Under the pieces are notes generated by a model that saw only the letters and a list, made by a program, of their open reading frames with translations, did not search any database and had not been told where the DNA came from. Shown piece after piece: positions 1 through 64,000 of a stretch of DNA of 64,000 nucleotides. Origin of the DNA: Flavobacteriales bacterium (GTDB lineage: Bacteria > Bacteroidota > Bacteroidia > Flavobacteriales_D > Crocinitomicaceae). The DNA lies in NCBI GenBank assembly GCA_947449575.1, contig CANFRV010000020.1:1-64000 (forward strand), read 5' to 3'. The position numbers and the translations under genes were made by a program. Numbering within the stretch: position 1 is the stretch's first letter; every line of letters starts with the position of its first letter.

Positions 1-170
1 AAACTTCCTTAAAATGTCCTTGATTTTTGCTTACTTTTCATCAAGGAAAAGTGAGGGAATGATAATCGAAGCAAAATCGATAGTCTTTTTTATAATTTAT
101 AATGGAATAATATTTTTAATTTGTCCACAACATTCGGGTTTGATCCCATATTTTAGCGACGGGATAATGG

Positions 171-208
171 AAATAAAAAAGCCCTTGACATTAAATCAAG
201 GGCTTTTT
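171..208 (-). terminator. Terminator after rplT, probably bidirectional
   Basis: A perfect 8-bp stem (181-188 with 196-203, loop of 7) is flanked by an A-rich run at 171-180 and five T at 204-208. It lies 22 bases beyond the rplT stop codon on the minus strand, where the A run reads as a U tract. It can also stop plus-strand transcription. Confidence 0.85.
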
Positions 209-229
209 GTGATATAGAGTTTTTGTACT

Positions 230-580
230 TTATTTATTTTTTACGGCTTCAACAACAGCTTTGAACGCTTCCGGGTGATTCATTGCTAAATCAGCAAGAA
301 CTTTACGGTTTAATTCAATACCACTTTTGTTTAGGTCACCAATGAATTTAGAATAACTCAATCCATGTTGACGAGTACCCGCATTAATACGAGCAATCCA
401 TAATGATCGGAAATGTCTTTTCTTTTGTTTACGACCTTCGTACGCATAATTTAAACCTTTTTCAATTGCATTTTTAGCAACTGTCCAAACGTTTTTTCTT
501 CTACCAAAGTATCCTTTGGCTAATTTCATGAAGTTCTTTCTACGAGCTCTTGAGGCTACGTGATTTACTGATCTTGGCAT
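230..580 (-). CDS. rplT: 50S ribosomal protein L20
   Basis: Large-subunit ribosomal protein L20 binds 23S rRNA early in 50S assembly. The 116-residue protein has the usual family length and composition: a basic N-terminus ([14 protein letters not shown]), the conserved GYFGRRKN segment and a compact C-terminal domain ending in a basic tail. It is the last gene of the thrS-infC-rpmI-rplT operon, a conserved order, and is followed by a strong terminator. In Proteobacteria and Firmicutes L20 represses its own operon; no equivalent site can be assigned here from sequence alone. Confidence 0.98.
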
Positions 581-669
581 ATTTTTTTAGTTTTTTGATA
601 AATAGTGCTTCATTATTGCAGAAGACTTAGCTACTAATTTACCGGGTTAAACAATGTAAACCAATGTGC

Positions 670-867
670 TTATTTCATGCACAATTGTAATTTGATATTT
701 GACAAATCTGCTTTATGTACTAGACCTGCATGTGTCAAATTTCTTTTTTGCTTTTTAGTTTTCTTCGTTAAAATGTGACTTTTAAAAGCGTGTTTTCTTT
801 TAATTTTACCACTTCCAGTTATCGTGAATCTCTTCTTTGCACTGGATTTAGTTTTCATTTTTGGCAT
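670..867 (-). CDS. rpmI: 50S ribosomal protein L35
   Basis: Ribosomal protein L35, a small basic protein of the 50S subunit. The 65 residues begin [14 protein letters not shown], the family signature, and are rich in Lys and Arg throughout. It lies between infC and rplT as in most bacteria, 89 bases ahead of rplT. The 128-base gap to infC is unusually long for this operon and holds an imperfect inverted repeat (909-995). The ATG start is supported by the conserved N-terminus. Confidence 0.98.
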
Positions 868-908
868 CTCTCTTCGTTTTTAAAGTGTGACTCTATATCA
901 GCTTCTTT

Positions 909-995
909 CTAGGTGTTGGGTGTTGGGCTTTTGGTGTTAGGCTGTAGTTACCTACAAATACCTAATACCTAAGACCTAATACCTAATTCCTAATA
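909..995. repeat. Imperfect inverted repeat of TTAGGTA-like heptamers
   Basis: Between infC and rpmI the plus strand holds a G/T-rich arm made of GGTGTT units (909-942) and an A/C-rich arm made of ACCTAAT units (950-994). A perfect 5-bp inner hairpin (943-947 with 952-956) joins them. The outer arms match with mostly G/A transitions, so a plus-strand RNA would pair through G-U wobbles, while the operon transcript (minus strand) would carry mismatches. I infer a dispersed repeat or a regulatory hairpin; nothing proves either. Confidence 0.6.
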
Positions 996-1541
996 TTATT
1001 TCTTTTTCGGGTTGATCATTATGATCATTCTTTTTCCTTCTAATTTTGGTAACTGTTCAACAGTACCAACGTCTTCTAATTCTGTAACAAATTTTAATAA
1101 TAGTATTTCACCTCTATCTTTAAATACAATTGTTCGTCCTCTAAAAAAAACGTATGCTTTTAATTTGTTCCCTTGTTCTAAGAATTTACGAGCATGTGCT
1201 AATTTAAAGTTAAAATCATGTTCATCTGTATTAGGACCAAAACGAATTTCTTTTAATTCAACTTTACTTTGCTTTGCTTTTAATTCTTTTTCTTTTCTTT
1301 TTTGGTTGTACAAGAATTTACGGTAATCCATTAGTTTACAAACCGGAGGATTAGCATTTGGAGAGATTTCAACTAAATCTACATCCTGTTCTTCAGCCAT
1401 TTTCATTGCTTCAGCCGTTGAAATTACAATTGGTTCTGCACCATCCATAATCAAACGAATTTCACGAGCCATGATTTTCTCGTTTATTCTATGCTGATCT
1501 TCTTCTCTTTTAACAAAGGGCTTTCTATTATCTTTTCTCAT
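996..1541 (-). CDS. infC: Translation initiation factor IF-3
   Basis: IF-3 binds the 30S subunit, prevents premature 50S joining and proofreads initiator tRNA and start codon choice. The 181 residues show the N-terminal domain (HRINEKI, then the [18 protein letters not shown] signature near residues 56-73), a Lys-rich linker and the C-terminal domain with [14 protein letters not shown] and [10 protein letters not shown]. The gene starts with ATG rather than the ATT used by many infC genes. It lies 8 bases after thrS and upstream of rpmI and rplT, so co-transcription is very likely. Confidence 0.97.
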
Positions 1542-1549
1542 TCAATTAC

Positions 1550-3493
1550 TTATGCATTTATTGACAGTTCATTTTCAATCGCTTTTTGAATCAACTCAGT
1601 GAATGACTCGATTGTCATTGACCCAGCATCTCCTTCATTTCGTTGTCTCACAGATATTTCATTGTTATCCGCTTCTTTTTCACCAACGATAAGCATAAAA
1701 GGTATTTTTCTCAGTTCAGAATCTCTGATCTTTTTCCCAATTTTTTCATTACGATCGTCTACGAAACCGCGAATATCGGAATTATTTAGCAATTCTAACA
1801 CATTTTTTGCATACTCATTGTATTTATCGCTAATTGGAAGGATAGCAACTTGATCAATACTCAACCAAAGTGGGAAATCTCCAGCACAATGTTCTAACAA
1901 AACAGCCACAAATCTTTCCATTGATCCAAAGGGTGCTCTGTGAATCATAACTGGTCTATGTTTTTGATTATCAGCACCTGTGTATTCCAATTCAAACCTT
2001 TCAGGCAGATTATAATCTACTTGAATTGTTCCTAATTGCCATTCACGACCCAATGCATCTTCCACCATAAAGTCTAATTTCGGACCATAAAATGCGGCTT
2101 CACCATATGCAACAATTGTTGGCAATCCTTTTTCTTCTGCAGCTTCAATGATCGCATTTTCAGCTTTTTCCCAATTTTCATCCGATCCAATATATTTAGA
2201 AGGATTATTAGGGTCTCGTAATGAAATTTGTGCTTTAAAATTTTCAAATTTCAATGTTTTGAAAATGTATAACACTAAATCAATTACTTTTTTGAATTCA
2301 TTTTTTACTTGTTCTTGCATGCAAAAGATGTGTGCGTCATCTTGTGTAAATGCCCGAACTCTAGTAAGTCCATGTAGTTCACCACTTTGCTCATATCTGT
2401 AAACCGTTCCAAATTCAGCAAATCGCGCTGGTAATTCTTTGTACGACCTTGGCTTTGATTTGAAAATTTCACAGTGATGAGGACAATTCATTGGTTTTAA
2501 CAAAAATTCCTCGTTATCATCTGGTGTTTTAATCGGTTGAAAAGAATCTGCTCCATATTTTTCATAATGTCCAGAACAAACATATAATTCTTTGCTTCCG
2601 ATATGTGGGGTAATTACTTGTTCGTAGCCGGCTTTTCGTTGTGCTTTTTTAAGGAAATTCTCTAATCTCTCTCTTAACGCAGCTCCTTTGGGAAGCCACA
2701 ATGGTAAACCTTGTCCAACTCTTTGAGAGAAAGTAAATAATTCTAATTCCTTTCCTAATTTTCGGTGATCTCTGCGTTTTGCTTCTTCTACTTTTTCTAA
2801 ATATTCAGTTAATTCTGAAGCTTTAGGAAATGTGATCCCATAAATTCTTGTGAGTTGTTTATTTTTTTCATCACCTCTCCAGTATGCTCCAGCAATGGAA
2901 GTCAATTTCACTGCTTTAATAAAACCTGTATCTGGCATATGAGGCCCGCGACATAAATCAGTGAATTCTCCTTGCGTATAAAAGGTGATATTTCCGTCTT
3001 CTAAGTTTTCTAATAATTCTAATTTGTAAGGATCATTTTTATCTGTAAAATAGGAAATAGCATCAGCTTTTGATATTTCTTTACGTATGAAAGGATTTTT
3101 AGCTTTTGCTAATTCCTTCATTTTAATTTCAATTTTATCTAAATCTTTTTCAGTAATGGTTTGATCCATGAAATCAATGTCATAGTAGAATCCATTGGTT
3201 ACCGGAGGGCCTATAGCTAATTTCACTCCAGGAAAATGAAATTCGATTGCTTCCGCCATAATGTGAGCAGATGAATGCCAAACGGTTGATTTTCCTTCTT
3301 TGTCATTCCAAGTCAATAATTGAATAGTCGCGTTTTCGTTGATAGGACGATTTGCGTCTATTACTTCGCCATTGACTTTTGCTGCTAATACGTTTCTTGC
3401 TAAACCTTCAGAAATGCTCAGAGCAACATCCATCGAACTTGCCCCTTTTTTAAATTGTTTAACTGTTCCGTCAGGAAGAGTGATATTTATCAT
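1550..3493 (-). CDS. thrS: Threonyl-tRNA synthetase
   Basis: Cytoplasmic class II aminoacyl-tRNA synthetase that charges tRNA-Thr and edits mischarged serine. The 647-residue length is typical. Visible parts are the N-terminal TGS domain (about 1-62), the editing domain with an HxxxH element ([13 protein letters not shown]), the catalytic core with [10 protein letters not shown] and the motif 2 region [15 protein letters not shown], and a C-terminal anticodon-binding domain. It is the first gene of the operon with infC, rpmI and rplT. The ATG start fits the TGS N-terminus ([10 protein letters not shown]). Confidence 0.98.
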
Positions 3494-3517
3494 TACTTTT
3501 TACTAAAAAATGTTGCG

Positions 3518-3525
3518 CAAAGATA
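3518..3525 (-). promoter_or_regulatory. Putative -7 element for thrS operon
   Basis: CAAAGATA on the plus strand is TATCTTTG on the minus strand, an exact match to the Bacteroidota -7 consensus TAnnTTTG, 24 bases ahead of the thrS start. No clear TTTG is seen at the -33 distance, so support rests on one box and its position. Confidence 0.45.
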
Positions 3526-3777
3526 AGCTAATTCATTGAATTGAAGAGTTGACTTTATCTTTTATTTTGCTCTTTTTTGGTTTTTTTCTAAAATAAATTT
3601 GGTTCTATATTTTTAGTTAATAAATTTTTATTAATTTAACCTAATTTTTTAATTCATTATTACGTTAAAATTCGAGCTATTAAAGTAAATTTTTATTCTT
3701 CGCCTTTTGTCACCATTTCACTTTTTTTTTCAATAGGAATCTATGTAGGTTTTAGCGCCATTTCATTTGATGAATCT

Positions 3778-5652
3778 TTGTTTCAAGTTGTTTTATCTAC
3801 TATTTTTTTAATTTTTTCTTTTTATTTCTTCTCAGCAATTAAGGGTATTTCTTTTTTTGCTACTGCATTTTTCTGTTTTTCATTAGGCGTTTTGTCAATG
3901 AATGAAACAACTAAATCAGATGTCAATGCTAGATTTGAAAAAAAATATCAAGTAGGAGATTCATATCTTCTGAATATTTTGGAGGTAAATAATCCGCATA
4001 AGCAGTGGAAAAAAGTAATTGGAGAAATTCATCACATTAAGTCGAAGAATAACGTTATCCCTTGTAATGAAAAGGTGGTACTTTTTATAGAGACAATGGA
4101 TGATACATTGCTAGTTGGGGATAATCTAGCTCTAAATTGCGACCTACTTCCCATTCTAAATAAAGGGAATCCAGGGGAGTTTGACGGCGAATTTTATTAC
4201 AAAAGTAAAGGAATTGATAAAATTGGATTTGTAGCAAAAAGGTCGTATATTAAGAAAGGAAATTCTATCTCTTGGATCAGTAAGTGGTCTTTGAAATCGC
4301 GTGATTATTTAGGGGATATTTTGGAAAGGCATTTTAAAGGACAAGAATTAGCATTGGCACAAGCCTTGATTTTAGGGGATAGAAGTTTTTTGGATCCAGA
4401 AACAACAACAGATTTCGGAAATTCTGGGGCGATGCATGTGTTAGCAGTATCTGGATTACATATTGGGATTATTTTGCAGATTATTTTATACATTCTAAAG
4501 TATTTTTCACGGTTGATTTCTCGTAATCAAGCATTAATTATTGCCTTGTTTTTAATTTGGATGTATACGTTCATTTCAGGATTGTCAGCTTCTGTTTTGA
4601 GGTCTACATTTATGTTTTCTGTTTTAGCAATTTCGCAATTAAATGGGAAGAATTACAATGCGCTTAATAGTTTATTTTTTACATGCTTTGTTTTATTATT
4701 AATCAATCCTTTATTTTTGTTTGATATTGGTTTTCAGCTTTCTTGCCTAGCAATGTTAGGTATATTTTGGTTTTATCAACCTATTTCAAAATGGATTTTT
4801 ATTAGAAATAAATGGCTCAGAAAAATATGGGAAGGAACGGCAGTTGGAATAGCCGCGCAATTTGTTACAGTGCCATTAACGCTTTTTTATTTTCATCAAT
4901 TTCCTAATTATTTTATTCTTACGAATATTGGTTTAATGTTTTCAACAGGATTAATATTAGGTTTTGGCATGTTTGTTTTTTCTTTTTCATGGTTGAAATA
5001 TTTTGGAAAATGGGCCATATTTCTTCTTTCAATCATTTTATTTTTAACGTTGGAATTTGTATCATTTATTGATGATTTACCAGGATCTGTAGCTACTGGA
5101 TTTCAACTTCATTGGGGGATTGTTTTATTTTCTTTTAGTGTGATAGTAGGTATTTATTTGATGAAGAATAGTAATGAAAAATTTTTATTAGGCTTCTTTA
5201 TTTCGGCTTTTTTTATAGTGTTTTACGTGACTTATCAGCGGTATGAAAAATTAAATTACAGAGAAATTTGTTTCTTTAATCATTCTAAGGCGACATTCAT
5301 TGTGAAGGACTGCAGTGCGATTTTTTGTTTTTATGACGGAGAAAAAGCCGATATCGAAAAATTAAAATTTATTATTAATTCATATGCGAAGGTATATCCA
5401 GGAGAAGTGAGGTATTTTTCAATCCATGAAAATGACTGGAATATCAAGAGAAAAGGACTTTCAATTGCAGTAAATCATTTAAAAACAGGATTTAACATTG
5501 AAATTAATAAACAAGTATATTTTCTTAAATCGAATTCATATGGATCTGTTGATGGTTTGCAAAAGAAAATTGTTTGTTTACCGTGGGTCGAGCCAAGTTT
5601 AAAAACGGATTACTTACTAAAAGAATCTGCCGTGAGATTTGTGATAAAATGA
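3778..5652 (+). CDS. comEC: ComEC/Rec2 DNA uptake channel protein (N-terminus uncertain)
   Basis: Inner-membrane channel protein for uptake of single-stranded DNA in natural transformation. The core competence motif HVLAVSGLHIGII is present and is followed by many hydrophobic helices. The C-terminus lacks a full metallo-beta-lactamase domain. The first standard start codon in frame is TTG at 3778, but the frame is open from 3640 and the extra codons encode what looks like the missing first transmembrane helix (FVTISLFFSIGIYVGF, preceded by NFYSSP). No ATG, GTG or TTG exists in this extension, so the true start may be an ATT near 3670 or 3679. I keep 3778 as the conservative start. Confidence 0.85.
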   Translation: MFQVVLSTIFLIFSFYFFSAIKGISFFATAFFCFSLGVLSMNETTKSDVNARFEKKYQVGDSYLLNILEVNNPHKQWKKVIGEIHHIKSKNNVIPCNEKVVLFIETMDDTLLVGDNLALNCDLLPILNKGNPGEFDGEFYYKSKGIDKIGFVAKRSYIKKGNSISWISKWSLKSRDYLGDILERHFKGQELALAQALILGDRSFLDPETTTDFGNSGAMHVLAVSGLHIGIILQIILYILKYFSRLISRNQALIIALFLIWMYTFISGLSASVLRSTFMFSVLAISQLNGKNYNALNSLFFTCFVLLLINPLFLFDIGFQLSCLAMLGIFWFYQPISKWIFIRNKWLRKIWEGTAVGIAAQFVTVPLTLFYFHQFPNYFILTNIGLMFSTGLILGFGMFVFSFSWLKYFGKWAIFLLSIILFLTLEFVSFIDDLPGSVATGFQLHWGIVLFSFSVIVGIYLMKNSNEKFLLGFFISAFFIVFYVTYQRYEKLNYREICFFNHSKATFIVKDCSAIFCFYDGEKADIEKLKFIINSYAKVYPGEVRYFSIHENDWNIKRKGLSIAVNHLKTGFNIEINKQVYFLKSNSYGSVDGLQKKIVCLPWVEPSLKTDYLLKESAVRFVIK

Positions 5653-5784
5653 AAAATCAGGAATTTACAGAGATGAAAAGGTAGATATTAGCTATTTATT
5701 ATTTAGTTTTATTCACTGAAGCGAATTTATAGCAAAAATGAGTTCTAAAATAGTCCAATATATACTTAATTATCTCTGTGAATA

Positions 5785-7149
5785 ATGAAAAAGTCCTTAC
5801 TAGTGTTTTTTACTTTTATCTTTCTAAATTATACAAATACGGTTGTTTCTCAAGATATTTCTGGACAGTGGTTTGGGGTTTTGACATTCAATGGTGTTTC
5901 ATTGAGGATTAATATTCAAATAAATAAAACGGGGAATGGGTTCAATTCAACATTGGACAGCCCAGATCAAGGAGCGAAGGGAATACCTGCTGACCTCACA
6001 ACCTTTGAGAATTCCGAGTTGAAAATTGAAATAAATAAAGGGAAAATTGGTTTTAGTGGAAAATATTCTACGGATAATAAAATCACAGGAACTTTTACGC
6101 AAGGTGGGCAATCTATTCCTTTAGAGTTTGGAAGATCTGAACTAGTTTTGAAGCCAATCCATTCTCAAGAACCGGTTAAACCTTATCCGTATTATACAGA
6201 AGATGTGTCGTTTACAAACAAATCGGATCATGTCACTTTATCAGGCACGCTTTCTTTGCCTTCTGAAAAAGGAAAATTTCCGGTTGTTGTGTTGATTAGC
6301 GGAAGTGGTCCCCAGAATAGAGACGAGGAACTATTGGGACATAAGCCTTTTTTAGTTTTGGCTGATTATTTAACACGGAATGGCATAGGCGTGCTTCGAT
6401 TTGACGATCGTGGAACAGCAAAGTCTGAAGGTGATTTTAAAAGTGCAACAACGGAAGATTTTTCAAGAGATGTGGAAGCGGCAGTAAAGTATTTATTGAA
6501 AAGAAAACAAGTTAACAAGAAGAAAATAGGTCTCATTGGTCATAGTGAAGGAGGAATAATTGCCCCCGTTGTAGCCGCTAAACTGAAGGAAGTTTCTTTT
6601 ATTGTCTTGATGGCAGGAACCGGTATTTCAGGGGGTGATTTATTATTGTTACAGCAGTTGTTAATCGGCAGGTCTGAAGGGGTTTCGGAAGAACAGTTGC
6701 AACAAATACAAGAAATGAATAAAGGGGCATATTCCATTATTCAATTAAATCAAGATACCGTAAAGTTAAAAAGTGACTTAGAAGATTATTATCAACCCAT
6801 TTTACAAGACAAGGAAATGGTTGATTTGTATGTTGACCAATTAACAAGTCCTTGGATGAAATTTTTTATCACGTATGATCCAAGTTTAATTTTAAAGGAT
6901 GTAAAATGTCCTGTTCTTGCATTGAACGGGTCGAAAGATTTACAAGTTCCTTCTCGAATTAATTTAGAAGCGATACGTTCTGCATTAGAAAAAGGAGGAA
7001 ATGTCGATTTTACAATCAAAGAATTCCCAGAGATGAATCATCTTTTTCAAGAATGTCAAACAGGAGCAATTAAGGAATATGCTATGATCGACCAAACTAT
7101 TTCACCACTTGTTTTGGAGGTAATTTTAAAATGGATAAAGAGTAAATAG
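5785..7149 (+). CDS. Secreted alpha/beta hydrolase
   Basis: A 454-residue exported hydrolase. A signal peptide (about 1-22, ending near VVSQD) is followed by a beta-rich N-terminal domain (about 25-115) common in Bacteroidota hydrolases of this type, then an alpha/beta-hydrolase fold. The nucleophile elbow GHSEGG places the serine at residue 254. A late acid (NGSKDLQVP) and histidine (EFPEMNHLF) complete a plausible triad, and ISGSGPQNRDE resembles the oxyanion region of the dienelactone-hydrolase/YqkD group. The substrate cannot be predicted. It follows comEC by 132 bases and precedes a small membrane protein by 19. Confidence 0.85.
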   Translation: MKKSLLVFFTFIFLNYTNTVVSQDISGQWFGVLTFNGVSLRINIQINKTGNGFNSTLDSPDQGAKGIPADLTTFENSELKIEINKGKIGFSGKYSTDNKITGTFTQGGQSIPLEFGRSELVLKPIHSQEPVKPYPYYTEDVSFTNKSDHVTLSGTLSLPSEKGKFPVVVLISGSGPQNRDEELLGHKPFLVLADYLTRNGIGVLRFDDRGTAKSEGDFKSATTEDFSRDVEAAVKYLLKRKQVNKKKIGLIGHSEGGIIAPVVAAKLKEVSFIVLMAGTGISGGDLLLLQQLLIGRSEGVSEEQLQQIQEMNKGAYSIIQLNQDTVKLKSDLEDYYQPILQDKEMVDLYVDQLTSPWMKFFITYDPSLILKDVKCPVLALNGSKDLQVPSRINLEAIRSALEKGGNVDFTIKEFPEMNHLFQECQTGAIKEYAMIDQTISPLVLEVILKWIKSK

Positions 7150-7168
7150 TTGTAAATAATCAGGGTGT

Positions 7169-7666
7169 ATGAGAGAAGGTGTTTTATTTTCAGAAACGCA
7201 ACGTTTTAGGACTTGGTGGGTATTAATTCTGCTGATTGGCTGTAGTACTTTTTTTTTGATGGAGATCGTAGATAATTTTGCAACGAAAAAAGAGTCAAAG
7301 GAAGAAATATTTTATATATGTGTAGAGATTTTAAGTCTGGTTATTTTCAATTTTCTTTTTATTATTTTTCGCCTAGAAACGCAAATTACAAAAGAGGGTG
7401 TTTATGTCCGCTTTTTCCCTTTCCATCTAAAATTCAAATTTTATGACTGGAAAAATATTTCTAAATTCTACATTAGACAATATCAGCCGATTTTAGAATA
7501 TGGAGGATGGGGAATTCGAATTGGTCTTTTCGGCAAAGGAAGAGCATTTAATGTAAGCGGCAATAAAGGCTTGCAATTGGAATTTAAGGACAACAACAAA
7601 CTCCTTATAGGTTCTAATAATAGTGAGGAATTAGAGCGTGTTTTAATTACCTTGGAAAAAAAATAA
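7169..7666 (+). CDS. Two-helix membrane protein with PH-like C-terminal domain
   Basis: Protein of unknown function, 165 residues. Two hydrophobic helices lie at about residues 15-33 and 47-66. The soluble C-terminal part has alternating strands and the segment YGGWGIR followed by FNVSGNKGLQLEF and a final helix, a pattern seen in small bacterial PH-like membrane proteins. It begins 19 bases after the hydrolase gene and is closed by a strong terminator, so the two genes probably share a transcript. The ATG at 7169 is the only good start. Fold assignment is inference. Confidence 0.65.
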   Translation: MREGVLFSETQRFRTWWVLILLIGCSTFFLMEIVDNFATKKESKEEIFYICVEILSLVIFNFLFIIFRLETQITKEGVYVRFFPFHLKFKFYDWKNISKFYIRQYQPILEYGGWGIRIGLFGKGRAFNVSGNKGLQLEFKDNNKLLIGSNNSEELERVLITLEKK

Positions 7667-7670
7667 GCAA

Positions 7671-7704
7671 AAAAAAATCTACTCGGTTTGGAGTAGATTT
7701 TTTT
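7671..7704. terminator. Bidirectional terminator between 7666 and dnaN
   Basis: A 7-bp GC-containing stem (7678-7684 with 7691-7697, loop GGTTTG) is extended by seven A on one side and seven T on the other. It lies between two convergent genes, so it can end both the plus-strand membrane-protein transcript and the minus-strand dnaN transcript. Confidence 0.9.
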
Positions 7705-7716
7705 AGTGAATTTATA

Positions 7717-8835
7717 TTATCTGTTTAACATTACTGGCATCACCAACATTAAAATATCTTCATTTTCATTGTCTTTGACTGCAGGAGTAAGTATTCCCGC
7801 ACGACTTGGGTCACTCATTTCCAACTTGATTTCAGAAGAAGTCATGTTGTTTAACATTTCCATTAAGAAACGAGAATTGAAACCGATTTCCATGTCTTCC
7901 CCATTGTAATTACATGTCAATCTTTCATTAGCTTCATTATTAAAATCAAGATCTTCGGCTGATAAAGCTAATTCTGAACCAGCTAATTTAAGTTTTATTT
8001 GATGTGTGGTTTTATTTGAAAAAATTGAAACTCGTTTGATTGAGCTTAAAAACTGCGCTCTATCAATTGTTAACACATTTGGATTTTCCTTTGGAATAAC
8101 AGCCTCGTAATTAGGATACTTACCATCAATCAAACGACATATTAAAATAAGATCATTGAAAGTAAAAATAAGATTTGATTCATCATACTCAACTAATATT
8201 TCTTCCTCGCCATGTAAGTTAGATTTTAATAGATTCAATGGTTTTTTTGGTAAGATAAACGTTGAGTTTCCAGTTGCTTGAGAATCAGTTCTTCTGTAAC
8301 GAACAAGTTTGTGAGCATCTGTCGCAACAAAAGTAATGTCTTCCGGTGTGAATTGACAAAAAACTCCGCTCATTATTGGTCTTAAATCATCATTTCCAGT
8401 AGCGAAAATTGTATTATTAATTGCTTTAAAAAATATCTCACCTGAAATTTTTAATGAATTTTTCACTTCAATTCTTGGTGTTTTTGGAAATTCATCTCCA
8501 TTGCAGCCAACCATTTTAGATTTTCCGTTGTCGTAGGCGATTTCAACTGCAAAAGTGGTCATATCACAAATGAACGTACAAGGTTGATCTGGAAGATTTT
8601 TCAAGACGTCTAATAATATTTTTGCGGGAATTGCAATTTTACCAGATTCTTTTGCTTCAACATCTAAGCTCGTTCGCATAGTTGTTTCCAAGTCAGAAGC
8701 CGAAATAATAAGATTACTTTCATTAATTTCAAATAAAAAATTATCTAAAATTGGCATCGAATTACTTGTTGATAAAACACCTGAAATACTTTGTAAATGT
8801 CTTAAAAGTGTTGTACTTGATAAAATAAAGTTCAT
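7717..8835 (-). CDS. dnaN: DNA polymerase III subunit beta (sliding clamp)
   Basis: The beta clamp forms a ring around DNA and gives the replicative polymerase its processivity. The 372-residue protein has the three-domain layout of the family, starting MNFILSSTTLLRHLQSISGV and ending VMPVMLNR, the usual C-terminal pocket-forming tail of the clamp family. Length and motifs are normal. It is transcribed alone, divergent from dnaX, which encodes the loader of this clamp; the two genes share a 216-base intergenic region. Confidence 0.98.
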   Translation of the reverse strand: MNFILSSTTLLRHLQSISGVLSTSNSMPILDNFLFEINESNLIISASDLETTMRTSLDVEAKESGKIAIPAKILLDVLKNLPDQPCTFICDMTTFAVEIAYDNGKSKMVGCNGDEFPKTPRIEVKNSLKISGEIFFKAINNTIFATGNDDLRPIMSGVFCQFTPEDITFVATDAHKLVRYRRTDSQATGNSTFILPKKPLNLLKSNLHGEEEILVEYDESNLIFTFNDLILICRLIDGKYPNYEAVIPKENPNVLTIDRAQFLSSIKRVSIFSNKTTHQIKLKLAGSELALSAEDLDFNNEANERLTCNYNGEDMEIGFNSRFLMEMLNNMTSSEIKLEMSDPSRAGILTPAVKDNENEDILMLVMPVMLNR

Positions 8836-8875
8836 GTGAAAATATTAAATTATTGCAATTAATTTGTCTAAACAA

Positions 8876-8883
8876 CAAATGTA
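8876..8883 (-). promoter_or_regulatory. Putative -7 element for dnaN
   Basis: CAAATGTA on the plus strand reads TACATTTG on the minus strand, matching TAnnTTTG, 40 bases ahead of the dnaN ATG. No convincing -33 TTTG is present. Confidence 0.45.
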
Positions 8884-9039
8884 AATACAATTTATCAGAT
8901 TCTTAGGTCCAATTTTAAAAAATAGATAAAAGTTTTAAAGACATATGACTAAAAGACCTTTATTGCATACATTTTTGAATTTAATTTTAAAGTCTGTAAA
9001 TCTTTTGGATGAAAGTCTTCCGTCTAATAAAAAAAAGAT

Positions 9040-9047
9040 TAACTTTG
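9040..9047 (+). promoter_or_regulatory. Putative -7 element directly before dnaX
   Basis: TAACTTTG matches the -7 consensus TAnnTTTG and ends only four bases before the dnaX ATG at 9052. If used, transcription would start at or next to the start codon, giving a leaderless message. There is no TTTG at the expected -33 distance. Confidence 0.4.
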
Positions 9048-9051
9048 TCTT

Positions 9052-10167
9052 ATGAGTGATTTTGTAGTTTCAGCACGTAAATATAGACCCCAGACCTTCG
9101 ACACCGTTGTTGGTCAAAAGTCAATTACGTCAACGTTGAAAAATGCAATAAAAAATGATCATTTAGCCCAAGCATTTTTGTTTTGTGGGTCTAGAGGAGT
9201 GGGAAAAACAACTACTGCTCGAATTTTAGCAAAAACCATTAATTGTTTTAATAAATCAGAAGCCATTGAAGCTTGTGATCAGTGTGACTCATGTATCTCT
9301 TTCAATTCTGGTTCTTCCTTTAATGTGTATGAATTAGACGGCGCATCAAATAATTCGGTGGATGACATTAGGAATTTAATAGATCAAGTTAGAACTGCAC
9401 CTCAGTTAGGATCTCACAAGATTTATATAATCGATGAGGTTCATATGTTGTCAGCATCTGCGTTTAATGCTTTCTTAAAAACCTTGGAAGAGCCGCCAAA
9501 GCACGCCATTTTTATTTTAGCGACAACAGAAAAACATAAAATAATACCTACCATATTATCTCGATGTCAGATATTTGATTTCAATAGAATTAAAGTGGCA
9601 GATATCGCGGATCATTTGGCATCAATTGCTGTTAAGGAGCAAATAAATGCCGAACCCGAAGCCTTATTTTTAATTGGTCAAAAGGCAGATGGTGCGCTGA
9701 GAGATGCTCTTTCCATTTTTGATCAAATAGTCACTTTCGTGGGTAATAACCTTACGTACCAAAGTGTAATTGATAATTTAAATATTCTTGATTACGATTA
9801 CTACTTTCGCATTGTAGAAAGCGCCCAAAAAGAAGATATTCCGAGTTCTCTTTTGTTGTTAAATGATATTATTGAAAAGGGTTTCGATACCCATAATTTT
9901 ATTGTTGGTTTATCGGATCATTATCGAAATTTATTAGTTTGCAAAGATGCTCGTACCGCTAAATTATTAGAGGTCGTTGAATCAGTTGAACAAAAATATA
10001 TAGACCAGGCTAAATTAATAGACGGCGATCAATTATTAAGAGCTTTAGGCGTTTTAAGTAAAACAGACGTGGAATATAAAATGTCTAAAAATCATCGTTT
10101 ATTGGTTGAAATGGCTCTCATGCAATTGTGCTCAATTCAAAAAGAGTTCCAAAAAAAAAACATTTAA
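9052..10167 (+). CDS. dnaX: DNA polymerase III subunit gamma/tau, zero-frame part (gamma-like)
   Basis: Clamp-loader ATPase that opens the beta ring and places it on primed DNA. The 371 residues hold the AAA+ modules: Walker A GSRGVGKT (46-53), a Cys zinc site (CDQCDSC), Walker B IYIIDEVHM, sensor 1 LATTE and sensor 2 DGALRDALS, then the collar domain. The frame ends just after an A10 run, close to where domain III ends in the E. coli protein, and the tau-like remainder continues in the -1 frame (to 10775). A shift gives a product of about 574 residues, the usual length. Either programmed frameshifting or slippage, or a homopolymer sequencing error, explains this. Confidence 0.95.
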   Translation: MSDFVVSARKYRPQTFDTVVGQKSITSTLKNAIKNDHLAQAFLFCGSRGVGKTTTARILAKTINCFNKSEAIEACDQCDSCISFNSGSSFNVYELDGASNNSVDDIRNLIDQVRTAPQLGSHKIYIIDEVHMLSASAFNAFLKTLEEPPKHAIFILATTEKHKIIPTILSRCQIFDFNRIKVADIADHLASIAVKEQINAEPEALFLIGQKADGALRDALSIFDQIVTFVGNNLTYQSVIDNLNILDYDYYFRIVESAQKEDIPSSLLLLNDIIEKGFDTHNFIVGLSDHYRNLLVCKDARTAKLLEVVESVEQKYIDQAKLIDGDQLLRALGVLSKTDVEYKMSKNHRLLVEMALMQLCSIQKEFQKKNI

Positions 10168-10775
10168 CTGATCCAGTTGAAATAATTCCATTTCCAGAGC
10201 AGGCTATAGAACCATTATTACCAAAGGGATTATCGTCAAAACCTTCAAAAGAAGCAATTACAACGTATGTGAAAGAGGAGCCTAAAGTATTAATGGTACC
10301 TTCTGGGCAATTAAATACTTCCAATATTTCCATAAAAAAAAGTATGGAACCTTCGAATAATACCTTACTAAAAGAAGAGTTATCGAATCAGATTTCACAA
10401 AGTGAGAGATTTAGTGTAGACCAAGTAAAAATGGCTTGGAGACGATATGCGCATGAAGTAAAAGCCAAAGGATTAGGCACGTTCTACAATGCGATGATTA
10501 AAAGAGATCCTAAAATAAAAGATGAAGTTTGTTTCACTATGGAGGTCGATAATCAAGTTCAGATCGATTATATTACGCCTCATGTTCCTGATTTAATTCA
10601 ATTTTTACGCCAAGAATTGAAAAATTATCAAATTACTGTCGACTTTTTTTTAACAGAAGATAAAGATTCTGAAATGAAGTTTTTAAGTGGAAAAGATCGC
10701 TTTGCTTCCATGGCCAAAAACAATCCTAATTTGCATTCATTTAAAACAATATTTAATCTTGAGATAGAGTTTTAA
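10128..10775 (+). CDS. dnaX: DnaX tau-specific C-terminal part in -1 frame
   Basis: This frame overlaps the end of the dnaX zero frame and carries the C-terminal part of tau, which in other bacteria contacts the polymerase and helicase. A variable, Pro/Lys/Ser-rich linker is followed by a conserved domain starting near VDQVKMAWRRYAHEV and ending FASMAKNNPNLHSFKTIFNL, typical of the end of Bacteroidota DnaX. It is not an independent gene: its ATG at 10128 lies inside the upstream coding sequence, and the meaningful product joins it to the ATPase at the A10 run (10151-10160). Translation of the open frame upstream of that point is out-of-frame noise. Confidence 0.85.
   Translation: MLNSKRVPKKKHLTDPVEIIPFPEQAIEPLLPKGLSSKPSKEAITTYVKEEPKVLMVPSGQLNTSNISIKKSMEPSNNTLLKEELSNQISQSERFSVDQVKMAWRRYAHEVKAKGLGTFYNAMIKRDPKIKDEVCFTMEVDNQVQIDYITPHVPDLIQFLRQELKNYQITVDFFLTEDKDSEMKFLSGKDRFASMAKNNPNLHSFKTIFNLEIEF
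10150..10180 (+). promoter_or_regulatory. Candidate -1 frameshift/slippage site in dnaX
   Basis: Ten A residues (10151-10160) followed by C give two overlapping slippery heptamers in the zero frame, A AAA AAA and A AAA AAC. The zero-frame stop TAA is at 10165. A small hairpin, TTAACTG with CAGTTGA (10164-10170 with 10174-10180, one G-U pair), begins two bases after the heptamer. The A run is also long enough for polymerase slippage of the type known for Thermus dnaX. Confidence 0.7.
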
Positions 10776-10838
10776 CCAATTTTGATATTACTTTTGACCG
10801 AATTCTTTTACTACTAATAATTTTTAAAAACGTATATA

Positions 10839-11585
10839 ATGAAAAAAATAGTTAATTCTGCTGCATTACTTGGAATGCTTATCGTTGTTAATTCGTGTGA
10901 TGTTCTTGAAGAGGCTGCTTCAATAGTTGGAACTGCTGCGACTACTCAACCTGCAAAACCGCAATTGACCAATGGCGAAGTTATATCAGGACTCAAAGAA
11001 GCGTTGACAATCGGTATAAAAAATTCAATAGGCTTTACTTCTGTTACGGATGGATTTTTAAAAAACACAGAAATCCGTTTGCCATTCCCTGAAGATGCTA
11101 TAAAAGTCAAGCAAAAGGCAATTGAATGGAAAATGGAAGGTCAAGTAACTAAATTTGAAACAACGCTTAACAGGGCCGCTGAAGAAGCAACAAAAGAAGC
11201 TTTAAACATATTTAGTAATGCAATAAAAAACATGACTGTGCAAGATGGGTTTGCTATTTTAAATGGAGGAAATGGGGCAGCAACTCGCTTTTTAAAGGAT
11301 CAAACAACAGCTCAACTCGTGGAAGCGTTCAAACCAAAAGTGGAACAAGCGATAGCAACAGTGAAGTTAACAGATTATTGGAATCCTGTGATTACGAAAT
11401 ATAATACAGCGATGAGTGTTACAGGCGGGCAAAAAATAAATCCGGATTTGACTGACTACGTGACAAAAAAAGCAATTTCTGGACTTTTTGTGATGGTTGA
11501 AAAGGAAGAAAATAAGATTAGGGTAGATCCATTGGCGAGAATTAGCGATTTATTAGCAAAAGTTTTTGGGAGTATTAAGCTTTAA
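10839..11585 (+). CDS. DUF4197 family lipoprotein
   Basis: Protein of 248 residues with a lipoprotein signal peptide: basic start, hydrophobic stretch and lipobox VVNSC with the Cys near residue 20, so it is probably anchored in the envelope. The rest is largely helical with the segments GLKEALTIGIKNSIG, NRAAEEATKEAL and DYVTKKAISGLFVMVEKEE, which I recognise as DUF4197. The family function is unknown. It lies 63 bases after dnaX and 37 before the phosphorylase gene, with no sign of a terminator between them. Confidence 0.85.
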   Translation: MKKIVNSAALLGMLIVVNSCDVLEEAASIVGTAATTQPAKPQLTNGEVISGLKEALTIGIKNSIGFTSVTDGFLKNTEIRLPFPEDAIKVKQKAIEWKMEGQVTKFETTLNRAAEEATKEALNIFSNAIKNMTVQDGFAILNGGNGAATRFLKDQTTAQLVEAFKPKVEQAIATVKLTDYWNPVITKYNTAMSVTGGQKINPDLTDYVTKKAISGLFVMVEKEENKIRVDPLARISDLLAKVFGSIKL

Positions 11586-11622
11586 ACTGCGTATACTTAT
11601 AAATTAATTTAAAATAATTACT

Positions 11623-12486
11623 ATGTATTTTCCCGATTCTGAATTGGTGTTAAATGAGAAAGGTCAAGTGTATCACTTGGGTATTTTTCCTGAAAATATT
11701 TCTGATAAAATAATTGTTGTTGGTGATCAAGATCGTGTTAAACTGATTGGTGATTTTTTTGATTCCATTGAATTTTATAGTCAACATAGAGAGTTTTGCA
11801 CGTTGACAGGTCTCTATAGAGGAAAAAGAATTTCTGTTATTTCAACAGGTATCGGAACAGATAATATAGATATAGTACTTAATGAGTTAGATGCCTTGGT
11901 AAATATTGATTTTAAATCGAGAGTACCAAAGCTAGATTTGTCATCATTGAACATTGTTAGAATTGGAACATGCGGAATTCTTCAGCCAGAAATCCCTCTT
12001 CATTCTTATATTCTCTCAACGTTTGCTTACGGCCTGGATAATGTTGCACATTTTTACCCTTTACAGTTTAGTGAGGAGGAAGATGAATTGAATAAACAGT
12101 TAGATAAGCATCTTGATCTTCCTTCAAAAATTCGTCCATATGTCTCAAAAGCATCTGATGATCTCGTGCAAAAATTAACTTCAGAAAAGGTTTACAAAGG
12201 CGTTACTGTTACTAGCAGCGGATTTTATGCACCGCAAGGAAGAGCTTTACGCTTAGGTTTAAGTACTGAATTGATGAATGAGAAATTAACTTCATTCCGT
12301 TTTCTAGACTATAAAGTCACTAATTTTGAAATGGAAAGTTCTGCGCTGTTTGCACTTGGGAAAGGTTTAGGTCATCACTGTGCGACTATCTGTTTAGGCG
12401 TTGCTAATCGACCAAATAATGAATTCACAAAAGGTTTTGCAAAGGAAATGAATGAATTAATTGTATACGTGTTAGAAAGAATTTAA
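11623..12486 (+). CDS. udp: Nucleoside (probably uridine) phosphorylase
   Basis: Cytoplasmic enzyme that cleaves a nucleoside with phosphate to base and ribose-1-phosphate in pyrimidine salvage. The 287-residue protein has the PNP/UDP fold signatures: VVGDQDRVKLI near the N-terminus, STGIGTDNIDIVLNEL for phosphate binding, VRIGTCGILQ, and FEMESSALFALG for ribose binding. Uridine phosphorylase is the best label, but purine specificity cannot be excluded. It ends 36 bases from the convergent DUF4340 gene, and no hairpin terminator is visible between them. Confidence 0.85.
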   Translation: MYFPDSELVLNEKGQVYHLGIFPENISDKIIVVGDQDRVKLIGDFFDSIEFYSQHREFCTLTGLYRGKRISVISTGIGTDNIDIVLNELDALVNIDFKSRVPKLDLSSLNIVRIGTCGILQPEIPLHSYILSTFAYGLDNVAHFYPLQFSEEEDELNKQLDKHLDLPSKIRPYVSKASDDLVQKLTSEKVYKGVTVTSSGFYAPQGRALRLGLSTELMNEKLTSFRFLDYKVTNFEMESSALFALGKGLGHHCATICLGVANRPNNEFTKGFAKEMNELIVYVLERI

Positions 12487-12522
12487 TGCTATAAATTCAA
12501 TAAAGTAACAGGTGTATTTTAA

Positions 12523-13566
12523 TTATTGAGGAACCGTCGCTTTTTTGACTTCGTTCAAATTCATTGGGAAATAGATATGTCCCAGTAAAATAGGGTTAAG
12601 AGCAAAATACTGACATTTTACAAGAGTTCCATTCGGCAGAATACACCAGAACTTATCGATATCTGTGTTTACTAAAACACCAAATTCATTTTCCTGCGCA
12701 ATTTCAGATTTAATTCGAAACATGCTAAGTTTGGTTTGTTTTTTATTCGTTTCAGTTAACGTTAAAACCGCAAAAGGAGTCGTTTTTTTTATGCTATCGA
12801 CTTGTTTTTCATTTAATTCGAAGTTTGCACTTTCAAAATGTATTTTTTTGAAATTATTTAAATAGGTATAAATTAAAGCTGTATCTACCTTTGGAAGTTT
12901 CATGTTTTGCTGATACACATCGAATTTTTGTCCATTTTTAGAAACTCTAAAGCTTCTCGTTGGTTCTTGTATATATTTCACATCAACATCTGCAATTTGA
13001 TTAATTGACAAAGCAAATATATTTGTACACACCCATTTTCTCTGATCCGCAAAAAAACGAGGTTCTATAATTCCATTTAAACCTTTAATTTTCATCAAAA
13101 CAGGAAGATCACTTTTCCCATATTCTTTGGAATCTAAAAGCATTACTTGCCCATAATGATCCTGCGCAGGAACACCAATATACCAGGTTTTTGTCCATTC
13201 TCCATTTTGAAATATTTCTACTTTTGTATGCTGAGTAGTCAACATTTTCGTATGTAAACTTCTAGAAGATTCAGGTAAATAACCTTTGAATTCAATATTT
13301 TTAATTGCATCTAAAATAAAGCCAACACTTTCTTGCTGAATGCAGTCACCGCTAATGTGTGTCCAAATTTTCCCCTTCTTCACGATATCCATTCTATTTC
13401 CTTGTGAGTCGGAAATAATAATTTTGTCGATTGATTCAATATCATCAATATTAAATGCAATTAATTCAGAATTTGATACACCACTTTTTTTAACAAGGTT
13501 ATATGTGTACCAACCTAAAAACAGTATGAATACGAAGGAAACCAGTAAAATTACTATTTTTTTCAT
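12523..13566 (-). CDS. DUF4340 protein, gliding-type ABC system
   Basis: A 347-residue protein with one N-terminal membrane anchor (about residues 5-23) and a periplasmic part built of repeated beta-rich modules of the DUF4340 type (for example IDDIESIDKIIISDSQGN and a second copy later). It is the last gene of an operon with gldF- and gldG-like genes, 42 bases after gldG. DUF4340 proteins are regularly encoded next to such ABC transporters, which supports a role as an accessory envelope subunit. The exact activity is unknown. Confidence 0.8.
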   Translation of the reverse strand: MKKIVILLVSFVFILFLGWYTYNLVKKSGVSNSELIAFNIDDIESIDKIIISDSQGNRMDIVKKGKIWTHISGDCIQQESVGFILDAIKNIEFKGYLPESSRSLHTKMLTTQHTKVEIFQNGEWTKTWYIGVPAQDHYGQVMLLDSKEYGKSDLPVLMKIKGLNGIIEPRFFADQRKWVCTNIFALSINQIADVDVKYIQEPTRSFRVSKNGQKFDVYQQNMKLPKVDTALIYTYLNNFKKIHFESANFELNEKQVDSIKKTTPFAVLTLTETNKKQTKLSMFRIKSEIAQENEFGVLVNTDIDKFWCILPNGTLVKCQYFALNPILLGHIYFPMNLNEVKKATVPQ

Positions 13567-13608
13567 CGTTATTTTTCTTAATTATCTTGTTGTTATTGTA
13601 CTAAAATT

Positions 13609-15399
13609 CTAGGAATTAGTGGAGTATTTACGCTTTCTTAAAAAGTGCATTAAAAAAGCTAAAACCAATATTATACCACATGGAATGAGAAGGTTCATTA
13701 TTTTATAAAAACCAGCATCTTCTTTTATTTTTTCATTATTAATTCCATGAACATCAATTTGTCTGCTTCTGATATCAATAATTGAATTGTCCCCCATCAT
13801 GTAATCAGCAAGGTTTTGAATGAATTCTTGGTTACCAAATGAATGTTGAATTCCAAGTTCTGCCAATTTAGGGTCAAAACGTAAATCATTTATTTGCGAA
13901 GGACGATACAGCATGTTTTTACCATCTTTGCTGGGCATTGAATCATATTTGTTTTCTATAAACCGACCATTTCCAACTAAGAGTACTTTACCTTCTTTAG
14001 CACTGCGTTCATTGAATATAATCGCTGGGTTTTTAGCAAATTCGTCGACAATTCTATTTTTAAAATGTGAATCAAATTTCCCTTCAATTAATCCGGCTAC
14101 ACATATCTTATTTGATTCATTTTCAGGGTCAGGAACAAGTTCAGGATTTTTCCCATAATTAAGCGCTAAACCTAAACTGACCATAGGAGCCATACCTGAT
14201 CTTGTGGAGTTAGATGAAGACGTAAGAATTTTAGAGGTTACATTTGTTTTTGAAGCACCGACAAATTCTACTTCAGAAACATATTTTAAGGAAACCGTTT
14301 CTAAATTTCGGGCAATTGGATGTTTCGTTGGTGTTGCTAGTACATGAAAAAACCATGGAATTATTGATTGCTTCGCAAATGGAACGGATTTTGGAGCACA
14401 ATTAACATCTAAAATATAATTATCGTTTATTTTTAAACCATAATCAAATAACATTCGATCTATCCCTGTATTGTATCGAATTGTATGTGTTGTTCCTTTT
14501 TTATCCAACGTATCTTCATCAATATTTAAGGCATCTAGGAAGCACATTAACCGACCTCCTCTCATAACAAATTGATCAATGATGTATAAATCTTTATCTG
14601 AAAAAGCACTTGTTGGTCGAGCGATTATTAATCCATCCACATTATTCAGCGCAGCTAAGGAATCATTAATTGTAATATCGGTTAATCCAAAATAAGGCGA
14701 AAGTAAGGCTCTCATTCTTTGAGTATTGCAATACTTTAATTCGCCATGTCCTTGTAAAAAAGCGACTCTTGGTTTTTTATTTTGCGTTGCTCTGCGAATA
14801 GAGCTCATCAAAATATATTCTAAATTATTTATAGAATTTTGCACCATTTCAGAAATTGCATCTAAATGATACGGTCTACCAGGCGGCGTTCCAGGAAGGA
14901 ATTGTATTGTATTTGCAGTTGATCCACCGTATTCGATTACTGCACCAGGCCAAAGCAATAGTTGATTCAACGAACCATCTTTGGTGTAATCGACATCCAT
15001 AGGCATTATTCCTTTTCCTTTTCCATAAAGGGTTTGATGCAATGTTAGTTGTTCTTGTTCTGTACCAACCATAGGATTAATGAATTGGTATTCAATTCTA
15101 TTTCCCGCAATTTCTTTAAATTCTTTTAATTTATCCTCGATTGCATTTCTAAAATGTTTTAATTCAGAAGGAAGATTTCCCTCTAAGTAGATTTTAATAT
15201 TTAATCTATCTTTAAAAGTAGAGGTATCCGAAAGGAAATCAATTGTACCTTTTGATAATGAGTATCGTTGGTCTTTTGTCGCATCCCACCGTTTATTTGT
15301 AAAAGAACTTATTACATTTATAAGAATAATCGCAACAATTACAATTGCTAAAAAGGTCCAATTGTACATACCTTTCATGATTGTTTTTTTCTCTGCCAT
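13609..15399 (-). CDS. gldG: GldG-like ABC transporter auxiliary protein
   Basis: A 596-residue membrane-anchored protein of the GldG family: one transmembrane helix near residues 15-33, a large periplasmic region with the DUF4350/GldG-type core (KIYLEGNLPSELKHFRNAI, GHGELKYC, GGRLMCFLDALN), and a second helix near the C-terminus followed by basic residues. In Flavobacterium, GldA, GldF and GldG form an ABC transporter needed for gliding motility. Here gldG starts three bases before the gldF stop-side boundary and is followed by a DUF4340 gene. The ATPase gene is not in the window. Confidence 0.9.
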   Translation of the reverse strand: MAEKKTIMKGMYNWTFLAIVIVAIILINVISSFTNKRWDATKDQRYSLSKGTIDFLSDTSTFKDRLNIKIYLEGNLPSELKHFRNAIEDKLKEFKEIAGNRIEYQFINPMVGTEQEQLTLHQTLYGKGKGIMPMDVDYTKDGSLNQLLLWPGAVIEYGGSTANTIQFLPGTPPGRPYHLDAISEMVQNSINNLEYILMSSIRRATQNKKPRVAFLQGHGELKYCNTQRMRALLSPYFGLTDITINDSLAALNNVDGLIIARPTSAFSDKDLYIIDQFVMRGGRLMCFLDALNIDEDTLDKKGTTHTIRYNTGIDRMLFDYGLKINDNYILDVNCAPKSVPFAKQSIIPWFFHVLATPTKHPIARNLETVSLKYVSEVEFVGASKTNVTSKILTSSSNSTRSGMAPMVSLGLALNYGKNPELVPDPENESNKICVAGLIEGKFDSHFKNRIVDEFAKNPAIIFNERSAKEGKVLLVGNGRFIENKYDSMPSKDGKNMLYRPSQINDLRFDPKLAELGIQHSFGNQEFIQNLADYMMGDNSIIDIRSRQIDVHGINNEKIKEDAGFYKIMNLLIPCGIILVLAFLMHFLRKRKYSTNS

Positions 15400-15401
15400 A
15401 T

Positions 15402-16133
15402 TTATTTTTTTAATGTTTTGATAACAGTCAATGCGGAGTATATGAAAAGTACAATGATCGATATGAAGTAAACCAAGTCACTAGTATCTACAACTCCTCG
15501 TTTTATTGAGTCAAAATGATAGGTCATTCCACAATATTGTATAACTGAATCAAAGCTCCCCATTTGATTGAAAGAACCAATCAAATTTAAGCCATCGTAA
15601 AAAATCCAGCATAAAAACATTCCCAAAATGAAGGCAACAATCTGACTGTTTGTGATGGATGAAGCAAAAATTCCAATCGCGACAAATGTAGACCCTAACA
15701 GAATTAATCCTAGGTATGAAGTAAGAGTTGCTCCTGTATCTATTATTCCTACTGGATTTCCAAGATTGTACATTGAAATGTAGTAGACAAAAGTTGGAAT
15801 AATCGCGATTATTAATAGGGTAACACCAGCAAAATATTTTGCCAATAGAATTTTTAAGTCCGAAATTGGACGAGTGAACAACAATTCTATGGTGCCTGTT
15901 CGTCGTTCTTCAGCAATTGATCTCATCGTAATTGCTGGAATAAGTATTAAAAATATAACCGGTGATAAATTAAAAAAGGGTATTAAATCAGCTTCTGTAC
16001 CTTCTAATAAATTAGTATTGTATGAAATAATCCAATGAAATAATCCCGAAGCAATCAAGTAAATCAGGATAAAAATATATCCTATAATTGAACTGAGGAA
16101 GCTTCGTATTTCTTTTAAATAAAGTGCTTTCAT
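15402..16133 (-). CDS. gldF: GldF-like ABC transporter permease
   Basis: Inner-membrane permease of 243 residues with about six hydrophobic helices, the usual GldF length. The N-terminus (MKALYLKEIRSFLSSIIGYIF) and the loop with ITMRSIAEERRTGTIELLFTRPIS are characteristic of ABC-2 type permeases. Gene order gldF-gldG-DUF4340 with spacings of 2 and 42 bases indicates one operon. The system may serve gliding motility, but gldFG-like genes also occur in non-gliding Bacteroidota, so motility itself is not proved. Confidence 0.9.
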   Translation of the reverse strand: MKALYLKEIRSFLSSIIGYIFILIYLIASGLFHWIISYNTNLLEGTEADLIPFFNLSPVIFLILIPAITMRSIAEERRTGTIELLFTRPISDLKILLAKYFAGVTLLIIAIIPTFVYYISMYNLGNPVGIIDTGATLTSYLGLILLGSTFVAIGIFASSITNSQIVAFILGMFLCWIFYDGLNLIGSFNQMGSFDSVIQYCGMTYHFDSIKRGVVDTSDLVYFISIIVLFIYSALTVIKTLKK

Positions 16134-16155
16134 TCTAACGTTTAATATTAAGCAT

Positions 16156-16163
16156 CAAAAATA
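16156..16163 (-). promoter_or_regulatory. Possible -7 element for gldF operon
   Basis: CAAAAATA on the plus strand reads TATTTTTG on the minus strand, matching TAnnTTTG, 22 bases ahead of gldF. No -33 box is evident, and such A-rich matches occur by chance in this genome. Confidence 0.3.
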
Positions 16164-16238
16164 AGATTTCCATTGGAAATATGGGCATTCATTTACTAAA
16201 GATATCTAAATAATTATTTTCAACCTTGCTCTAGTCAT

Positions 16239-16267
16239 AAAAAAAGTCCCGAAAAGAAACGGGACTT
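16239..16267 (-). terminator. Terminator of the cold-shock gene
   Basis: An 8-bp perfect stem AAGTCCCG/CGGGACTT (16244-16251 with 16260-16267) has an A run at 16239-16245, which is a U tract on the minus strand. It lies 26 bases after the csp stop codon and upstream of gldF, separating the two transcripts. Confidence 0.9.
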
Positions 16268-16293
16268 ACTAAAACTAGAATGATGATGAAATA

Positions 16294-16485
16294 CTATGCA
16301 ATTTTAACATTGACGGCATTGACCCCTTTTTTACCTTCTTCAAGATCAAATGTTACCTCATCATTATCCTTAATTTTATTGATAAGACCTGACACGTGTA
16401 CAAAATATTCTGTATCAGTACCTTCTTCTTTAATGAAACCAAATCCTTTTGCTTCATTGAAAAATTTTACAATTCCTTTATTCAT
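16294..16485 (-). CDS. csp: Cold-shock domain protein
   Basis: A 63-residue single cold-shock domain that binds single-stranded RNA or DNA and acts as an RNA chaperone. RNP1 (KGFGFI) and RNP2 (YFVHVS) are both present in the right order, and the length is normal for CspA-like proteins. The gene stands alone with its own terminator. The region upstream, about 290 bases to the divergent methionine promoter, is AT-rich and could include a long 5' leader, as is common for cold-shock genes, but no structure is assigned. Confidence 0.95.
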   Translation of the reverse strand: MNKGIVKFFNEAKGFGFIKEEGTDTEYFVHVSGLINKIKDNDEVTFDLEEGKKGVNAVNVKIA

Positions 16486-16774
16486 TTTTAGATTAATTAA
16501 TTTGACACTAAAAATAACATAAAAAAAGAAATATAAGTACTAATATTCAATATTTTCTTCTTTATCATAGGTGATTTATTTGAATCATTCTTTTTCCTAG
16601 ATTTTAATTTTGGGGATACTCATGGATGTAGTAGCTTCATTTTTTAAGAATTAATATACTATTTATCAATATAATATATTTGATTATCTGTAGTGTATTT
16701 CTAGGTGTTTTTCAAACTTTTCGCACTATAATCTCATTATTTTTGTTAAAATTATCCATTCACAACAAAATAAA

Positions 16775-16807
16775 TTTGGAAATATTAAAATAATTACTGA
16801 ATCTTTG
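16775..16807 (+). promoter_or_regulatory. Promoter of the methionine operon
   Basis: TTTG (16775-16778) is followed after 21 bases by AATCTTTG (16800-16807), a one-mismatch match to the Bacteroidota TTTG/TAnnTTTG promoter. The expected start near 16813 lies just ahead of the riboswitch, which supports the assignment. Confidence 0.65.
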
Positions 16808-16838
16808 CATTATCAATTCCACAGCGGTGGATTTAAAT

Positions 16839-16960
16839 TTTATAAAGAAGAGGTTAGAGACTGGCTCATAGATCCTCTGGCAACCAACTTAAAGTCTGTC
16901 TTTTGGCAGATTGGAAAACCGGTGCCAATTCCTGATTCCGAATTTACGGGAGAATATAAA
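16839..16960 (+). ncRNA. SAM-I (S-box) riboswitch
   Basis: An RNA leader that binds S-adenosylmethionine and lowers expression of methionine synthesis genes. The conserved core is clear: GAGACTGGCTCATAGATCC then CTGGCAACC (16857-16885), a variable hairpin AGTCTGTCTTTTGGCAGATT, and GGTGCCAATTCC (16921-16932). P1 is TTTATA (16839-16844) paired with TATAAA (16955-16960). No terminator with a U tract follows. The leader ORF starts ten bases after P1, so control at translation initiation of that ORF is possible. Confidence 0.95.
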
Positions 16961-16970
16961 TTAATAAAAT

Positions 16971-17084
16971 ATGGAAGCAATTAAAAAAAGTACCGCATTC
17001 AATTCACTTTCTTATCTCAAGAAAAAAACAATTTCACTAACAAATTTTGATTTTCGACATTTTCCATGCTGTTTTAGTATGTGA
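16971..17084 (+). CDS. Leader ORF of 37 codons after the SAM riboswitch
   Basis: A short ORF begins with ATG ten bases after the riboswitch and encodes 37 residues, MEAIKKSTAFNSLSYLKKKT at the start and RHFPCCFSM at the end, then TGA. It is not recognised as a known family. Two adjacent Cys codons sit six codons before the stop, and the last codon is Met. It ends 81 bases before metX. Position, size and the Cys-Cys end suggest a regulatory leader peptide that senses cysteine or methionine supply, but translation is unproved and a random ORF of this size is possible. Confidence 0.5.
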   Translation: MEAIKKSTAFNSLSYLKKKTISLTNFDFRHFPCCFSM

Positions 17085-17165
17085 TTTTCGCTAAAAGAAT
17101 TTATCATACACGATTTATTCCAATTAAAATTTTTAGTTATTCATTTGTTTTTAATAGTAGATATT

Positions 17166-18290
17166 ATGTCATTCAATCATACAAGTTTTAATACCAAAGA
17201 TCAAAATATTCCAGTTTTGAATAGTAATCCAATTTCTTTTGAATCAAAAGTCTTCAAATTATCAACGCCTTTTATTACAGAAGGTCAAAAGGAATTAAAA
17301 AATATACAAGTTACGTATCATACGTATGGTGAATATATTCCCGGTAAAAGTAAAGTCATTTGGGCTTGTCACGCATTAACGGGAAATAGCGACGTGTTTG
17401 ATTGGTGGCAAGGATTGTTTGGAGAAAATGCTTTTTTCAATCCTAAAGATTTTTTCATCGTTTGCGCAAATGTTCTAGGTTCTTGTTATGGTACAACAGG
17501 GCCAGAGCATAGCGGGGAGAATGGTGATCCGTTATTGAATAATTTCCCATTGATAACGCCTCGAGATATGGCGCGTTTACACGATCTTTTAAGAAACCAT
17601 ATCGGTGTGGCAAGTGTTAATACGCTAATAGGAGCTTCTTTAGGAGGACAACAAGCATTAGAATGGGCGATAGAGGAGCCAAAAATAATTGAAAACTTAA
17701 TTTTGATTGCTACCAATGCCAGACATTCAGCATTTGGAATTGCTTTTAATGAATCTCAAAGGTTAGCAATATATGGTGATCCAACGTATGGGAAAGGAGA
17801 AATTGGGGATGCTAAAAATGGTTTGGCGATTGCAAGAAGTATTGCTATGCTTAGTTATCGCTCTTATTCAGGGTATGAGAAAACACAAGCGGAGCAAGAT
17901 GATGCGCTAACGGATGGATTTAAAGCCAGCTCATACCAAAGATATCAAGGAGATAAATTAGCAAAAAGATTTAATGCATATTCATACATTACACTTAGTA
18001 AAGCAATGGATTCTCACAATGTGGGACGTGGAAGAGAATCCATCCAAAAAGCATTGAGTTTAGTGGAGGCAAAAACCTTAGTAGTTGGAATAGATTCTGA
18101 TTCATTATTTCCAATTTCTGAACAGTATTTTTTAAAAGAGTCTATTTCCTCCGCTAAATTCGCTATGATTTCATCTGATTTCGGTCATGACGGCTTTTTA
18201 GTTGAAAATACGCAATTAGTAAATATCATTAGTGATTTCTTATACAATCAATTTAAAAAACATTTACCAACAACATTTAAAAAAAAATAA
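17166..18290 (+). CDS. metX: Homoserine O-acetyltransferase
   Basis: Acylates homoserine, the first committed step of methionine synthesis. The protein has the alpha/beta-hydrolase MetX layout: THYTYGE-like start of the core (VTYHTYGEY), ACHALTGN, GTTGPEH, the nucleophile elbow GASLGGQQ with Ser158, and the late Asp (GIDSDSLFP) and His (FGHDGFL). I choose ATG 17166 (374 residues, MSFNHTSF) over an upstream in-frame TTG at 17145. It is the first full gene after the SAM-I riboswitch and lies 10 bases before homoserine dehydrogenase. Acetyl rather than succinyl specificity is inferred from the family. Confidence 0.92.
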   Translation: MSFNHTSFNTKDQNIPVLNSNPISFESKVFKLSTPFITEGQKELKNIQVTYHTYGEYIPGKSKVIWACHALTGNSDVFDWWQGLFGENAFFNPKDFFIVCANVLGSCYGTTGPEHSGENGDPLLNNFPLITPRDMARLHDLLRNHIGVASVNTLIGASLGGQQALEWAIEEPKIIENLILIATNARHSAFGIAFNESQRLAIYGDPTYGKGEIGDAKNGLAIARSIAMLSYRSYSGYEKTQAEQDDALTDGFKASSYQRYQGDKLAKRFNAYSYITLSKAMDSHNVGRGRESIQKALSLVEAKTLVVGIDSDSLFPISEQYFLKESISSAKFAMISSDFGHDGFLVENTQLVNIISDFLYNQFKKHLPTTFKKK

Positions 18291-18300
18291 AAAGTAGAAA

Positions 18301-19545
18301 ATGAGAAAGCAATTAACAATAGGATTATTCGGATTTGGCTGCGTTGGAGCAGGTTTATATGAAGTATTAAATCAATCTAATTTATTAGATGCGAAAATAA
18401 AACGAATCGTTGTAAAAGATCCAACAAAAAAAAGGACCTTGAGTGCTGATTTTTTTGGATTTGAAGCTTCCGAAATATTAAATGATTCTGAAATTAATTT
18501 AGTAGTTGAATTAATTAATAATAGCGATGATGCCCTAGAAATTGTGAGGGAAGCGTTGTCAAAAGGGAAGCATGTTGTATCAGCAAACAAGAAGTTAATC
18601 GCAGAGCATTTAGATGAATTGATTCAATTAGCGAAAGAAAATAAGGTTTCTTTTTTATATGAAGCATCTGTTGGAGGCTCGATTCCAATTATTAGAAATT
18701 TGGAGGAATATTACAATAATGATTCTCTTTCTTCCGTGCAAGGGATTGTCAATGGAACAACCAATTATATTTTGACACAGGCGAATTATGGGGTTTCCTA
18801 TGATGATGCTTTAGCAAAAGCGCAAGAGTTGGGTTTTGCAGAGTTGGATCCAACGTTGGATGTTGACGGTTTTGATTCGAAATATAAATTGACGTTATTG
18901 ATAAAACATGCATTTGGTACTTCTGTTAATCCGGGCAATTTGTTCAATTATGGAATTCGTCAAGTTAAACCGCAAGATGTTTCATACGCGTCTGAAAAAG
19001 GATATCGAATTAAATTGTTTGCGCGTGCTGAAAAAGTAGGGAACAAAATAGTTGGTTTTGTCGCTCCACATTTTATTAATAGTGTTCATCCAGCGTATCA
19101 GGTTGATAATGAATTTAATGCAGTGATTGTGGAGGCTTTGTTTTCAGATAAACAATTATTTTTCGGGAAAGGAGCAGGAAGTTTTCCTACAGCAAGTGCA
19201 GTTCTTTCTGATATTTCCGCCATTCAATTTGAGTATCAATATGAATACAGAAAAGCAGTGAAGGATGCGACACCAACGTACACAGATGATTTTTTCTTAA
19301 GAATCTATTTAGCTTCTAATTCATTAGATAAAATTAATGAGATCCCCTTTTACAAAATAGACGAGGTGTTTCAAAGTTCTAATTATAGTTTTCAAACAGG
19401 CTGGGTGAAATTTAGTGATTTGAAGAAAATTGATTTTAATAATGAATCAAATTTATTTTTTGCAGTTTTACCAGATGCATTTGCGGACGAATATGAAGTA
19501 GAGAAGGTGATAAATAAGAGTAAATTTGTTGTCAGTGAATTTTAA
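18301..19545 (+). CDS. hom: Homoserine dehydrogenase
   Basis: Reduces aspartate semialdehyde to homoserine, the shared precursor of threonine and methionine. The 414-residue protein has the N-terminal dinucleotide-binding motif GLFGFGCVGAGLYE, the VSANKKLI segment, the catalytic region SVGGSIPIIRNLEEY with VNGTTNYIL, and AELDPTLDVDGFDSKYKL. The C-terminal 90 residues start FFLRIYLAS and resemble an ACT domain that has diverged. It is in the SAM-controlled operon right after metX, so homoserine supply here is tied to methionine demand. There is no fused aspartokinase. Confidence 0.93.
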   Translation: MRKQLTIGLFGFGCVGAGLYEVLNQSNLLDAKIKRIVVKDPTKKRTLSADFFGFEASEILNDSEINLVVELINNSDDALEIVREALSKGKHVVSANKKLIAEHLDELIQLAKENKVSFLYEASVGGSIPIIRNLEEYYNNDSLSSVQGIVNGTTNYILTQANYGVSYDDALAKAQELGFAELDPTLDVDGFDSKYKLTLLIKHAFGTSVNPGNLFNYGIRQVKPQDVSYASEKGYRIKLFARAEKVGNKIVGFVAPHFINSVHPAYQVDNEFNAVIVEALFSDKQLFFGKGAGSFPTASAVLSDISAIQFEYQYEYRKAVKDATPTYTDDFFLRIYLASNSLDKINEIPFYKIDEVFQSSNYSFQTGWVKFSDLKKIDFNNESNLFFAVLPDAFADEYEVEKVINKSKFVVSEF

Positions 19546-19567
19546 ACTAGAAGTTTAATATAATAGT

Positions 19568-19978
19568 ATGAGCCTAGAATTAATTAGAGTAGAAGAGCCT
19601 TTTGTTTTTGAATTAAGAAATGAAGAAGGCGTTGTTTGTGGAATTGATGCAAGCCCAGCGATTGGAGGCAAAGGAAAGGGGTTTCGTCCAATGGAATTAA
19701 TGGCAGGCTCTTTAGCAGGATGCGCTTCTATTGATGTGCTCTTAATTTTAAAAAAACAGCGTATTATCCCCACTCATTTCACGATAAAAATTGAAACGAA
19801 AAGAGTGGATGCGATTCCTTCTTATTTTGAGGAAATAAAATTAATTTTTGAAGTGAATAGGGATGTCCCAGTAGAAAAATTAGAGAAAGCAATTGACTTG
19901 ACATTGAAAAAATATTGTTCCGTCTCTGCCTCTTTAAAAGAAGAAGTAAAGATCATCTTTGAAGTGAAATATAGTTAA
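19568..19978 (+). CDS. OsmC family protein in the methionine operon
   Basis: A 136-residue OsmC/Ohr superfamily protein. The two conserved reactive cysteines are visible: Cys52 in AGSLAGCASIDVL and Cys117 in KKYCSVSASL. Family members reduce organic peroxides or hydroperoxides with these thiols, though many are uncharacterised. It is wedged between homoserine dehydrogenase (22 bases) and the sulfhydrylase (11 bases), so it must be co-transcribed under the SAM riboswitch. That placement suggests a link to sulfur or thiol chemistry, which is inference only. Confidence 0.88.
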   Translation: MSLELIRVEEPFVFELRNEEGVVCGIDASPAIGGKGKGFRPMELMAGSLAGCASIDVLLILKKQRIIPTHFTIKIETKRVDAIPSYFEEIKLIFEVNRDVPVEKLEKAIDLTLKKYCSVSASLKEEVKIIFEVKYS

Positions 19979-19989
19979 AAAAAATAGAA

Positions 19990-21147
19990 ATGAATCAAGA
20001 AACTCAAGCAATTCGAATCCAAGCCGAGCGCTCTCAATACAAAGAACATTCTGTCCCGCTTTATTTAACTAGCAGTTATGCTTTTGATGATGCGGAAGAA
20101 ATGCGTGCATTATTTGCGGAAGAAAAGGATGGGAATATTTATTCACGTTACTCCAATCCAAATGTTCAGGAATTAATAGATAAAATGTGTGCTCTTGAAA
20201 AATCAGAAGATGGATGGGCGACAGCATCAGGAATGGCTGCTGTTTATACTGTTTTTGCATCCTTGTTGAGCGCAGGTGATCACATTGTTTCTTGTCGTTC
20301 TGTTTTTGGATCAACTCATAGATTGTTAACGGAGTTTTTACCAAGGTGGAATATTACTTCTACGTACGTTGATTTTGATCAATACGACGAGTATGCGCAA
20401 GTAATTCAAGAAAATACGAAACTTGTTTACATCGAAACACCTTCAAATCCTGGTTTAGATATTATCGACATTGAAAAATTGGCAACTATTTGTAAAAATA
20501 AAAATGTGCTTCTAATCGTTGATAATTGTTTTGCAACACCTATAATACAGCAACCTATTTTGTTTGGAGCAGACATCGTTATTCATTCAGCTACTAAATA
20601 TATTGATGGGCAAGGAAGAACATTAGGCGGAATTATTTTATCTACCAAAGAAATTATCAATAAAGTAGAAGCTTTTGCAAAGCAAACAGGACCTTGTTTA
20701 AGTCCTTTTAATGCATGGGTTCTTTCCAAATCGATTGAGCTGCTTCCTTTAAGAATGGAAAGACATTCTTCAAACGCATTAAGTATTGCAAAAAAGTTAG
20801 AAGAAAATAACCACGTTAAATGGGTGAAGTATCCTCATTTGAAAAGTCATCCTCAATATGAAATTGCCAAAAAACAAATGAAATGGGGTGGGGGAATAGT
20901 GACTTTTGAAATTGAAGGTGGACTGCAAGCTGGGCGAAATTTTTTAGATAAATTACAACTATTTTCATTGACAGCAAATCTAGGAGATACAAGAAGTATC
21001 GCGACTCACCCCGCATCAACAACCCATTCAAAATTATCCTCCGCGCAAAGGGAAGAAGTAGGTATTTCTGATGGTTTAATTAGATTATCAATAGGTTTAG
21101 AATCTTTGGAAGATATATGGATGGATGTGGAGCAAGCGTTGAAATGA
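19990..21147 (+). CDS. metZ: O-acyl-homoserine sulfhydrylase (PLP enzyme)
   Basis: PLP-dependent enzyme that makes homocysteine from an O-acyl-homoserine and sulfide. The 385 residues show the Cys/Met metabolism family motifs: YSRYSNPNV, ATASGMAAV, YIETPSNPGLD, VDNCFATP, the PLP-binding SATKYIDGQGR with Lys203, and the C-terminal SLTANLGDTRSIATHPAST and RLSIGLESLEDI. With metX in the same operon, O-acetylhomoserine is the likely substrate, although the sequence resembles proteins named O-succinylhomoserine sulfhydrylase (metZ). It closes the riboswitch operon; no terminator hairpin is obvious after it. Confidence 0.88.
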   Translation: MNQETQAIRIQAERSQYKEHSVPLYLTSSYAFDDAEEMRALFAEEKDGNIYSRYSNPNVQELIDKMCALEKSEDGWATASGMAAVYTVFASLLSAGDHIVSCRSVFGSTHRLLTEFLPRWNITSTYVDFDQYDEYAQVIQENTKLVYIETPSNPGLDIIDIEKLATICKNKNVLLIVDNCFATPIIQQPILFGADIVIHSATKYIDGQGRTLGGIILSTKEIINKVEAFAKQTGPCLSPFNAWVLSKSIELLPLRMERHSSNALSIAKKLEENNHVKWVKYPHLKSHPQYEIAKKQMKWGGGIVTFEIEGGLQAGRNFLDKLQLFSLTANLGDTRSIATHPASTTHSKLSSAQREEVGISDGLIRLSIGLESLEDIWMDVEQALK

Positions 21148-21221
21148 GAAAATAAATACTTTTTTTCAAATAATTACAGATTAGAAAGAATTAGTTCAAC
21201 TAATTTATGTATTTTTGATTA

Positions 21222-22037
21222 ATGATTCGATTTTTTCTTTTATGCTTAGTTTTTTCAACTACTTCAAATCTTTCTAGCCAAAGTTTTTTATCTGTAGGAT
21301 CACGGTCAAACGCATTGGCAAATGCTTCCGTTGCTTTGTCAGATTGTTGGGCTTACCATCATAATCCAGGTGCACTCGCTGCTGTTGTTACCTCTGAAAT
21401 TGGATGTAGCTATGGAAATCGCTTTTTTCTGAAAGAACTTCAAAATCAAGGCTTGGTGTATGTTCAGCCGATAAAGATTGGGGTTATTTCTTTTGGGGCT
21501 CAACTATATGGGCTAGATATATATCGGGCTAGTCGAATTGGCGGAGGGTATAGTTTGAAATTATCGGATAATTTATTTGTCGGCGTTCAAATGAATTATC
21601 AACGTTTGCATCTTTCGTCTAATTACGGCACGAAAAATTCGGTCACTGCAGAAGCGGGAGTGTATTTTAAGTTAACGAATGAGTGGAAAATAGGAGTGAG
21701 TGTTTTTAATCTTGCACGAGCTAAACTATCTCTCTTTGAAAATGAAAGAAGTCCAACTGTTATGAGATTGGGAGCGGTTTACCAATTCTCAAAAAAAGCA
21801 TTATTTGCTATTGAGATAGAAAAAAATGTAAATTATTTTCCACGATTAAAAGGTGCTATTGAATACATTCCAGGTAAAAATTTCTATTTACGAGGAGGAA
21901 TTGCAACGCAACCCATTGAGTTTACCTTTGGCTTCGGATATGTTTTCAAGGTTTTTCAATTTGATATTGGCTCTTCCTATCAGCAAGTAGTAGGTTGGTC
22001 ACCCCATTTTTCATTGGCTTATAAATTGAAAAAATGA
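21222..22037 (+). CDS. PorV/PorQ-like outer-membrane barrel protein
   Basis: A 271-residue exported protein. The signal peptide ends around residue 19 (NLSSQS) and is followed by VGSRSNALANASVALSD, then AYHHNPGALA, the start of PorV/PorQ and FadL-like barrels of Bacteroidota. The remaining sequence alternates amphipathic strands and ends in a strand (FSLAYKLKK). PorV and PorQ belong to the T9SS attachment machinery, but this relation is too distant to claim that role here. The stop overlaps the start of the next gene by four bases (ATGA), indicating translational coupling. Confidence 0.7.
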   Translation: MIRFFLLCLVFSTTSNLSSQSFLSVGSRSNALANASVALSDCWAYHHNPGALAAVVTSEIGCSYGNRFFLKELQNQGLVYVQPIKIGVISFGAQLYGLDIYRASRIGGGYSLKLSDNLFVGVQMNYQRLHLSSNYGTKNSVTAEAGVYFKLTNEWKIGVSVFNLARAKLSLFENERSPTVMRLGAVYQFSKKALFAIEIEKNVNYFPRLKGAIEYIPGKNFYLRGGIATQPIEFTFGFGYVFKVFQFDIGSSYQQVVGWSPHFSLAYKLKK

Positions 22038-24100
22038 CCAAGTTTAGAGTATGTATTTCTTTTTTTGTTTTTCTACCTTTTCAATTTTTTCCCCAAGAAA
22101 AAACCGATATAATTCAGCAGAGGATTGAATTTATTGGGGAGCAAGCTGGGCAGGAAGAAATCGATCTGACGACCATTTTAGATCAGTTAAATTATTACTT
22201 TGAGCATCCTTTGAATTTAAATTTTGCTTCGTATGAGGATCTTGAAAATTTAGGCCTCTTGAACGAATTTCAAATTAAAAATTTACTGCTTCATATTCAA
22301 ATGAATGGAAAATTAATAGTTATTTATGAACTTCAAAGCTTAAAATTCTGGGATTTGGGGACCATACAGTTACTTTTACCTTTCGTGAAAGTGGATGATA
22401 AATTAGACCAAGTGCATGTCGGATTAAAAGAAGCCTTGAAATATGGTGATTTTGAAACTTTTACGCGATTTCAAACAACTATTCAAAACAAACATGGATA
22501 TTCTGCTGTTCCTGATTCGATTAAAAAACAAAATAGTTCCTATTATTGGGGAAATAAGGATCATTATTATGCAAGAATGCGCTATTCGTATAGAACTAAT
22601 TTTAGCATTGGAGTTACCGCCGATAAAGATCCGGGAGAACAATTTTTTAAAGGTAGCGAATCGACTGGATTTGATTTTTATTCACTTCATGCTTTTTATA
22701 AAGGAGGTAAATATCTCAAAGCTATTGCACTGGGAGATTATCAAATTCAGATTGGTCAAGGTCTTAATGTTTGGTCAGGTTATGCGTTTGGGAAGTCATC
22801 TGATGTCACAAATATTAAAAAGTCAGCCAATCCAATTCGACCGTATACTTCTGTTGACGAATCTCGATTCATGCGAGGAGCAGCAATCGATTTAGGGTAT
22901 AAAAGGTTTTCTCTGACCAGCTTTGCATCTTGTAAAAAGATTGATGCTACCATTTCTTCTGATACTTTGGCGAATGAAATAGATTATATTTCTTCTCTTC
23001 AAGTGACTGGACTCCATCGCACGTCATCTGAAATAGCAAGGAAAAATGGGATACTTGAAAAAATGATTGGAGCAAATTTACGATATCGAACAAGAGATTT
23101 TCAGCTGGGAATTGCCACTATTTATCAAGGATATGATCGAATGTATACAAAAGAATTTTTTCCCTATAATCAATTTGATTTCAGAGGAAAGGACTTAATA
23201 AGTGTAAGTGCCGATTATAATTGGATTTTGAAAAATGTGAATTTTTTTGGTGAAATTGCTAGATCATCTAATTCATTTTCGCAATTGCATGGTGTGTTAA
23301 TAGCTGTAGACCCAAGAGTTTCAGTGAGTGCGCTTTATAGAAATTATAATCGCGGATATCAAACATTTTACAATAATGGATTTTCAGAAGGCAGTAATAC
23401 CCAAAATGAAAATGGAATCTATGTTGGTTGGAAAGTAAGGATTTCAAACTCACTTTCATTCAATTCCTACATGGATTTCTTTGCATTTCCATGGTTGAAA
23501 TACCTAGTTAATCAACCCTCAAAAGGCCATGAATTTTTATCTCAATTAACCTATAAACCAAGTAAAACAATTGAGATTTATGGTCGTTTTAGAGAACAAT
23601 TGAGAGAAAAAAATAGTCGAAATTCAGATGGGACCATTGTAGAAATAGAAGAGGTAGTGCAAAGAAATTATAGATTTAATTTATCATACGCAATTTCAGA
23701 AGCATTTACACTCAAAAGTAGAATCGAATATGTTACCGTTCATCGAAAAAGTAATCTTCCTGAAAATGGAATTGTTATACTGCAAGATATTCAATTCAGG
23801 CCAAAATCTTCTCCTTTTGATGTTTCTTTAAGATATGTACTTTTTCAAACGGATAGTTATGATTCTAGGATTTATTCATTTGAATCAAATGCGTTGTATG
23901 TATATTCAATTCCTGCATACTACTATCAGGGCTCTCGCGCATACTGCATGATTCGCTATTCTTTCCTAAAGAATTTTGATGTATGGATAAAATATGGAAC
24001 TAATATCTACAATAATCGAAAATCAATTGGCACTGGACTTGAGGAAATTAAAGGAAATGTAAAATCTGATATCACAATTCAACTGCGAATGAAATTATAA
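22034..24100 (+). CDS. Helix-hairpin-helix and beta-barrel outer-membrane protein
   Basis: A 688-residue exported protein with a signal peptide (about 1-20). The N-terminal 120 residues contain repeated helix-hairpin-helix-like segments (LNLNFASYEDLENLGLL, IYELQSLKFWDLGTIQLLLPF), and the rest is rich in amphipathic strands typical of an outer-membrane barrel, ending DITIQLRMKL. Bacteroidota encode many such proteins, and I know of no assigned function. Its start overlaps the PorV/PorQ-like gene by four bases, so the pair are likely partners. It ends only nine bases from the convergent T9SS gene. Confidence 0.7.
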   Translation: MTKFRVCISFFVFLPFQFFPQEKTDIIQQRIEFIGEQAGQEEIDLTTILDQLNYYFEHPLNLNFASYEDLENLGLLNEFQIKNLLLHIQMNGKLIVIYELQSLKFWDLGTIQLLLPFVKVDDKLDQVHVGLKEALKYGDFETFTRFQTTIQNKHGYSAVPDSIKKQNSSYYWGNKDHYYARMRYSYRTNFSIGVTADKDPGEQFFKGSESTGFDFYSLHAFYKGGKYLKAIALGDYQIQIGQGLNVWSGYAFGKSSDVTNIKKSANPIRPYTSVDESRFMRGAAIDLGYKRFSLTSFASCKKIDATISSDTLANEIDYISSLQVTGLHRTSSEIARKNGILEKMIGANLRYRTRDFQLGIATIYQGYDRMYTKEFFPYNQFDFRGKDLISVSADYNWILKNVNFFGEIARSSNSFSQLHGVLIAVDPRVSVSALYRNYNRGYQTFYNNGFSEGSNTQNENGIYVGWKVRISNSLSFNSYMDFFAFPWLKYLVNQPSKGHEFLSQLTYKPSKTIEIYGRFREQLREKNSRNSDGTIVEIEEVVQRNYRFNLSYAISEAFTLKSRIEYVTVHRKSNLPENGIVILQDIQFRPKSSPFDVSLRYVLFQTDSYDSRIYSFESNALYVYSIPAYYYQGSRAYCMIRYSFLKNFDVWIKYGTNIYNNRKSIGTGLEEIKGNVKSDITIQLRMKL

Positions 24101-24109
24101 TTCTTGGTC

Positions 24110-26806
24110 TTATCTTATTAAATTGATACTACCAATAAATGGCCTTTTTTTGTCTGAATATAAATCTTTGACACTTGCGGTCCAACTGTAAACTCCATCG
24201 CTTACTAGTCGTCCCTGATAGGATCCATCCCATTCAGCATGCACGTCATTCGTTTCCCAGATTATTTCTCCCCAGCGATTAAAGATGTATAATTTGAATT
24301 GTGATTCATCGATCCCTTGCACGAATATCTTCCAATTTTGATTAAACTCATTTCCATCTGGCGTAAAAGCGGTTGGTGCATATAGTATTACATCTGAAAT
24401 TACATGTAATTCATGTGTAATCGAATCAGTGCATCCTAATGCAGTGTTGACCGATAAGGTGATTGGGTAATCGTCAATAATACCATCAGGGAAAATAAAG
24501 GTAGGATTTTGACTACTACTTGTTGTAACGCTTGATTCCGGAGAATACCATTGCCAGCTTACAACATCATTGGATGAGGTTTCTTGCATTTGTACCGTTG
24601 TTTCAAAAATAGTAGTTGGATTTGAATTGATAGTGAAATCTGCTGTGGGTTTAGGTTTTGCAGTTATTAATCCCACGAAAGAAGAAGTATAAATACAATT
24701 ATGAATGGATGTGATAGTGGTAGTGATAGTATATGGATTTGCCGTACTGTAATAGTGAGATGTAGAATCGGTAAAGTTTTCTAAAGTCGAAGTGTTATCA
24801 CCAAAATCAAAATCTGTTGAGATGATATCTGATGCAGGACTTGATGTATTTATGAATTCAAATTTTGCAGGCGCACATTTTTCAACTTGATCAGGAATTA
24901 ATGAGGCTGTAATGGTTGGAAAAAAAGTAATCGTCATGCAATCTTGCGCATTTGGAGAACCGCAAACTTCTGTAATCGTTACGCAATAATTGGTGCCCGA
25001 GTTGATTGGATCAACTGTTAAAGAAGAGCCCGTACCTATTATAGTACCATTTTCAGTCCATGTGAATGTATAAGCGGTAGATCCTCCAGTACCAGTAGCA
25101 TTTAACGTAATATTATTTTCAGGACAGATCACAATATCTGGGGTTAATGTGCTGATAGAGAGTGGTGGTGGTTCATTTATAGTACCAGATATCGTTGCTG
25201 TACAACCATTCATATCAGTTACAATTACTGTATTTAATCCTGCTAGTAAGTCTGTCGCAGAATTCGTTGTGGAAAGCGATTGCTGCCAAAAATAAGTATA
25301 TGGCGCTGTCCCTTGATTTACAAGTAATTCCATTATTCCATCATTCCCTGAATTGCAAAGAACATCTTCTTGATTTGCAATAGTTACAATCATTGCAGGA
25401 ATTTCGGTGACAGTTAAAGAAATATCCCCAGTGCACCCGCTCGGCGCCGTAACTGTGCAGGTATATGTACCAGCGCTTAATCCTGTTGCTGTTTCAGTTG
25501 TTTGTGCAAAAGGATCATTCCACAGATAGGTGAGACCAGATGTTGATGGTGTCATAATCGCTTTGGCAGTTCCATTAGCACCGCTAGGGCAAGAAACTTC
25601 TGTGGTTAGCCCGGTAAGTAAAATAGTTGATACCGTAATAATTGCAGATGAAGTAGCTGGACAAAGATCAGCGGTTGTCATTGTAACTGTATATGTTCCA
25701 GCTAATAAACCAGTTATCGTTGAGGATGTTTGCCCATTTGACCAACTATACGTATAAGGTGGCGTACCTGCTGAAGGTATTGCTGTTACTGACCCCGCGC
25801 CTAAATTACAAACATCTGGCGTCATGGTTGTAGTCACTGCTGCGCTTAAAGTCGTTATAAAAGTGGTATCTGAAATACTCGCAATAGCAGCACCGCAAGT
25901 TGTTGCAGTGAGAAAATAACCCGTTGTTCCTGGAGGTGGATTAGACACATTCAATGGTGCTCCACTGATATAAGGGAACGTTTGTCCCAACGTATTTTCC
26001 CATTGCGTAGTAGTTGAAAAAGCAGAGGTAATCGTTTGAAAAGGAACCACTGAAATTGAATAATTGGTAGATGAATTTTGTGTAAATCTTTGCCCATCCA
26101 ATTGTGCTGCCCATGCTGTATTATTTCTTCCAGTAACAACGCTTGCAATCGTTCCAGTAGAATTTTGAATCCCTTGTACAGCTAAACCATTATTCCACGC
26201 GATGCAAAATGATTTATTACTTATAAACATATCAATAAAATTAGATCCTTCATACAAGACAATCGAAGCCGTAAAACAATCTGCTGGCGTTTGACACACA
26301 GAACTGAAATAACTTACATTTTCATAACTAATAACAAATTGTCTATTGGGCGCTGTGCCAATCATCTGATAGGCAAGACCTCCTGCAAAAGGGAAATATA
26401 AATCTTGCCAAGAAAGAGCAATGGAATTCTGAGCGCCAATAGTTGTTGAATTGGGCAGGGTTGTGCAGCTCCAAGGGCAATAACCATTTGCTTGCGTGAT
26501 ATCAAATGTAACTATACCATTACTCCCGATAACAAGTTGATTATAGTTGTTGCCATAAAAATTAAAATTAAAACCAATATTGACAGCCGGACTATATTGG
26601 TCATCGGTGAAAGTTAATAAAGTAGGACTATTTAAATAGATTCCTGAACCAGTTCCTCCAGATCCTCCCGAACATTGAGAAATGTTAACTTGTTGACCAG
26701 GACAAGCAGAAGCATCAATGCCAAGGCAGACATCAATCGCAGGTAACTGCGAAAATAAAGTTGTGGAAAGGAATAGTGAAAAAAGAAATTGTAATACTAA
26801 TTTCAT
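24110..26806 (-). CDS. T9SS type B cargo protein with SprB-like repeats and PKD domain
   Basis: A secreted surface protein of 898 residues. After a signal peptide (about 1-19) comes a beta-rich N-terminal region (30-300), then tandem SprB-like modules, each with PYTYSWSNG or similar and a GLLAGTYTV-type turn (about 325-545), an immunoglobulin-like stretch, a PKD-like domain near FDFGDNTST, and a C-terminal gliding-associated domain (YAPTAFTPDGNEFNQNWKIF to SINLIR). That last domain is the type B signal for T9SS export. It probably acts in adhesion or gliding. The base composition is richer in G+C than its neighbours, as usual for repeat-rich secreted proteins. Confidence 0.9.
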   Translation of the reverse strand: MKLVLQFLFSLFLSTTLFSQLPAIDVCLGIDASACPGQQVNISQCSGGSGGTGSGIYLNSPTLLTFTDDQYSPAVNIGFNFNFYGNNYNQLVIGSNGIVTFDITQANGYCPWSCTTLPNSTTIGAQNSIALSWQDLYFPFAGGLAYQMIGTAPNRQFVISYENVSYFSSVCQTPADCFTASIVLYEGSNFIDMFISNKSFCIAWNNGLAVQGIQNSTGTIASVVTGRNNTAWAAQLDGQRFTQNSSTNYSISVVPFQTITSAFSTTTQWENTLGQTFPYISGAPLNVSNPPPGTTGYFLTATTCGAAIASISDTTFITTLSAAVTTTMTPDVCNLGAGSVTAIPSAGTPPYTYSWSNGQTSSTITGLLAGTYTVTMTTADLCPATSSAIITVSTILLTGLTTEVSCPSGANGTAKAIMTPSTSGLTYLWNDPFAQTTETATGLSAGTYTCTVTAPSGCTGDISLTVTEIPAMIVTIANQEDVLCNSGNDGIMELLVNQGTAPYTYFWQQSLSTTNSATDLLAGLNTVIVTDMNGCTATISGTINEPPPLSISTLTPDIVICPENNITLNATGTGGSTAYTFTWTENGTIIGTGSSLTVDPINSGTNYCVTITEVCGSPNAQDCMTITFFPTITASLIPDQVEKCAPAKFEFINTSSPASDIISTDFDFGDNTSTLENFTDSTSHYYSTANPYTITTTITSIHNCIYTSSFVGLITAKPKPTADFTINSNPTTIFETTVQMQETSSNDVVSWQWYSPESSVTTSSSQNPTFIFPDGIIDDYPITLSVNTALGCTDSITHELHVISDVILYAPTAFTPDGNEFNQNWKIFVQGIDESQFKLYIFNRWGEIIWETNDVHAEWDGSYQGRLVSDGVYSWTASVKDLYSDKKRPFIGSINLIR

Positions 26807-27128
26807 GTAAAATAATAGTTATAATATCTTGTAAACGAATTTTTTATAAAAAAAGTTGCGTTTATTTGCACAAAGGTAAATCAAAAAGTTTACTTGCATT
26901 TAAAAAGCGTCCCAAACGTTCATTCAAAAACTTAAAATAAGTGAAGTCCAATTTAAAATCATGTGCTAGAACGATATACTATCACAAGCTTTAATTAAAA
27001 CTCGTATAAAAGTAAATTCTGAGCAAGTAAATGTGATTTTGTATTCTAACGTTGTCCGGTCATAAATTATATTTTAACTTTGCGTAAATTTTTTTTAATT
27101 AGAAAGCATTATAGTATTAATAAAAGAT
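26807..27128. other. Divergent intergenic region, 322 bases
   Basis: No gene is supported here. It separates the divergent T9SS gene and the lipoprotein pair. It holds a minus-strand -7 match (CAAAGGTA at 26871-26878, read TACCTTTG) and a plus-strand promoter (27051-27082). The rest is AT-rich with no clear hairpin or ORF. Confidence 0.6.
27051..27082 (+). promoter_or_regulatory. Promoter of the lipoprotein pair
   Basis: TAACTTTG (27075-27082) is an exact match to the -7 consensus TAnnTTTG, and GTTG (27051-27054) sits 20 bases upstream as a weak -33 box. The start would lie near 27088, about 40 bases before the ATG at 27129. Confidence 0.55.
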
Positions 27129-28142
27129 ATGAGAACTAAATTCCTGAATCAAAGTCTTATTCTATTTTTATTTACTTTGTTACTTATTTCATGCAGAGGT
27201 AAGGAACATCCTCCTATTTCATTTTATTACTGGAAACAGACATTTGAATTAACAAAGGAGCAGAGTACGATGCTGAAAGAAGCGAATGTGAAGCGATTGT
27301 TTGTTAAGTTCTTCGATGTAATTCTTGATGAAAATAAGCAAGCGAAACCAATGTCTAAGATTGATTTCAAACAGTCAACAAATCTAGAAGTGGTTCCATG
27401 TGTTTTCATCCAAAATGAAGTATTTCTAGATAATAAACAAGTTGAAAATTTAGCGAAGAAAATTTCAAAACTTATAATTGACATAGCTCATCATCAAAAA
27501 TTAAAAGTGCATGAAGTTCAAATCGACTGCGATTGGACCCAAGGAACGCGCGATTCGTATTTTTCGTTTCTCAAGGAGTTGCAAAAGCAACAAGCGAATA
27601 TCAACCTTGTTTGCACCATTAGATTGCATCAAATTAAGTATCAGAAAAGTTCAGGAATTCCTCCTGTAAAAAAAGGACTTTTGATGTGCTATAATATGGA
27701 TGAAATAGATGAATTTACAACGCCAAATTCCATTGTTTCACAAAAGGTCTTTAAGCAATATATTCAAGAAAATACTAATTATCCAATTGCATTGGATTTG
27801 GCCTTACCAATTTATCAGTGGGGATTGATTTTTCGCCTAGGTAAATTAAATATCATTTCGAACGATCTAAATAGTGATGATCTCAAAAATCGATCTATCA
27901 GTAAAGTGGGTGAAAACACGTTTAAGGTCAAAGAAAATGTTGTTGTCAATCAAACCAATCTGTGCAAAGGAGATCTCATCCGTTTCGAAACTTCTCCCCA
28001 AGAGGATTTATTCCAAATAGCTAAACATTTTAAGAAAACAAATCTTACCTTTGATCAACTTATTTTTTACCATATCAGTCAAGATAATTTAAATACATAC
28101 CATGAAGCAACTTTATCAGAGATCAATAGCCTTATTCCTTAG
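27129..28142 (+). CDS. Unknown lipoprotein, TIM-barrel-like
   Basis: A 337-residue predicted lipoprotein with a lipobox LLISC (Cys near residue 22). I do not recognise a named family. The pattern of strands, FYYWKQ near the start, VKRLFVKFFDV, EVQIDCDWTQGTRDSYFSFL in the middle, then CTIRLHQIKY and MCYNM, resembles the DxD-type strand ends of TIM-barrel glycoside hydrolase-like proteins such as DUF3142. That is inference from pattern. It overlaps the next gene by 41 bases, so the two are translationally linked. Confidence 0.7.
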   Translation: MRTKFLNQSLILFLFTLLLISCRGKEHPPISFYYWKQTFELTKEQSTMLKEANVKRLFVKFFDVILDENKQAKPMSKIDFKQSTNLEVVPCVFIQNEVFLDNKQVENLAKKISKLIIDIAHHQKLKVHEVQIDCDWTQGTRDSYFSFLKELQKQQANINLVCTIRLHQIKYQKSSGIPPVKKGLLMCYNMDEIDEFTTPNSIVSQKVFKQYIQENTNYPIALDLALPIYQWGLIFRLGKLNIISNDLNSDDLKNRSISKVGENTFKVKENVVVNQTNLCKGDLIRFETSPQEDLFQIAKHFKKTNLTFDQLIFYHISQDNLNTYHEATLSEINSLIP

Positions 28143-30501
28143 TTTCCTAATTACATTTCAATCCATATCATGCGCCTGGAGTCCATACATGGAATATGAT
28201 ATGCTTTTTGATCGTGACTATGTTTTTAACCATACTAAGAAAAATTCCAGTTTCAACGCATGGTATTATAATGTTGATCTCTATGATAATGAAAATTTGA
28301 AGAGTCAAAATGCTGAAAATTGGTCAGTTTTTCTAGAAGGTGCCTTTCGTAAAGAGGACCTAGTAAAGTTTATCTATCGTGAGGAAACAAAATTTGCTGC
28401 GCGTGATAAGGAACTAATGGTATTGCGAACCAAACGATTGAAAGCCTTAACATCTGCTCAGAAGGAAATACAATTTGTTGACTGTATTGGATTTGCGTTA
28501 AAGGTTGAAAAACTATTAGCAAACTATGCCCAAGATCCTTGGGAGGATAAACCTAAAAAAATTGTACTAACGGATTTTACTCCTTTAATCAATCAAGCAA
28601 CTTCGCAAATAAACACAAATCAAGATGTTTTTTTAAAAGAAAGATATGCCTTTCAATTGTTGAAACTCTATCGATATAGCAAACAATATAGTGCGTTTAT
28701 ATCAAATTTTAAAAAGTATTTTGACGGCAAACAAAGTATGATGAGTTTTTGGGCAATGGAACATTTTGCGGGAGTCTTATCAGAATTAAAGAAAACCGCT
28801 GAAGCAAATTACTATTTTACCAAGGTATACGTTAATTGCCCAGCGAAGCGCAGCACTGCTTATTTAAGTATGAAATTAAAGTCTCCTGCAGATTTTAGTC
28901 AAACCTTGCTTCTATGTGCAAACGATGAGGAAAAAATGGCACTCTATTACATTCATGCGATGCAGACGAAAATGTTAGCTTTGTCCGATTTAAAAGAAAT
29001 CAGTCAGCATCTCGGAAATCACGAATATGCACGTGTCGTGATGTCTCATGAGATCAATAAGTTGGAGAAAATAGAGTTGACGAAACTTAATTCTGAAGAA
29101 GACGAACAATATTTAGGTGATCGTATTAGAGAACTTCGATTATTAAAGGATCAAGTTCCTGCTTATATTAAGGAATTGATTCAATTGAATCAAGGAATGC
29201 TGGCAAAGGATGACAATGACCAATTCTGGCATTTATCTCTTGCATACTTATATTATTTAGATGCACAATATGATAGTTGTTCAAATGTGTTGAGCGAAAT
29301 ACATCCTTCGAGTCCAGAAATACAGAAGCAATATGATATTATTTATTGTGTTAATTATTTGGATGCAAGAACATCTCTAACTGTGGAGGATGAAAATGTC
29401 ATCGGAGAGAAATTGTATGCAATCAATGAAAACAATCCCAATTACCCTTTCATAAACGGTGATGCATTATCAAAGTCTTCGTATGGAAATGAGAGTTTTT
29501 TGATGGAAGAATATAATACCATTAATGAATTCATTTTCAAAAAAATAGCAGCTCGATACCTCTACTCGAATTCTTTTATTAATTTAATTTTCTCTGGTGA
29601 ATTTTTCTCTAATGATTTATGTATAAAATCTACTACTTTCTCGGAAGATGAGGGAAATAACTCATCGAATTTCAAAATAAAAGTGGCTGACATAGATCGA
29701 CTTATTGTGGATTTGAAACGAACACCAGAGACTAAATTATCGCTTTTTGCAGCATCTTATTATTTTCAACCCCCATCTTATTCTAATGAGGAAGAGGAAG
29801 AATCTCCGAAATTACCGACTTTGCATTTTACTATTTGTGAGCAAAAATTAAATGAATTGAAAGCAACTATTTTAATGCGAAATCCAGCTAACATAGATCA
29901 GGTAATCGATATTTACTCATCACTTCCGGGCGATTTAACCAATCGATATTATGTATATGGTAGTCCTTTCACTTATAGCTCCAAAACACCTAATTTTGCC
30001 CATCACGATGAAATTCAGGATCAATTTCCAAAAATCAATCGATTGACATTTGCACTAAAAATGAAGCAATTGATGGGACAGCCAATGACAGCGGAGAATG
30101 CATTTCAGCTGGCTCTAGGGTATTATAATAGTAGTTATTATGGTTTACAATGGAAATTGTTAGCGTATTATCGACCGTATAGCAGTCCCGATGGAAATGT
30201 AGACATGAGCGTGGTAGAAAATTACTTGAATACCGCACTTTCACTCGGCGGACTCTCTCAGGAAAGACAGGCACAAGCTTATTTTATGTTGGCAAGATGT
30301 GAGCAGAATCGGTACGCCTTGAACAATGGTCCTTTTCCTGAAGGAGACGATTATGAAGGAGGTTTTACAGATTACTTCAATGAAATGAAGTTGTCAGGTA
30401 GTATGCGTAATCTTCAAAAGTTAGCTTCCAATTATTACGGGACTGCTACCTATCAAGAAATAATTCGAGAATGTAAGTATTTCAATTACTATTTGAATTA
30501 A
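28102..30501 (+). CDS. Large unknown lipoprotein, helical-repeat-like
   Basis: A 799-residue protein with its own lipoprotein signal (hydrophobic stretch from residue 9 and QSISC near residue 24). The body is mostly helical with many Tyr, Leu and Lys residues (for example YAFQLLKLYRYSKQYSAF, DDNDQFWHLSLAYLYYLDAQY, QERQAQAYFMLARCEQNRYAL), suggesting TPR-like repeats, but no named domain is recognised. Its start lies 41 bases inside the preceding lipoprotein gene in another frame. The pair is probably functionally linked at the cell envelope; the role is unknown. Confidence 0.7.
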   Translation: MKQLYQRSIALFLSFLITFQSISCAWSPYMEYDMLFDRDYVFNHTKKNSSFNAWYYNVDLYDNENLKSQNAENWSVFLEGAFRKEDLVKFIYREETKFAARDKELMVLRTKRLKALTSAQKEIQFVDCIGFALKVEKLLANYAQDPWEDKPKKIVLTDFTPLINQATSQINTNQDVFLKERYAFQLLKLYRYSKQYSAFISNFKKYFDGKQSMMSFWAMEHFAGVLSELKKTAEANYYFTKVYVNCPAKRSTAYLSMKLKSPADFSQTLLLCANDEEKMALYYIHAMQTKMLALSDLKEISQHLGNHEYARVVMSHEINKLEKIELTKLNSEEDEQYLGDRIRELRLLKDQVPAYIKELIQLNQGMLAKDDNDQFWHLSLAYLYYLDAQYDSCSNVLSEIHPSSPEIQKQYDIIYCVNYLDARTSLTVEDENVIGEKLYAINENNPNYPFINGDALSKSSYGNESFLMEEYNTINEFIFKKIAARYLYSNSFINLIFSGEFFSNDLCIKSTTFSEDEGNNSSNFKIKVADIDRLIVDLKRTPETKLSLFAASYYFQPPSYSNEEEEESPKLPTLHFTICEQKLNELKATILMRNPANIDQVIDIYSSLPGDLTNRYYVYGSPFTYSSKTPNFAHHDEIQDQFPKINRLTFALKMKQLMGQPMTAENAFQLALGYYNSSYYGLQWKLLAYYRPYSSPDGNVDMSVVENYLNTALSLGGLSQERQAQAYFMLARCEQNRYALNNGPFPEGDDYEGGFTDYFNEMKLSGSMRNLQKLASNYYGTATYQEIIRECKYFNYYLN

Positions 30502-30733
30502 GGCGAAAAGCTTGTTTGCAGTAGATCTTTAAATTGTAAATTACTTTCTGAAAATATTAATCTAATTGAGGTTAATAACAAAATGTTAGCCAAAAATTTA
30601 TTATTTATGGTCAGTTCAAAAGTTTTGGTTTATTATCTTCTTTTTTGAAAATAGTCTATATTTCTCTTATTAGAGCGTGCATTTTTAGCTGTCTCCCTTA
30701 CTTATAGGGATTGGTTTTAAATTCTTAAAAGAA

Positions 30734-30769
30734 GGAACATAAATTTGTTGATAATTTTACATATGTTCC
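30734..30769. promoter_or_regulatory. Inverted repeat GGAACATA-N20-TATGTTCC
   Basis: Two perfect 8-base half-sites in opposite orientation, 20 bases apart, lie about 35 bases upstream of the gdhA -7 element. The position fits binding of a dimeric regulator, but no regulator is known for it. Confidence 0.45.
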
Positions 30770-30803
30770 AAGGATAAAAGTGACAAAGCATATAAAAAAA
30801 AGG

Positions 30804-30811
30804 TACATTTG
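30804..30811 (+). promoter_or_regulatory. Putative -7 element for gdhA
   Basis: TACATTTG matches TAnnTTTG exactly, 27 bases before the gdhA ATG. A -33 TTTG is not present, so the promoter may need an activator. Confidence 0.5.
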
Positions 30812-30826
30812 CCCCGTTGATTTTAA

Positions 30827-32194
<1,368 letters not shown>

Positions 32195-32214
32195 TATAAA
32201 TACTAATTTCAAGC

Positions 32215-32244
32215 AGGTCGGTTTCTTTGGGAACCGACCTTTTT
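32215..32244 (+). terminator. Terminator of gdhA
   Basis: A 9-bp perfect stem AGGTCGGTT/AACCGACCT (32215-32223 with 32232-32240) is followed by T4, 20 bases after the gdhA stop codon. Confidence 0.93.
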
Positions 32245-32342
32245 GTATTAAGAAGTGTATGTTTTTTAGATAGTAGATTTTTAGAAAATAGACATTCGAC
32301 TTATTGAGATTTGATTTCAATTGTTAATTCAGTGTATTGATT

Positions 32343-34346
32343 ATGGAGACATTAGAAAAAAGATATATAGACTACGATCGAACAGGTTTTGGTGATGATG
32401 AATTACTAAGTATTTACACAAAATTAGTTCGTCCTCGATTAATCGAAGAAAGAATGTTGATTTTGTTGCGTCAAGGAAAAATTACCAAATGGTTTTCAGG
32501 CTGGGGGCAAGAAGGAGTTTCTGTGGGTTCTGCGTATGCGATGAATCGTGATGAATATATCCTTCCAATGCACAGAAATTTAGGTGTTTTTACATCACGA
32601 GATATTCCTTTACGAAAATTATTTGCCCAATTTCAAGGGAAACTATCTGGTTTTACGAAAGGTAGAGATCGCTCTTTTCATTTTGGAACGCAAGAGTATA
32701 ACTTAGTAGGAATGATTTCTCACTTAGGACCGCAATTAGGGATTGCTGATGGTATTGCTTTGGCTTCTGTTTTGAAGAATGAAAAAAAAGCAACATTGGT
32801 TTTTACTGGTGACGGTGGAGCGAGTGAAGGAGATTTTCATGAATCTTTAAATGTTGCTTCTGTATGGGATTTACCGGTTATTTTTGCAGTTGAAAATAAT
32901 TGTTGGGGGCTTTCTACTCCTAGTGTCGAGCAATTTAGATGTAAGCAATTTATCGATAAAGGAATTGGATATGGGGTTGAAGCTGTTCAAGTAAATGGAA
33001 ATAATATTTTAGCGGTCATCAATACGGTTCGCAAAATTACTGCTGAAATTAGAGAAAATCCAAGACCAGTTTTACTTGAACTAATGACGTTCAGAATGAG
33101 AGGTCATGAAGAGGCTTCAGGTACAAAATATTATCCAGAAGGTTTACAAGATGAATGGATGAAACAAGATCCAATTGCTAATTATGAATTATTCTTAAAA
33201 GAGCAAGGGTTATTAACTGATGCATTAATTACGACAATTAGCGATTCCATAAAGGCTGAAATTGTAGATGAATTCGAAATTGCATTTCAGGAAGAAGCTG
33301 TTCCAGTAAATATGGAAAATGAGCTGAATGATGTATATGCACCTTTTAATCAGGTAGTGATTTCTCCAGAAACTTCAAATAAAACAGAAAAAAGATTTAT
33401 TGATGGAATACAAGATGGACTTCGTCAATCGATGGAGAAATATCCAGAATTAGTCATCATGGGACAAGATATTGCAGAATATGGAGGTGCTTTTAAAGTT
33501 ACTGAAGGTTTTGTAGATCTTTTTGGAAAAGGTAGGGTGAGAAATACACCAATTTGTGAATCAGCAATTGTTGGTGCTGGTTTAGGTTTGTCAATAGCGG
33601 GAATGAAAGCAATTGTTGAGATGCAATTTGCGGATTTCGTTACCTGTGGATTTAATCAAATCGTTAATAATTTGGCTAAATTACATTGGAGATGGGGTGA
33701 AAAAGCGGACGTTGTTGTTCGAATGCCTACTGGAGCTGGTTCAGCTGCTGGTCCTTTCCATTCTCAAAGTAATGAAGCGTGGTTTTTCCATACTCCAGGA
33801 TTGAAAATTGTATATCCTTCTTCTGTTGAAGATGCCAAAGGATTATTAAATGCAGCAATTGAAGACCCGAATCCTGTCTTGTTTTTTGAACACAAAAATC
33901 TATACAGAAGTTTAAAAGAAGATCTGTCAGATGATTATTTCACGGTCGAAATAGGAAAAGCCAGAACCGTAAGAGAAGGAGATGACATTACAATTATCAC
34001 TTATGGAATGGGCGTTCACTGGGCAAAAGAGATCTTAGATGAACATCCGGAAATTAATGCAGAACTTATCGATTTACGTACTCTTTTACCTTTAGATACA
34101 GAAGCAATTTATAAAGCAGTTAGAAAAACCGGGAAGGTAATAGTTCTGCACGAAGATTGTATGACAGGTGGAATTGGGGGTGAGTTAGTAGCATTGATTA
34201 ATGAAAATTGTTTCAATGATTTGGACGCTCCAGTAAAACGTATCGCTTCAATCGATACGCCAGTTCCATTTGATGCAGATTTAGAAATTCAGTTTTTACC
34301 GAAAGGGAGGTTTGAAACTGCTTTGGTTGAATTGGCTCGATATTAA
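32343..34346 (+). CDS. Branched-chain 2-oxoacid dehydrogenase E1, fused alpha-beta
   Basis: Thiamine-diphosphate enzyme of the 2-oxoisovalerate (branched-chain 2-oxoacid) dehydrogenase complex. Residues 1-330 form the alpha part with the TPP motif GDGGASEGDFHESLN...NN, and about 345-667 form the beta part (MGQDIAEYGGAF, ADFVTCGFNQI, HSQSNEAWFFHTPGLK). The fused 667-residue form is common in Bacteroidota. I take ATG 32343 as the start; an in-frame TTG lies two codons upstream. E2 and E3 genes are not nearby. The closed transcript ends at the terminator at 34396-34422. Substrate range beyond branched-chain oxoacids is uncertain. Confidence 0.9.
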   Translation: METLEKRYIDYDRTGFGDDELLSIYTKLVRPRLIEERMLILLRQGKITKWFSGWGQEGVSVGSAYAMNRDEYILPMHRNLGVFTSRDIPLRKLFAQFQGKLSGFTKGRDRSFHFGTQEYNLVGMISHLGPQLGIADGIALASVLKNEKKATLVFTGDGGASEGDFHESLNVASVWDLPVIFAVENNCWGLSTPSVEQFRCKQFIDKGIGYGVEAVQVNGNNILAVINTVRKITAEIRENPRPVLLELMTFRMRGHEEASGTKYYPEGLQDEWMKQDPIANYELFLKEQGLLTDALITTISDSIKAEIVDEFEIAFQEEAVPVNMENELNDVYAPFNQVVISPETSNKTEKRFIDGIQDGLRQSMEKYPELVIMGQDIAEYGGAFKVTEGFVDLFGKGRVRNTPICESAIVGAGLGLSIAGMKAIVEMQFADFVTCGFNQIVNNLAKLHWRWGEKADVVVRMPTGAGSAAGPFHSQSNEAWFFHTPGLKIVYPSSVEDAKGLLNAAIEDPNPVLFFEHKNLYRSLKEDLSDDYFTVEIGKARTVREGDDITIITYGMGVHWAKEILDEHPEINAELIDLRTLLPLDTEAIYKAVRKTGKVIVLHEDCMTGGIGGELVALINENCFNDLDAPVKRIASIDTPVPFDADLEIQFLPKGRFETALVELARY

Positions 34347-34395
34347 CGCTAAGAGATAGATACAAAATAAGATTTAGATTTCACTAAACGCATAG

Positions 34396-34422
34396 CTCGC
34401 TTCTTTTTGGAGCGAGTTTTTT
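34396..34422 (+). terminator. Terminator of the E1 gene
   Basis: An 8-bp stem (CTCGCTTC with GGAGCGAG, one G-U pair, 34396-34403 with 34409-34416) is followed by T6, 50 bases after the stop codon. Confidence 0.9.
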
Positions 34423-34437
34423 ATTATATATCCTCCC

Positions 34438-34536
34438 TATTGATTTGGATTTTTATCATTTAATACCAATTATTGATTTGGATTTTTATCATTTAATACT
34501 AATTATTGATTTGGATTTTTATCATTTAATATGTAT
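34438..34536 (+). repeat. 33-bp direct repeat, three copies
   Basis: Three contiguous copies of a 33-base unit start at 34438, 34471 and 34504 with TATTGATTTGGATTTTTATC. Copies 1 and 2 differ at one base, and copy 3 differs only in its last five bases, where the -7 box of the next gene begins. There are no spacers, so it is not a CRISPR array. The array ends 27 bases before the start of the ATPase gene. Confidence 0.95.
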
Positions 34537-34541
34537 ATTTG
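34510..34541 (+). promoter_or_regulatory. Promoter of the DUF4143 ATPase gene
   Basis: TTTG (34510-34513) in repeat copy 3 and TATATTTG (34534-34541) are 20 bases apart and match the Bacteroidota consensus exactly. The start would be near 34547, giving a short leader of about 17 bases. Confidence 0.75.
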
Positions 34542-34563
34542 ATTTTAATTTTGATTAGTTGGT

Positions 34564-35877
34564 ATGTATTTAGAGAGAGAAATAGACAAAGAACTCTTTA
34601 TTTGGAAAGAATCAAATGGGAGGAAGCCTTTGATTTTAAGGGGTGCTAGGCAGGTTGGAAAATCTTCTGCTGTGAGGAATATTGGTACTAAATTCAAGTA
34701 CTTCATAGAAATAAATTTAGATGAAAGTGCTCATCTACGTTCTTTGTTTGAAAATGAGATGACTGTTGCAGAAATTATCGAGCAATTATCGGTTATTACA
34801 CAAACGCCAATTATTCCGGGAGAAACGTTGATTTTCATTGACGAAATTCAAGCATGTATACCTGCAATTTCTGCTTTGCGCTATTTTTATGAGAATTCTC
34901 CAGATTTACATGTTATTGCAGCAGGCTCTTTAGTAGAATTTGCGTTATCAGAAATTCCTTCATTTGCAGTTGGAAGAATTAGATCTATGTTTATGTATCC
35001 ATTCTCATTTGAAGAATTTTTACTTGCCAATAAGGAAAAAGGTTTGTTAAATGCATTGAATATTGCTACTACAAAAAAGCCGCTTGCTGATATTTTTCAT
35101 GAAAAATTAAAAAAGTATCTAAAGAAGTTTTTAATAATTGGAGGAATGCCAGAAGCCGTTAGAACATATGTTTCTACAGGAAATCTGCTAGAAGTTCAGA
35201 GAGTTTTGGATGATTTGGTTTTGTCGATACAAGTAGATTTTTCTAAATACAAAAATCGAGTTCCAGCATTAAGAATTAAGGAGGTTTTTAATACAGTTGT
35301 GCAGCAAGCTGGTTGCAAGTTTAGTTATTCATATCCAAATGCTACTCTTACAAATATTCAGATTAAAGAGGCTTTGTTACTATTAGAAATGGCAGGTTTA
35401 CTATACAGTGTGACGCATTCTGCATGTAACGGAATTCCTTTGGGTGCAGAAATAAATACTAAAAAGAGAAAAATATTACTTTTTGATACGGGGATTTATC
35501 AACGAATTTTGGGATTAGACATTGCAATATTACTATTAGAAAATGATGTGAATATAATCAATAAGGGAAATATTTCAGAATTGTTTGTAGGATTAGAATT
35601 ATTAAAAAACACTTCATGCTATGAGAAACATGATTTGTATTATTGGCAACGAGACAAGAAAAATAGTCAAGCTGAAGTTGATTATGTCATTCAACAACAA
35701 GAGAAAATAATACCATTGGAAGTAAAAGCTGGCACAAAAGGTTCTATGCAGAGTATGTATTTGTTTTTACAAGAGAAAAAAAAGGATTTTGGTATTCGTT
35801 TATCAATGGAAAATTTTTCGGAAATAGAGAAAGTGAAAATCTATCCTTTATATGCAGTTAGGAATTTATTTTTGTAA
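34564..35877 (+). CDS. AAA+ ATPase with DUF4143 domain
   Basis: A 437-residue protein of the ATP-binding DUF4143 group, a family scattered widely among bacteria and archaea. The N-terminal AAA module has Walker A GARQVGKSSAV (near 26-36) and Walker B TLIFIDEIQA. The C-terminal DUF4143 part (about 200-437) includes LFDTGIYQRILGL and a nuclease-like segment AEVDYVIQQ...LEVKAG, resembling a PD-(D/E)XK-fold core. The biological role is not established. It has its own promoter behind a 33-bp tandem repeat, which together with the patchy family distribution suggests an accessory gene gained by transfer. Confidence 0.9.
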   Translation: MYLEREIDKELFIWKESNGRKPLILRGARQVGKSSAVRNIGTKFKYFIEINLDESAHLRSLFENEMTVAEIIEQLSVITQTPIIPGETLIFIDEIQACIPAISALRYFYENSPDLHVIAAGSLVEFALSEIPSFAVGRIRSMFMYPFSFEEFLLANKEKGLLNALNIATTKKPLADIFHEKLKKYLKKFLIIGGMPEAVRTYVSTGNLLEVQRVLDDLVLSIQVDFSKYKNRVPALRIKEVFNTVVQQAGCKFSYSYPNATLTNIQIKEALLLLEMAGLLYSVTHSACNGIPLGAEINTKKRKILLFDTGIYQRILGLDIAILLLENDVNIINKGNISELFVGLELLKNTSCYEKHDLYYWQRDKKNSQAEVDYVIQQQEKIIPLEVKAGTKGSMQSMYLFLQEKKKDFGIRLSMENFSEIEKVKIYPLYAVRNLFL

Positions 35878-35956
35878 TGAAATAGACTTATTTTTCTACC
35901 TTTGTCCAATAAATAAAATGATTTTTAATATTTTATTTTAATCAAAAAATAAGAAG

Positions 35957-36538
35957 ATGAATATCGAAAAGGATTTGCTTTCAAGAAGTGGTTCAAAATG
36001 TGAACTTTGTGGTTCAGAAAATGAATTAACAAGTTATGAGGTTGCACCATTACAAAATAATGGTCGTGTGGATGATTATATTTTAGCTTGTTCTACTTGT
36101 AAAGGGCAAATCGAGAATCCGGATACAATTAATGCAAATCATTGGCGTTGTTTAAATGATAGTATGTGGAGTGAAGTCCCTGCCGTTCAGGTAATGGCTT
36201 GGAGAATGTTGCAACGTTTGAAATCACATGGTTGGCCGCAGGATCTATTAGATATGCTTTATTTGGATGAAGAAACTTTGACTTGGGCTAAAGCTACCGG
36301 CGAAGGAGAAGATAAAGAAGCGGAAGATTTTCATAAAGATTGTAATGGAATTAGACTAGAACATGGAGATTCTGTTGTTTTAATAAAAGATTTGAAAGTT
36401 GGAGGAGGTGGATCTTTAACTGCCAAAAGAGGAACTGCAGTTCGAAATATTAAATTGGTGCACGATAACACTGATCATATTGAAGGGAAAGTGGAAGGGC
36501 AAACAATTGTGATTTTAACTCAATACGTCAAAAAATAG
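35957..36538 (+). CDS. PhnA-like zinc-ribbon protein
   Basis: A 193-residue protein of the PhnA/YjdM family. The N-terminal zinc ribbon has CELC near residue 18 and CSTC near 48, and the C-terminal domain carries the PhnA signature DCNGIRLEHGDSVVLIKDLKV followed by a beta-barrel with KRGTAVRNIKLV. The name comes from phosphonate gene clusters, but no phosphonate enzyme is visible and the function is not known. It stands between the ATPase and the convergent esterase gene. Confidence 0.9.
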   Translation: MNIEKDLLSRSGSKCELCGSENELTSYEVAPLQNNGRVDDYILACSTCKGQIENPDTINANHWRCLNDSMWSEVPAVQVMAWRMLQRLKSHGWPQDLLDMLYLDEETLTWAKATGEGEDKEAEDFHKDCNGIRLEHGDSVVLIKDLKVGGGGSLTAKRGTAVRNIKLVHDNTDHIEGKVEGQTIVILTQYVKK

Positions 36539-36565
36539 TTTGGCATTAAACCCACTAATTAATCG

Positions 36566-37537
36566 CTATTCCTGTTTTAGAATTCCGAATTCCTTTGCCG
36601 TTTGATAGGTAGAATGATATCCTTTGTCTACGCCAAAAATTCCTGTTTCTCCTCCTTCATTTATTTGGTTTCCAGGTTTTATGAGTAATTGATGACCTAA
36701 ATTATCAACCTCGTAAAGGGTTACGACTATATTTTCAAATTCATCTGTGTATTCTTTTCTTGTAATATCTTTTATACCCAAAAAAGTCGAATCAATTTTA
36801 TCTGGAATAGTATCTGAATTGTGCACACCTGTCCATTGATCAACGAGTAGGGAAGCGTTTTCAGGTGCAATGATTGGATCATTTTTTCCTTGATAAATTA
36901 TTATTTTAGGATACTGTCCATTATAGTTCGGATTTTGGTCTTTTATTGAGCTAATTAATCTTTCTCTAGGAAGCTGTATTTCCCCGAGCATTGCTTTCAT
37001 AGCCTCCGCTGGATTAGTAGCTATTTGATACGCTCCCCCTGCAAAAATAGCCGCAGCCTTAATTTTACTAGGATAAACTGCACTTACAATAACACTCATC
37101 GCAGCTCCTGCAGAAAGTCCTGTTATGAAAATTCTATTGGTGTCAATGAAATAATGCTCTTGCATATATGCAATCATTTCAAAGATGGACTGATTTTCTC
37201 CTTGGTTTTTTTGCTGGTCAACTTTAGTAAACCAATTGAAACATAACTGAGCATTATTTAAGAATTTTTGCTGTGGATAAACTACGATAAAATTGTTTCT
37301 ATCAGCTAATTTATTCCAACCGGTTAATTCGGCAACGTCATTGGCATTTTGAGTACATCCATGGAGAACAAGAACGAGTGGTTTGTTTTTTATCGTTTGT
37401 AGAGTGTCGGCATGAATAAACATTTTTAAATTACCAGGATTTGTTCCAAACGTTGGTATCTCTTTTAATGATTTTTGACTAAAAGAGAAAGTTACAGTAA
37501 CTAAACTAAAACAGAATAATGGGATAATTTTCAACAT
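36566..37537 (-). CDS. Secreted PHB-depolymerase-family esterase
   Basis: A 323-residue exported esterase. A signal peptide (about 1-20) precedes an alpha/beta-hydrolase fold with LVLHGCTQNANDVAE (oxyanion region), the nucleophile elbow GLSAGAAMS, a late Asp in IYQGKNDPIIAP and a His in VDNLGHQLLI. This is the poly(3-hydroxybutyrate) depolymerase/LpqC family, whose members also cleave feruloyl or acetyl esters of polysaccharides. The true substrate is unknown. It is 34 bases from a small secreted protein gene on the same strand. Confidence 0.88.
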   Translation of the reverse strand: MLKIIPLFCFSLVTVTFSFSQKSLKEIPTFGTNPGNLKMFIHADTLQTIKNKPLVLVLHGCTQNANDVAELTGWNKLADRNNFIVVYPQQKFLNNAQLCFNWFTKVDQQKNQGENQSIFEMIAYMQEHYFIDTNRIFITGLSAGAAMSVIVSAVYPSKIKAAAIFAGGAYQIATNPAEAMKAMLGEIQLPRERLISSIKDQNPNYNGQYPKIIIYQGKNDPIIAPENASLLVDQWTGVHNSDTIPDKIDSTFLGIKDITRKEYTDEFENIVVTLYEVDNLGHQLLIKPGNQINEGGETGIFGVDKGYHSTYQTAKEFGILKQE

Positions 37538-37571
37538 TTTTTTGATTCTTTGTAGATTTTTCTTTTACCAC

Positions 37572-38057
37572 TTATTTCGCCACGGGCCTATAAATCGTAA
37601 AAGTACCTGTCGTGATATTTTCAATTTTTAAATTACTTTTCCCTAATTTTCTGCCAGTGAAAGCAGTATTTTGATGCGCTAAAACATAGTCGCCAATTCC
37701 GTTAACACTATAAATGATGGACGTGTGGTGTGCCATCGCTTCTTCGTATGTCATTTTATTTTCCACATATTTTATTTTTACTTTTTCAAATTGTATGATG
37801 TCCCCGGGGTAAATGCACTCTTTTTTATAATTAACTTCTTGACCAAATTTGTAACCTCCATCCCATTTAGCATTTACTAATGTTAAGGCTTCGTTGGCAA
37901 CATCCCAACATTCGCCTTTTCCTACTTTTTTATTCATCTTGGAATTAACAAAGGTGATGATACCTTTATTTAAAGGCAAATCATCTTTGCAGTCCGAACT
38001 TAGTGAGAGTAAGATAGGTGTTAAAAATAATAAAAGAAAAAATTTCATTGATTTCAT
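37572..38057 (-). CDS. Small secreted protein, NlpC/P60 or CHAP-like
   Basis: A 161-residue exported protein with a signal peptide (about 1-20). I do not recognise a named family. The order Cys50 (GKGECWDV), GDIIQFE (85-91), two His at 110-111 followed by TSIIYSVNG, and a His in LAHQN resembles the Cys, GDxxxF and HxGIY pattern of NlpC/P60 and CHAP peptidases. That makes a cell-wall or peptide hydrolase plausible, by inference. It may be co-transcribed with the esterase and lies 49 bases after cutC on the same strand. Confidence 0.6.
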   Translation of the reverse strand: MKSMKFFLLLFLTPILLSLSSDCKDDLPLNKGIITFVNSKMNKKVGKGECWDVANEALTLVNAKWDGGYKFGQEVNYKKECIYPGDIIQFEKVKIKYVENKMTYEEAMAHHTSIIYSVNGIGDYVLAHQNTAFTGRKLGKSNLKIENITTGTFTIYRPVAK

Positions 38058-38105
38058 AACGTGTATTTTAGAGTTATATTGAATAACGGGGAGTATTTTT
38101 AATTG

Positions 38106-38798
38106 TTACATTTGTTCTAGTATTCCTTTTACGATCTCTTCGTTGACTTCTAAATAGTCAGTTGAAAATAGGGAAGAGGTCGTTTGCTTTGAGACTGTTG
38201 TCCCAGAAAAGTGAATGGCATTTGGTTTAATTTCAGAGATTATTTTTTTGATATTATACGAATTTACGCCTCCTCCAGCCATGATTTCAATTCGACCATT
38301 GGCATATTTAACAATTTCTTTTAATTTTTGAAATCCTTCATCAACATTGGAAGCACCACCTGAAGTTAAAATCCTTTTGAATTTCAACTGTATTAATAGA
38401 TCCATTGCTTTTTTCCAATTTACAATATCATCAAAAGCTCTGTGAAAAGTGAATTCTAAACCTTCTACTGATTCAAGCATCTTGATAATTGTCGCAAGGT
38501 CTATTTCTTTTTTTTCCGTTAAAGCACCCACGACAACTCCTTTTACTCCCAGTAAATTGTAGCGTTTAACATCTGTAATCATCACCTGAATTTCATATTG
38601 GGAATAAATAAAATCACCACTTCTTTGACGAATAAGTACGTGTGTTTTAACAGCAGAACTAACAGCGAACTGAATCATTCCAATGGATGGTGTAGTGCCA
38701 CCTTGTTCTAGATTTTGACAAAGTTCAATTCGATCGAAATTGTATTTTTTCGCTAATAGAATCGCTTTGACTGAGGCTGCACAGAGTTCTTTTTTCAT
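38106..38798 (-). CDS. cutC: CutC family protein
   Basis: A TIM-barrel protein of the CutC family, historically linked to copper tolerance but with an uncertain role in many bacteria. The N-terminus MKKELCAASVKAILLAKKY, the motif DRIELCQNLEQGGTTPS, and later FHRAFDD, RILTSGGASN and GRIEIMAGGGVN are all family marks. I take the second in-frame ATG (38798, 230 residues) because it matches the family start; an upstream ATG would add six residues and overlap the hexosaminidase stop. It follows the GH20 gene by four bases. Confidence 0.92.
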   Translation of the reverse strand: MKKELCAASVKAILLAKKYNFDRIELCQNLEQGGTTPSIGMIQFAVSSAVKTHVLIRQRSGDFIYSQYEIQVMITDVKRYNLLGVKGVVVGALTEKKEIDLATIIKMLESVEGLEFTFHRAFDDIVNWKKAMDLLIQLKFKRILTSGGASNVDEGFQKLKEIVKYANGRIEIMAGGGVNSYNIKKIISEIKPNAIHFSGTTVSKQTTSSLFSTDYLEVNEEIVKGILEQM

Positions 38799-38802
38799 AG
38801 TG

Positions 38803-41067
38803 TTACTTGAAATCAATGTCTAATTCGTCTATAAATGTCCAAGGTGTGGTGCCTTCACCATCTAATCCCGTTGGAATTTTGGTTTTAGCAATCACGTGAA
38901 CGCGAATATATTTCCCTTTTTTGTTTACTTTTTGCATGAAATTTTCTGTCACTTTCTCTTTCTTCAGCACTACCCATTTCCTTTTATTCTTGGAAATGGA
39001 AAGCTGCACCGTTTCAGGAAGATAAATCCAGGAACCTTTCGCGTCTAAAAAGCCAAGTTTAAAATTATTTATCTTTTTTATAGTTGTTAAATCAAGTATA
39101 AATTCAATTGTATCTTCTGAGAAACCCAACCATTGATCTCCTTTCCATGGACGAGCTCCCTTTATCCCATCAACTAATGCTAATTCTCCCCTAACATTAT
39201 ATTTACTATTCGGCTTTGTTATTAACTCAACAGGCAAACCAATTACTGGACTCATGTGAAAATCAAATACTGTTTTTGTTGAATCCTCGGATGTAATTGT
39301 AATACTGCTAGTAGATGAAGAGATAGACCTATCTAAAAAAGTGGTGTCTTCAGATCTAACATTCCCACCTCCCCAGCCATAAGGACTGCCATCGTAATCA
39401 ATATGGACGTTAAATTCTTCGTCTTTATTGCTAGAGGAAACAATCAGACCAACTCCTTTTTTTGTTCTCACAATACCAATTTTAGGATATACGATTGCTT
39501 TTGAATAGTGAACTTTATATCTGTCCAAAAAGGGGAATTGATATTTCATTAATATACTTTGAAAATCAGCAAAGGAAGGTTTTTGCTCTCTGCACCATAA
39601 GGCTTCTGACATAGCTAATGCGCGAGGAAAAGTCATATATTCTAACTTATCCATCGTTCCAATATATTCTGTCCAGATATTCCCTTGACCCCCTAAAATA
39701 TAGTTCCCTTCTTCAAAGGTGAGGCCTTTCGGAATTGGGTTAAATTGATATACTTTTTCAAGTGGGAGAAATCCACCTATTGCAAGCGGTTCATTCGCAC
39801 TCCCACTTTGATAATGATCAAAATAGCAATATCCAGACGGAGACATCACCACAAAATGCTTTTGTTTTGCCGCTTCAATTCCTCCTTCTTCTCCGCGCCA
39901 TGACATAACCGCCGCATTTGGAGAAAGGCCTCCTTCTAGGATTTCATCCCAACCAATTAGTTTTTTTCCTTTTGAAGTCAAATAGGAATCGATTTGACGG
40001 ATAAAATAGGATTGAAGTGCATGCTCATCTTTTAGATTATTATCTTTCATTGTTTTTTGACAACGTGGACATTCATGCCAGCGCGTTTTAGGTGCTTCAT
40101 CACCGCCGATATGAACATATTCAGAAGGAAAAAGAGGAATCACTTCATCTAAAATTTCTTTTATGAATTCTATTGTTTCAGGTTTTGAACAATAGATATC
40201 CTCAAATACCCCCCATAATCCTGGAACGGGTTGTTGCTTTCCTGTGCATGAATATTCTGGATAAGCGGCCAGTGCAGCTCTGCTATGACCTGGCATTTCT
40301 ATCTCAGGTATGACAGAAATAAATCTTTTGGAGGCATACTCAACGACGTCTTTTATTTGTTCTTGAGTGTAAAAGCCACCTTCGCGTTTTCTTTCATATG
40401 ATCTAGGAATATCATTGTAATGTCCGATAATAGTACTGTCTCTCCATGCACCGATTTCAGTTAGTTTAGGAAATTGCTTTATTTCAATTCTCCAACCTTG
40501 ATCATCTGCTAGATGCCAATGAAAAGTGTTGAATTTGTACAATGCCATCAGATCTATAAAATGTTTCACCTCTTCAACAGTAAAAAAATGACGGCTAACA
40601 TCTAAATGCAAACCTCTCCAATTGAATTTAGGAGAATCATTGATGAAGCATTTTTGGATGGTAGTTCCGACCTCATTTTCTTCAATTAGTTGTAAAAATG
40701 TATTCACTGCATAAAAACAACTTTCATCAGAACTATAGGTAATCGTAATATTTTGATCAATATCAATGGAATAAGAATGTTGAGGAACATTTTTAATTTT
40801 TTTAAAAATAAGGACACCCTGATTTTCCTGAAGACTTGCATTGATTGAAAAGGCTTTTTGAAGTTGATCTTTTAAATAATTACCTATTTCAAGAGGAAGA
40901 TTTGTTGAGTTGATGAAAATATGCTTATCTATTATTTCAAAAGCACCCGACGTTTTTTGGTAGACAACTGGCTTTGGAATAACGGGACAAATGGCACGTG
41001 CATTTGATTGCGCAAACATGCTACTTACACCAAGTAAACAGAAAAAGAATAGACTGATTTTTATCAT
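38803..41067 (-). CDS. Beta-N-acetylhexosaminidase, GH20
   Basis: A 754-residue exported glycosidase that removes terminal N-acetylglucosamine or N-acetylgalactosamine from glycans. Signal peptide about 1-20, then the GH20b domain (to about 150), the GH20 catalytic barrel with LDVSRHFF, FHWHLADDQGWRI and the catalytic pair Asp323-Glu324 in HIGGDEAPKT, and a C-terminal region with an F5/8C-like segment near WLGFSEDTIEF. Its spacing to cutC is four bases, indicating one operon. It probably feeds on chitin or mucin-like or peptidoglycan fragments. Confidence 0.93.
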   Translation of the reverse strand: MIKISLFFFCLLGVSSMFAQSNARAICPVIPKPVVYQKTSGAFEIIDKHIFINSTNLPLEIGNYLKDQLQKAFSINASLQENQGVLIFKKIKNVPQHSYSIDIDQNITITYSSDESCFYAVNTFLQLIEENEVGTTIQKCFINDSPKFNWRGLHLDVSRHFFTVEEVKHFIDLMALYKFNTFHWHLADDQGWRIEIKQFPKLTEIGAWRDSTIIGHYNDIPRSYERKREGGFYTQEQIKDVVEYASKRFISVIPEIEMPGHSRAALAAYPEYSCTGKQQPVPGLWGVFEDIYCSKPETIEFIKEILDEVIPLFPSEYVHIGGDEAPKTRWHECPRCQKTMKDNNLKDEHALQSYFIRQIDSYLTSKGKKLIGWDEILEGGLSPNAAVMSWRGEEGGIEAAKQKHFVVMSPSGYCYFDHYQSGSANEPLAIGGFLPLEKVYQFNPIPKGLTFEEGNYILGGQGNIWTEYIGTMDKLEYMTFPRALAMSEALWCREQKPSFADFQSILMKYQFPFLDRYKVHYSKAIVYPKIGIVRTKKGVGLIVSSSNKDEEFNVHIDYDGSPYGWGGGNVRSEDTTFLDRSISSSTSSITITSEDSTKTVFDFHMSPVIGLPVELITKPNSKYNVRGELALVDGIKGARPWKGDQWLGFSEDTIEFILDLTTIKKINNFKLGFLDAKGSWIYLPETVQLSISKNKRKWVVLKKEKVTENFMQKVNKKGKYIRVHVIAKTKIPTGLDGEGTTPWTFIDELDIDFK

Positions 41068-41154
41068 TGTATGAAATTAATGAATTTTATGCTTTATCAA
41101 TTAATAATTGATAAGATTCTTGAATTTACAAAAAATGAACCAAAAAATAGATCT

Positions 41155-41673
41155 TTATTTTTTATTACCAAATACAAAAACGTCCATACCCAAGTAATTT
41201 AGCTCATTAATTATTTCCATTTCGTTTCTCTGTGCAACTTTGATTGAATCACTATTTTCTTTGTGTATAATAGATACAAATGAATCTGAAATCTTAGTCT
41301 CTAAGCCAAATTTCTTTAATTGTTGAGCAGCTTCAGATGCAAACCCTTTACCCCAATATTTTGGTTTTAAAGAATAGGCAATTTCAAACACTTCTTTTTC
41401 AAGAACTATTCTTGGATGAATTCCAGCCATTCCAAGAAATTCGTTACTAGATTTCTCGATTAAAGCTAAATGTCCTAGACCATGTTTTTCATATTTTTCC
41501 AGTTGCATGCTGATCCATTCAGTGGCAATTTCAGTTTTATCTTTTGAGATATCGGGAATTCCTAATAATGCTAATCTATCATTGTTTTGAAAGAATTCTG
41601 TCCAAGTATCAACATCATTCATTGTTAATTTTCTAAATTGTATTCTTTCTGATTCTTGGTTGAAATAGTTCAT
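41155..41673 (-). CDS. GNAT acetyltransferase (RimJ/RimL-like)
   Basis: A 172-residue GNAT-fold N-acetyltransferase that moves acetyl from acetyl-CoA to an amine. The N-terminus (SERIQFRKLTMNDV) and the acetyl-CoA binding segment YWGKGFASEAAQQLKKFG match the RimJ/RimL group. The acceptor is unknown: a protein N-terminus or a small amine are both possible. It begins ten bases after the fic stop codon, so the two genes are likely one transcript. Confidence 0.88.
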   Translation of the reverse strand: MNYFNQESERIQFRKLTMNDVDTWTEFFQNNDRLALLGIPDISKDKTEIATEWISMQLEKYEKHGLGHLALIEKSSNEFLGMAGIHPRIVLEKEVFEIAYSLKPKYWGKGFASEAAQQLKKFGLETKISDSFVSIIHKENSDSIKVAQRNEMEIINELNYLGMDVFVFGNKK

Positions 41674-41682
41674 GGATTTTAT

Positions 41683-42783
41683 TTAAATTAATTCATAATT
41701 TGTACTTCTTCCGCCTGCTAATTCTTTCCGAAGTATTTCTTTATTTATTAAATCCTGAATATCTCTTAATGCAGTATCTGCTGAACATTTATTTATTTTA
41801 GCCCATTTAGAAGATGTTAACTTTCCATCAAATCCATCAAGTAGTTTATTAATCATACTTTTTTGGCGATCATTTAATGAAAGTGTTGAATTCTCCATCC
41901 AAAAGAAATGTTTTTGTAATACTTTTGCTAATATGAAATTTGTTTCATTCAATGAATTTGTTAAGCAATTTAAAAACCAATCTATCCAAGATGTAATATC
42001 CAGATTACTTTTTTGAGATTTTTCTAATATAGTGTAATACTCTTTTCGTTCTGTTTTTATTTGAGCCGACATACTGTAGAATCGCTGAGAACTTCCATCA
42101 GCCCTTGCTAAAAGCATATCCGTTATAGCTCTTGCAATTCTTCCGTTTCCATCATCAAATGGATGAATCGTCACAAACCAAAAATGCGCTAAAGCAGCCT
42201 TTAATACTGGTTCTAGTTTGTGTTCATTATTAAACCATTGAAAAAAAACAGCCATTTCGGAGTCAATTTTATCAGCATCAGGAGCTTGAAAATTTACCCT
42301 TTCTTTACTCATAGATCCAGATACAACTTGCATCGCACCATGATAATCATCCCTCCAATTTCCAACTATTAATTTAGACATTCTGTTTCTTCCTGTTGGA
42401 AATAACGAACAATGCCAATTAAATAATCTTTCTTTTGTTAAAGGTTCTTCATAATTTAGAGTTGCATCTAGTAACATTTCAACGACACCGTCAATATTTC
42501 TGTCAGAGTTTACTAAACCAGCTATGTCCATGCCTAAATGCCTCGCTATAGAAGATCGAACTTGATCATGTTCTAATATTTCACCTTCTATTTCACTTGA
42601 TTTTAGTACGTCTAACGTTAATGTTTGCAAAAACGCCTCACTTTTTAATGCAAATCTGATAGATTCCATTTTACCTAAAAGTTTTCCTTGCATGTTTCTA
42701 ACGGTACTGAGTGATGCCATGAAAGTATCATTTTCCCAGTAAAATTGAGGCCATTTTGTTTGTTGATAGATGTAGAAACTCAT
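41683..42783 (-). CDS. fic: Fic family protein with DUF4172 and C-terminal HTH
   Basis: A 366-residue Fic enzyme that can transfer AMP from ATP to a target hydroxyl. The catalytic motif HPFDDGNGRIAR starts at His207. An N-terminal DUF4172 domain carries the inhibitory helix SSEIEGE, matching SxxxEG of class II Fic proteins, so the enzyme is probably autoinhibited. The C-terminus (SSKWAKINKCSADTALRDIQ) reads as a winged helix-turn-helix. The target is unknown. Repeated boxes upstream (42787-42876) may be bound by this HTH. A GNAT gene follows. Confidence 0.92.
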   Translation of the reverse strand: MSFYIYQQTKWPQFYWENDTFMASLSTVRNMQGKLLGKMESIRFALKSEAFLQTLTLDVLKSSEIEGEILEHDQVRSSIARHLGMDIAGLVNSDRNIDGVVEMLLDATLNYEEPLTKERLFNWHCSLFPTGRNRMSKLIVGNWRDDYHGAMQVVSGSMSKERVNFQAPDADKIDSEMAVFFQWFNNEHKLEPVLKAALAHFWFVTIHPFDDGNGRIARAITDMLLARADGSSQRFYSMSAQIKTERKEYYTILEKSQKSNLDITSWIDWFLNCLTNSLNETNFILAKVLQKHFFWMENSTLSLNDRQKSMINKLLDGFDGKLTSSKWAKINKCSADTALRDIQDLINKEILRKELAGGRSTNYELI

Positions 42784-42786
42784 AAT

Positions 42787-42876
42787 TTATCTCATTTTGC
42801 GGTGATTAATTAGGTTATTCTCCGCATTTAATGCGTTAAAAATACGATTTATTCTCAGCATTTAAAAATTATTCTC
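42787..42876 (-). promoter_or_regulatory. Repeated GAGAATAA boxes upstream of fic
   Basis: The plus strand carries TTATTCTC at 42815-42822, 42849-42856 and 42869-42876, the first two followed by [C/A]GCATTTAA, and a degenerate copy TTATCTCA at 42787-42794. On the fic strand they read GAGAATAA. The first and second boxes are 34 bases apart and the second and third 20. They sit where an operator for the fic HTH domain would be expected. Confidence 0.6.
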
Positions 42877-42910
42877 ACTTTTTTATGTGGTGAATAAATT
42901 TCTTTGACAT

Positions 42911-42941
42911 AAAAAAGAGGCTTTCTGAAAGGAAAGCCTCT
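42911..42941 (-). terminator. Terminator of the dabA-porin operon
   Basis: A 9-bp perfect stem GAGGCTTTC/GAAAGCCTC (42917-42925 with 42932-42940) with A6 before it, a U tract on the minus strand, lies 17 bases after the porin stop codon. Confidence 0.92.
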
Positions 42942-42957
42942 GTGCTATTAAATTATT

Positions 42958-44310
42958 CTATAAAGAAATCTGATATTGTAAAACTGCCATTCCTCTTCTT
43001 GAATTCGTTACGTTGTCTCCCTTTGAATCTTTGGAATAAACTGGTCTGGACTGGTAAGACAAGGTTAATTTACTATGATGATCTCCGTTAATTAACCAAT
43101 TTATGCCTCCTTCATATAACATCATATTATTTTTTAAGGCCTCGTACTTTGAAATTTGAGCACTTCCATAAATCTGGATACTTCCTTGTCCAGGTAATAA
43201 ATCGTCTTTGAATTTATAGCCAATTTGAGTAAATAAAGTCCGCCCGGTTCCGATAATTGGAGCCGCATTTCCGCCTGCTCCTGACGATACAGCACTACTG
43301 CTATTAATACCCGTTGACGGATTCATAGCACCTGTATATCGTAAGTAATTTTTACCCATTTGGAAATCTGTGAAAGCTGAATAGAGTGAGATGCAATTGC
43401 GTTTTGAACTTAAAGGTATTTCTGTAAAAATATCTGCTCCAAGTAGGGTCATATTTACATTTGCAGTATCTCCTGGACTTTTAAGTATCCACAATGCATT
43501 TTGCTGTTGAATCCAACCTGCACCAATAGTAAAAATTTTCTTTTTTCCGTGATAAGTACCTGTGGTATATGCCAATGTATTATCTTCTTGATCAAAGAAT
43601 TGGTAGCTTAAGTAACCTTGTGTTTGCAGTTGCGGTGGTCTTGGAGAAATCATCGCCTGCGTAGTGCTTATTTTTGACACAAAAGAAGTATTACTTTGTG
43701 CAGTCATTGGGTCAGAAAGCGCAAGTCGATAGTCTAATTTACCAATTTTACCTTTTGCATAAATAGATAATTTACGAAGAAATTGATCTGTAATTCCATT
43801 GGTTACTTGCTGGTAGAGTGGAGCATCACTTCCTAGAATTGATCCAACACCTGGTGCTGAAAAACGAGTCATTCCGCTCCAACCACTTAAACCTGTTCCA
43901 ATCGTAAACATTTTAGGATGAATTCTATATTCTCCGACTAAATCATGAAGAAAAGCACCTGCGTTTAATTTTGAAGTAATATTGAAATTGTTTTGTCCAA
44001 ATTGCGCATATAAAAAGATACGATCAGTAGGTTGAGCCAGAAAGTTGGCTCTTATACGTCGAATACCAATGTCAAAAGGATTTTGATTACTGTATCCATT
44101 TAATGTTGAGCCAGGATTAACATCAGTATATCGTGACCAAATTTGAGCGACCACAGTAGCTTTTATGTAATGGCTTCCTGTTTCATTTAATTTTTTCTTG
44201 AATTCAGGATATTCAATTTTTTTGCCCGGCTCAGCAGTTGCCGTTGTTTGCTGACTATGAGCAGGTAGCGTCAATAGTAGAAGCCCGAAGAATAAGAATT
44301 TTATGTTCAT
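42958..44310 (-). CDS. Outer-membrane porin in the dab operon
   Basis: A 450-residue outer-membrane protein. A signal peptide (about 1-20, HSQ) is followed by a long run of amphipathic strands with aromatic residues, typical of an OprP/porin-type barrel (RRIRANFLAQPTDRIFLYAQFGQ, GEYRIHPKMFTIGTGLSG), ending in the strand GMAVLQYQISL. It is the last gene of the dabA-dabB-sulP run and is followed by a terminator. By context it would let anions such as bicarbonate cross the outer membrane; specificity cannot be read from sequence. Confidence 0.8.
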   Translation of the reverse strand: MNIKFLFFGLLLLTLPAHSQQTTATAEPGKKIEYPEFKKKLNETGSHYIKATVVAQIWSRYTDVNPGSTLNGYSNQNPFDIGIRRIRANFLAQPTDRIFLYAQFGQNNFNITSKLNAGAFLHDLVGEYRIHPKMFTIGTGLSGWSGMTRFSAPGVGSILGSDAPLYQQVTNGITDQFLRKLSIYAKGKIGKLDYRLALSDPMTAQSNTSFVSKISTTQAMISPRPPQLQTQGYLSYQFFDQEDNTLAYTTGTYHGKKKIFTIGAGWIQQQNALWILKSPGDTANVNMTLLGADIFTEIPLSSKRNCISLYSAFTDFQMGKNYLRYTGAMNPSTGINSSSAVSSGAGGNAAPIIGTGRTLFTQIGYKFKDDLLPGQGSIQIYGSAQISKYEALKNNMMLYEGGINWLINGDHHSKLTLSYQSRPVYSKDSKGDNVTNSRRGMAVLQYQISL

Positions 44311-44409
44311 ATATAATTTTTTAAGTAAAAATTGATCCTCCTTGTTGATATTCGTGACTACATAATGTCATTGTTTATTTCTGAATGAGTGACGAATTGT
44401 ATCCAAGGT

Positions 44410-46068
44410 TTATTTTATTTTATTATTTTTTTTAACCGCTGCATATTTATGTTTTGACTTCGACACAGGTTTAAATTCTTCAATTCCTAAGATGGTAAAT
44501 GAACCGCCCGCATTTTCAAAATCATCTTTTATATGATACAGATTTTCAATGACTGAATGATCCACTAATTTACATTTTGTCACATCAAAAATAACTGTAT
44601 CACTAAAAGGGAAGTGATCTATTTTCTTTTTAATACCAATGTAATTACTGAAAACAGCAGCTCCTGAAACACTGATTTTATGCCCTTCAATTTTAGCTTT
44701 AGAAGAAAAAAGATTAGCTGCAGGTGCTCCATTTATTAAATGTATGATCAATTTCACTAAAATTCCTGCACCAATACCGATTAGTAAATCAGTAGCAAGC
44801 GTAACAACTATAGTGGTGATGAAAACGACAACTTGGTCCCAACCAATTTTAGCCATATGCCCAAATTCTTTTGGGTGAGCTAATTTATAACCAACTCCGA
44901 TAAGCATTGCTGCTAGAGCTGCTTTAGGAATTAGATCACTGAATTTGACAGCGAAAAGCAAAAACAATAAAATGAAAACACCATGATAAAAATTAGCCCA
45001 TCTTGTTTTTCCTCCATTTGAAACATTGGCAGAAGAACGAGCAACTTCACTAATCATAGGTAACCCTCCCAGAACCCCTGCGATAATATTTCCTACACCA
45101 ACTCCAATAAGATCTTTATTTGTGTTTGATTTTCTTTTGAAAGGATCAAGCATGTCAATTGCTTTTATTGTTAATAAAGCTTCAAGACTTCCAACTAATG
45201 CGAACATAATCACAAATTTTATAAAAACTCCAAGTTGTGAAAATCCATCAAAACTAACATTTACTCCAATGATGTCAACCAAACCTTTATCGAAACTCAA
45301 CAATGGCTGAAATTTTTTCGTGATAATTTCTCCAGCGGCATTTTTCACCTCAGCTATATTTTTCACATCTAAATAAATTGCTAATGGAATTGCAACTATT
45401 AATACGATAAGGGCAGAAGGGATTTTTTTAATTGCTTTCACAGGAATCATTGGCCACCCAAAAACGATTGCCAAACTTACTAATCCAACAATGGCTACTT
45501 CTTTATGAAGAAAGAAATTCGCAAAGGTGTTTTTTAATTCACCCAATAATTCAAGAGGCTCAACCATTGGTTTATCTTCTGGAGTAACTGGGTTAAATCC
45601 AACTAAAATATGCAATTGCTTACTAATGATAATAATTCCTATTGCAGCAAGCATACCATGTACAGCGGACAAAGGAAAAAATTCACTTAATGAACCTAAT
45701 TTAAAAATCCCAAAAAGAACTTGAATAACTCCAGCTACGACTACAGCCCCTAAAGCTAATTTCCATCCTAAATTGGAATCTCCATGCCCTAATTCTGCAA
45801 CCGCCCCTGCCACAATAACGATCAATCCTGCGGCTGGACCTTTAATTGTAAGCAATGAACCAGCAAAAAAAGCAACAATTATTCCTCCAACCATTGCAGT
45901 TATTAATCCGTAAATAGGAGGGAAGTCACTTGCGCCAGCAATCCCTAAACTTAATGGAAGAGCTAATAAGAATACTAAGAATCCTGAAATAGCATCACTG
46001 CTAAAGTTTTCTTTTAAACCTGTAAAACCATCTTTTGGAAGGTTGTGTTCTTTGTTTTTTGTTGTCAT
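44410..46068 (-). CDS. SulP family anion transporter
   Basis: A 552-residue inner-membrane transporter of the SulP (SLC26) family. Ten or more hydrophobic helices cover residues 25-440, starting with DAISGFLVFLLALPLSLGIA and including GLPMISEVARSSANVSNGGKTR, and a short STAS domain (about 460-540) is at the C-terminus. Family members move sulfate, bicarbonate or other anions; some, such as BicA, are bicarbonate importers. Its place in an operon with dabA and dabB favours bicarbonate, as inference. Confidence 0.9.
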   Translation of the reverse strand: MTTKNKEHNLPKDGFTGLKENFSSDAISGFLVFLLALPLSLGIAGASDFPPIYGLITAMVGGIIVAFFAGSLLTIKGPAAGLIVIVAGAVAELGHGDSNLGWKLALGAVVVAGVIQVLFGIFKLGSLSEFFPLSAVHGMLAAIGIIIISKQLHILVGFNPVTPEDKPMVEPLELLGELKNTFANFFLHKEVAIVGLVSLAIVFGWPMIPVKAIKKIPSALIVLIVAIPLAIYLDVKNIAEVKNAAGEIITKKFQPLLSFDKGLVDIIGVNVSFDGFSQLGVFIKFVIMFALVGSLEALLTIKAIDMLDPFKRKSNTNKDLIGVGVGNIIAGVLGGLPMISEVARSSANVSNGGKTRWANFYHGVFILLFLLFAVKFSDLIPKAALAAMLIGVGYKLAHPKEFGHMAKIGWDQVVVFITTIVVTLATDLLIGIGAGILVKLIIHLINGAPAANLFSSKAKIEGHKISVSGAAVFSNYIGIKKKIDHFPFSDTVIFDVTKCKLVDHSVIENLYHIKDDFENAGGSFTILGIEEFKPVSKSKHKYAAVKKNNKIK

Positions 46069-46129
46069 AATTTGAAGTTTTAATTGATACTAATTTTGTT
46101 ATATATTATTTTAAGTTTATTTGTTTGAA

Positions 46130-47995
46130 TTAGAGTGTTCTTTGCGTTTTTCCATTGTATTTTTTAGCATTTGGTCCTAGGAAAATTCGAGCATAAATAC
46201 GAATCACCGCCAGACCATTTAAGACAAAACTCAATGCGGTAAAAAGGGCTAACAATATCTGATTTTCATGAATATGTGAAAAGATTAGATCTTCCCCAAT
46301 GAACGAAGGGGTAATTGGAAACCCTGCAAGACCTAGACAGGCAATAAGAAATAGAAAAGTGATCTTAGGGTGTTCAAACGAATGACCATAGAATTGATCT
46401 AAACTAATCCATTTTTCAAGTTTTCTCAAACGTTGAATGCATAGATAACCGATAATTCCAGAAACAATGACACCGCTCAAATACCAAACGTGATGAATAT
46501 TATCGAAATGTTCGTTAAAAGAAATAGCTAAAGCAATGAAACAATGATTCAGGATGACCAAACTCCAGCTCAGTCTGACACTATTTCTTTCGGTAAAAGC
46601 TTTAAATACGCAGGATAAACCTATAAAAGCAAAGAAAACAGGTAAATATTCTAATATTCCAGGACTTATAAATTCTTGGTTTAGATCAAAAGCAATCCCA
46701 ATAATTAATATAGGAATAGATATAAAATAAATATTTTGAAAAGTTAAGAAATTTAACCTGCCCCCAATTTTTTTAGAAGGATTCCATAAATATTTGTACA
46801 TCAGGGAGTCCAAATTCCATTCTTTTAGACATAAAATGTACAGGGAATATTCTAGTTTTTTTGGCCAACTTTCTTCTATCGACTTAGTATGAGGAACGAA
46901 GTTGTAAAATTGTTCACGTATTTTATAACTCACAACTGAAGGAGAAACCAATAATTGATACGTTCTTAAAAATGCATTTCCTGAAATATGAATCAACGCT
47001 AAATTATCGAATCCTAAAGCTATTTCGATGAAGATAATTCCGATTTGTGCAATGGAAGAATAGGCAATCTGACTTTTCACAGAGGATTGAACACGAGATG
47101 TTAGAATAGCAATTATTGTAGTGGCAATACCGACAATCACGACCAATACTCTAAATGAATCTTGATGTTCCCAAAAAGGATATGTTCTTAACATTAAAAA
47201 AGCACCTATATGAATAGAAAGTGAACCATAAAAAATAGCGCTTGATGGAGTTGGACCTTCCATCGCTCTCGGAAGCCATGACGAAAAAGGGAATTGAGCC
47301 GATTTTGCTGCGGCAGACAAGAAAATTAATAAGGCGATAATTACACCAGTATAACTATGATTCAATAAATGCTCATGAACTAAACTGGCATCATTAATTT
47401 TTTGGAAAGTAATGTTCTCATGAAATAAATGGTGACTCAGCCACATGGCTAAAATTACCCCAACATCGCCAATTCTATAGATTGAAAATACTTTTACGGC
47501 ATTTTTAACAGGTAAATATCTATCTCTGTAAAAGGCAATTAATAAAAAGGAAGATATTCCCAAAACTTCCCAACCAATAAAAAGGGTTTCAAAATTTCCA
47601 GAAAAAACAATAAAGTTGAAGCCAACATAAAAGAAAATAATAATCGAGAAAAAACGTTTATATCCTTCTTCTCTATGAAGATAAGTTCTACAATAGGCAA
47701 CTATTAGGAACGTTAAAAAGGCTCCGATTAATGCAAAAACAGCTGAAATTTTATCAAAATATAAATCGATAAAAAAGTTATAGCCATCAGATTTGTAGAT
47801 AGAAAATTCTTTTAAGTCAATAGGTGTATGTTTGTTAAAAAGCCAATAAGCAACGAAGCCAATACTGAAAAGTAAATGAATTCCAACAGTAGAAAGTGAC
47901 ACCCAGGAAATAATTTTTTCATTATTTGGAATGACAATCGTAAGAATAAAACCAATCAATGGAATCAATACGAATAATTGAAGATAAAAATCCAT
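46130..47995 (-). CDS. dabB: DabB, proton-channel-like subunit of inorganic carbon pump
   Basis: An inner-membrane protein of 621 residues related to the NuoL/MrpA proton-channel subunits. It has about 14 hydrophobic helices and the family segment WLPRAMEGPTPSSAIFYGSL. In known DAB systems DabB couples the proton gradient to vectorial CO2 hydration by DabA. It starts two bases after dabA and precedes the SulP gene by 61, so all lie in one operon. A stand-alone NADH dehydrogenase subunit is excluded by the absence of other nuo or mrp genes. Confidence 0.9.
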   Translation of the reverse strand: MDFYLQLFVLIPLIGFILTIVIPNNEKIISWVSLSTVGIHLLFSIGFVAYWLFNKHTPIDLKEFSIYKSDGYNFFIDLYFDKISAVFALIGAFLTFLIVAYCRTYLHREEGYKRFFSIIIFFYVGFNFIVFSGNFETLFIGWEVLGISSFLLIAFYRDRYLPVKNAVKVFSIYRIGDVGVILAMWLSHHLFHENITFQKINDASLVHEHLLNHSYTGVIIALLIFLSAAAKSAQFPFSSWLPRAMEGPTPSSAIFYGSLSIHIGAFLMLRTYPFWEHQDSFRVLVVIVGIATTIIAILTSRVQSSVKSQIAYSSIAQIGIIFIEIALGFDNLALIHISGNAFLRTYQLLVSPSVVSYKIREQFYNFVPHTKSIEESWPKKLEYSLYILCLKEWNLDSLMYKYLWNPSKKIGGRLNFLTFQNIYFISIPILIIGIAFDLNQEFISPGILEYLPVFFAFIGLSCVFKAFTERNSVRLSWSLVILNHCFIALAISFNEHFDNIHHVWYLSGVIVSGIIGYLCIQRLRKLEKWISLDQFYGHSFEHPKITFLFLIACLGLAGFPITPSFIGEDLIFSHIHENQILLALFTALSFVLNGLAVIRIYARIFLGPNAKKYNGKTQRTL

Positions 47996-47997
47996 AA

Positions 47998-50499
47998 TTA
48001 ATTATTTTTTAATAAGTAAACAGGTAAGTTTTCATGCGTAGATTCAATCTTTGAGGTAATATTATCTGTTTCTTCTATTGCCAGAGTAAAAGGGGCATAG
48101 GGTACAAATTGATTTTGTTCAAAAAGAAAAAATGATTTTGTGTCAGGATGTGCCACAATTAATTTAATCCAATCATTTTCAAACCACTCAAAAGTTGCTG
48201 GATTTTTTTGAATCGTTTCCAACACCACTTCAGGATAATGCTCCACGATTACAAGCAAACGCAAAGGATCATGCACTTCAATCATTTGACTTGGCAGACC
48301 TGTTCTTAGATCTCCATCAATTCCATTCGCGACACCAAAAAGCCCCATGACATTATGAGGTAACTTTGTACCGGCGCCCAATTTTTGATTATCTACTCTT
48401 GAGAAAAAATATTCTAAATTAATTCCACCACATACTGGAGCTACTGCATTCAAAATAGTGAGTAAATATTTCCCCGTTGGATCAGTCGCATAATCATAAG
48501 AATTGAAAAAAGATCTTCTGTCCAAAAAGACACCTTTTGAAAACTCTCTTCGACCAACAATGCATAAAGTATTTGTTGCGTGATTTAATTCTGGCCGAGG
48601 TTCAAACAAGGAAACAGTTCTCAATTTCACTTTTTTATGAATCTTTTTAGCAGAATCATGCGTGTTAATGGATAAAAATCTTCTCGATCTCTCTTTTGCA
48701 TTTAAATCTAGCCCTGCTCTTAAGGTGAGTTTATTTTCTAGGTGTAATTTATAATTGACATCTGATAAGACACGAACATCGTAAAACATAATTTCATCTC
48801 TTGCGGTATCATGCAGTGCACCAACAAATTGAGACTCATCAGGAATAAGAATACCTCTCTCTTTTAGTATTTCGCGAACTTTTACATGATTCCCCATGAA
48901 ACTCACTACTCTCGCATTTACAGATCCCGGTCGTCCTGAACAAGCGCCACAATCATATCCAGCATAATGAGTGTTGTTTACACTACTTGAGCCATGCCCA
49001 ATTGCGTATATTATAGGTGCGAACTTATCAATTAGACCGATACTTCTTAACATTCCTTCCACTCTATCCGCCATTTCTACAACGGTAAATCCTATTTGCA
49101 AACCATCTTTATCTACTTCACCATTTATATTTTCGATGGTCAGAAGAGAATCTTTTTCCATATGCTTAAAAGAAGAAACGGAAGAAGCACTCGCTGAAGG
49201 AGCAAAGACGTTAAATAACAATTTAATAGCAGAAATAAATCCAAAAGTATGTGTGTAAAACCAACCTGCGATTAAACCATTTGTTGTGTGTGAAAAATGA
49301 AAATCTTTTTTTATTTTCTTTTTATTTTCTGTTTCTTTAATGATGAACTTTGGTGTTACTGGAGCAGGGCAAACTTTGGTATGAAAGTCACTGTGCTCTG
49401 GCTGAAAGTAGAATTCTATGTTGAAGTGACCAGCAGTTCCAAATGTTCGACAATTTTTATCCAACGTTTCAACGTTTCTTCTAAATGAACATTCTCGATC
49501 ATCAATGCAGAAGATTGCTTGAAAAGAAACAGTTACATTTTCTGAGCTTTCTTGCTGTTTATTTTGTGCTAATCCGCATAAAACTTCATCATAATAATTC
49601 CATTCAACAATTTCCTGCCAAAGAGAATACACCTCAAACAATTCATTTTTCTTTACTTCCTGTAGAAATGGACGAATTTTACCATCTACTTTCATTCCCA
49701 AAGGAGCCCAAATTTCACCAAAATGATCGTCTAAAGCGTCAATTTCAAGCAGTAATTCAAAGGTTATTAATTCTTCTAATTTAATTTTTCTAGCATCTAA
49801 TAGGGTAGAAGGGTTTTCTTCAATGACAGAGACTATTCCTGACCATCCTGGATGAGAAAATTGTTGATCAAAAATATATTGTTCAAACAAGGATTCATCG
49901 CCCACTAAGATTTTTAGTAATTCACGGTTGGAAATAGATTCTTGAGTTAAAAGACTCTTTACTCTTTTTGTTTTAAAGAAACTATTATAACTATTTTTTT
50001 CAATCTCGCGAATGGAACTCAAAAAACCTAGCTTATTTGTCGGAAAATTCCATATAGAAACCCCTTGATCTAAATAGCTGCAAACCGTTCTAAATAATAG
50101 AGGATGCACAAGAGAATCTAAGTCAATTTTAAAATTATTTTTCCAATGAGATCTCAAAGAGCCAATTTGAGGATTCAAAGTTTCATCAAATTTTTTGTTA
50201 AGCAGTATGTTAGCCCAAATTTCTTTGTTTTCAATTCCTTTATGCTTGACTATTACTCTCTCAAAAATGGAGTTATTAATCTTCCTAGCTTTATATTGAA
50301 ATCTATATTCCTCTAAATTGAGATATACTTTGTATCCAAAAAAATCGGATGCAGTATGAAGCGCTTCATGAAAACTCTTTTCTTGAAAGGCATGCAATGT
50401 ATTATGATGAATAAAATCTTTTAATGGAGCCTGAGCAGGTAAATAATGTTTTAAATTATGTATAGTTTTTTGCTCGTCGAATTTTTTTGATTGTATCAT
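47998..50499 (-). CDS. dabA: DabA, beta-carbonic-anhydrase-like subunit of inorganic carbon pump
   Basis: An 833-residue DUF2309 (UPF0753) protein that hydrates CO2 to bicarbonate on the cytoplasmic face of the membrane when paired with DabB. The zinc and active-site residues known from Halothiobacillus DabA are conserved: Cys331 and Asp333 in CIDDREC, His502 in AIGHGSSS and Cys517 in YDCGACSGRPG, with the 15-residue spacing from His to Cys kept. Length is normal. It starts the dabA-dabB-sulP-porin operon. Confidence 0.95.
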   Translation of the reverse strand: MIQSKKFDEQKTIHNLKHYLPAQAPLKDFIHHNTLHAFQEKSFHEALHTASDFFGYKVYLNLEEYRFQYKARKINNSIFERVIVKHKGIENKEIWANILLNKKFDETLNPQIGSLRSHWKNNFKIDLDSLVHPLLFRTVCSYLDQGVSIWNFPTNKLGFLSSIREIEKNSYNSFFKTKRVKSLLTQESISNRELLKILVGDESLFEQYIFDQQFSHPGWSGIVSVIEENPSTLLDARKIKLEELITFELLLEIDALDDHFGEIWAPLGMKVDGKIRPFLQEVKKNELFEVYSLWQEIVEWNYYDEVLCGLAQNKQQESSENVTVSFQAIFCIDDRECSFRRNVETLDKNCRTFGTAGHFNIEFYFQPEHSDFHTKVCPAPVTPKFIIKETENKKKIKKDFHFSHTTNGLIAGWFYTHTFGFISAIKLLFNVFAPSASASSVSSFKHMEKDSLLTIENINGEVDKDGLQIGFTVVEMADRVEGMLRSIGLIDKFAPIIYAIGHGSSSVNNTHYAGYDCGACSGRPGSVNARVVSFMGNHVKVREILKERGILIPDESQFVGALHDTARDEIMFYDVRVLSDVNYKLHLENKLTLRAGLDLNAKERSRRFLSINTHDSAKKIHKKVKLRTVSLFEPRPELNHATNTLCIVGRREFSKGVFLDRRSFFNSYDYATDPTGKYLLTILNAVAPVCGGINLEYFFSRVDNQKLGAGTKLPHNVMGLFGVANGIDGDLRTGLPSQMIEVHDPLRLLVIVEHYPEVVLETIQKNPATFEWFENDWIKLIVAHPDTKSFFLFEQNQFVPYAPFTLAIEETDNITSKIESTHENLPVYLLKNN

Positions 50500-50645
50500 A
50501 TACCTATTTCTAAATGCTAAACATTGTATTTAAAAAATACAGTTGAATGGAAGAAGAATGAATAATTCTTACTTCAGGGATACTTAAATTAATGAAAAGG
50601 GAATTCTTACTACAGAATTGTAATTCAATAAATTTAAAAAAGTCG

Positions 50646-51008
50646 TTAAATCAAAATTTGAATATTCACCATCCATTTCTCGGATTTCAAAACAGGGTTG
50701 TTTTGATCGTGAACTGTAAAAGCGTCCCTTTGACTTAGTATTGCAGGTTCAAAGGTGAAATTTTGATGAGCTGGACAGGTGTCCAAATCAATAAGGTCAT
50801 CTAGGTTTTCATTGGAAGATGTTTCAACTTCTTCATTTTCAATGATTAAAATAGCTGTTTTATCCTTTTTTTGATCTAGGTTAAGCGCTGTTTTTTTGTC
50901 GTTTTTTTGAAGAAAATCACAGCGAGAATTAACGGAAAATGTCAATGTACTTAACAGTAATATAACAGTTAATAAACTTAATATTCTCGCGCACATTTGT
51001 CTAATCAT
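50646..51008 (-). CDS. Small unknown secreted protein upstream of dabA
   Basis: A 120-residue protein with a hydrophobic N-terminal segment (about 8-26) that looks like a signal peptide. The mature part is acidic (NEEVETSSNENLDDLIDLD), with a short Cys-containing DTCPAHQNF segment and a hydrophobic end. No family is recognised. It lies 146 bases before dabA on the same strand, so it could share the operon, but a separate promoter for dabA cannot be excluded. Its start codon is five bases after a -7 element. Confidence 0.6.
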   Translation of the reverse strand: MIRQMCARILSLLTVILLLSTLTFSVNSRCDFLQKNDKKTALNLDQKKDKTAILIIENEEVETSSNENLDDLIDLDTCPAHQNFTFEPAILSQRDAFTVHDQNNPVLKSEKWMVNIQILI

Positions 51009-51013
51009 GAAGA

Positions 51014-51021
51014 CAAAATTA
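51014..51021 (-). promoter_or_regulatory. -7 element directly before the small secreted gene
   Basis: CAAAATTA on the plus strand reads TAATTTTG on the minus strand, matching TAnnTTTG, only five bases ahead of the ATG at 51008. A start at the ATG itself would give a leaderless message. Confidence 0.45.
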
Positions 51022-51087
51022 CTTTATTTCATTGAAACGTTAGTAGTATTATTTGTTATTAAGTTGTTAAATAATGATATTGCTCAT

Positions 51088-51121
51088 AAAAAAAAGAGGC
51101 TATCAAATCTGACAGCCTCTT
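51088..51121 (-). terminator. Terminator of the T9SS cargo gene
   Basis: A 6-bp stem GAGGCT/AGCCTC (51096-51101 with 51114-51119), extended by TC/GA after one mismatch, has A8 at 51088-51095, read as a U tract on the minus strand. It lies 22 bases after the stop codon at 51143. Confidence 0.88.
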
Positions 51122-51142
51122 TCTAAAATTGGGAAAAAAGTA

Positions 51143-52933
51143 TTATTGTCTAACAATCAATTTTTGAGTTGAAACAACTCCATTTGCTAATACATTAACC
51201 ATGTATACACCATTTGATAATGCATCTGTGTTAATTGCTACAGTGTGAGCACCAGATACAGTTGTTCCTAAATTATTTGTGTAAGCTACTTTACCAGCAA
51301 GGTCAGTAATTGAAATTACTACTTGAGTTTCAGTATTTAATTTAAATGAAACATTTGCTTGTCCGTTTGTAGGGTTTGGATACACACTTAAACCAAATGT
51401 ATTTTCAATTTCATTTAACCCTAAATCATTAAGGAAATTCATTCTAACCATTGGAGTTGAAGTAGTGTAAAACCAAGTTCCAGTTTCATCCATGTAAAAA
51501 GAAGTTTGTTTTTGTGAAATACCAGAAGTTCCTACGATTAAATCATCACCAGGTCCACCTCCTGAACCAACAGTAATAAGGTATGGAGTAGCGGCAGTAA
51601 GGGTAGATGGAGCGCCAAATGACAAAGTAACTTTTGTTCCAGGTTCGCCAGTAACGATCGCATGATCATCTGTTTTATCAACAAAAATAAAGTCGCCAGT
51701 TGTTGGGTCAATTGAATAAAGTGTTCCATACATCACAGCATCTACAACAGCACCAGCTGATAACACAACATCAATTGAATACAATGTTTCATCAGCAAAA
51801 ATATCGAAAATATTTCCTACTTCGAATGCCAAACCTTGGTTATAACTTCCACTATTTATTACTCCTTTATCACGTGCATAAATTTTAGAAGTAACATCCA
51901 TTGAAATAGGAGCTAATGCATTATTGGTAAGGTCATTTTCAAGTGACGAATTAGTTGCAGAATTAACTGCTGAAATCACAGAATAGTTTGCTACGGTTGC
52001 TGCAGGAGTAAATGTTTCAACTGCATACAATGTATCGATTTGACTTGAAGTTAAAGCGTAATCTATACTTGTTCCAACGAATGAAGCTGATGCAATCGTT
52101 GCTGTATATACTGCATCTGTTTGATCAAAAATCCCCATGTTTTGACATTTTGCGCCAAAGAAAATTGGTTGTACTTGGGTTGTTGGTGTCTGATAATATG
52201 CTAATCTCTTACCGAATGGTCCGTCTACACCAAGAAGTGTTTCTTGAATTTCTAAATCGTAATCGTCAGTTACGGTGATTTTCACATCATCAATTGCCCA
52301 ATACCAACCCCAAGCTGCTTGATAATTGAATTGAATTAGAACAGATGCTTGGTTACCTGCAACACTAGAAATATTTAAAGAAGTTGATTTAGGATTTCCA
52401 GTATTAATACCAGTAATCTCTGTACCATCTGTCACAACAAAATCTGTCCAAGTAGTACCACCATCATTACTCACTCTAACAAGACGAGTATCCAAATACG
52501 TTCTATATGAATTTTCAAATACGATACTTACATTCGGATTACCCAACGTACTAAAAGGTGTCGTTAAGGTTAAATTACAGTTTTGCGTTCCTGCAGCTCC
52601 TTGGCTATCTGAATCTATTAATGCATATCCATTAGCAACAGATGTGAATGCTGCTGGACTTAACGCTGTAACTGGTATCAGTGAAGCATCCGTTGTAATC
52701 GACCAATCGATTGCTGGTGAACTTGTGTTGTCCAATGCCCATAAGGTAGGGTCAGAGAAATCCCAAGAGAATAGAGTAGCCCCTTTTTCTTGGTTCATCG
52801 CAGTAGGTTTAACCTTTTCAGTTGAAATGGAAGATTTCTTTCCTGCAACTGGGTAGTTCATTTTACTAATTGTTTGAGAATTTACCCCACATACAAAAGC
52901 AAAACTAAATAGACTTAAGTAAACTTTTTTCAT
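51143..52933 (-). CDS. T9SS type A cargo protein
   Basis: A secreted protein of 596 residues with a signal peptide (about 1-19) and a C-terminal T9SS sorting domain (about 515-596: LSVYPNPTNGQANVSF, then ISITDLAGKVAYT and VNVLANGVVSTQKLIV). The middle part is beta-rich with a MAM/jelly-roll-like piece (RLVRVSNDGGTTWTDF, YWAIDDVKIT) and no catalytic motif. It is exported by T9SS to the surface or medium; ligand or role unknown. It stands alone with its own terminator. Confidence 0.9.
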   Translation of the reverse strand: MKKVYLSLFSFAFVCGVNSQTISKMNYPVAGKKSSISTEKVKPTAMNQEKGATLFSWDFSDPTLWALDNTSSPAIDWSITTDASLIPVTALSPAAFTSVANGYALIDSDSQGAAGTQNCNLTLTTPFSTLGNPNVSIVFENSYRTYLDTRLVRVSNDGGTTWTDFVVTDGTEITGINTGNPKSTSLNISSVAGNQASVLIQFNYQAAWGWYWAIDDVKITVTDDYDLEIQETLLGVDGPFGKRLAYYQTPTTQVQPIFFGAKCQNMGIFDQTDAVYTATIASASFVGTSIDYALTSSQIDTLYAVETFTPAATVANYSVISAVNSATNSSLENDLTNNALAPISMDVTSKIYARDKGVINSGSYNQGLAFEVGNIFDIFADETLYSIDVVLSAGAVVDAVMYGTLYSIDPTTGDFIFVDKTDDHAIVTGEPGTKVTLSFGAPSTLTAATPYLITVGSGGGPGDDLIVGTSGISQKQTSFYMDETGTWFYTTSTPMVRMNFLNDLGLNEIENTFGLSVYPNPTNGQANVSFKLNTETQVVISITDLAGKVAYTNNLGTTVSGAHTVAINTDALSNGVYMVNVLANGVVSTQKLIVRQ

Positions 52934-53056
52934 AATTATAGTTTTTTTGTAAAAATAAACAATTATTCATTTGGAAGTTAATAATTTAATGACTTTTTTT
53001 TAATAAAAGTATCAAAAATATCAATTGAGAGTTTTAAATCAAGTAATTACATTTAC

Positions 53057-53093
53057 AAAGAAAAACGAGACAATTACCTAAATAATTGCCTCG
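53057..53093 (-). terminator. Terminator of groES-groEL
   Basis: CGAG-A-CAATTA/TAATTG-C-CTCG, ten base pairs with one internal mismatch (53066-53076 with 53083-53093), is preceded by A-rich AAAGAAAAA, a U tract on the minus strand. It lies 84 bases after the groEL stop codon. Confidence 0.85.
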
Positions 53094-53177
53094 CCTTATA
53101 TAGTAACGTTCCTTTCTATCCGAGTTAATCGGGAAGAAGGACCGAGAAAAGGTTGCACCGAAGCACAACCTTATATT

Positions 53178-54830
<1,653 letters not shown>

Positions 54831-54897
54831 TTATACTAGTGGAAGAGTTGCATTGCAACTTCTTTGCTCTGTTGAGACATTGCTTGCAATGTCTTTA

Positions 54898-55173
54898 CTA
54901 TAATATTCCGTAGATATCTGCTTCACGCATAATAAGATACGTTTTCCCTTCTAATTTAATTTCAGTGCCTGAGTATTGTCCGAATAGCACATTATCACCA
55001 ACTTTAACCGTCATTGGTTCATCTACTTTTCCTGCTCCTGCAGCAACGATTGATCCTTGTAAAGGTTTTTCTTTTGCAGTATCGGGAATAAAAATACCAC
55101 TTGCTGTTTTTTGCTCTGCAGCTACTGGTTCAACTAAAACCCTGTCTGCTAATGGCTTGAAAGATATTGACAT
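54898..55173 (-). CDS. groS: Co-chaperonin GroES (Hsp10)
   Basis: Co-chaperonin lid of GroEL. The protein from ATG 55173 has 91 residues ([17 protein letters not shown]), with the mobile loop ([16 protein letters not shown]) and [14 protein letters not shown] in place. An upstream in-frame ATG at 55218 would add 15 unconserved residues, so I choose 55173. It sits directly upstream of groEL and after the terminator that ends the secG transcript. Confidence 0.97.
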
Positions 55174-55274
55174 ATTTTGTGTATTTATTTTAAATAATTT
55201 CAGTTCAAACTTCCCCAATTTTATGCCATTCGTTATTACACGCCATTTTATCTGATTTATAAAATTTAGGGCAC

Positions 55275-55308
55275 AAAAAAATGTCAGTATAGTGACATAC
55301 TGACATTT
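55275..55308 (-). terminator. Terminator after secG
   Basis: A perfect 12-bp stem AAATGTCAGTAT/ATACTGACATTT (55279-55290 with 55297-55308, loop AGTGAC) has an A run at 55275-55280, a U tract on the minus strand. It lies 20 bases after secG and separates the miaB-secG transcript from groES. Confidence 0.88.
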
Positions 55309-55327
55309 AAAATAATTTAAATTTCTT

Positions 55328-55615
55328 TTATTTTTTTGGTGAAGCAGGATTTTCTTTGCTTGCTTTTTCTTTTGTAGGTTCTTTAATTTTTGCTGGTTTA
55401 GACATACCAGTTAAAATAATACTCACCACCATGATGGTAGCCGCTAAAGTCCACGTTGCTTTTTCAATAAACTCATTCGTTTTTTTAACACCTCCTAATT
55501 GTTGACTTGAACCAAATTCAGAACTTAATCCACCTCCTTTTGGATTTTGCACGAAAACGACAAAAATTAAGAAAATACTTGCTAAAATAATTACGATTGA
55601 TAATAAAGTTGCCAT
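55328..55615 (-). CDS. secG: Preprotein translocase subunit SecG
   Basis: SecG assists SecYE in moving proteins across the inner membrane. The 95 residues have two hydrophobic helices (about 4-22 and 50-70) with the conserved loop [15 protein letters not shown] between them, followed by a Lys/Glu/Pro-rich tail. Length is normal. The gene starts three bases after the TPR-like gene and ends at a terminator. Confidence 0.95.
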
Positions 55616-55618
55616 TTG

Positions 55619-56788
55619 TTATGTGTTTAATTTTTTTGTTAATTCTTCAATTTGCTTTGCAAAGAAAATCTTTTTTTCTGGATTAATCACAATTAATTGT
55701 TCATATGAGTAAATTGCTTTCGGAAAATTACCTTGCGCTGCGAATATTTTTGCTAGTGTTTCACTTACTGGTAGGCTGTTTTCGTCTAAACTTTTTCTTG
55801 CTTTTTTTACTGGAGAAAAAAATTCTGTTTTAGGTTTTTCTGCTTCTTTTTCTTCTTTTACTGGTCTAGAAATGGAAGGTTCTTCCTTTAAAAATTGATT
55901 AAGGAGATGATTTATTTTACTTTTCTCATCTGTTTCATCCCTGTTCTGATCGTTACTATTCGATTTTAACCAAGATGAAAACGCTTTTTTGGGAGGAGTG
56001 TTTTCAAGTGAATAGCTGCTTGCCGATGTGTTAAAATTAATTTCTTCAATTTCAGTATTATTTTCTTCAAGAATTAATTCATCTGTTTTTTCGATGTCAT
56101 TTGTTTCTTCAATCGCATAATTACTCGTTATGGCATGCGATAAAACCTCCATTTCTAATGGGTCTTCACTAATAGAAGATTCTTCATGTACTGTTTCAGA
56201 ATGAACCTCTTTTTCTTGTTCAATAACATTTTGTGAAGTTTCTTCCTCTTGCTTTGTTTCTATTATATTGTCGAAAGCGATATCAAAATAAGCCGCTTCT
56301 ACTTCCGTTTCAGATTCATTTTCTACAGTTTCAATCGTTTCGTTTTGAGGAGTACTGAGGTCAAGAATTATTTCTGATTCACTTGTTGGAAGTAAATTTT
56401 GTTCTAGTTCATTATTTTCGTTTTCAATTTCGGTGATAGGATCAATTTCAGAAACCAATGCCTCGTCGCTATTTACTTCTGTAGCTTTTTCCTCTTGATT
56501 AGATGAATCAATGATGTTCGGCGGTATGTTTTCAACTTCAACAAGTGCTTCTTCTTTTTCGTTAATCAGTTCAAATAACCTCATTCTATCGGTAATTCGA
56601 TAGGCATGTTCTTGCAAAGCATCGTCAAATCTAACATCATTACTAACAGATAATGCTTTTAGATAAAGTATAGAAAAAGCTTGGGCATACGGATATTTAA
56701 TCGTCAAATCATGTAAATGACTGATATCATTTGACCCGCATAAATGCGGATTTCTAATTCGTCCTGCTATTTCTTCTAAGTTCATCAT
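55619..56788 (-). CDS. Acidic TPR-like protein between lptE and secG
   Basis: A 389-residue protein of unknown function in a gene order common in Bacteroidota. The first 85 residues form a conserved helical domain (HLCGSNDISHLHDLTIKYPY), the middle (about 85-325) is low-complexity and rich in Glu, Ser and Asn, and the last 60 residues look like a TPR unit (LAKIFAAQGNFPKAIYSYEQ). No signal peptide. It overlaps lptE by one base and precedes secG by three, so all are co-transcribed. Scaffold function is inference only. Confidence 0.75.
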   Translation of the reverse strand: MMNLEEIAGRIRNPHLCGSNDISHLHDLTIKYPYAQAFSILYLKALSVSNDVRFDDALQEHAYRITDRMRLFELINEKEEALVEVENIPPNIIDSSNQEEKATEVNSDEALVSEIDPITEIENENNELEQNLLPTSESEIILDLSTPQNETIETVENESETEVEAAYFDIAFDNIIETKQEEETSQNVIEQEKEVHSETVHEESSISEDPLEMEVLSHAITSNYAIEETNDIEKTDELILEENNTEIEEINFNTSASSYSLENTPPKKAFSSWLKSNSNDQNRDETDEKSKINHLLNQFLKEEPSISRPVKEEKEAEKPKTEFFSPVKKARKSLDENSLPVSETLAKIFAAQGNFPKAIYSYEQLIVINPEKKIFFAKQIEELTKKLNT

Positions 56789-57294
56789 TACCAGTTCGAA
56801 AATAGTTTATTTATTAGATCCTGCACAATTTGTTTATTAATTTCTTCTAACAATTGACTTTCAATACTCGCTAGGTCGGAACTTGAGTCGTAATCTGAAA
56901 AACGGGTACTTGTCAATATCATTTTATCTTCTTTTGGTTGGGAGATAAAAATAGTAAAATTAACGGAAATCGTCAATCTATTTTTTGCTGCATTATCTCC
57001 TGGTTGAATCGCAATAGGAGTAACTAAATAATTACTAATTATTCCTTCGATTGAAATCTCAGCGAGCTCTTTTTTAGGATTTAAAATTAATTTTGTATTA
57101 TTTTGAATACCGTCTTTAATTTTTTCTGACAGATTTGGAGCGTAACTAATTGGCGCGTTGGGTGCAGATAATTCTAATGTTTTCACAGCAAAAGTTTTCC
57201 ATTCTGGAGGCATTGAACCATCTCTAAACGAAATACTTTTAGGCCAACAGGAAGTTAAAAGGATACTTAAAAAAGAAAAGTAGATAAATTTCAT
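56788..57294 (-). CDS. lptE: LptE-like outer-membrane lipoprotein
   Basis: A 168-residue lipoprotein that, by family, plugs the LptD barrel in lipopolysaccharide export. The signal and lipobox (LLTSC, Cys near residue 16) are present, then the family-type helix-strand pattern (SAPNAPISYAPNLSEKIKDG, LNPKKELAEISIEGIISNY). Bacteroidota LptE proteins are diverged, so the match is by layout and gene order (next to secG, miaB, and a sigma54 activator). It overlaps neighbours by one base on either side. Confidence 0.85.
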   Translation of the reverse strand: MKFIYFSFLSILLTSCWPKSISFRDGSMPPEWKTFAVKTLELSAPNAPISYAPNLSEKIKDGIQNNTKLILNPKKELAEISIEGIISNYLVTPIAIQPGDNAAKNRLTISVNFTIFISQPKEDKMILTSTRFSDYDSSSDLASIESQLLEEINKQIVQDLINKLFSNW

Positions 57295-58535
57295 TAGTCT
57301 GTTAAATTATATTCTTTAATTTTTCTATACAACGTTCGTTCAGAAATACCCAATTCTTCGGATGCATATTTTCGTTTTCCTCGGTGTTTTTCTAATGCCT
57401 TTTGAATTAATTCTTTTTCTCTGTCTTCCAATGATAGTGATTCTTGAACTTCTTCTTGCAACTCGACATCCTCTGTATTATTTACAGAAAATTCACTAGT
57501 GGATTCTTGAACCTTGTCTGAATTTGTCAGTAATCTAGTGTTATTGGGAGTGTTCAATTCTTGGTATAACCGATTAACCATAGCTGATTGATCAGTACTT
57601 AAAGAAATTTCCCCATTTTGCCCTATGAGTTCAATGACTAATTTTTTCAGTTCTCCTAAATCTTTTTTCATATCAAATAAGAACTTATACATCAATTCTC
57701 TTTCTGAAAATTTATCGTTGTCTTTATTTTCTATCACGGGAAGCGAATGGTCTTCTTCTTTGGGCAAGTAGGAAGCTAATTTAATCCCATCAATTTCTCT
57801 TTCTGTTTCAATCACAGACAGTTGTTCTACTAAGTTTTTTAATTGTCGAATATTTCCAGGCCACGAATAATTGGACAAAACTTCTGCGCCTTCAGTAGTT
57901 AGTCGGATAGCTGGCATTTTATATTTATCGGCAAAATCACTCGAAAATTTTCTGAAAATTAGATGGATATCCTCTTTTCTACTTCGCAAGGGTGGCAAGG
58001 AGATAGGGATAATGTTTAATCTGTAAAATAAATCTTCTCTAAATTTCCCGGAAGAAATCGCTCTTTGCATATTTTCATTGGTCGCTGCAACTACTCTTAC
58101 ATTTGTTTTGATAGGTTTTGACGCCCCAACTCTAATAAATTCACCTGTTTCTAATACTCTTAGCAGTCTAACTTGCGTTTGCATTGGTAGTTCGGCAACT
58201 TCATCTAAAAATATCGTTCCTCCGTTTGCTACTTCAAAATAACCTTGTCGACTTCCACTAGCACCTGTAAATGAACCTTTTTCATGTCCGAATAATTCCG
58301 AATCAATTGTTCCTTCTGGAATTGCACCGCAGTTTACAGCGATATATTCTCCATGTTTTCTAGCACTTAATTGGTGTATTACTTGTGGTATAATTTCTTT
58401 TCCAGTACCACTTTCTCCCGTTACTAGAATTGAGATATCAGTTGTTGCCACTTGAATTGCCACTTCTAGCGCTCTATTCAATAATGGAGTGTTTCCAATG
58501 ATTCCGAAACGTTGTTTTACTTGTTGTAAATTCAT
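57294..58535 (-). CDS. Sigma54-dependent activator without receiver domain
   Basis: A 413-residue AAA+ enhancer-binding protein that would remodel sigma54-RNA polymerase. Walker A GESGTGKE is at 40-47, the sigma54-contact loop reads GSFTGA (87-92) instead of GAFTGA, Walker B FLDEV is at 109-113, and the C-terminus carries a Fis-type HTH (KYASEELGISERTLYRKI). No receiver, GAF or PAS domain precedes the AAA module, so control must be by level or partners. It starts 11 bases after miaB and overlaps lptE by one base. Confidence 0.93.
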   Translation of the reverse strand: MNLQQVKQRFGIIGNTPLLNRALEVAIQVATTDISILVTGESGTGKEIIPQVIHQLSARKHGEYIAVNCGAIPEGTIDSELFGHEKGSFTGASGSRQGYFEVANGGTIFLDEVAELPMQTQVRLLRVLETGEFIRVGASKPIKTNVRVVAATNENMQRAISSGKFREDLFYRLNIIPISLPPLRSRKEDIHLIFRKFSSDFADKYKMPAIRLTTEGAEVLSNYSWPGNIRQLKNLVEQLSVIETEREIDGIKLASYLPKEEDHSLPVIENKDNDKFSERELMYKFLFDMKKDLGELKKLVIELIGQNGEISLSTDQSAMVNRLYQELNTPNNTRLLTNSDKVQESTSEFSVNNTEDVELQEEVQESLSLEDREKELIQKALEKHRGKRKYASEELGISERTLYRKIKEYNLTD

Positions 58536-58546
58536 CTTCGGTAAAT

Positions 58547-60007
58547 TTAAATCGTGTTTGGTTTACAAATTTCTTCTACTTCTCCTAATAAGGTGGAAGA
58601 TGTGCAATTTTTTATTCTTACGAGAACGTATTGCCCTTTTTCAAAATCTCCTTTTGGAAAAACGACTACTGAATTTCTTTCGTCACGCCCGCTCATATCT
58701 TCTTTTGATTTTTTGGAAAATCCTTCCACAAGTACTTTGGCTAATTTACCAATTTGATCCAGATTGTTTTGTAAAGAATTCGCGCGTTGCTTATCAATTA
58801 CTTCAACTAATCGACTTGATTTTAGAGTTTCAGGAATATCGTCTTTGTATTTTCTTTCAGCCAAGGTTTTTGGTCTTTCTGAATACGTATACATGTATGC
58901 AAAGGTGAATTTTACTTCGTCTAAAAGTGAAAGTGTTGCTTGATGATCTTCATCTGTTTCCCCGCAAAATCCTATAATTAAATCTGTTGAAATACTGCAA
59001 TTGGGTATAATTCTATTTATCGCTTCAATTCTGTTTAAATACCATTCTCTAGAGTATCCTCTGTTCATTTTTTCTAAAATTTCAGAACTTCCTGATTGCA
59101 CAGGTAAATGAATATACGGACAAATATTATCGTGTTTTGCGATTGTCTCAAGCACTTCATCGGTCATGTCTTTCGGGTGTGAAGTCGAAAAACGCACGCG
59201 TAAATCAGGCGAAACGGTGGCAACTAATGCTAAAAGTTGAGAAAAATTAGTGGTAGAAATTGTTTCATCTTTGATTTCACCTTTTGAAGTGATGTTCCAT
59301 CGATAACTATCCACATTTTGACCTAATAAAGTAACTTCTCGATATCCTGCAGAAAATAAATCTTTGCATTCTTGCAGAATTGTCAGCGGATCTCTTGATC
59401 GTTCTCGGCCACGCGTAAAAGGAACAACACAAAAAGAACACATATTATCGCAACCTCGAGTAATACTAACATAACTAGAAACACCTCCTTGATCTAATCG
59501 AACGGGAGAAATATCAGCGTATGTTTCTTCTCTGGAAAGTAAAACGTTAACGGCTTTTTGTCCATTTTCTACAATATTTACTAAGTTAGGTAAATCTCTG
59601 TAAGAATCTGGACCTGCCACAATATCAACGAGTTTATCGTCCTCAAGAAGTGATTTTTTTAACCTTTCAGCCATACATCCTAAAATGCCAACTGTTAAAT
59701 GAGGTTTGTTTTTCTTATGTTTTCTAAAATCTGTAAGTCTTTTTCTAACTCTAACTTCCGCATTATCACGGATGGAGCAAGTATTTACTAAAATTACATC
59801 TGCTTCCTCAATATTTCTTGTCGTTGAAAACCCGTCGTTTGCCATTATGGATGCAACAACTTCACTATCAGAGAAATTCATCGCGCAACCATAACTCTCA
59901 ATATATAATTTTTTATCGTTTTTTAAATTTGTTGTAGCAACTACCAAAGCTTCTCCTTGTCGATCTTCATCGTGCATCTTCGGATGTCTTTTGTCAATAT
60001 CGTTCAT
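58547..60007 (-). CDS. miaB: tRNA-2-methylthio-N6-isopentenyladenosine synthase MiaB
   Basis: Radical-SAM enzyme that adds a methylthio group to A37 of certain tRNAs. The N-terminal domain has Cys41 ([10 protein letters not shown]) and [17 protein letters not shown] for the first iron-sulfur cluster, and [19 protein letters not shown] for the radical-SAM cluster, then a C-terminal TRAM domain ([20 protein letters not shown]). Length 486 is normal; an alternative ATG at codon 11 is possible. It is the first gene of the operon with the sigma54 activator. Confidence 0.96.
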
Positions 60008-60027
60008 CGTTTCTTAAAATGTGATAT

Positions 60028-60060
60028 CAAAAGTACATAAAAATAGGTTTCTATGTCAAA
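60028..60060 (-). promoter_or_regulatory. Promoter of the miaB operon
   Basis: On the minus strand TTTG (60057-60060) is followed after 21 bases by TACTTTTG (60028-60035). Both match the Bacteroidota consensus and lie 21 to 53 bases ahead of the miaB ATG. Confidence 0.75.
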
Positions 60061-60393
60061 ATGGCAGTTTTATTCTTTGTTAAAAAAAATAAATTTTTTA
60101 GTGGTTTTTATCAACATCGTTTTATTGTGCTTTTTATACTTTTATTCTGCCTCTACTATTTAACTCATTATTTGGATATGGAGTAGATTTGATGGTCATT
60201 AATCATTCGTTTTGTTTTTATTAAATCTTTTTATTTTAAATATAACATTCTGTTATGTAGTTTATTACAACTGTTTTTTAACTGATACAAAAGAAACAAA
60301 TTGGATTTTGAAATAAAATACGTTTAATTTGCAAATCATTTGAGTAGAAAAATCTATTCATTTTAATAAATTTATTATCAATATTTTTGATTA
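60061..60393. other. Intergenic region between miaB and topA
   Basis: An AT-rich 333-base stretch between divergent genes. It contains a small palindrome ATAACA-TTC-TGTTAT (60242-60256), which could be an operator, and no recognisable ORF or RNA gene. A clear -7 element for topA was not found. Confidence 0.55.
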
Positions 60394-62817
60394 ATGGCTA
60401 AAAATCTAGTAATTGTCGAATCGCCAGCGAAAGCTAAAACCATTGAAGGGTATTTAGGAAAAGATTTCGTTGTAAAATCAAGTTACGGACATGTTCGTGA
60501 TTTGGCTAAAAAAGGAATTGCGATTGATATTGAGAATAATTTTCAACCAAATTATGAGGTTTCGCCTGATAAAAAAGCAATTGTTTCTGAATTGAAAAAA
60601 TTAGCAAAGGAAGCGGAAGTTGTTTGGTTAGCAACGGACGAGGACCGCGAAGGAGAAGCTATTTCGTGGCACTTATACGAATCATTGAATTTAGAAAAAA
60701 AAGAAACGAAACGTATTACTTTTAATGAGATTACTAAAACGGCAATTTTAAAAGCAATTGATAATCCTCGTATTATCAATCAAGAATTAGTAAACGCTCA
60801 GCAAGCAAGACGTATTTTAGATCGTTTGGTAGGATTTGAACTTTCTCCTGTATTATGGAAAAAAGTGAGACCAAGTTTGTCTGCAGGTAGAGTTCAATCT
60901 GTTGCTGTTCGATTAATTGTTGATAGAGAAAAAGAAATTACTGCTCATAATTCGGAAACGTTTTTCAGAGTAAATGCTATTTTTACAAAAGGAAAAGATA
61001 GAATTAAAGCTGAATTAAATAAACAACTTGTCGATAATAAAGAAGTTAAATCTTTTCTAGATAAATGTAAGAATACTGAATTCGAAGTTTTAGATGTGAC
61101 TAAAAAGCCAGCGATAAAAACACCTGCAGCACCTTTTACTACGTCAACTTTACAACAAGAAGCAAGTTTAAAACTTGGTTTTTCAGTTACTCGAACAATG
61201 TCTGTAGCGCAAAGGTTGTATGAAGCAGGAAAAATAACATACATGAGAACTGATTCAGTAAATTTATCTGAAACAGCGATTAACGGAGCTACTTTAGAAA
61301 TTGAATCTGCTTACGGAAAAGAGTATTCTAAACCTACAAAATACAAAACCAAAAATGAAAATGCACAAGAGGCTCACGAGGCGATTCGTCCAACTGATTT
61401 TTCTGCACATACAATAGATGGTGAAAGTGAAGAAGTACGTTTGTATGAATTAATCTGGAAACGTTCAATTGCGTCTCAAATGAGTCACGCAAACTTAGAA
61501 AGAACGGTTATTAAAATTGGTGCACCTTCAATTACGGAAGTTTTTCAAGCGAGAGGAGAGGTAATAATATTTGATGGTTTCTTGAGAGTTTATCTGGAAT
61601 CGAATGTGGAAGATGAAGATGATGAGGACGATGAAAAAGAATCTGATTCGGCCTTATTGCCTGCAGTTTCTCAAGGTGAAAATTTAGGAAAAGAAGTAAT
61701 TCGTGCTACTCAACGTTTCTCAAGAGCTTTACCTCGTTATGTAGAAGCTTCTTTGGTGAAGAAATTAGAAGAATTAGGAATTGGTCGTCCTTCTACATAT
61801 GCTCCAACTATTACTACGATTCAAAAACGTGGGTATGTTGAGAAAAAAGAAAAAGAAGGTGACGAAAGAAAATATGAATTTTTTGAATTAAAAGGTTCAA
61901 CTGTTTCTGAAGAAACAAAAATTGAAATTACTGGAAAAGAGAAAAATAAACTTTCTCCAACTGATATTGGTGTTGTTGTCACAGATTTTTTAACGGAACA
62001 TTTTGAACGAATATTAGATTATAATTTCACAGCAAAAGTGGAGGCTGAATTTGATGAAATCGCAAAAGGTTTGGTCGAGTGGACAAAAATGATACACGAT
62101 TTTTACACTCCTTTTCATGCAAGCGTCGAACATACATTAGAACATTCAGAACGAGCTTCTGGTGAACGTGAATTAGGTGTTCACCCCGTTTCTGGAAGAA
62201 GAATGATTGTGAGAATAGGTCGTTTTGGGCCAATGGTTCAAATCGGTGATGAGAAAACAGATGGTGAAAAACCTCAATTTGCTTCTTTGCAAAAGAATCA
62301 ATCAATCAGTTCAATCACTTTAGAGGAAGCCTTGGAATTATTTAAACTTCCTAGAACTCTTGGTGAATTTGAAGAATTAGTCATAAAAGCAAATGTGGGT
62401 CGCTTTGGACCGTATTTACAGCATGGGAAAGCTTTTGTTTCTTTACCGAAAGAGGAAAGTCCAATGTCTGTGGAATTAGACAGAGCAATTGAAATTATCC
62501 TAGAAAAACGTCAAGCTGATATTGATAAGATTATAAAATTATTTCCTGAAAGACCAGATGTTCAATTATTGAACGGGCGTTGGGGACCGTTTTTAAAAAT
62601 AGGAAAAGATAATTTTAAATTACCGAAAGATGCTGAAGTCGAGAAATTGACCTTAGAAGAATGTATTACTATTTCTGAAAATCAACCGGTAAGCAAATTT
62701 AAGAAAAAAGGGCCAGTGAAGGCAGAAGTGAAAGTAGTAGCTAAAAAAGTGGTTGCTAAAAAAGCACCTGCAAAGAAGAAAACGGCTGTAAAAAAAGCAC
62801 CTGCTAAGAAGAAATAA
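60394..62817 (+). CDS. topA: DNA topoisomerase I (type IA)
   Basis: Relaxes negative supercoils by transient single-strand cleavage. The TOPRIM domain starts NLVIVESPAKAKTIEGYLG, the acidic DxDxxRE motif is in ATDEDREGEAISWHL, and the active-site tyrosine is Tyr283 in ITYMRTDSVNLS. The 807-residue protein lacks Cys4 zinc ribbons; the C-terminus has repeated GRFGPYLQ-type domains and ends in a Lys/Ala/Pro tail (KKAPAKKK repeats). It is transcribed alone and ends at a terminator. Confidence 0.97.
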   Translation: MAKNLVIVESPAKAKTIEGYLGKDFVVKSSYGHVRDLAKKGIAIDIENNFQPNYEVSPDKKAIVSELKKLAKEAEVVWLATDEDREGEAISWHLYESLNLEKKETKRITFNEITKTAILKAIDNPRIINQELVNAQQARRILDRLVGFELSPVLWKKVRPSLSAGRVQSVAVRLIVDREKEITAHNSETFFRVNAIFTKGKDRIKAELNKQLVDNKEVKSFLDKCKNTEFEVLDVTKKPAIKTPAAPFTTSTLQQEASLKLGFSVTRTMSVAQRLYEAGKITYMRTDSVNLSETAINGATLEIESAYGKEYSKPTKYKTKNENAQEAHEAIRPTDFSAHTIDGESEEVRLYELIWKRSIASQMSHANLERTVIKIGAPSITEVFQARGEVIIFDGFLRVYLESNVEDEDDEDDEKESDSALLPAVSQGENLGKEVIRATQRFSRALPRYVEASLVKKLEELGIGRPSTYAPTITTIQKRGYVEKKEKEGDERKYEFFELKGSTVSEETKIEITGKEKNKLSPTDIGVVVTDFLTEHFERILDYNFTAKVEAEFDEIAKGLVEWTKMIHDFYTPFHASVEHTLEHSERASGERELGVHPVSGRRMIVRIGRFGPMVQIGDEKTDGEKPQFASLQKNQSISSITLEEALELFKLPRTLGEFEELVIKANVGRFGPYLQHGKAFVSLPKEESPMSVELDRAIEIILEKRQADIDKIIKLFPERPDVQLLNGRWGPFLKIGKDNFKLPKDAEVEKLTLEECITISENQPVSKFKKKGPVKAEVKVVAKKVVAKKAPAKKKTAVKKAPAKKK

Positions 62818-62836
62818 TAAAATTATAGACATTAAT

Positions 62837-62872
62837 AAAAGTCCCTTTCCAATAAAGAAAAGGGACTTTTTT
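62837..62872 (+). terminator. Terminator of topA
   Basis: A 12-bp perfect stem AAAAGTCCCTTT/AAAGGGACTTTT (62837-62848 with 62859-62870) followed by T residues, 19 bases after the stop codon. Confidence 0.92.
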
Positions 62873-62977
62873 ATATTTTAAGCTTGAATTCAGCAAGTAT
62901 AAGTTCTCTACTTTTAAGTTCGTAAATATTTCTAGTATGTGACTTGCCGCAATAAGTTGACGCTTTCTTTATTCTTA

Positions 62978-63340
62978 TCAAATTTTAAGAGTTGAAACAA
63001 TTCTTTCAATAATAATCTTAATGATTCTTTTATTTATATCTGTGTAATTAGTAATGAAATAATCATATTCATCATTTGTAAAACAACCTGATATTAATCC
63101 AATTATTTCATTTCGTAAAGCAATGTTTTTAAATAAAACAGTTTGAATAAATATTTTTTTTTGTGTCTCTGACAAATTTGTGAAATCAGTTTTAGAAAGA
63201 GTTTTAGAAAGTCGCATAAAAATAATTTCATGCTGAAGCTTTACTACAGGTCTTATGGTTGTGTTTTGAAACATTTCATCAGGTTTCATGTCTTTATTTA
63301 AACTTGATGATATTTTCGGTCTGATTTGAATTTTATCCAT
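62978..63340 (-). CDS. Small conserved cytoplasmic protein of unknown function
   Basis: A 120-residue protein, all-helical by composition, without signal peptide or Cys motifs. The segments FQNTTIRPVVKLQHEI, RNEIIGLISGCFTNDEYDYF and NKRIIKIIIERI resemble a family of small flavobacterial proteins that I recall being labelled glyoxalase, but no metal-binding or catalytic motif of that enzyme is present, so I would not use that name. It has no obvious operon partner. Confidence 0.7.
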   Translation of the reverse strand: MDKIQIRPKISSSLNKDMKPDEMFQNTTIRPVVKLQHEIIFMRLSKTLSKTDFTNLSETQKKIFIQTVLFKNIALRNEIIGLISGCFTNDEYDYFITNYTDINKRIIKIIIERIVSTLKI

Positions 63341-63498
63341 GATTATTTTTTTTCATAAAAAAAAGAGAGAAATTCCCTGCTTAATAATTTTTAGGGATGC
63401 TTACATCTGAAATTCAAATGTCTCCAGTTTGATAATTTCCCCAAAAAGTAAGTCCCAATTTTTTTCTCTTGTGCCTTTTTAGACATTGCGCCGTGTTG

Positions 63499-63529
63499 AG
63501 TGGTTAGTTCCATTTTGAAACTAACCACT
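63499..63529. repeat. Perfect 11-bp inverted repeat
   Basis: AGTGGTTAGTT (63499-63509) and AACTAACCACT (63519-63529) are separated by nine bases. It lies 66 bases beyond the stop of the PLP-enzyme gene, but there is no U tract on either strand, so it is not a standard intrinsic terminator. Confidence 0.6.
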
Positions 63530-63594
63530 TCTTCATTCATTTCCTTTGATTCAAAAATATTTTAAAGGTTATTTTTTATCTTAAGCCAATCTAT

Positions 63595-64000
63595 TTACAT
63601 CTCATTTAAAGCTTGTTCAATATCAGCAATTATATCATTGTAATTTTCTATTCCAACGGATAATCTAACGAGTTTCTCTGAGATGTGCATTACTTTCTTG
63701 TCTTCTTGAGGCACATCAGCATGCGTCATGGTTTGAGGATGTTCAGCTAGACTTTCCGTCCCTCCTAAACTTACCGCTAATTTGATTAATTTCAAAGTGT
63801 CTAAAAAATGAAAAGCTTCTTTTTCTCCTCCTTTCACATCGAAAGCAATCATTGCTCCTGCAGCTGAATACTGTTTTTTGTAGATCATTTTTTCTCGTTC
63901 ATCATTACCATCGTTGATGAAGCCAAGATAATATACTTTTTCTACTTTTGGATGATTTCGTAAATATTTAGCGACAAATTCTGCATTGCGAGCTTGCTCA
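63595..64000 (-). CDS. Cys/Met-metabolism PLP enzyme, C-terminal part only
   Basis: The frame is open to the window edge, so only the last 134 residues are seen, starting EQARNAEFVAKYLRN. The C-terminal family signature SLGGTESLAEHPQTMTH and the end RLSVGIENYNDIIADIEQAL place it with cystathionine gamma-synthase, cystathionine gamma-lyase and methionine gamma-lyase. Exact activity cannot be fixed without the N-terminal part with the PLP lysine. It is separate from the riboswitch operon at 16775-21147. An ATG at 63888 lies inside the gene and is not the start. Confidence 0.88.
   Translation of the reverse strand, partial: EQARNAEFVAKYLRNHPKVEKVYYLGFINDGNDEREKMIYKKQYSAAGAMIAFDVKGGEKEAFHFLDTLKLIKLAVSLGGTESLAEHPQTMTHADVPQEDKKVMHISEKLVRLSVGIENYNDIIADIEQALNEM

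Follow-up and report, generated by a model that had tools for sequence, protein, structure and literature searches.

Classical attenuators such as those of the trp, leu, and his operons carry a leader peptide with pathway-linked codons and RNA structure around its end. Cysteine can be the amino acid concerned: poly-Cys leader open reading frames (ORFs) have been described before cys operons in Actinobacteria (PMC1262725), and Cys-responsive attenuators with leaderless ORFs have been described in mycobacteria (Canestrari 2020 as cited in PMC9031893). Within Bacteroidota, leader-peptide attenuation was reported before amino-acid operons of F. psychrophilum (PMC9723704), and possible leader peptides were reported in B. 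thetaiotaomicron (PMC7366714). Riboswitches can also act on a short ORF rather than directly on a gene, as in M. tuberculosis, where a B12 riboswitch controls a translated upstream ORF (uORF) before ppe2 (PMC11260477). For S-adenosylmethionine (SAM), SAM-I switches with an initiation site in or beside helix P1 are known, and SAM-I has been reported from Bacteroidetes (PMC2258182); in S. meliloti, metA has a SAM-II switch and translation starts at a distant AUG (PMC9373788). Shine-Dalgarno sequences are naturally missing from Bacteroidetes mRNAs, and initiation in F. johnsoniae is enhanced by adenines at -3, -6, -12, and -13 (PMC6847099).

Here, we describe a locus in which a SAM-I aptamer is followed by a short ORF ending in Cys and Met codons and then by metX. 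We propose, with a probability of roughly 0.6, that such leaders form a riboswitch-gated, ribosome-mediated leader-peptide attenuator which senses the charging of Cys- and Met-tRNA. No description of this combination in Bacteroidota was found in the open-licence PMC literature, which leaves out most subscription journals; the supplements of PMC9723704 could list a case.

Results

A SAM-I aptamer, a short ORF, and metX lie in tandem

The window, i.e., the whole stretch of 64,000 nucleotides that was analyzed, had been described in a first-pass annotation as containing a SAM-I riboswitch, a 37-codon ORF ending in PCCFSM, and metX. All three were confirmed (Table 1). RF00162 was the sole RNA family above its gathering score in an Rfam scan of the window, and the match agreed in sequence and structure with the full-length model (62 bits against 44.4). 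The peptide encoded by the leader ORF ends in ...FRHFPCCFSM, directly followed by the stop codon. Its ATG (16971) lies 8 bases behind the end of the Rfam match, within two bases of the ten that had been claimed, and the 81 bases from the leader stop to the metX ATG (17166) are as originally given. The 3' strand of P1 is the proposed initiation stretch, which would be hidden upon SAM binding. Just 5' of the aptamer, at 16818-16831, we observed a perfect inverted repeat, TCCACAGCGGTGGA, which was picked up as a terminator-like site in the terminator scan and is perhaps located at the 5' end of the transcript.

Table 1. Positions in the window of the aptamer, the leader, and the genes downstream
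Feature	Position	Strand	Basis
SAM-I riboswitch aptamer (RF00162)	16837-16962	+	cmscan 62 bits, E 5.6e-12, gathering score 44.4, model 1-108 of 108
P1 3' strand, A/T-rich, 8 bases 5' of leader ATG	16955-16962	+	Rfam alignment
Leader ORF, 37 codons plus stop TGA (17082-17084)	16971-17084	+	ORF list; same place and end type in relatives
Tandem Cys codons TGC TGT of leader	17067-17072	+	read from sequence
Predicted hairpin GTATG...CATAC, 5' side includes stop codon region	17077-17111	+	57-nt fold, -7.0 kcal/mol, z -1.9 (window locus, listed as L063)
Met codon of leader, abutting stop	17079-17081	+	read from sequence
metX, homoserine O-acetyltransferase	17166-18290	+	TIGR01392 329 bits (cut-off 500), PRK00175 299 (cut-off 331)
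Homoserine dehydrogenase	18301-19545	+	NF004976 340 bits, above cut-off
OsmC-like protein	19568-19978	+	PF02566
Cys/Met-metabolism PLP enzyme, nearest O-succinylhomoserine sulfhydrylase (MetZ type)	19990-21147	+	PRK08133 502 bits (cut-off 522, just below); PF01053

The window leader has two Cys codons only, neither of which adjoins the stop codon, and on their own they prove nothing, since two or more Cys among the last 12 codons are found in 15 of the 343 ATG ORFs of 20 to 64 codons in the window. A homology search with the 37-residue peptide in 59 genomes yielded, beyond the window itself, a convincing match only to a near-copy (genome G002, locus L133), with all others at an E value of at least 0.077. 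The near-copy shares 98% in MetX, and its leader has the same two Cys. The record of L133 is titled as a Chryseobacterium gleum metagenome-assembled genome and that of a relative, L136, as Crocinitomicaceae; the label of L133 looks doubtful. The ORF is far above chance only once relatives are included.

Cys- and Met-rich leaders are conserved across Bacteroidota

Three sets of loci were compared. The first comprised 90 metX loci of the same family and order, 67 of them with a SAM core, and the second 80 named GTDB loci, 60 with a SAM core; Hymenobacter is overrepresented in this named set, and two genomes of the family set occur in it again (by length and leader, L133 corresponds to the G002 contig and L136 to that of G018). 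The third was class-wide: from the 85 of 217 genomes with a metX match, one genome was taken for each of 34 families, and six more were added, 40 in all. A leader was called when an ATG ORF of 12 to 64 codons started 18 to 63 nt after the GGTGCC core and contained at least two Cys in its last twelve codons. This rule was passed by 50 of the 67 family and order loci with a SAM core (46 with at least three Cys) and by 53 of the 60 named ones (48 with at least three), compared to 4.4% and 1.8%, respectively, of random sites in the same loci. When the ORF was chosen blindly with respect to Cys, as the longest, 87/107 still had at least two Cys, a choice that in Hymenobacter often takes a longer overlapping frame.

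Among the 17 misses of the family and order set, 12 are leaderless and have metX itself starting at that place, three have leaders with zero or one Cys (G132, G157, and G083), L131 has no ATG ORF there, and the sole ORF of L220 runs past the fetched stretch and may be metX. In six family operons without a SAM core near metX, extension of the stretch upstream revealed a SAM-I aptamer and a leader before the preceding gene in all six.

In the class-wide set, an Rfam SAM match was present upstream in the sense direction in 16 of the 40 loci, and 14 of these 16, from ten families, have a Cys- or Met-rich leader end as judged by eye; the peptides of L289 and L292 are the same as those of named loci L197 and L169. 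The two exceptions are L263 and L295, and in the latter metX starts there directly. One leader is as short as 19 residues (L298, ...QACCITRMR), and that of L293 ends mainly in Met (...SMRMRMPMSCFSYMCA). Typical tails are MCCMCCCCCMC (L074), RMRMCCCRPCCC (Hymenobacter), QMCCCCCC (L128), and HCCCMCCCCC (L124). Four Spirosoma loci (L193, L198, L205, and L211) have very short leaders of 13 to 15 residues (...QxCMPxxAY), in which a CMP motif is conserved and Cys occurs once or twice. In the Lacibacter loci L202 and L203, a further in-frame stretch downstream, MYNNNYTNSSFAACMQCCCICCMP, is followed by a stop with a small hairpin, and the true Cys leader may be located there rather than directly behind the aptamer.

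The composition of the leaders was then quantified. In 48 distinct family leaders, the last twelve residues are 38.7% Cys and 13.0% Met, compared to 0.9% and 1.4% in the rest. The corresponding values are 49.5% and 12.8% against 1.0% and 1.2% in 32 Hymenobacter leaders, and 29.9% and 12.7% against 1.0% and 0.7% in 17 others. The leaders used here and in the fold and codon tests below were picked by a Cys/Met-favoring score among the few candidate ORFs of each locus, and the enrichment is far beyond what this choice could give. Since both residues are abundant in the tails, both are candidates for the sensed amino acid. The first-pass annotation had suggested cysteine or methionine supply as an input to the operon. 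In the relatives, the ORF ends are rich in both pathway-linked codons; the window copy is a weak instance, with two Cys and one terminal Met.

The leader follows metX/metY aptamers and is absent behind the metH ones examined

Of the best-scoring 30 SAM-I loci of the same family, 29 precede metH and one precedes a cystathionine-synthase-like gene. No Cys leader was present behind the metH aptamer in any of the 29 loci examined. The condition under which the original proposal would have failed, lack of the ORF in relatives with the same riboswitch, was thus not what we observed: the Cys-ending ORF is kept behind metX/metY SAM-I aptamers across Bacteroidota. A role of the metH expression platforms as intrinsic terminators was considered and found to be hardly supported (5/30 against 1.6 expected). 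One locus, L274, contains two SAM-I aptamers. The first is followed by a hairpin with a T-run and a PLP-enzyme gene, and the second by a leader ending in PCCMCICCPCC and then metY; they lie at 313-424, on the side of the terminator-like hairpin, and at 1868-1980.

A pattern of four Cys codons before TAA or TAG occurs in 53 of 80 family genomes, at a rate per genome about equal to that of a reversed control, and is thus mostly due to chance. Of 30 such loci that were read, only three have an ATG ORF that reaches 20 codons, and in each case it is a SAM-I leader of the kind described here. In genome G092, this 15-base Cys/stop pattern is repeated five times in steps of about 158 bases (contig C18:26-673), i.e., as a tandem array.

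The aptamer adjoins whichever start codon follows P1

In the family, the leader ATG is found at a median of 41 nt past the core, directly after P1. Of 49 family leaders, 45 have A at -12 and 42 have it at -11, positions which in the window are both inside the P1 3' strand; only 27, 24, and 23 have A at -3, -6, and -13, respectively. A start codon directly after P1, with adenines at -11 and -12, fits riboswitch control of leader translation. Moreover, three members of the window's genus (G001, G006, and G007), which form one clade with support 100/99, have lost the leader, and their metX ATG lies 40 to 42 nt after the core. The same swap from leader to metX was observed in G074 and in eight loci of g2, another genus of the family. 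The aptamer thus seems to act on whichever start codon stands at this position, and we consider these leaderless relatives to be the best evidence for it. The idea that a riboswitch-controlled leader provides a second input to the operon is therefore partly supported: conservation, the ATG directly after P1, and the adenines at -11 and -12 favor it, and the mere two Cys of the window leader and the absence of the leader from some relatives do not.

The main rival to attenuation is translational coupling as for ppe2, in which the riboswitch would control the start of the leader and metX would be read mainly by reinitiating ribosomes, so that a shortage of Cys or Met would lower metX expression. 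The position of the leader between aptamer and gene agrees with such coupling, as does the appearance of metX in the leader's place after its loss, and a riboswitch-controlled uORF required by the downstream gene has a precedent (PMC11260477). However, leader and gene are 81 nt apart in the window, and elsewhere the distance is usually tens to more than 200 nt, in contrast to the AUGA overlap described for ppe2 (PMC11260477), and Bacteroidetes leader genes suited to reinitiation are reported to peak at 11 to 14 bp (PMC4833913). These long gaps speak against reinitiation, and coupling gives no reason for terminal Cys and Met codons. We thus regard it as unlikely, yet as the alternative to be taken most seriously.

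RNA structure is in excess around the leader stop codon

Folding was compared to shuffles made by a simple dinucleotide-keeping swap, few per sequence (5 to 40). For 57 nt around the stop codon of 93 leaders, the mean z was -1.35, and bases of the stop codon were paired downstream in 74. RNAalifold on 35 named leaders, of which 32 were from Hymenobacter, yielded no consensus of use (-1 kcal/mol), and the stop-codon stem was scored directly after this null result. The best stem including the stop codon reached 14.5 in the 32 Hymenobacter leaders, where shuffles gave 10.5 (maximum of 40 means, 12.2), and 10.1 in 44 family leaders, where they gave 8.7 (maximum, 9.9). Hymenobacter stems read TAGCC:GGCTA in some species and TAAGC:GCTTA in others, i.e., by eye, paired changes accompany the change of stop codon.

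As to the consequence of this structure, terminator-like hairpins were found in 13 of 44 family loci, with 4.3 expected. Blocking the Cys tail in silico opened the predicted metX start in 17 of the 44 and closed it in none. Blocks placed 15 and 30 nt farther upstream opened it in 18 and 12 of the 44, so the opening partly follows distance. The same block made no difference in 43 named loci, largely from Hymenobacter, where it opened the start in 4 and closed it in 3. In many Hymenobacter leaders, the stop codon is followed by a C-rich stretch, which would suit Rho. With these mixed terminator and metX-start results, no single read-out is established, and the read-out may differ between lineages.

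In the window, a terminator was searched for between leader and metX and none was found, and the leader as a whole folds no better than its shuffles (z -0.35). An alternative for the window is that its leader is decaying from a functional element and no longer senses Cys or Met. It has two Cys, as has its near-copy, where other members of its genus have tails such as MCCCM or LCCCCRMS, and one clade of the genus has dispensed with the leader altogether. Still, this copy has retained its start, length, and position and is predicted to form a hairpin at the stop codon, and we consider its decay to be improbable.

In Hymenobacter, constraint on the leader is concentrated in its tail

In Hymenobacter, tails evolve more slowly than first parts at both kinds of sites (pS 0.29 and pN 0.16 against pS 0.55 and pN 0.38). 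TGT accounts for 107 of 202 leader Cys codons in L135 to L190, compared to 67 of 474 in long ORFs of the same loci, a count in which nested starts enter several times. The slow synonymous sites and the preference for TGT indicate that codon choice or RNA pairing is constrained too. Such constraint would also be expected if the Cys run were an RNA element, with UGY repeats pairing downstream, rather than a coding signal, and in several family loci the Cys codons do pair downstream. Nevertheless, an ATG just behind P1 and a frame open to a stop right after the run recur across families, the frame repeatedly contains Met codons and, in Hymenobacter, also Arg codons, TGT and TGC replace each other, and length changes of Hymenobacter tails are whole codons, which makes a pure RNA element very improbable. 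It is just as hard to credit that the leader is a small Cys-rich protein acting in trans in metal or redox functions and co-regulated with Met synthesis: the ORF is long conserved and its Cys content is high, but the part before the tail is hardly conserved, length varies from 13 to 56 residues, the Cys run is at the very end, scans of the leaders against NCBIfam and Pfam gave nothing above cut-off, and the leader is readily lost. Both of these readings are less likely than attenuation and reinitiation.

Discussion

The attenuator that we propose is based on position, phylum-wide conservation, enrichment in Cys and Met, absence behind metH, and the excess of structure at the stop codon. The SAM-I aptamer would decide on ribosome access to the leader ORF, in that the SAM-bound P1 would hide the A-rich initiation stretch before the ATG. 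At low SAM, the leader would be translated, and its Cys/Met-rich end at the stop codon would hold the ribosome under a shortage of charged tRNA-Cys or tRNA-Met. A held ribosome would prevent folding of the RNA around the stop codon. Clean termination would permit a hairpin including the stop codon, Cys codons, or both, and expression downstream would fall, via a terminator or Rho in some lineages and via occlusion of the metX start in others. The methionine genes would thus reach their highest activity at low SAM combined with a shortage of sulfur amino acids. Our confidence in this direction of the response is below that in the overall scheme.

In a wider sense, the loci may represent a ligand-gated leader peptide across Bacteroidota, in which one mRNA leader before metX/metY reads first the SAM pool and then charged tRNA-Cys and tRNA-Met. 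Such a gate of the AND type, in bacteria whose initiation does not depend on Shine-Dalgarno sequences, with stop-codon hairpins and lineage-specific read-outs, is in our view about an even bet. If true, sulfur amino-acid synthesis would be under a widespread regulator throughout a phylum, and nature would offer an example of a riboswitch that regulates an attenuator peptide instead of a gene. The scheme predicts dependence on SAM, on the Cys and Met codons, and on the leader ATG, all of which can be tested. The findings also suggest annotation of short ORFs that end in Cys behind metX/metY SAM-I aptamers; the NCBIfam and Pfam models recognized none of those scanned here.

Compared to the trp, leu, and his attenuators, the leaders share pathway-tied codons and RNA structure near the leader end; they differ in that initiation would take place beside a ligand-binding aptamer and that a terminator is often unrecognizable, and absent in the window. 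With the SAM-I switches that have an initiation site at P1, they have in common that aptamer and start codon directly adjoin, except that here the start codon is that of a leader peptide and not of an enzyme gene. As for ppe2, the first target of the riboswitch would be a short ORF upstream of the gene, in the window 8 nt after the Rfam match. The ligand is another one there, the uORF overlaps the gene start whereas the window leader stops 81 nt short of metX, and no amino-acid-specific codon run was found in the description of the uORF (PMC11260477).

The closest likeness in the peptide is to the actinobacterial and mycobacterial Cys leaders, with contiguous Cys codons near the stop of a short ORF upstream of sulfur amino-acid genes. 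A poly-Cys run of the mycobacterial type near the stop is present in most relatives, the window having only CC. The actinobacterial cases are described as likewise lacking an obvious terminator (PMC1262725). Unlike these leaders, those described here stand behind a SAM-I aptamer, precede metX/metY and not cys genes, contain Met codons as well, and occur in Bacteroidota; moreover, they start internally, the window leader after a full aptamer longer than 100 nt, and not at the mRNA 5' end as does the mycobacterial leaderless small ORF. None of the literature found combines a SAM-I aptamer with a Cys/Met leader.
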